From the NCBI GenBank assembly GCA_013115145.1, contig JAAPAO010000399.1, positions 1 to 30,726 on the forward strand: DNA of 30,726 nucleotides, given 5' to 3'. Below the pieces are notes generated by a model, which searched no databases, had not been told where the DNA came from, and worked only from the letters and a program-made list of their open reading frames with translations. Within the stretch, counting starts at the first letter, position 1, and each line of letters starts with the position of its first letter. Position numbers and translations under genes: made by a program. Origin of the DNA: Perkinsus chesapeaki (lineage: Eukaryota > Perkinsozoa > Perkinsida > Perkinsidae). This document shows, piece after piece, positions 1 through 30,726 of the stretch.

Positions 1-480
1 GTGCTATTTGGCGAATGAATTCCGCTTGGTCACTATTTGGCGTAATTCTGTTTGGCGAAACCTGTTACGCCCATCATCCTGCGTTTTCACTTAGCGCGCG
101 CCATTCTAATCGATAACGTTGATATTCTGCCGCCTTCTCGGAACACTGTCAGCCTTCGGGCTAGCAGGCTAGCTTTATTACTTATAAGTAGGTTAATATA
201 ATATCCCTCATCCGTATGACGGTACTGTACAAAAATCGGATCTGAAACGAGCATTCATTTTCGAGAAATTCGTTACTGACCCCCAAATGCTGATTTTGGA
301 GAGTTACTGAAAGATACTCCTTAGGTCAGTTTGAAGCATAATAATCGATTGGATTGAAATCCATTCTCACACTAGTAGAATCGATATTGGAAATTTGCTC
401 CACTGTAGAAATCTCTTACTGAGCATCATTGATCCCTACCGTACTTGTCCATTTTAGTTACTCTAATACATTTAGTCTAA
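1..480. other. Left-edge intergenic stretch
   Basis: No coding exon was recognised. The first 60 bases hold three close copies of TTTGGCG, a small local direct repeat of unknown meaning. The rest is mixed-composition sequence ahead of the transporter start and should hold its promoter and 5' UTR, but no defined element can be pointed to. Confidence 0.4.
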
Positions 481-2037
481 ATGCTGCATTTTTCTTCTTC
501 TCTTTCCGACAAGCCCTATTCCTTCACTGATCGTTCTGGCAACACTTATCACTATTTCGAGAAGCCCCTGTTCAACGCATGTTTCTTCATTCTCATGCAA
601 GAGTTCTGCGAACGTCTGGCGTTCTATGGTCTTACACCTAACCTTCAGCTATTTACCAAAGAGTATCTTGGCTACACCGATGCCGTTGCCAATTCGTACG
701 TCTCAAGCTTTAACTCCATCCTCTACGTCACCCCGATGCTGACCGGTATCCTAGCCGACACATTCCTCGGTGTGTACTTGACCATTCTCATATTTTCCCT
801 TGTTTATATGCTCGGGCTTGTCCTCATTACTATCGCCTCAGTGCCGTCACTAAGCGAGCCTTGGATGATCCATGTTTCCCTGATGTTCCTTATTACGGTC
901 GGTGCTGGTGGTATCAAAAGCTGCGTCAATGTGATGGGCGCTCAACAGATGCATCCAGAAAAGCATAAAGATATTCTCACGAGCTTCTTCACAATATTTT
1001 ATGCCGCTATCAACCTCGGAAGTATCATTGGTGGTGTCGTGACCCCTATCCTGGTCGAAGACGTATCTTGGGCTTCCAGCTTCGTTGTCCCACTAATTTT
1101 CTTCGCTGTAGCGACGAGCGTCTTTGTTCTCGGTGACCTGATGAAGAGATATGTCAAAGTGAAACCGGAGGGGTCCGCCGTTCTGGAGGTTATCAAAGTT
1201 ATGCTAGCATCTATCTGGCGTTGCGGTGTTGATAAAAATAAAAAGAGCCAAGGAGGATCTTTTGAAGACTCCTTTATTGAAGATACTAAAGTCTTCGCAA
1301 GGCTGCTGCCGATTTTGCTGGTGACGATCCCGTTCAACATGGCTTATAATAACATGACTACCACTTTCCTTACGCAAGCTCTCCTTATGGACCGAGATAC
1401 GTTCGGATGGAACATGCCCGCTGCTATAATGCAGAACGTTGATCCGATAGGCGTCGTTATTGTTTCTGTTATTGTTGATGGATATCTTTATCCTAAACTG
1501 CGCCAGTGGAATATGATGCCTTCTGTGTTGGTCCGCTTTTGCATTGGTTCGACACTCGGTGCTCTCTCTTTGCTTTGCGCTACTATAATTGAGTACCAGA
1601 TTCGCAGTCATTCGATCTATACGATTTCTATCTGGTGGCAAGTGCCTCAATTCGTCTTCATCGCCGCTGGTGAGATTTTCCTAATTTCGACTAGTTACGA
1701 GGTGGCCTACACCCACGCCCCGAGTCAGCTCAAGACGGTTGCCTCCGCTGTAAATCTGTGTTTCATGGCAGTTGCCTACGCGATCTCCGCCGCTCTGTTC
1801 GGTGCCTGTGCGTCTTGGTTGCCCAACTTTGATCCTAATGATATCGATGGTTATATTGATCATTCACATTACGATTATTATTACTATCTTCTTATCGGCA
1901 TCTGCCTGCTGGGCTCAGCCGGTGCGCTTATTCTCATACCGTATTATAGAAGGATAGAGAGCGACCACCAAGCTCAGATTAAATCGTCTAATAGCCAAGA
2001 GCCCATTACCATCGACTCTGACGAATCCGCCGCTTGA
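481..2037 (+). CDS. PTR2/POT family proton-coupled oligopeptide transporter
   Basis: A single-exon gene of 518 aa. Members of this family (SLC15/PTR2/NRT1) move di- and tripeptides, or other small solutes, across a membrane together with protons. Seen directly: the ExxER proton-coupling motif at residues 41-45 (EFCER) in the first helix; the PTR2 signature around residues 170-182 (ending YAAINLGSI) in helix 5; and about twelve hydrophobic segments, with a hydrophilic loop near 225-270 between the two six-helix halves. The length is normal for a compact POT protein. The ATG at 481 puts a short polar N-terminus before helix 1, as expected. The C-terminal 25 residues are polar and probably cytosolic. 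The substrate cannot be told from sequence alone. There is no intron, unlike every other well-resolved multi-domain gene here, which could mean a retrocopy or simply an intron-poor gene. Confidence 0.93.
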   Translation: MLHFSSSLSDKPYSFTDRSGNTYHYFEKPLFNACFFILMQEFCERLAFYGLTPNLQLFTKEYLGYTDAVANSYVSSFNSILYVTPMLTGILADTFLGVYLTILIFSLVYMLGLVLITIASVPSLSEPWMIHVSLMFLITVGAGGIKSCVNVMGAQQMHPEKHKDILTSFFTIFYAAINLGSIIGGVVTPILVEDVSWASSFVVPLIFFAVATSVFVLGDLMKRYVKVKPEGSAVLEVIKVMLASIWRCGVDKNKKSQGGSFEDSFIEDTKVFARLLPILLVTIPFNMAYNNMTTTFLTQALLMDRDTFGWNMPAAIMQNVDPIGVVIVSVIVDGYLYPKLRQWNMMPSVLVRFCIGSTLGALSLLCATIIEYQIRSHSIYTISIWWQVPQFVFIAAGEIFLISTSYEVAYTHAPSQLKTVASAVNLCFMAVAYAISAALFGACASWLPNFDPNDIDGYIDHSHYDYYYYLLIGICLLGSAGALILIPYYRRIESDHQAQIKSSNSQEPITIDSDESAA

Positions 2038-2463
2038 TTTTCCCGTTTCTGCTGTTCAAACCAATTCTGCTGTCATTTAGAGGAAGTATAGTTGTATTCT
2101 TATTACCTTGTCATCGATTGGAAAGATGATCACCTTTTACCAGAATTTCGTGGCCTTGTGTTGTAATGCCTGTAAAATGCTAACATAGTAAAATAGTGGG
2201 GTTACTAAACTCATACGTATCCTTACCACCACTATTTTGTAAGAACGAGTCTCTCGAACGCCAGGGTTTGCCACTTCAGACTTCCATGCTATTATGTTTA
2301 ATGTTTGCTTATTAATGTTATTATTTTGTTCTATATGTTATGTTATTTAATGTTTATGTTTCAATGTTATTATCTTCATATTGTATTTTGCCGAACAGGG
2401 TTTGCCCCTAGGGTAATGCCGTTTTACAGGCCTGCTATAGTGACTCCTTGTTGAGAGACCCAA
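2038..2463. other. Intergenic, AT-rich with ATGTT-type simple repeats
   Basis: About 425 bases between two head-to-tail genes. Positions 2285-2385 are AT-rich with repeated TTAATGTT/ATGTTAT words. No coding potential or defined promoter element was recognised. Confidence 0.4.
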
Positions 2464-5254
2464 ATGTCAGTCTTCCTCGAGGGAGCGCTATTATCAATAC
2501 CGTCACCCAACAACAACCGTCAAGACACTGCCGACTCCTCCCGCTTAGTCGAGAACTTCTTGACAGCATTAAACCAGTCAACCCCGGAGCTCGTAACGCC
2601 TCTCATCAACGCTATATGCGCAAATAAAAGCAAAGAGACGCGGACCGAGTTGCTCAAGTATGTTCGACAACAGTCGCGCCCTGTGCTAGCAGCACCGAAC
2701 GCAACGGACCACAAAGAGATCGATAAGCGCGCAGAGAAACTGGCCTTAATATGCCGAAGGTCGCGTCCTGTGTTCCTTACGTGGATAATCGAGGCACTAC
2801 CAGTTACGTCGCTGCGAATGACTGTGAGAAGACTGGTAGAGTGTTGCAGTTCGCGTCTCGCGGACAAGATGGTAAATTCCCTGCACGGAAGTGTAACGTG
2901 GATCTTAATTGAAGAGCTGATTCTGAAGTTCGCCGACGAAGAGCGGTTCGACTCCCTCGTGAGCCTGCTTGAGAAGCACGAGGTGAAAATTTGTGGCCTA
3001 CTGGAAGATCTGAAACCCATTCCGTCAACAACAGTCATCATCAGTCTCATCGAAAACGGTACACAACGTATGGTGCAGGCTGCAGCAGCTTGCACTATGG
3101 CAGCTTCGGTGGTAGGAAAGAGTAACAGCTACTGGTATTGGGAAAGCCCTTCCAGGCAAAATGCCATATCGTTCACTACGGACCTCCTTCGGCAACTGAG
3201 CACTGTCAATGAAACACCCCTTACCAGTTTTCTAATCGACATTGCTAACAGTGAGCATGGCTCTTGCTTTTTGCGACAAGTGAAAAGTAGCGGTCTTGTG
3301 CCCGACGGTGTGCTCGTGGCAGTGGCGGAGTGGATTCTTCTGAGGACAAGCGTGACGCAGTCTTCTGTCGCATTCGCCCTTGACTTTCTCAAGGAGCTCG
3401 CAAATAAAGAAGGGGCACCTTACTTGAAGAACATTGTCGAAAAACTTCCTACTAGAAGGCTGCCCGAGGCCGCGGTTAGCTGGTGCACGGCCACGACTGA
3501 CGCTGGCCTCTTCGTTATTTTATCTTGCAAAATGAGAAGCGTGCTTCGGGTAAACGCCGATGCTTCGTTGAAAGAGCGTTACACCGATGCCATTGCAGTC
3601 CTTGCTATGCGAGGTTGGAATTGTGATGAGCTCTCACCGCTAGTCTCACGGGAGGCCGCTTTGGCCCAACTCAGCAAACTAAGCGACAGTTTGTCTGTAG
3701 CAAGCATGCAAGGGGGATCACCAATCAGAGACCTCAGCGGTCCCATCTACGCTGAGCTCGCAGTGTCACGGGGTGAACCTGGAAACTTAGAACTCCCCGC
3801 CGGGAAGCCCTTCATGGTCAATGTGCCTCCTGTTGTCTCTTGCGTGTCGAAGCAGGACGCTGAACGTACCCTAGAAAGATTGAAACAACTCTACGGCAGT
3901 AGTCATTACCTTTGGTTAGCCAAGCGATGCCTAGCAGCTTCGCTTGTGGCCAGAGACTGCCCTCCACTATTCGGTCCTGTAAAGCGCACAACGGTGACGG
4001 TACAGGGAGCAACTTTTGAGATTTGTGTCCGTGAAGATGTCCCATGGCAGGGCGTTGCAGGCGAATTGCTTGGCGAGTGTCGAGCAATGACCCCAGGCTG
4101 GTGGTCCACAGTTCTCTACGGGCTCCGCTACTACTCTTCGGAGCAACGCGAGCTTGTCAAATTGTGGGCGACAGTTGTGTTCGGTGGCAACTGTCTGATC
4201 TCATCGTTGGAAAACCGCGTATCCCTCGCCATTCGATCCAAGAAGTCCCGAATGGCCGAGCATGCCGCGACCGCACTTCATATTATTTATGCTGATTTCA
4301 TCAACCCTCACGCGAGCCGAGATTCGGTGTGGATTGGCGAGCGGCGAAGGTTTGTGACGCTTCTTGTTCAAGATGTCGCAAAGGCAGTGCCCGCTAAAGT
4401 TTTGGGCAAATTGCTGGACACTGCGTTACTACTGGGGCCATCTTGTGGCAACCTAAGATGCCTTGCTAATATGATCATTTCTAACCCGAAAACCTCACAT
4501 GAAGCAAGGTAAGCTGACCGCGGTCAATTTTCCGACCCTCGGCGTCTTAGGTATCCCTGTCTTGGCGACGCAAAGCACCGTCGAAGCCGGCAAGTTATAG
4601 TTGAAAGGCTGCTTATTTGGGCGGATGACCTCGTTGAGCAGTCAGCCAAGCAACTGGACGAATGTGGTTTCGTTTCGGGCCATGCGAGCATCGCAGTAGA
4701 AAAGTCGGTGAGGTTTTCGTCTATGCGGGTGAGCTTCTCCGTGGCTTAGTCTATTTCACCGAGTTTTGATGAAGCCGTCAGTTCTGGCGATATTTTTTGA
4801 ACCGCCAAGGCCCGAACGTTTGGCTGCGGTTCTGGGGCTAATAACTGGCCTTTGCAGTGAGACCGGCCTTCCCAGCTTCCCGTTGCTTGTTCAAGTTTGT
4901 TACTTAGAGAATATTCTCACGTTGTTCAAGAATCTGCCAATGCATCGGCATCCCTTGAAATCCTCCATTACAAGTTTGCTGAAAGATTTGCAGACCCGAG
5001 TTGCAGCAGTGGCTCGAAGCACACTCGGAGCCCTCCAGACCTCGAACGTGAGTCTTAAGGTCCTCGGACCACGGTAGGCAATGTTGCTGTCTTAGGCGAT
5101 TGATGAAGTGAGAGAGACTGTTGTATTTGCGTTATCGGCCATGGCGTACGATTGCTCCCACCGACATTCGCTGGTGCAGCAAAGGCAGAGGGTTGCAAAA
5201 CGTTCCACAACGCACGACTCGACGACGGGCCTCGAACCAGCCCCAAAGCGGTGA
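2464..5254 (+). CDS. Large alpha-helical repeat-like protein, function unknown (877 aa, four exons)
   Basis: Proposed exons are 2464-4508, 4551-4707, 4775-5047 and 5096-5254. The first intron (42 nt) has donor GTAAGC and acceptor CTTAG; the last (48 nt) has GTGAGT and CTTAG. Phases join cleanly to a TGA at 5252-5254. The protein is almost entirely predicted helix with repeated Leu-rich amphipathic stretches. Segments such as SEHGSCFLRQV (residues 263-273) and KEGAPYLKNIVEKL loosely resemble Pumilio/NOP9 or ARM/HEAT repeats, so an RNA-binding or scaffold role is possible; this is inference and weak. The second intron is uncertain. A 42-nt intron ending at the typical CTTAG (4708-4749) would hit a stop at 4798, whereas an acceptor at 4774 (67-nt intron) keeps the strongly coding frame that follows (residues FFEPPRPERLAAVLG). 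No signal peptide or membrane segment is seen. Confidence 0.72.
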
Positions 5255-6031
5255 ACTTGCATGCATTTAGTTATGAAGCTTCAAACGTGCAAATGGCACG
5301 TTGTCAGTGACAACTTGTCACCGAGCATTCCATGCCTGTGACAGTTTAACTGTCACAGTTATATATTTAGTGTCAGAACTTCTGGCTCTACTCGCGTCAC
5401 TTTCTGTGCTACAGCGTTATACATTAGCTACGAGCTACATATAGGATATCCACGAGTCAGTGCACTGGCTTTGCGAGCATTACTCTATGTGCTCAAGTTT
5501 CTATGATTACTGCTCTTGTCGCGCTCCATTAAATTCGGGAAAATGATATGTGTGAGGTTCGAACCGAGGTCGTTAATAAGACAATCAGTGCCCATAACTG
5601 CTACGCTAATCAGTCAGACTTTTCGGTTCAAACTCGTAGCTCACCCTCAAGTCTAAAGATCTGCCGATGATTTCTCACCAATCTCAAGCTGGTAGTTCAT
5701 CTCGCCAAGTTGTTCCGGCCAAAACGGTTCCTTCGATCTCGTTATTTGTACTCTAAATAGTTGAGCATTTTCAATGCTTTTGTTTCGTTTAGTTTGTCCA
5801 CGTTTTCCATTGTTCTCTCCATCTTTAACTATTCGTATCCTTTGTATCTACTCTATCTCTTGAAATATTATATAATCCTTTTAATTAAGTTCCTCTATTA
5901 TATAGTCCGTGTTCACTCCTACATCGCCGGCTGATTTCCAGTAATGTATATGAAGCATCCCACGATTAACTCGATTACCTATTCACAAGTTACCCCTCCA
6001 GGTCGCTGTTTGTTATTTTCTCTATATAACG
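5255..6031. other. Intergenic region containing a tRNA-like element
   Basis: No coding exon was recognised. The stretch holds a tRNA-like element on the minus strand (described separately) and T-rich sequence at 5750-5900 that is probably 5' flank of the next gene. Positions 5326-5366 hold short inverted and direct copies of TGTGACAGTTAAC-like words. Confidence 0.4.
5551..5615 (-). repeat. tRNA-like (SINE-type) sequence with A-box and B-box
   Basis: Read on the minus strand, 5608-5590 gives TAGCGTAGCAGTTATGGGC, a good match to a Pol III A-box (TRGCnnAGynGG). 5565-5556 gives GGTTCGAACC, a B-box. The spacing between them fits a tRNA. A short stem around a seven-base loop can be drawn in the anticodon position, but the acceptor ends do not pair, so a working tRNA is unlikely. 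A tRNA-derived retroposon or tRNA pseudogene is the better reading. Confidence 0.45.
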
Positions 6032-7321
6032 ATGATGAGCATTTTCGCTCCGGCCCGTCAGCTCCTTTCACGTTCCACCATGATAACCCGGCTGACTAGT
6101 GCTCGCTTCGCCTCGACATTCGTCAATGTAATTCCGCAACTCTGCTTCATTACAGACTCTCTACCTTGTTGCAGGCCATAAAGGAGCAGAACGCCTCCTA
6201 CACTAAGAAGGCTCTCAAGTGCTACGAAGAATCTAAAGAGGAGGTTGATAGGAAACTCGACCCTGTACCGCTTGACCGTTTCACTGCTGTCAACAGACCT
6301 TCTGTGTAGGTCTTCAATAGCAGTCCACTGGTATTGTTTATGGAGGGTACTGTGGATGCTCCCAAAGGCCAACTCAGCCTTAACGTCGTCAAGATGCTTA
6401 CCGAGGTACTATCTCCCACATGCCACCTTTCGTATTTACGTAAATACCGTTCCAGATTTCAGCCCTCCCTGAATTAGACAGTGCTTAAATGGTAGATGCC
6501 AGCTTTCGGAGCTGCTGAGGCTTCCTCGTTCATTTCGGCTTACTGTCAGGTGCAAGCCGCTCCTCTGGTTACTGTGGACGTCACCGAGCATCCTGCTATA
6601 GCTGGGTAGTATTATGGTGGTGTTATTGCGAATTAAGGACTTCCAGGGATTAGGAATCCGTTGGACTGCCTTCTTGGAGTCTCTGGAATAATTTCTTATA
6701 ATGTCTACAGCTTGGGATAATTAAAGTCTTTATTCGTTGGCAGTGTCATCCGTGACTGTGAACTCAAGTCCGCTGAAGCTACCCATGTGGGCTCATCGAT
6801 AGTAGAATTGGGAGGTCCAATTACTGCAATTGACCTTTATATAATATAAATATATTTTTCCATAAGAAAAAGTGGGTTGCCAAATTTGACCAGGTCCAAA
6901 GAACCTAGTCCGAGACTTTAGCGGATTCGAGTTCGGAGGGACGGATGGCAAAACGCGGAAGATATCTTTTCCATGTTGGCACCTACGTAACCCCACTTTA
7001 TTAGATACACTGTTGCCAAGAGCGGCTCAGAGACCACACCGCACTTGTACTACAACGGCAATTTTTATGGGGACCATGACAGGTAGTAGGGTTACGTTTC
7101 ACTGTGCATGTGAGGCTGCCTATCAGAGTCTTGAGCAAATACAAGAATGGTGACCTTAGGAAGATCGGCACCAACAAGAGGTAAGTGAATAATGCAATTT
7201 CGGTGAGTTACTGGAGATTTAGGTCTGAAGGGGCCTTTGCTGGCGAGCTTCCCATTGGTATGTATTGAGGTGGTGGTTGACTGACAATAGTTTCTTAGAA
7301 ATAGCTTCGTGGATGATATGA
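6032..7321 (+). CDS. Mitochondrial-type monothiol glutaredoxin-like protein lacking the CGFS cysteine
   Basis: Exons: 6032-6127, 6175-6264, 6310-6405, (6496 or 6550)-6605, 7005-7082, 7127-7180, 7223-7257 and 7299-7321. Phases agree throughout, giving 175 or 193 aa. Introns are 41-47 nt except 6406-6549 (or 6406-6495) and a 399-nt intron at 6606-7004. The N-terminus (MMSIFAPARQLLSRS...) is rich in Arg/Ser and has no acidic residue, like a mitochondrial presequence. The thioredoxin-fold core follows family order: PLVLFMEGTVDAPKG (beta 1 and active-site loop), LSLNVVKMLTE (helix), LVTVDVTEHPAI (beta 2), TTPHLYYNGNFYGDHD (the family's WPTxPQLYVNGEFxGGxD) and VLSKYKNGDLRKIG (C-terminal helix). Monothiol glutaredoxins of the Grx5 class carry Fe-S clusters using the CGFS cysteine. 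Here the aligned residues read GQLS, so the cluster/thiol cysteine is missing and the GG before the final Asp is changed to GDH. A redox-dead or repurposed paralogue is inferred. An apparent stop at 6307 is the end of a 45-nt intron. Confidence 0.72.
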
Positions 7322-8356
7322 ACCTGTTGAGTTACCAATTGATAATGTGCCCCGAAAAGCGAAGCGAACCATATCCAAGGATGGGATTTTCGGTACCAAG
7401 AAAGATACCCAAGGATGGGATTTTCGGTATCAAGAAAGATACCCAGGGATGGGATTTTCGGTACCTGGCGAGTTTTCGTGCTTCCACGTGAGAGTTAGTT
7501 ATCAGACAATATTGGGGGAAATGAACTCAACGACGATATGATACTAGAACGATGTGTTAACGACAAGACTACTGTATACTTTTGGATGACAGACAAAATT
7601 AACACTGCTACATTCGATAGCGAATGATTCCTTGCCTACCATCCGAGCGCCATCGTGAACTCCGCAACCATCGCAGGATGCAAAAAGTCCCGGCAGATCA
7701 GTAGCAGCCGAGCAAAGGCAATCTCCTTAGCTTGGCTTGCCTTACCAATTAAGATATCGTCTGTCACGAGAAGGCTTTTTGACACCCCACAATTGACAAC
7801 CTTCTCTCACATATCTAAGCCATTTTCGTAAAAGAGTGTGGTTACACTGTATTTCCAATTAACAATAGTCTGGGTATTTATCGCCGGCACAAATAGGCAA
7901 ATAACAGTTTTATACACACTCCCCTTGGCGGCTCCTCTGACCTCATGCATTGTCGTGGGTAGCATTCAGCACGGGCTCATCTATACTCTTAATAGGAGCT
8001 CTGTTAGTGCGTTAAGCTGGGAACGGGATAATGGAGGGACAACTGGAAAGAGTGTGGAGGAATTGTGTATTGAGGTGCCAGTCGGACGTCTTCGATATTG
8101 ACTGTAACGCAACTCGAGCATAAAATGGAAAAGCTTGAGACCCCTAAGATGAATCTGATTCTGGTCCATTATATGGAAGAATGTGAAAAGTGTCTGCTTT
8201 CTGCGACTCGGCCGAAAGCGCGGACTTCTTCTCCCTCACATATAGGTATTCATGTGTATTGACTAATACACACCGAAAATATAATGTCAGAAAAAGGACA
8301 AACCCAAGCAAGGCTAGATTCTACATATCAACCATTTGCCATTTGCGGAAGCATAC
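7322..8356. other. Convergent intergenic region
   Basis: This lies between the 3' ends of the glutaredoxin-like gene (+) and the FN3 gene (-). It holds a 34-bp tandem repeat near its left edge. Short open stretches near 7838-8101 have no convincing start, domain or splice context. No gene is called. Confidence 0.4.
7375..7470. repeat. 34-bp tandem repeat, about 2.7 copies
   Basis: The core AAGGATGGGATTTTCGGTA recurs with ATGGG starting at 7381, 7415 and 7449, an exact 34-base period with one or two substitutions per unit. It lies 55 bases after the stop codon of the glutaredoxin-like gene, so it probably falls in its 3' UTR or just beyond. Confidence 0.85.
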
Positions 8357-10177
8357 TCATAATCCCATGCATACTGCTCCAGACGATTTACAGTTTTCCT
8401 CAACGCATTCCAGACACCCCTCAGAGGACGGGTCCGACATGCATGCCCACTTGCAGTTCTTTCTCGCGCATGTGCCAAGTTCACCGAAGCACTCAGAACA
8501 CTCCTCGGTGATAGGAGGCAAATTGAAGGGAGTATTTCCAGCAGTCTTAGTGTGCTTCAAAACACAACCCGCGATCCTGCTTTTCAGCATATAATTTCTA
8601 AAACATCCCATCGTTGCATCAAAAAACTTTGATCTGTCATAAGCTGGGACGCTACTAGATGTCCACCATCGCATCTGATCTCTAGTAGTACATTTACCAC
8701 TAGGCCTGGTAGTAAGCCGGAAAGGCTGAGTACTTGTATTAGACCAACCAGCACTATTCTTAGCCTGAAATCTAACCTTGTATGAAGTATTAGCTCGAAG
8801 ACCGGTAATATCACACCAAGGATCAGAGGTTTCACATAGGGCAGTGCCACTATCATCAATAGCGCGGAAACCGGTCACAGGTAGAGTACATCCTCGATCA
8901 GCAGCTGGAAGAAAGCCTAAAGCGACACCGTCGGAGAACCGTTCATATTGTAGAGGGGAAGGTGCACCAGCTTCACAGTACTCAGTTTCAACGACCAGAC
9001 CGTGAGATTCAGGGCCATTACCCATGGAGTTACTAGCAAAAATAAAGAATGTATAAGTGCTTCCTGGATGAAGTTCATCTACTGTATAGCTCGTATCATC
9101 ACCTGGAACCGTGTAGGCAGCATCACCTTCAGGCGTAATGATAACATAATTGAGGATCATAGCACCATTATCAGATGGAGCAGCCCAAGACAATGTCACA
9201 GAAGTTGATGACGACTCTTTAAGTGCAAATGATGAGACCTGAAACTCGAACTGGAAGATATGGGTCTATCAGGCGGTTAGCTCACCTGGCCAGGTGCAGA
9301 AGGAGCGGGAGTAGGCTCCATGTCAGGTGAACCAGTAGTTAGCGACTCCCCAGGAGCCACCGGTGGAGGCTCGAATGGAATGGGTCGATCGGTGCATACA
9401 AAGTGAGGTCTGCTGAAATCACTGCGACCAATATAGTTTTCAGCCGCTATTCGAAACTGGAAGCACTGAGCTGCGGGGAGACCTCCCACAGTGAACAGCT
9501 GAAGCAGTTGAAAGGTACGATAATTTGGTAGTATCACCACTTCCATCCAGCTATGGGGAATCTCTTCACTACTATTCGCTGGACTATATTGTATAATGTA
9601 TACTCTCACGGTAGCACCCTTGTCATCAGTTGGTGGAGAAATAGCGAACGAAACGCTATCCTCGGAAGTCCGGAATCCCCACTGACCTGAAACGATAAGT
9701 AGTGGACAGCAGGAAAGTATGATACTCACTCGGTGGACTGGGCACATCAGGTGACTTTGTGGTTGCCAAGGCAGTAGGAGATGGATTACTGATACGACCA
9801 TCCTTCATAACGATCTTGTAGCGGACTAGGAGTCCTTCTCTAAAGACCAAGCCAGTAATGTTGCCAGTAGATGCCTTTTCGATATTATAGGGCACTTCTA
9901 GTGCAGCAGTCCATTCTTCATTCGAACCAAGGTCCTTGCCATCATTTAACGTTGTGGCAGCTTGGGTCTCTATAATGTAAGCCTTTGGATTGTATTTCAA
10001 AGCTGTGGTCGTAGGATTGACTACAACTTGCAAGTTCGTGTAGCCCTCAATGATTTCCGGAGGCTCAAGTTCGCCAACATTGACAGTATTCCTCCCGAAG
10101 TACCATGCGAGGGGAACAGAGATACTTATCAATGCACCACCGAATATGACGCCAGCAGCAATAGGGATACATATCAT
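8357..10177 (-). CDS. Membrane-anchored protein with fibronectin type III repeats and Cys-rich C-terminus
   Basis: Exons on the minus strand are 10177-9730, 9686-9286 and 9238-8357, with introns of 43 nt (GTGAGT...TTTCAG) and 47 nt (GTGAGC...TTTCAG). Phases match and give 576 aa. Residues 3-27 (IPIAAGVIFGGALISISVPL...) form one hydrophobic segment followed by Arg, so the protein is likely a signal-anchored surface protein. Four FN3-like beta-sandwich units follow, roughly residues 40-145, 150-265, 284-370 and 372-462. The last two are clearest, with TVTLSW-type, LHPGSTYTFFIFASNSMG and LRANTSYKVRFQAKNSAG motifs. The final 110 residues hold a Cys cluster (ECSECFGELGTCARKNCKWAC, then CLECVEENC), probably disulphide-bonded. 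FN3 arrays usually mediate adhesion; that role here is inference. An additional 5' exon upstream of 10177 is possible because a GTAAGG donor lies just upstream (about 10220 on this strand), but no matching frame was found. Confidence 0.82.
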
Positions 10178-11835
10178 CTTCAAAGATGAGTGCTAAATGA
10201 GGAGCAATGAACGCCTTACCCGGTATTGTCTCTCGTGTCACAGCTTGTGAGGCGTCACCTGCGCGACAAAGGGCCCGAAAGCCTTCTCTGTAGAGTACTA
10301 AATGTCTTGGCTTTCTCAATTGTGTTCAACCGAAGAGAATAGTCTGGGTCCCACGTGTAGTGGAAGAGTCCCGGAATGATATATTGCGTACAACAAGAAC
10401 TTGAGGAATAGTGAAAATCGAAGTGGACTAAAGGAACCAAATCGCAGACCTACGGTCACGATGGACATCACTCGAGACTCTGCAAGTGTGGTTGAGGACC
10501 TTTGGGGAGCCACGCGGCAACGGTTGAGTCCGACTCGTCGACTCGCCAATGAAGCTATGCCAACCCTAAGGGTAGGGATTTCAATCACTCCCCAACAAGG
10601 CCAGAAAGAACCTAGATCGAGAACGTTAGTGAAGTTGATAACTGATCTTGCCCTACTATAATAGTCTTACTATTCGCAACTGGTTCATAATAAGGTCCTT
10701 GAAAACCAGCCATGGCTTGGTCCAACAGTGTCCGAACTATACACATTGTCCGGTGTAGAAACTCGCTGGTAGCCCAGCCTCCGGCGCAGCCGACCTAGGT
10801 AAGAATCTCTATCTGATACGCGACTTGCGCTTATCCATCGCGATCCCTTGGAACACATGTCTCTCGCATCAATCAGGTTGATACTTCGAACTGGAGCGAC
10901 TAGAACGCGCTGTGCAGCTGGAGGTTCTTGGCGCCATTGACCGACGTCCGAAAAGACTAAACTTCGGACTAATGGGGCACCGCGCTGATCGCGCAGAAGA
11001 ATCCCCTATACTGATAGGCTACACTGATCTATATAGGCAGCCGTCATTATTGCGAGAGTATTAGGAGTAACTTCAAATGTAAGGTGACCTTACTAAGGTC
11101 ATACCCGCGATATAACTCGTACAGCATAAATACGAAAGTAGCATAACCCGCTGCAATTTGCTTTATGACTAGCATAAGCTTCCTAAGAATGTCACATATA
11201 TGTTGTCCGAAATTTTCCCCGATCGCATACTCGTTTGTCGAGCACCTTGGATGAGTATACCGATCGACGCGGGAGACGCGGGAAAGCAGTGCACTCGACA
11301 GCAGGTGTTACATTCCAGCAGCAGCCTGTACCAGGAGCAACTACAGTAGTAGTCCTCCGACTACAAGGACCGACAAGTAGAGTGACGGTGCCAGAAGTTT
11401 TTGGAACAGTTTAGGCCTGAATACTCGAGATTTGAAATCGAGGATGCGAAATTCGCTGTTGCGTGTGCGTTCTAGCTGGAAGGCAAAATCATTGACCCTC
11501 AGGGCTTCTTATGAATCACCCGCGGGTTATCCGGGACTGAAATTTCAGACGAAAGCCTTCTTATACCACAGCTATCGCTGCGTGGAGTACGGAGGGAAAA
11601 TGTGGGCTATTCTCAAACAGTTCACAGCTCATCCTTTCTGCGGTCGATGACTTCCTGCACGCGCGCTGTGGGCACGCTCCCGAGGGAGCACGCCCCTCCC
11701 ACTCAGCGGTGCGGGCCTAACAGAAAGGAACTTCTGAGGAGCACGTCATTCGGGGCTCCTCTGCGCCGTCATTACCTTGAAGCGATTCTATAGTTAATTA
11801 CTATCTAAGGTTTATTCCTGTATACTCTAGTTACC
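10178..11835. other. Divergent intergenic region without recognised genes
   Basis: About 1.65 kb between the start of the FN3 gene (-) and a small secreted-protein gene (+). Open frames at 10401-10661 and 11432-11650 lack convincing starts, splice partners or composition, and were not called. The region near 10555-10580 has a partial palindrome (CCCTAAGGGTAGGG). It should contain the promoters of both flanking genes, but none was identified. Confidence 0.4.
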
Positions 11836-12360
11836 ATGGACTACCAGCAATGGTCGGCTCTTCTTATCTCTCTGATGTGCGCTATTATATTCTCTGGGCA
11901 AGGTTGCGGGAAGACCCCACCGCCACCGCCACCTTCGCATATTTTCGGGAACTATCGAGCGTTGTTAAATGGTAAGAATTCCGACGCTGTTGGTTATGTC
12001 GAACTAATGTTTCCTGCTCTGGACAATATATGGCTCAATGTCACCTACTATGTTTCCCCTGACACAACGTCGGGAATTTATAGGTATATGGGTGAGCTTT
12101 CCTATACGCCAATGTCAGCATCGTACCCATACGAGCTTTTTAACCTTACTGGAGGCAGCTGGGAGAGGTTTCGTGACTCGATTGTTCAGAGCGGTGTGAG
12201 CAAGCTTCTCCCGGAACCTATTCATAATCGTCCCTATGCCCTGGTGCGCTACAGGACTGAACTCGCTGGAACACCACAAATGTTATATGTTCATTTGACC
12301 AATACCTTACCTCTGATTCTCAGAAGGTATGAGGTCAATTCTTCGAGGAGATCATTCTAA
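11836..12360 (+). CDS. Small secreted protein of unknown function (174 aa)
   Basis: A single exon with a clear signal peptide: polar start, hydrophobic core ALLISLMCAIIFSG, and likely cleavage near residue 24 before GCGKTPPPPPP. The Cys next to the Pro run could allow lipidation-like anchoring, but this is unproven. The mature part is about 150 residues, rich in Tyr, Asn and Thr, with alternating hydrophobic patterns that suggest beta strands (VGYVELMFPALDNIWLNVTY). N-glycosylation sequons occur (NVT, NLT). Only the one Cys is seen. No known domain was recognised; lineage-specific secreted proteins of this size are common in parasitic alveolates. Confidence 0.68.
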   Translation: MDYQQWSALLISLMCAIIFSGQGCGKTPPPPPPSHIFGNYRALLNGKNSDAVGYVELMFPALDNIWLNVTYYVSPDTTSGIYRYMGELSYTPMSASYPYELFNLTGGSWERFRDSIVQSGVSKLLPEPIHNRPYALVRYRTELAGTPQMLYVHLTNTLPLILRRYEVNSSRRSF

Positions 12361-13221
12361 AACCGATACTATCTTAGAGAGCTATGTCTTGAAGTTCAGG
12401 GTTATGTCTTATCAGTCTTGTGTATACCATGTCCGCTCTGAGATCGGTAGCGAGACGTTCGCTAGAGGCGATAGGAAAGTAGTCCCTTAGGATGATAAGA
12501 AGGTGGTTTGGAATTGTATTTCAAGTTGTCAACATTTCTCTTACCTGGCTCAATCCCGTTTTCTGTTGTGTTTGTCAGTGACTGAACGTCTCAGGGGACT
12601 CCTCTGCTGTTATGCACTGTCCGTTCATTTACCTTTCCTAGTCATGGGAAACGTTTCAATCGGTAAACTGCGGGAGTGTTATACCATGGTGTTCGCACGG
12701 ACTTCGGGCCGAAGTCTTCGGCTGCGCAACGGACATCCGTACCCTCCTCACATAGTGTCAAAGTACGGGAAAGAATACAACGCGTCGCTAGGACACAACT
12801 GGCATGGCAGCGGTGTAGATGGAAACCGGATTGATCTGAAGTGATGAACTAAACGTTATTATCATCCTCATCTCCTAGTGAGTAACTCCAATCCTCATGA
12901 GGTTGCCTCTTGCGTGACGTATAAAAGTTGTGACGCTGTTTTGCCATAACATATCAGATGGAGGATGCACGCGATTGCTCACGTCACCCGAGGCGCTAAA
13001 TCCCGGAAACCCACTACAATTGCGAACTCGATGCCACATCTAATCTGTCACGGATTACATGCAGCTATGCATCTAAGCCTATGCCTGCGCCGTCACTATC
13101 TGGGTCAGATAATCTGACTTTTAGTGATCTCACTAGCTAGTCCAAGTACTGATACGGTATATTGTAGTCTATTGCTGATACATTACCGTATTCAGTTGTT
13201 ATCCTCTTCATTGACCGGATA
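12361..13221. other. Intergenic, one doubtful ORF
   Basis: An open frame runs from about 12503 to 12844 (113 codons, ending KYGKEYNASLGHNWHGSGVDG). It has no clear domain, and the composition of its first half looks random. It is not called as a gene. A small hairpin (CTTCGGGCCGAAG) sits at about 12702-12715. The remainder shows nothing recognisable. Confidence 0.35.
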
Positions 13222-14260
13222 ATGCTGTTCTTCCGTATTGCTATCCAGCTTATGGCTGTGCATAACCTGGCTGCTCAGGTGAGTCTTTCGTTTCCACCCG
13301 CATCTAGCATCCCAGCGTTTGGTCAGGATAACTGCAGCGCTGTCTGCGATGTTGCTCCTGGTTGTTCTCATCACCCTAGGGGTGATGTTCCGGGGCCTTT
13401 CTGTGACCGGCTCTCGCGTTTTGGTTATCCCGTCTGCTATGGAACGTAAGACAGTCAGGCTTCGTATTATTGATCAACTGGCTTGTGGATGGTAGATTTG
13501 CATCTGGTGCCTCCTCAGGTTCTATACCGACAGCACAAAGACGAGGGTATGTTATGAACCAATATTTTCTATCTGCCCGACAGAATTCCCATTCGCTTGC
13601 GATGACCCGCTTCCTATGCCAAGAACTACAACCACACCTACAACCACACCCACAACCACAACCACAACCACAACCACAACCACAACTACAACTACAACTA
13701 CAACTACAAATACAACTACAACCACAACCACAACTACAACTACAACTACAAATACAACCACAACCACAACTACAACTACAACTACAACTACAACTACAAC
13801 TACAACTACAACTACAACTACAAATACAACTACAACTACAACCACAACCACCGAGCCGCCTGTTGTCACAGTATGCCGGAAGTCGGTCACTGCTCCCTCA
13901 CCCATGCTTTCAGGATTACTGTAAAATCGCATGCGACACTCTCGAGGCTTGTAGACATGCCGAAAAACCTCCAACCTGTGCCCGAGATGCCTGTCATCCT
14001 TATGGGGTGTGTGAGCGAATGTAAGCCTCGAAAGCGATTTCAGCAAATTGGAAATCAAATACGGTGAACTACAAACTCTACTACGGCTTGACAAGGCTTC
14101 ATAATGTGAACGAAGAAGTTTATTGGTTTTCGGTACTGTTTATGTTAGATACTATACCGATTGCACAAAGAGCAAGCTCTGCTACGATACTGAGCTCAGT
14201 CCTTGTGATAAGAGCTATCCGTTCGGCTGCTGTGATCCTGTACCTTGCCGTTCTGAATAA
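13222..14260 (+). CDS. Secreted Cys-rich protein with two copies of a two-exon module joined by a poly-Thr linker
   Basis: Exons: 13222-13278 (signal peptide, MLFFRIAIQLMAVHNLAAQ), 13327-13445, 13519-13870, 13914-14020 and 14149-14260. Phases agree and give 248 aa. Module part a starts each time right after a phase-0 intron: DNCSAVCDVAPGC in copy 1 and DYCKIACDTLEAC in copy 2, both with C-x3-C-x5-C. It ends at a phase-2 intron after VCYG or VCER. Part b is YTDSTKTRVCY...PFACDDPLP in copy 1 and YTDCTKSKLCY...PFGCCDPVP in copy 2, with identical Cys spacing. Copy 1 runs into about 75 residues of nearly pure Thr with a few Asn and Pro, a mucin-like segment probably O-glycosylated. Conserved splice positions and phases show the gene grew by duplication of a two-exon unit. 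The function is unknown; a secreted or surface role is inferred. Confidence 0.82.
13617..13851 (+). repeat. Coding minisatellite (CAACTA/CAACCA/CAAATA) encoding the Thr linker
   Basis: A six-base periodic array of ACAACT/ACAACC/ACAAAT units. In the gene's frame it reads almost only Thr with scattered Asn. It stays open in several frames on both strands (Gln-rich in one plus frame, Val-rich on the minus strand), which explains spurious long open frames here. It should vary in length between strains. Confidence 0.9.
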
Positions 14261-14634
14261 CTTTATCGAATCACCTCTTCTTTCCTTGCTGGACTGTTTT
14301 TGAACTACTCCGTTGCCGGGAAGAGATGCTCTCAGTTTCTAGTGTAGACCTATTGATAAGGTAGACCAATCTTATTATTTGCCTCTTTCCGCTCTGAGTC
14401 CGTGCTACTGGCGTCCATTATGGGAGATATCTCACGAATATGTGCCTCGAAATTTCGTTGGATGGATGGAGTTTCGCTCAGCAATCTTCAGAGGTATTTT
14501 ACGACCTCGGTTTTCCACCTTTCCCGGTTGCGTGATAGTGTAAATCGTTGCTCAGTTGAGCAGTTGCCAAACAGCAAGTCGCCATGGGTGACGCATGATG
14601 GGTCTAGCATTGCGTTGTGTCGGCGAGGATCTAC

Positions 14635-14658
14635 AGCAATGAGGATATCCTCATTGCT
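14635..14658. repeat. 24-bp perfect palindrome with nearby partial copies
   Basis: AGCAATGAGGAT followed directly by its reverse complement ATCCTCATTGCT. Just downstream, at 14659-14703, TCTCATAGAG occurs twice and ATCCTCATTGAGGATATC makes a second, shorter palindrome of the same letters. It can form a cruciform or an RNA hairpin without a loop spacer. Confidence 0.9.
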
Positions 14659-15143
14659 ATCTCATAGAGCAATATATCTCATAGAGATCCTCATTGAGGA
14701 TATCTATCATAGGTACCGCACATGTCCTCTATAAGACACAGCTCGTTTGTCTGACATCAAATCATTGATGTAATTCGTAGAAATAGAAATTGATGAATTC
14801 AGGAGAGTCTGTTGCTATGTTCTGTATGCTTGAGAAGACTTGCCATCGAAACCATGATTGGCCAGTTCACTAAACTGAGCTCAGGCACTAGTCGGAACTA
14901 CCGGATGTGACTGTCACAATCCAGCTAGTGTACACTGTACACTGTACAGTTCACTGTGTACTAACCAGACTATCTGTCATACTTGAATCTCCGCCGCAAT
15001 ACACATTACAGGATGGTATCAAGAAGCCCACTCCTGGAATTCCCGTGTTAAGACTCCCGGCCAATAAAGGCATCTCTCGAAAGCTCTTGCTGTTCTCTAG
15101 TCCCGTGTCAATCTTTTCTCTATTCGGCTATATACTTACTGAC

Positions 15144-15192
15144 CTTGCGAACCTTTGTATGTATGAACTTCATACATACAAAGGTTCGCAAG
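15144..15192. repeat. Near-perfect 49-bp palindrome (24-bp arms, 1-bp centre)
   Basis: The left arm 15144-15167 (CTTGCGAACC...GTATGAA) is the exact reverse complement of the right arm 15169-15192, separated by a single C. Pairing stops abruptly on both sides. No flanking gene includes it, and its origin is unknown. Confidence 0.93.
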
Positions 15193-15471
15193 CCTTAGGC
15201 TACGCAGATGAACTTGCTAGCAGGTTCGAACTTCCGTTGTTAAATTGGCCACCTGGACTGCTGTATGTAACATTATTCCTGCATCCATCTACGCAATAAC
15301 AGACTGAGCGGCGGTTTCCTTCGCTTTCTGACTCGGTCTCGTTTGTGCGTCATTTCTGCGCCTTTTAGCCTCTGTTGGGGGACAGCTGTCACACAAAGCG
15401 TAGCGAGAGGGATTTGTAGCACGCTGTGCGCTGTGTACCCTAGGCTTTTTATACTCAAGAATAGTTGTACT

Positions 15472-15493
15472 TTTGTAGCGATCTTGGCTCAAG
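15472..15493 (+). other. Spliced-leader-like relic followed by a short ORF
   Basis: GTAGCGATCTTGGCTCAAG at 15475-15493 matches the dinoflagellate/perkinsid spliced leader core (GTAGCCATYTTGGCTCAAG) at all but one position; the bases before it are TT where CC is usual. It is not followed by GT, so it is not an SL RNA gene. It looks like the 5' end of a trans-spliced mRNA copied back into the genome. Nine bases on, at 15502, an ATG opens a 31-codon ORF (MSEKGLNVVTGSGEEV...) ending at 15597. A chance match cannot be excluded, but the exact TTGGCTCAAG end is telling. Confidence 0.55.
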
Positions 15494-15810
15494 CTTTTCC
15501 TATGTCTGAAAAGGGTTTAAACGTTGTCACAGGATCTGGGGAAGAAGTACCCACCAACACTCTAACCGGTGGGTTTTATAGTGTACCGTTTAATTGAAAG
15601 GGGCCACACACGGGGTTTCGGTGGAGCTATCCTGCAGGATACTATCGCTGAAACGCAACAGTACTTGTTGATAATAACAGCTCAAGATTAACAGCGAGGC
15701 AATGAGCCCGATGCAGCTAAAGTGCATATGAATAAAACGTGCACCACGAATAGGTCTGAATATCTTAACTGAATAACAACGATTAACCTGAAACTGCAGT
15801 GTCGGCGTAT

Positions 15811-18671
15811 TCAAGAGGATAGCTCACTTTTAAGGATCTGATTATGGCCCAGACCGGGCGGCGGCAAGAGCAAGCGGAACCGAGTGGCACGCTTGCCGTT
15901 CCGCTTACATAACTCACCACGAGAACTGAAAGGCGCTACCATTGTTTGCATCATCAAAGCACCAACGATAACTTACCGAGATACAGTCGATGCCTTCTTG
16001 AACGCTTTCTCACGTGAATCACCGGCAGCTGCGCTACTTAGTGTGGACTTGTGGGCCTCATTGCTATCTACGCAAAAGACAACAATCGCACTATCACGAC
16101 GAGAGCTCCTCACTTCGATGTAACGCTGATGCACGGTCGGTATTTTTGTGTCGATCTTCCGCTACTGGAGAGCGACTGTGGTAATGGTGGTGATGGCTGG
16201 GCGCATGATGATAATTAGCCAACCTGCCAAGGGTCGACGACGCAGCCCGCTCGAGTGAGTCATCCGAACTTACTCGAGCAAGCGAAAGTGAGACTCCAAA
16301 TGTGAGGGATGATGACGAATGTAAGAGATGACGCACGGTGGCACAGGGAGCTCACGACTGAAGGCCATGCCACCAACAATCTTAGTGGCTCCTCTGAGGA
16401 TTCTCTGCCTGTCACTTCGAGGCGTAATGTCAGTGTGAAAGCGCGTGGTCGAGGTCGCTAGCCCCATGTCCAAGACCGACATAAACCCGCCGATGTCTTG
16501 CGGCGGTGGCACTACGCGTCCCGCGCTGGCCTGCAGCTCTTCGGCTCGCTTGAGCTCCAGCAAACGGTCTATCTCATCATCAATTAAGGCCTCTACGGTC
16601 AAGTTTCGGTGATCGTCGTAGTGCCAGTCGTCGCGATTTCCCTCGCCGACAGCCTCCCAATAAGTGATGTCGCTATTCTCTTCATCGGAAACTGATGCTT
16701 CTTCTTCGGCTGGGACCGGGCGACTGGTCTCTGGATCGCTAAGATCAGCGAAATCGTCCTCGATCCCCTCGTCTATCACAAAGGAGTCTCTCGGCTCTTG
16801 TTTGACGAGTCGATTAGCGGCAGCAGCCGGCGGTTCTATCCGAACAGGAGACTTGTGCACAGGCCGCGAGCGCGGTCGATTCTTAGGGGTGGAGTCCCGA
16901 GCAGCCTTAGTAGAGGCCAGTGGCGCTTCCACAACGGGACGCAACTGTATGGCTTGCGACGCAGCTATGGCTGATTGAATCTGGTAAAACCGAGATACCC
17001 TTCCAGGCTCGCGCTCGAGCCCTACTGTTATTTTCCGGGCCGGTGGAGGCTCGTCAGAAATGCCAACTAAAACTGGTCGCTTCACTTTAATCCTCGCAGC
17101 TCGACCAATCCGCTCCCTCGGCGGTCTCTGCTGACTTGGACTCCTGTCAGCATTTCCAAGATCCTGCCTGCCTAACAAGAGCGAATTCACAATTCGATGG
17201 CCGTCGAAATTAGCAATACCCTGTCGGGCGGCGGCGGCGGCGGTGTTACAGGCTTTTGGGCTACTGGCCGGCTTGGGGCGCTCTGCCTCCGGCTCGTCCT
17301 CATTAACCGGGCGAGCGTGCTCAACAGGGCGGATTCTCGAGGAGGGAGGCCTAGAAATAGGTCAAGGTCATTTGCGGCGACCGACGCTGTCGTACGCTAA
17401 CTGTATCTTTCTCATAACTGCAACCTTCACAGACTTGGGCATTTTACCGTTCTGACTCCGCCGGCGATAGCGCAGCACTAACGCTCCCAGGGCAGTCTGA
17501 GAATAGTAATAATGCAGGGTGGAAGGATCGAACCTGGGTCGTCTTACGGCCAGAGTGATGACACCCATACCAACCAGCTCCACTGCAGACTCTCTTCGAA
17601 CTCCAGGTGGCGTCATCGGTTCATACGCGTAATCCCAGAATGATTCTGCCGCCTGTCTCGCTAAGGTCCTTACGTATTCGGGGTGCCGGTTGGAATCCTG
17701 GTCGGCCTAAACGATGTCGCTGCCAGGGATCGAACCTCCATCTGGGTCTACCGATCGGAGTAACCGTTCGAGCTGCTCGACAATCGCCAGAGTCGCATCA
17801 TCGTAATTCGCTTGTTCCTATTAGGGGAACTCTGTCATTCGCGACACGTTCAGAGTTTTACCGAGTTGCCCACTGAATCAACGACACTCTGCAGGATGTA
17901 CTGAATAATATCGTGTTCGCTCGCGGCACCAATTTGGGTAAAGTCGTCTGAGACGGAGTGGGCGGGCGGATTTGTGAAATGCCTTACGCTCTTTCTTCCG
18001 AAATAGGTCGTCAACAGCTACGCTAGTACAAGTGGATTCACCAAGCCTGATGCCGTGGCTGCTCCTGGCCCCACCGTAGCTCTGAGGAAGAAACTGATAG
18101 AAAAACCGGAAAATGTATAAAAATAACCGGACCAGGGGTTGTGGGGGGCTTAGGCCGGTATACATGTAACCTCCTCTCTCGTCAACATCAGGAATAGTAA
18201 TTGTCCAGATATTTCCTTCGTCGTCTGAAAGACACGTGTTGTGTCGAAACGGCGATGAGCCACTGCGAATCGATCAACCGTTTCAGATTCTTTCCGGGGT
18301 TGATTTCTCACACCTTCTGGGCTAAGTAAGCCTACCCTGCTAGAATTTGGTTCGAAATGGTATTTCCGCTTCAGCATATCCGAAAAATTCACAAGCGATT
18401 TTCGAATGAATCCCATTCCGAACTCAGACGCTTAGAAGGGGCCTCTTATAGGGGCGAGTCAATGGCGAGATAACAGTGACACTGTTACAGTGTTACGCGA
18501 TGGGGACAGTAGATTGTGCAATTGCAACACAATTACTGTCCCCATCGATGCGATATAATCCTTACCAGTAAAGGAAGCCGCTGAAGACATAACAACAATA
18601 CATACAAACAATACATACAACATTATAATACCATGAGATGACGAAGCGGCGCCGGGTGCCGTTGAAGACAT
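15811..18671 (-). CDS. Multi-exon signal-peptide, single-pass membrane protein with long charged tail; 3' end unresolved
   Basis: Minus-strand exons: 18671-18566 (signal peptide, hydrophobic core IIMLYVLFVCIVVM), 18430-18314, 18224-17988, 17947-17862, 17817-17752, 17706-17548, 17496-17396, then 17350-16274. Intron lengths are 135, 89, 40, 44, 45, 51 and 45 nt, and every phase agrees. The lumenal part includes DDEGNIWTITIPDVDERGGY and helical stretches (YDDATLAIVEQLERLLRS). A transmembrane helix (VELVGMGVITLATALGALVL) is followed by RYRRR, and then about 340 residues of Pro/Arg-rich and acidic disordered tail (FVIDEGIEDDFADLSDPE). No known family was recognised. The 3' end is uncertain: one model splices 16273-16224 out and stops at 16094 (692 aa). 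However, 16161-15977 joined to 15925-15811 (51-nt intron, TGA at 15811) also reads as strongly coding (RKIDTKIPTVHQRYIEVR...), and no phase-correct link to it was found. Confidence 0.65.
17497..17547 (-). repeat. Intron copy B: 51-nt intron with tRNA B-box-like motif
   Basis: The intron begins GTAAGACGACCCAGG and has GGTTCGATCC at 17534-17525, 13 nt from the 5' splice site, and ends TATTCTCAG. It separates VITLA from TALGAL in the transmembrane helix of the minus-strand membrane protein, phase 0. Confidence 0.75.
17707..17751 (-). repeat. Intron copy C: 45-nt intron with tRNA B-box-like motif
   Basis: The intron begins GTAGACCCAGATGGA, has GGTTCGATCCCTGGCAGC from 17736 downward, and ends CATCGTTTAG. 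The flanking exons LERLLRS and ADQDSNR join in phase 0. The intron is almost nothing but the motif and its tail. Confidence 0.78.
18498..18547. repeat. Hairpin inside the first intron of the membrane-protein gene
   Basis: Outer arms CGATGGGGACAGTA (18498-18511) and TACTGTCCCCATCG (18534-18547) are exact inverse complements. Inner arms ATTGTG and CACAAT continue the stem after one unpaired base, around the self-complementary core CAATTG. It lies within the 135-nt intron at 18431-18565. Confidence 0.85.
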
Positions 18672-19549
18672 TGCTAGAATAACTGAACGAAATGAGTAGC
18701 TCGCATTACACTGCTAAAATACACTAATGCGAGCCTTATGTGGTGGACCGATGAGGAGTCGTATTTAAGTAGTGTGAATGGATTGTTGAGCTCCAAGTTA
18801 ATGAGTGCTAAGGACGCAATTTCCTTCGTTCGCACAAGAGACGGAAGAAAATAAAGTTTGCGTTGAGGAAACTCAAGATTGCAAGATTGAATCTTGCTCC
18901 CGGTTTCCGCTCTTTGTAACCACGTCTACTCGATCGTGTGTATTGAATTAGAGACATTTGAATAAGATATTTTAAGGTTGATGCGTGCATTTTGTAGCAG
19001 ATTACTCTGTTATTGAATGGCCGGCCTTCGAAATTATGATTTCCACTTATCCCCACCGAGAGATTACTTTTTGCCGAGTAAGCCTGTGATAAGACCAGGA
19101 GACATTACCAGGAAAAGTAATATAAGCATTATACGCTTAATATACGTAGAGAACATGGTTAATTTATATAGGTACTTTATATAGGTATCTTATATAGGTA
19201 TTTTATATAGGTATTTTAGATAGGTATCTTATATAGGTATTTTATATAGGTATTTTATATAGGTATTTTATATAGGTATTTTATATAGGTATTTTATATA
19301 GGTATTTTGAGAGGAGTATTCTTGTTTGTTTCTTTTTATGTTGATTACAAGCCTTTAGAGGATAATTTCATACTTGGCTCTGAGCCGAACCGGCAGAGGT
19401 CTCCGACTACAGCCTCGTTAATTTTTATATGTCGTAACTGCTCTCTCAGGTGTCTCCCTTGGTGAGGTTGTGAGAATGAAAGAAGGTCATTTAGCTTCGG
19501 AAAAGAGGAGTCCGATGAAATGCTCAATAGGGTGCTGATTATCGTTCAG
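18672..19549. other. Region between divergent genes with an AT-rich minisatellite
   Basis: Upstream flank of the minus-strand membrane protein and of the large plus-strand gene. It contains a 13-bp tandem array (19163-19310). An undetected 5' exon of the plus-strand gene may lie at 19450-19550: SLGEVV-like and NERRSFSFGKEESDEML-like open stretches occur there, but they could not be joined in phase with confidence. Confidence 0.4.
19163..19310. repeat. 13-bp AT-rich minisatellite, about 11 copies
   Basis: Units of TTTTATATAGGTA, with GGTA starting at 19171, 19184, 19197 and every 13 bases up to 19301. Variant units carry TACT, TATC or TTAGATAGG. It probably lies in the promoter, 5' UTR or first intron of the plus-strand gene that follows. 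Confidence 0.92.
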
Positions 19550-22500
19550 GTCATGAGCTTATGTCACAGCAAGACGCACTGTCGAGAGCCAGAAGCGAGC
19601 GGGCCGCGGCTTATCTGAAGGAGACTAATACTCAGTAGTGCAGCCGGGAAGGGGTCTATGGGAGGAGGGGGGAGGGGATGTAGAGTTCCGCACGGCGTAG
19701 ATCTCGCATTATTAAAGTAGAAGAGAATTTGCATAATGGAAAATTTAAAGATTGAGAAAGTATCCGTTCATATCACCTTGTGCGATGCATATAACCAGCA
19801 TAACTTGACTCTCTCGGCGGCCAACCTGAGAGCGGTCGTCCTTCGACAGTATGTGATCGTCCAGTGAATGTGATGGTAATCATTATAGTATCGACTGGTG
19901 GAAATAAAGTGTATTATTGCGAATATGCATTGGCCAAACGACAACCGCAACTCTTTGAGAGGTTTCCTGATTGAGGGGAGTCGGCTTTTCATCGGAGTAG
20001 TACGCCGGCCGAAATTGGCTTTCTTTAATGTCGCTCCGCAAATTTGTTGGAACTCTAGCATTGCTATCTGGCATTAATCTGCATTCTAGGGTGAGCGATA
20101 AGGGCCTCTGGTTGGTTCGTATTCATTGTTGTTCTCAGGCTTCATGAGCAAGCGGAGAAGGTCAATCGCCGAATAGAGGCGGTTGTGGCGGTGGAGCCGC
20201 GGCTTAGTGGTAAGAAAGTCTGCTGGTATTCGGAAGGTCGTGGGTTCAATTCCTGCCACTTTCATTTTATAGAGAATATGAAGCGTCTGGAGCGTCGTTG
20301 TGAGGAGCTTGGGCAAGAACTGCTGGCTGATAAGCATGAAACTGTCGAGGCCAGGCGAGACCTAACCGAGCTCCAGGCTGAGATCGAAGCGGTAAGAGGG
20401 AGGGCTAACGAGATATATATACATTTATAAAATATATTATATATTTCTCCTTGCGTATAAGAAGAGTATAGAACAATAATATTATCTTTGTAGTATTTTA
20501 TGTGTTATTACCACCTATCTGTGGTTAGATGTTTTTCGTTGTTTTGAAATGGTTAGTGCTAACCGTTAGTGATGGGCGTTATGATGATGCAGAGACGAGG
20601 AGCGGTCCTGGATTTATATTTTGTTCTTGTCTTTTTGTTCGGATATCGAATTGGTGTCTATATCGTCACTGGCATTTATAGGTTCCCACGCCATGGACTT
20701 AGCTGCTTCTTTTCGGTATAGGGCCCCACGCCATGGAATTTGAGACTTCTTTTCGGTATAGGGTCCTATCCTCTTCATAAGGAATACTTGCAGCAAAGCC
20801 ATTACGGAAACATCTCAACTTGTGAGTTGATATTTAATTAATAATGGCCACACAGTTATCATTAAAATGCCTTTCGAATGCGGATGTGCATTCCGTGTGT
20901 GGGAAGGGTCTATGATGTTAATCTGTGCTGGCTACTGGTGGCAGCTGAATAGTTAGGTGTTTTAGGAAGTAGCCACTAAGAAGGCCTTGGAACGTGAAGT
21001 GAGCAGTAAGGAATCGTTGAGGAGAAGGCTGATAGAGAAAGGTGGGGGGGGGAGTATCAAATTCAACTTGCAATTGTAGCGTAACCTATTTTCGTATATA
21101 TTTTGACAGTAGTTATTTTTGGTTCGATATTATGCTGATGATCATACGGGATAATTATGTGATTTCACGTTGTTGTAGATGCAATGGATGCCATAGGGTA
21201 TCTGATGGTTGTTGAGGTATCCGCTGTTCAGATGTGGCAGGCAGACGAGGTGACTTGGAGAGGAGGAAGAGTCAAGTTAGACATGAAAGAGCTAATGTTC
21301 ATCAAATTGATAGGAGAGCACAAGGCTTGGCAAAGTACCCTAGCTGGGGATCGAACCTGCGTTGGTAGACTGGGAGGAAAATGCCGGCAGTTTTTCATGA
21401 GTGAAGATTGATAAGTGTAGAGGGACGTTGGCGGCTGTGGAAATGCTGTGGGCGCCTGCGATTGTAGTCGATGGTGACGAATTTTGGGAAGTTCTGGCAA
21501 CGTGTAGACTCGGTAGAAGTGCCATTTCGAAATTGCTAAGATGGATTATTTGTGAAGTCAAATGGAATTTTCAGAACTGATGTGAATCTCTCAAGTCTAT
21601 CCACCACTTCAATGCGATCATGCCTGGAGAAAGCGAGGAAGGAATTCCCTTTCCTCCAGGTAAGGTTGTTGGTTCGATCCCCGGCGGGGGTATTTTAGTG
21701 TTTAGTCGCAGCTCGTTGAGCTAGATCTTGCATGGAAGCGGTTGCCAGAGGAGAGAGCGAAGATACTCGCTCAATCTCAGGAAATGTAATAGGTCAATGC
21801 GGCGGCGGTGGAATCTGTAGGGTCGTCGACGAGTCTTCCGAAAATATGCCTTCCAAGTGTGGAGAACTATTGTAGTAGATAGGCTCCTAGGGGGGCAAGA
21901 AGGGACGTTTGGGAATTTGTGATGCCTCTCTATCACATTCTGGTGGTAGCGCATGACTGGGGGCAATTTCGTGGTCGCCAGAGTGCGGAGAGACATGGTC
22001 TCTTTTTACCAATTTTTGGAGTTTCAGGTCTGCTGGAATAGATACCCCAGAATGCTCCTCCTCACCGATAAATGTAGCAGGAAGGACGGAGGGGATTGAA
22101 AATGCACTCAGAGGGGCTTGGTGAGATTAAGGGGACAGGGACACAATCCTGCCTGGATGGGGTTGACGAGGGCTTCCGCTCAATTTCGCAGTTTCGCCGA
22201 CTACTTGATGATGACTGTGAACCTATGGAATATCTTTGACAGTTGCCGACGCGGGGGGCTGAGGTTTGCTATGATTTCTCGGCATCAGCAATGCTCTCTT
22301 AACCGAGGCTAGCATGTCTCTCTTCGAGGATGCGTCGAATGAATACTGTATGCATGGATAATAATAATATTCTTTATTATTGTTGTTTTGTGGATGATCC
22401 ATCAGTTTGCCTCTCAATCTCCCCTTGAGGTTTCTTACTGGACTTCTTGACAGGTGCCGAATTAGTACTAAGCGCGAAGAGCTGGAGGAGTTGGTGGAGC

Positions 22501-25500
22501 TCGCGGGGGACAGCGATGATGATGATGAGGATGCTGATAGCTCGGAACTCAATGCACAGGATGTAGAAAGGCAAAAGATGCCACCTTGTGCATGCGTGCA
22601 AATTAGGGGTCCCATGTTATAGTGGGAGACGTCTTTGCAGTACTGCGTCCACCCGCGAGGGAGATGGTGGAGTCGCTGTGATGCGGGAAATGTGTTTTGT
22701 AATGAAGCTCGACGGAAGAATTTGACGAAAACGTTGAAGTTAATTTCCACATAATAAATTGCTGAGCAAGGTGACGTGTATAAAACTTATGTACATTATG
22801 GCGAGCATGGTAGAGAATATAATTAGATTATTTCTCATTTGCAGGGACAGTTTTTGTGTTACTCAATTAAGGGACGGAGTTGGGCAAGCTCATCCGGCCA
22901 TTGGGGAATTAGGTTTCGGAGGGTATTAAGGAGTTCCTGAGAGCTGATTATAGATATAATTCACACCGAGCGTTGGTCCGCTTTTCATGATAAGCGCATT
23001 TATCGTTGGAGATGTAATCATTATTTTATGTAGTCAAGTAGCGCCTCTGCCTAGCCGAAGGTCTAGGATGAAGACGAACGACGTAGTCGAGCATCTTATT
23101 ATCATCATTTGGGTTCGTAGGAGTGAAAAATATCGTAAGTTGTTTTCAGTGGGGCTTTTGCATAATGACAACGAGTGCTGCGGGAGTCTCGCAAGTGGCA
23201 AGGTCGAGCAGCGGCGGGAAGCTGCCGAGAATCTCACCATCGGGGAGCGCTATCAACTCTCCGGTAGTCCAGTCCCCTAGAAAGTCGGATGAGGTGATAA
23301 AATGTGGGGGAATAGTAAATATGTGGAGGAAAATGTGGCAGTTGGTGTCTGGGGAAGGAACGAGACATTTCCGTCCCTGTTTCCTATTACAGCCCTCCCC
23401 AGTGAAATAGAATATTCCGTATTATTACGATTTCTCGTTGATTAATAAACGTAAGAGTCTAAAACTTTGTATCGTGGTACTAGAACACATAGTGAGTTGG
23501 CACGTCTGAATCGATCAACCGTTTCATGCCTAGGGGCAAAGATACCGGCGCGCGAGATTATCCGCGCGCGCAGAACTGCCTCACTGAAATAGAATACTTT
23601 ATACTAGTCGACGGTACTCGCCATACTGGAAAACTCAATACTTCGTAATCTGATACTAGGCACTATGAGAGACACACTTTAACATGCTACACGGAAATCT
23701 GAAACTTAATAGTCAACTACCTTCCCTTTCCTCTCGAGAACCGCACACAGTTATTTGCGCATGGACTCTGTGCACTTACCCACAAATCCATCTTCCATTT
23801 CCTCCCAAGCCTTGAAGATAGCAACACGCAGCAGGTCTGCCGATACATACGGTGGGTTTCCAGGCCGATAAACCATCATAGCTTGCTTGCCCCATACATT
23901 TTCGATGGGGTTCAGGTCGGGACTTAATGAGGGCCAGGTGCAAGTAGGCACATCGTGGTCCTCCAACCATTTCTTGGTGCTTGCCGAGGCATGGCAAGGG
24001 GCGTTATCTTGTTGGAATATCATGCCAGGCTCCAAAACGGGAAGGAGGTGGTCAGCTAGGAGCTCCTGATACTTGGCAGAGTTGAGCCGAGTATCGACCA
24101 CTGCCAAGGAGAGCTTCTTGCTGCCACAGATGGCACCCCAGATCATTACTGAACCACCACCAAAGCTTCGTTTCGAACTCACGACAGCTGCAGACTTCGG
24201 AAGCTTCCAGTAATGATACACGCCATCTGGACCATCCAGATTGAACTTTTTTCGTCGGTGAAGACGAAGGTCTTGAAGTCTGTTCCGTCAATGAGATACT
24301 TATTCGCCCACGCTACTCTAGCAGCCTTATGAGTGGCCTTCAAGACCGGCGCCCCTCTAATGGAAGCCCACTCTGCTGCCTCTGACTCAAGAAACCGTCT
24401 TACCGTCTCCCTACCGACAACCAAACCTAGTTCCCTGACCACTCCCGCACAGCTAAGTCCCGGGTCCTGCACCAAAGAACGCACAACACGCCTTTTGTGA
24501 GCTGCAGAAAGCCTCGGCTTGGCCCTGTGGGAAGGTGGGAACTTCCCATCTTCCCAACTGCTGGAATCAACCTTGATGATTGATATGTTGAATTCATTTT
24601 TCTTCGCTGTCTGTTTCCGCTCATCTTTGCACGGTGAAGTGAGTCTGTGGTAGAGGAGGAGCGGTTGAGCTTCGAATGGATGTTCAGGCGGCCCCCGATG
24701 AGGTGTCACCGTTGAGTAAGGTTAACCAGGAGGGATGCTCGGGCGGTAATAAGAAAGTGCCCAACTCGGGGGCTGGCAATAAGGACCAGGTAAAGGGGGG
24801 CATTTGGGGGAAATATGGTATGAAATGTATTGGAAATTGGAGACAAAACTTTGTGTTGAAATATGCAATTGAATTTTATATTTGAGGTAGCTTTCTCTTG
24901 TGGATTCCGGTGGTCAGAAAACAAGTCCTATCCTTACCGGGAGAAAAAAAATGGATAAAGTTCGGATTAGGCACCAGATGGGCCCTTGGGAAGTTGTCGC
25001 TGACTCTCCTCAGAGCAGCGCGGCTAGAGTTGCCCAGGCGAGGGCGGCAGCGGCGCGAACGAGCCGATCGAAAGTTAGGCAACAGCGAGGCGTCAGTGTG
25101 GGGCAAGGAGCACAAAATGGTAATAGGGTTTGGGGAGTATAGATGATTTATTGGATTCAGAATTGGCGGGAACAGTTGGACGAACGCGAACGCTGAGTCC
25201 GCAGGAGGAGGCGAACGAGGGAGGAAAGGGGACGCGGAGATGGTCCGACATGACGAGCGATGAGGACTCTGAGCCGGCTACGTCGAAACTGCGCAAGTTC
25301 GATCCGCCGCGGCGGTCTTTCTCGAGCATTGTTTCTGGAGGGCTGGTGAAGAAGGGCAGTGAGGGAGCGGTCAGTAAGGCTGCTGCTGTTGTGAAGGGGG
25401 GAAGTCCTGTGGGAAGGGCAATGAATGGAGGGAGTAAAACAAAGGGCAGGCAAGGTAATAAAGGAGGGGGTGTTGTAGAAGTATTGAGCATTGCTATATG

Positions 25501-28500
25501 ACAAATGGTTTGAGGAGGATTATCGAAGGCCATTTGGTGTAAAAGTACGATCGATCTCCGAGACCGACGGACAGTTATAGGACTTGGCGACTGCGAATGG
25601 TTGAATGGATTATATTGCACTTGGTTGAAAGTTTGTGAATTTCTAGCGAGGGGCATGTTCCTCGCTTCTTTGAAGATGAATAACTGGCCCGATGAGCAGG
25701 TCACTAAGTCTGAGTAAGCTTGAACTCTTTCTTACTCGGAAGGATTAAGAGCCGTCGGGGCTGGGCGTAAAGAGATAGACCCGCGGTATTGATTTCATTC
25801 ACTTTCTCAGCTAAATCGTGCCGAACCTCAAAGTCTGGCGAAGTTCCGAGTGCGCCGGTGTCGCCACGGGAATCATTGAATGCATCCTTACCTACAATTG
25901 GGATGGTGAAGGCTTGTCCGTGCGAACAGCAAGCTAAAATCAGCAGAGGTGATAGAGGGGTAGGGTTATAAAGATAGTCAGGTAGTTAGGTGGGAAAGGG
26001 AGCGAGCCGAGCCCGACGGCATCGCCAGCGGCTCGCCCGAGCTCGGTTGGCGGGGGAGCAGCGGCGGGGTGTGGCAGCAGTCCTAAGGGAAATAGAGGAA
26101 AGTAATGCTGCGGGTGGGGGAGAGGATACGTGGTTTGGTGAGGGATGAAAAAAATTTCGGAGACTCCTGTGGGCTTCTGTGTCTGGAACATTTTTGAATT
26201 TGAGGCGATGATGTACGTTGGATATTTTTTAATTGGGTTATTGGGAACAGTTGAGTGAGGCGCCGCTGGAATGGAATGAGTTTCTGTTGCGGCGGCAGAG
26301 ACATGACGGATGGGCTGCAAGTTGCAAGCCTTTACGCCCCGAACAAAAGCTGGAGTTCATTTTTCGCGGACAAATCTCATTATTACTCCGTGGTGATACA
26401 AAGATGGCACTCAGAATCTCGCTTCAGCAATCTCGAGTAACGCAGTTTGATGATGCTGGAAGTCTCCCTTTGATAAGCGTTGTTCAGGGCTAGTGGTGTG
26501 GCTGCTACTGCTGCTGCCCAAGGTGGTTCGGCGTTACCTAGCAAGAAGACGACTGCGGTGGCAAAAGGCTCCTCTGCCACAACCACGACGACGTCCACGA
26601 GCGTTGGGGTCAGGAAAGGTGGGGAGGGGAGGACAAGTCCGAGAGGAAGGATGCGGGGGGAGAAGCTGGTCCGGAATGAGATGGAAACAGTTCCTGAGGA
26701 GGGCGAAGTGGATTACGGTGCGGAGAGCATGGAGACGGCACATTGGGCTACGGTAATAATTTTGTGGCGCGTGAAACATCTCTGCGATGGCATTTTCCAA
26801 GGTCCATAATGTCTGCGCATTTCCCTGGTATTACTGTTGCTTAGATGCCTCCAGCTGGCCAGTTCCACCCGCTGCCTGGCTTTTATCCGCCCGGAGCAGT
26901 CCCCCCGATGATGATGTTTCCGGCGCCGGCAGGGTATCCAGCTCCTCCTGGGCCCTATACAGGGATACATATGATGCCTCCTCCACAGGGAGGATTTGGG
27001 CCACTGATGGGTAAGTGGTGGGGTAGGAAGGCGAAGGAGTTGGGGGAAATTTGGTAGAATTCGTCGGGGTACTGTTGATATGATTCATATTTGATCGGGG
27101 AGTATCATATAGAGTGTAGTGCTTTAATATCATTGCTGTCTTCAACGATATAGTAGCAATTGGTATGGAGTAAAGATAAAGGCGCTCTCGAGAGCCAGGA
27201 GCGAGTGGGGCTATTGATTATCATAATAAGAAGTATGCATGTCGAGCAGGCAGTTTTGGGAAGATACTCGTTACTGAAGTTTCACAGAAAACCTTTATTG
27301 TTAAAGCGTCTTGATTTCGCTTCAGTAGTTGAGTGGGGTTCCGCGAATAGGGGAAAAGCTGAGGGCTGTTTGTCAGAATTTGATGGACATTTTTTATCGC
27401 TATTCATATGGTGCCATTTTGAGCGCATCCGTGGATCAGGTAGCTTGCCACCGTTTGAGCACGTGAACAACGGCCCTGAAGCATCGGAGGAGAAATGTGG
27501 GGGGAAGACGACGAAGAAGAAGGGAAGTGGCAGCAAGGGAGGAGGAGGGTCGCAGGCTAAGCAGACGAAGTCGCCGAGGGTTAACCAGGCTGGATGCGCC
27601 GCTGCCAACCCTACAGGGGGGCAGCAGTATCAACTACCTATGTGAGTTGAAGAGGGGCCACATATAGTCCCTATGATGCGTCCGAATTAGTAACATATAT
27701 TATATCACCTCCGCCTTACTACTGCTCTCTTAATGATTGGGTGGGACTTTCCTACTTTGAGGGCGCACTGACTCTCGAATGAGTGATGATGGTTAATAAT
27801 AGTAATATTGTTCATTATTATGGTTCTCCATTGTATTCCTAGCACGCATGCGCATCCTCTTATCGATGTACTCAGGTACGGTCATATCCGTCATCACCCC
27901 ACCGCCACAATCGTTTACACCACCTCTCCCATACCTCAAGACACAACTAGTATAATACTGGTAGGTCTCAGGTTCGATTCCCAGCAACGGTATTTTATCC
28001 CGAAATTCATATGATCTATTCTGAGACTGCACTTGGTTTCATTGCTTTGCCTATCTCGCGAAAGTCTATACCGGGTTTTGGGTTTTGAAAACCCGAAACC
28101 CTTCTAGAAGTTCATGGAGAACCAACGTGTGCATTCCCTTGTCGTAGGTGCCCATGTCCAACCCCCATCAACAGGGGGCTGGTCGGCCTGCTGGTATCCC
28201 CATTATGCCACTGGCATACCCGCCACCGATGCCGGCTCAATTCGACACATCTTACTTTGATGGAGGTGACTACTCACCTCCGAGCCCGCCAATCACTCAT
28301 CCTCCTAGCGGCCCTCAGAGTCTGAGGTGAGGGCGAGTTTTGTGGCGCGCGGGAGGTTTGGTTGTAGGTCTGTTCGTACGCATTCTGTTGCATCAGAAGC
28401 CAGCTTTGATGGCACCCGACCGGTCACAGTGTGCGTTGACAGGAACGCTTTTAAGTCCTGGTTCGACACCGACGTAAGCTTCACCTGTTTGGGCGGTTTT

Positions 28501-28916
28501 TTGGTATTCGGTTGTTTTGGAAAAATTTTATGAATTTCATCGCTTCAACGACACTTATACGCTTGCTAATATTTTAGACAGTCTGAAAATTTCTTTCTTC
28601 AACATGACGAGACGAATGTAGTGAGGTTCTCAGTGCTTTTACGCGTAGCGTAAGTATATCGTTTCGTTCCTTAGCGAGAAAGATAATACTATGAGCAAGT
28701 GGATCTCGAGGATCCTTTGCCATGAAGATTTGGCGAGAATCCAATAATAGAGATCTTAGATAGATCTTAGATAAAGATAGATTTCTTCAATAATAGAGAT
28801 AATTCCCCCATTGCAGGTTCCAGAGTTCCAGCAGCTCCGCGTTAAGAGATATCGAACGATAGACTCCTTCGTGCACTGGATGATGAAGTACTGCAAGAGG
28901 AAGTAGGAAAACTATT
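19550..28916 (+). CDS. Large multi-exon gene: coiled-coil N-terminus and low-complexity (prion-like) regions, function unknown
   Basis: Exons with matching phases: 19550-19634, 20139-20209, 20273-20391, 20966-21041, 21179-21216; then 21706-21785 and 22028-22073; then 23150-23293, 24688-24789, 24918-25119, 25143-25454, 25990-26101, 26488-26752, 26845-27010, 27440-27641, 27843-27960, 28148-28326, 28368-28473, 28582-28644 (or 28649) and a last exon from 28817. Exons between 21216 and 23150 are only partly resolved (others likely near 21471, 21630 and 22454, the last encoding REELEELVELAGDSDDDDED). The N-terminal 130 residues are heptad-rich (KRLERRCEELGQELLADK). The middle is Ser/Pro/Gly/Lys-rich, then a Met/Pro/Gly segment (FHPLPGFYPPGAVPPMMMF) and two related VNQ-G-C motifs (VNQEGCSGGN, VNQAGCAAAN). 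The C-terminus ends FVHWMMKYCKRK (TAG at 28914) or, with the stronger GTAAGT donor, SSSSALRDIER (TAG at 28856). A cytosolic RNA-granule or scaffold protein is a guess from composition only. Confidence 0.6.
20210..20272 (+). repeat. Intron copy A: 63-nt intron with tRNA B-box-like motif
   Basis: Begins GTAAGAAAGTC, has GGGTTCAATTCC at 20242-20253, and ends CATTTTATAG. It splits VAVEPRLS from ENMKRLERR in phase 1. The intron is a multiple of three and has no stop in frame, so retention would add 21 residues. Confidence 0.75.
20684..20766. repeat. 40-bp direct repeat, two copies, in an intron
   Basis: CCACGCCATGGA and CTTCTTTTCGGTATAGGG recur at exactly 40 bases (CCATGG at 20691 and 20731). It lies in the 574-nt intron between the exons ending at 20391 and starting at 20966. 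Confidence 0.85.
21335..21368 (-). repeat. Motif copy D: B-box-like sequence in reverse orientation, probably inside an intron
   Basis: On the plus strand, GTACCCTAGCTGGGGATCGA begins at 21335 and runs into ACC; the minus strand therefore reads GGTTCGATCCCCAGCTAGGG. It falls in a stretch between plausible exons of the plus-strand gene (donor at 21217). It starts with GT and ends TAG at 21368, but splicing exactly there gave no good frame. Confidence 0.5.
21660..21705 (+). repeat. Intron copy E: 46-nt intron with tRNA B-box-like motif
   Basis: Begins GTAAGGTTGTT, has GGTTCGATCCCCGGCG at 21671, then GGGGTATTTTAG, and ends TGTTTAG. CCCC and GGGG flanking GGC can pair. The upstream exon ends KARKEFPFLQ and the downstream exon starts SQLVELDLAW, phase 0. 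Confidence 0.7.
23751..24600 (-). mobile_element. Decayed Tc1/mariner-type transposase (DD34E), frameshifted
   Basis: Minus-strand coding remnant of a cut-and-paste DNA transposon. Two helix-turn-helix-like parts come first (HKRRVVRSLVQDPGLSCAGV; VVGRETVRRFLES). The catalytic triad is visible: the Asp of FTDEK, the Asp of FQQDNAPCH, and the Glu of SPDLNPIENVWG, with 34 residues between the second Asp and the Glu. The reading frame shifts by one base at a six-T run (24247-24252 on the plus strand), right after the first catalytic Asp. No in-frame start Met was found, and the C-terminus stops early at 23751. Terminal inverted repeats were not recognised. It lies antisense in the 1394-nt intron 23294-24687 of the large plus-strand gene. 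Confidence 0.9.
27961..28147 (+). repeat. Intron copy F: B-box-like motif at the 5' end of a 187-nt intron
   Basis: Begins GTAGGTCTCAGGTTCGATTC with the box at 27971, only 10 nt into the intron, then CCAGCAACGGTATTTTA; the remaining about 150 nt end TTGTCGTAG. It lies between exons ending TTSIIL and starting VPMSNPHQQG, phase 0. Confidence 0.72.
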
Positions 28917-30470
28917 ACCAAACGTTTGGTGATGATGACGCTTCCGTGTCGGTTCGGAACCGAGATGCGTCTTTATTCCGGAGGCCAAATAGGAAATATA
29001 CGGCGTTGTGAATCTTTTTATTCTTGGCATTATTTAGATTCGTATCAATTAAGGCCGTTTGTTAGTTTCATGAGTAGCCTTCCTCTCTGCCGAACAACCA
29101 GTAGAGCTCCACCGCTCCGCTCGAATTTAATCATTTGGAGTCTATTTCGAAGAATTCAACTTCGTTATAATGTGAATTACATCTGAGTTGGCTATCCGTA
29201 TCGTAATTTAGTGTCAACTCAGTTGGCCATCGGTGTGGTCTTCAGGAGTATCTATCACGGTCTGTATATCCTCGTGAGAGTCACCGACGCTGAGAAGTTG
29301 CTGGAAGTTCTGACGAGGCTGATACCCACTTGGCACAGTGTTGTCATGGGCATATATGTGTAAGAGGGGGGGCATTGAGCTCTACGCACTAGAAGATACG
29401 CAACCGCTTTGTTACTATTAGATTTATGTAATTATTAGGGCAAAACTGTGAGCATTATTCTTCCCAACTGCTGCTGCTTCATCACTCTCTGGGCAAGCTC
29501 ATTACCTTCGTACTTCTTTCTTTCTTTTTCTTCTTCTTTAGCAGCCTGTCCCCTTCGATCGGGGTGTTGATTATAGTCAGTATCGCGGGGGCAGCGGGTC
29601 GAGGTTGTTGTTATAACCTCCTGAGCTTTGGCTAGTTCCGAGTATCCATTTTTTCATGAGTGACAGGCGACAAGGCGTATCTCATTGATTTACTACTTGT
29701 TATAATCTTGACGTAGCAAATGAACCATAAATACAATATAGCGGTATTATAATGTCGTAATGTGGTGGATTGATCCAATTCAGGCAGCGTACCTTATCTG
29801 TTAATGAGGTGACATTTATTTGTCATCGCGGAAATATGAAGTATTCCCAACTTGATGATCTGTCGTCCTTCCGCTTATATACCTTTTCTGTTTTTTCGGG
29901 AATTATTTTGCTTTGCCTGATTCCTGAGAACGAAGATATCATTATATAATACTTTATAATATGGCTTAGTTTACGGTGTAGCCATTGCAGCTTTCCCGAG
30001 CTCATCGCTGAAGCTGGGATTCAAGTCCTTTGTTGGAATGAGCATGTCAGATACGAGCAGTCGCGAGGAAAGGTGGGGAAGCCTCTACAGAGGAGAGTTG
30101 CTCAGCATTTACCCATCCGACATGATCCAAGGGTCACAATAGTCGACACACTCGCAGTAGGATAATCAGACCGACAATTTCTGAGTTGAGTTCAGGAAAC
30201 GTGCCGACTTGCTATTGCGTCCGGAGCAGGTGTAGATGCAGCATTGAACATCTCACCATCGCCGTTGAAGGCGAAAGAAGATGAGATGAAGAAAGAGATT
30301 ATAAGTTGATTACGGTTTACCTCTTGGTTGCTTCCATTATTGGAATCGCCGGTCTAGAAGCCGCCGCCTGAGTCACATGAAGTTTGTCTGAATACTTGAA
30401 TTAAACAAGCCTGCAGGCCGGAATGGGTGTTGGGTTTTTGGGGGGAGATACAGGGAGGAATTAGTCGGTT
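28917..30470. other. Intergenic, nothing recognised
   Basis: About 1.55 kb. Short open frames (28926-29186 +, 29823-30005 -) lack starts, splice context or motifs. There are pyrimidine-rich (TTTCTTTCTTTTTCTTC, about 29515-29535) and AT-rich stretches. No RNA gene or mobile element was seen. Confidence 0.4.
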
Positions 30471-30632
30471 TTATTCGGCTGGGAGTCGTAGTGGAACAAC
30501 AGGTGTGTCGGTGTTAACCTTCTCGGGAGCGGTCTCTGAACTTGAACTAGTCATATTAACAGACAATGCACTTGTTGACACTTGAACAACAGCACTGCCT
30601 ACAGTGATGGCCACGCTGAGCTTGTGGGACAT
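30471..30632 (-). CDS. Possible small secreted or truncated protein at the window edge
   Basis: From an ATG at 30632 the minus strand encodes 53 aa. A short hydrophobic start (KLSVAITVGSAVV) could be a weak signal peptide, followed by a Ser/Thr/Pro-rich polar tail ending PLRLPAE. The start lies in the first copy of the 68-bp tandem repeat, so the true 5' end may be an exon beyond the window. No family was recognised. Confidence 0.35.
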   Translation of the reverse strand: MSHKLSVAITVGSAVVQVSTSALSVNMTSSSSETAPEKVNTDTPVVPLRLPAE

Positions 30633-30726
30633 CACGGCACAATAGCTTTCAAAACAACAGCACTGCCTACAGTGATGGCCACGCTGAGCTTGTGGGACAT
30701 CACGGCACAATAGCTTTCAAAACAAA
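30585..30726. repeat. 68-bp exact tandem duplication running off the window
   Basis: Copy 1 is 30585-30652, copy 2 is 30653-30720, and the last six bases begin a third copy (AACAA). The core is AACAACAGCACTGCCTACAG. No differences between the two copies were seen. The period is not a multiple of three, so it would shift a reading frame that crosses it. Confidence 0.9.

What the first reader, a model, noticed from the sequence alone, without database searches (positions are those of the whole stretch)
17497..28147. A family of short introns carrying a tRNA B-box-like motif: candidate tRNA-derived introner
GGTTCGATCC (or one-base variants) occurs at 17525-17534, 17727-17736, 20243-20253, 21348-21357, 21671-21680 and 27971-27981. 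All six lie in introns of two oppositely oriented neighbouring genes, and the five sense copies are in introns whose flanking exons join in phase. In four of these the motif begins 10, 11, 13 and 15 nt after the 5' splice site; the shared layout is GTARG...CAGGTTCGATYCC, then CAGC, then a TATTTTAG-like end. Several introns (45, 46, 51 nt) are hardly more than this unit. Introners, mobile elements that create introns, are known in dinoflagellates, the sister group of perkinsids. A version built on the 3' part of a tRNA would be a new type and a direct link between Pol III promoters and intron birth.
Basis: partly seen in the sequence, partly recalled or inferred. Interest (0 to 1): 0.88.

Follow-up and report, generated by a model that had tools for sequence, protein, structure and literature searches.

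The report
tRNA-tail repeats serving as short introns
A Perkinsus-like parasite genome carries many copies of a tiny repeat that looks like the tail half of a tRNA gene, and a good share of them, in either direction, make up almost a whole short intron, which hints at a new route by which introns could arise.

Summary
GGTTCGATYCC occurs 863 times in this 35.4-Mb genome against 28 for the reversed pattern. With the tRNA 3' end and T-run added (GGTTCGATYCC N9 YATTTT, up to 2 mismatches) there are 1601 against 35. The shared unit matches tRNA positions ~42-73 plus a Pol III-type terminator. Only 19 of 130 studied copies have an A-box match, and some of those are true tRNA genes.

Many copies nearly fill a short GT-AG intron, in both orientations. 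Ten such introns are supported by a Pfam match running across the junction (3 sense, 7 antisense; 20 of 87 candidates were tested). Selected element introns (40-72 nt) are about as short as the 12 introns of the one gene read in full (43-51 nt).

Whether the element creates introns is open. A potassium-channel comparison fits gain. Three tandem PAP2 paralogues share one intron position but carry a sense element, an antisense element and no element. I found no target-site duplication and no T-stem covariation. No RNA evidence was available. Tied to tRNA and introner-like: supported. Proven mobile introner: not.

The parts
17497..17547 (-). 51-nt GT-AG intron candidate with sense element; motif 17524-17534
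   Evidence: open frames 150 and 126 nt on either side; read again
17707..17751 (-). 45-nt GT-AG intron candidate with sense element; motif 17726-17736
   Evidence: open frames 66 and 150 nt
20210..20272 (+). 63-nt GT-AG intron candidate with sense element (GGTTCAATTCC) ending TTTTATAG; motif 20243-20253
   Evidence: open frames 115 and 149 nt
21660..21705 (+). 46-nt GT-AG intron candidate with sense element, GTAAG at -11; motif 21671-21681
   Evidence: open frames 120 and 81 nt; listed in the genome-wide GTAAG search as C333:21660-21681
27961..28147 (+). 187-nt intron candidate; element flush with the 5' splice site (GTAGG at -10), 3' splice site far downstream; motif 27971-27981
   Evidence: joined frame open 120 nt on both sides tested
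21347..21357 (-). element copy antisense to the + strand gene; intron not resolved
   Evidence: motif, profile score 32.4
5555..5565 (-). further profile match outside the reported region
   Evidence: profile score 25.5; intron status not tested
25296..25306 (+). further profile match within the reported region
   Evidence: profile score 23.3; intron status not tested

Best explanation
A dispersed non-coding repeat of about 37-46 bp, descended from the 3' half of a tRNA gene (from the anticodon or variable loop to A73 and the Pol III terminator), is spread through this perkinsid genome. Where copies lie in genes they behave as introner-like units: the element is nearly the whole intron. Sense: AAG/AAGG ahead of the B box completes a GTAAG 5' splice site, and the terminator T-run plus AG gives the pyrimidine tract and 3' splice site. 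Antisense: the A-run gives GTAA(A)ATG as 5' splice site, and a YAG beyond the other end is the 3' splice site. Shown by sequence: the family, its tRNA 3'-half layout, its flush position in short intron candidates in both orientations, and domain-level support for ten of them. Inferred: that splicing happens, that copies spread by retroposition or transposition, and that insertions in many cases made the intron rather than landing in an older one.
For: Counts 863 v 28, 237 v 0, 1601 v 35. Around 130 copies, 5' splice-site words (GTA[AG] or GTGAG) number 42 at -20..-9 v 12.5 expected but 56 v 52 at -70..-21; antisense 19 at -18..-16 v 3.1; YAG at +25..+27 24 v 11. GTAAGN{2,16}GGTTCGATYCC 59 v 10 for the scrambled word GAATG, with 14 of 59 at -17 and 15 of 59 at -11. 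Open-frame intron candidates 50 sense and 37 antisense v 14-25 and 17-21 in three random sets. Pfam matches run across ten junctions; two of these, in CCT4 and CCT8, also read by hand. Element introns 40-72 nt v 43-51 nt for 12 CCT5 introns. Potassium channel: element intron in the C5 gene, four paralogue matches run through that point.
Against: PAP2 paralogues share an intron position with opposite elements or none. No target-site duplication. No recent near-identical copies other than tRNA genes. T-stem pairs do not covary. AA after the T-run is as enriched as AG (17 v 7.3 and 14 v 5.8). Three of the ten Pfam-supported introns (sense PAP2_C, Kelch, RRM) are multiples of three without an in-frame stop, so read-through cannot be excluded for them (phases worked out by hand). 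At least half of the 130 copies have no high-scoring short intron (52 chosen). No RNA data.
Confidence: 0.55

Rival explanations
1. An old tRNA-derived short repeat (SINE fragment) inserted into introns that already existed; pressure for introns of about 45 nt then trimmed the old sequence until the element filled the intron. The element marks introns but does not make them.
For: PAP2 paralogues A, B and C share the exact intron position with a sense element, an antisense element and a ~350-nt intron without a profile match. The window's 27961-28147 intron keeps 187 nt.
Against: No clear class of copies with the 5' splice site 21-70 nt upstream, which untrimmed insertions should leave (56 v 52 expected). 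Four potassium-channel paralogue matches lack the intron.
Confidence: 0.3
2. The copies are kept as TFIIIC or Pol III sites (ETC-like sites or small RNA genes) inside introns, and selection on B box and terminator explains why these parts stay while the rest is random.
For: B box and T-run are kept while tRNA 66-71 is near random, and T-stem pairs vary independently.
Against: Copies were found through the B box, so its conservation is partly selected by the search; 19 of 130 have an A-box match; splice sites lie flush with both ends, which this does not predict.
Confidence: 0.1
3. The motif is a splicing signal (enhancer or branch-point type) of this lineage and only looks like a tRNA.
For: Strong association with short introns.
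Against: It occurs in both orientations (31 sense and 21 antisense among the chosen introns), and the spacing to A73 and the T-run is that of a tRNA 3' end.
Confidence: 0.03
4. Chance matches and ordinary tRNA genes or pseudogenes.
For: Some matches are true tRNA genes.
Against: Only 2 tRNAs pass Rfam's threshold in 130.7 kb that holds 69 of the 130 copies, and the reversed-pattern control is about 30-fold lower.
Confidence: 0.02

Closest known systems
Introners / introner-like elements (PMC9860276, section 7 and passages seen)
   Same: Dispersed repeats that fill introns of about 30 nt upward; splice sites carried by the element or taken from the insertion site; some families lack duplications and inverted repeats
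   Different: Here built on a tRNA 3' half, found in both orientations, copies strongly diverged; no empty site shown. The words SINE and tRNA do not occur in that paper's main text
Amoebophrya introner elements (PMC7789003, passages seen)
   Same: Introns made of repeats in a relative of dinoflagellates
   Different: Those are mostly non-canonical introns with inverted and direct repeats; here GT-AG, with no duplication signal
tRNA-derived SINEs (recalled)
   Same: tRNA sequence, Pol III promoter part and T-run
   Different: Usually the 5' head with A and B boxes plus body and tail; here only the 3' half, no body
Extra TFIIIC (ETC) sites (recalled)
   Same: B box without a tRNA gene
   Different: Recalled as few and not introns; here well over a thousand matches with a terminator at tRNA spacing and splice sites at the ends

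Membership tests
Introner | Repeat family whose copies coincide with introns | tested here: met
   splicing itself is inferred from frames and protein domains
Introner | Insertion creates the intron (empty site in relatives or paralogues) | tested here: inconclusive
   potassium channel fits gain; PAP2 paralogues speak for an older intron position
Introner | Target-site duplication or terminal inverted repeats (present in many, not all, families; PMC9860276) | tested here: not met
   no excess of direct repeats at 31 sense and 21 antisense junction pairs; terminal inverted repeats were not tested separately
Introner | High similarity between copies, showing recent spread | tested here: not met
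   best non-tRNA pairs share at most 21 of 30 bases outside the core
tRNA-derived SINE | A box and B box of a tRNA head | tested here: not met
   A-box regex at the right distance in 19 of 130, at least 5 of them tRNA genes
tRNA-derived SINE | tRNA-derived sequence with Pol III terminator | tested here: met
   fixed spacing B box - A73 - T-run
tRNA gene | Passes covariance-model threshold, cloverleaf | tested here: not met
   2 tRNAs in 130.7 kb; T-stem pairs not covarying

The most novel reading that the evidence does not exclude
The 3' half of a tRNA gene is by itself a near-ready intron and has become an introner: the anticodon-loop GU-AA (tRNA 35-38) is the 5' splice site, the Pol III terminator is the pyrimidine tract before AG, and the reverse complement also works through its A-run. 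A Pol III gene fragment thus made hundreds of spliceosomal introns in one lineage.
Probability: 0.35. Interest if true: 0.88.

Novelty: new variant of a known kind. Interest (0 to 1): 0.72.

Why it matters
In the survey I read in part (PMC9860276), introner families are tied to DNA transposons where they can be assigned. A family built on half a tRNA would link Pol III genes to the birth of spliceosomal introns, show how little sequence an insertion needs in order to be spliced in either direction, and give a clear test case in a lineage with dense short introns. It can be tested directly with RNA reads and sister genomes.

Tried and rejected
Ordinary tRNA genes and chance were rejected as a general account. 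A full tRNA-like SINE with A box was considered because three window copies seem, by eye, to have an A box upstream; those stretches read as open coding frames and the copies show no conserved sequence beyond about -10, so I take the resemblance as coincidence. A kept T-arm fold was rejected by the missing covariation. Target-site duplications were sought and not found. A longer left end (ATCGAAAGGTC type) was found in only 11 of 130 copies, although the GTAAG class at -17 agrees with it. SYF1 and UCH: the Pfam match lies on one side of the junction, so they are not counted. Two peptides that I thought recognisable (glycosyltransferase-like, DUF900-like) had no Pfam match, nor had six more. 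rRNA-based identification did not complete. The Pfam check used 20 of 87 spliced peptides, chosen by eye for resemblance to known domains, so its success rate is no estimate for the rest. The 295-kb sample was largely chosen around listed motif hits and is enriched for exact copies; the 87 peptides include copies counted in both orientations. A DUF726 search found only the gene itself, so no paralogue test was possible there.

Full report
Organism. The window is contig C333 of an unnamed 35.4-Mb assembly in 884 contigs. CCGTAGCCATYTTGGCTCAAG has 8 exact places, all reading CATCTTGG, and 9 with one mismatch; that is the P. marinus 22-nt spliced leader quoted in PMC9399869 (passages seen). A hand-read CCT5 protein is 69-71% identical to the named dinoflagellate proteins I looked at in the listing; unnamed ones reach 74%, and the top-scoring row bears the name Trichinella spiralis at 56%. 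I take the host to be a Perkinsus species or close relative. P. marinus introns are reported as 39-1622 bp, mostly under 100 (PMC3101222, passages seen).

The observation. All six sites exist; the window has 12 matches at up to one mismatch against 3.25 expected. Genome-wide, GGTTCGATYCC occurs 437+426 times against 18+10 for the reversed pattern. Adding N{9,14}ATTTT gives 112+125 against 0, and all but 9 of the listed places have one spacing: 11 motif letters, 10 letters, ATTTT. In tRNA numbering that is 52-62, 63-72, A73 and a T-run. At up to two mismatches there are 787+814 against 22+13. If mismatches fall independently over the 17 sites, about 1566 copies set against roughly 210 exact ones (my estimate; one search does not split its count) would mean some 2,700 copies. 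That is a model figure, not a count.

What the unit is. In 295 kb held a profile finds 130 copies, 79 of them with the exact motif. Outside the B box C48 (86%) and G46 (69%) stand out, then C72 (60%), A73 (54%) and the T-run (56-69%); tRNA 66-71 carries at most 0.22 bits per column. These columns were part of the search profile, and one search counted some places on both strands, so the figures are rough. Upstream of about -10 little is conserved. An A-box regex matches at the right distance in 19 of 130; 5 of these are ARAGORN tRNA genes and a sixth (L054) equals one of them over the 30 bases compared. Rfam passes 2 tRNAs in 130.7 kb; 62 tRNA matches were scored genome-wide, a lower bound. 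So the unit is the 3' half of a tRNA plus terminator. The outer T-stem pairs show no covariation (z -1.9, 0.1, -0.4). Recent copying from many working tRNAs should have left some. I cannot explain this; great age, or halves that drift or were joined independently, are possible.

Introns. Twelve introns of CCT5 are 43-51 nt. Around the 130 copies, GTA[AG] or GTGAG numbers 42 at -20..-9 against 12.5 expected, but 56 against 52 at -70..-21. Read antisense it numbers 19 at -18..-16 against 3.1. YAG at +25..+27 numbers 24 against 11. After the T-run, AG occurs 14 times against 5.8, AC 11 against 6.7, but AA also 17 against 7.3 (100 copies). Introns of 34-75 nt with a frame open at least 60 nt on both sides were found for 50 sense and 37 antisense copies, against 14-25 and 17-21 for three random sets (some copies are in both lists). 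Keeping the better orientation and a high score leaves 31 sense and 21 antisense introns of 40-72 nt.

Homology support. Of 87 spliced peptides I sent 20, picked by eye, to Pfam; 12 had a match. The match runs across the junction in ten. Sense: DUF726 (GTAAGCGAAAGGTCCCTGGTTCGAATCTATGCAAGTACATTTTTAG, 46 nt), topoisomerase I fragment (42 nt), PAP2_C (60 nt). Antisense: PAP2_C (45), Kelch (51), Ion_trans_2 (71), poly(A) polymerase (53), RRM (51), CCT4 (47), CCT8 (50; 22 bits, under the family's own cut-off). The two CCT introns were also read by hand (subunit names from recall). SYF1 and UCH matches lie on one side of the junction. By my hand-worked phases, keeping the sense PAP2_C, Kelch or RRM intron would leave no stop in frame, so these three rest on domain fit alone; the other seven would shift the frame or bring a stop.

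Genome-wide splice-site association. GTAAGN{2,16}GGTTCGATYCC occurs 59 times against 10 for the scrambled word GAATG. My count over the list: 14 of 59 have GTAAG at -17 (type GTAAGCGAAAGGTCCCTGG) and 15 of 59 at -11 (type GTAAGGTCGTGG). With even gaps, any one gap holding 14 or more has probability 0.00035. With a five-base variable loop, -17 places GU at tRNA 35-36 and AA at 37-38; this numbering is inference.

Does the element make the intron? For: element and intron lengths agree, and there is no clear class of copies with a distant 5' splice site. In the potassium-channel gene the element intron splits the C5 gene, while matches on C187 (two), C828 and C446 run through that point without extra length (the C446 match passes it by only five residues, and a C1 match ends there and is undecided). 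Against: three tandem PAP2 paralogues in L015 share the exact position (TTA T|), with a sense element, an antisense element, and a ~350-nt intron without a profile match. Five more PAP2_C places (C124 three, C4 two) match across the region with no room for an intron, so losses or gains occurred as well. No target-site duplication, no fresh copies. Creation is likely in some cases; insertion into, or replacement of, an older intron happened in at least one, unless two insertions hit the same site.

How it likely works. A short non-autonomous element with half a tRNA gene was copied around. In a gene, the T-run next to AG can serve as pyrimidine tract and 3' splice site, and AAGG-type sequence before the B box completes GTAAG. 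In reverse, the A-run gives GTAAAATG. Insertions that splice cleanly survive. The copying machinery is unknown, and the divergence suggests an old family.

Known families. Introners are described from 175 genomes; some families show duplications (49 of 130) or inverted repeats (72 of 177) of DNA transposons, others lack them (PMC9860276, section 7 and passages seen). Amoebophrya introners are mostly non-canonical introns with inverted repeats (PMC7789003, passages). Paper searches, in an open-access library only, listed nothing that I recognised as a tRNA-derived introner; for most hits I saw only the listing. The element works like an introner. Full membership stays open, since creation of the intron is not shown.

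Noticed in passing
G000:C48:18185-36311 (L024, L025): Fifteen exact GGTTCGATYCC places within 18 kb of one contig (one search list), where the genome average would give about 0.4.
   Followed up: partly
130 element copies in held loci: tRNA 49-51 and 63-65 triplets are each tRNA-like in composition but vary independently, as if halves were reshuffled or drift under a site-wise constraint.
   Followed up: partly
L015:700-7500: Three tandem PAP2_C paralogues with one intron position and three different intron contents: a natural test case for intron turnover.
   Followed up: partly
window 19163-19308: Tandem array of TTTATATAGGTAT, 13 bp x 11.2.
   Followed up: no
window 13624-13848: Hexamer array AACTAC x 37.5.
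   Followed up: no
window 30585-30725: Perfect 68-bp tandem repeat, 2.1 copies, at the contig end.
   Followed up: no
window 2945-2955: GGTTCGACTCC lies inside a 685-codon open frame on the + strand, so a motif match is not always an intron element.
   Followed up: no
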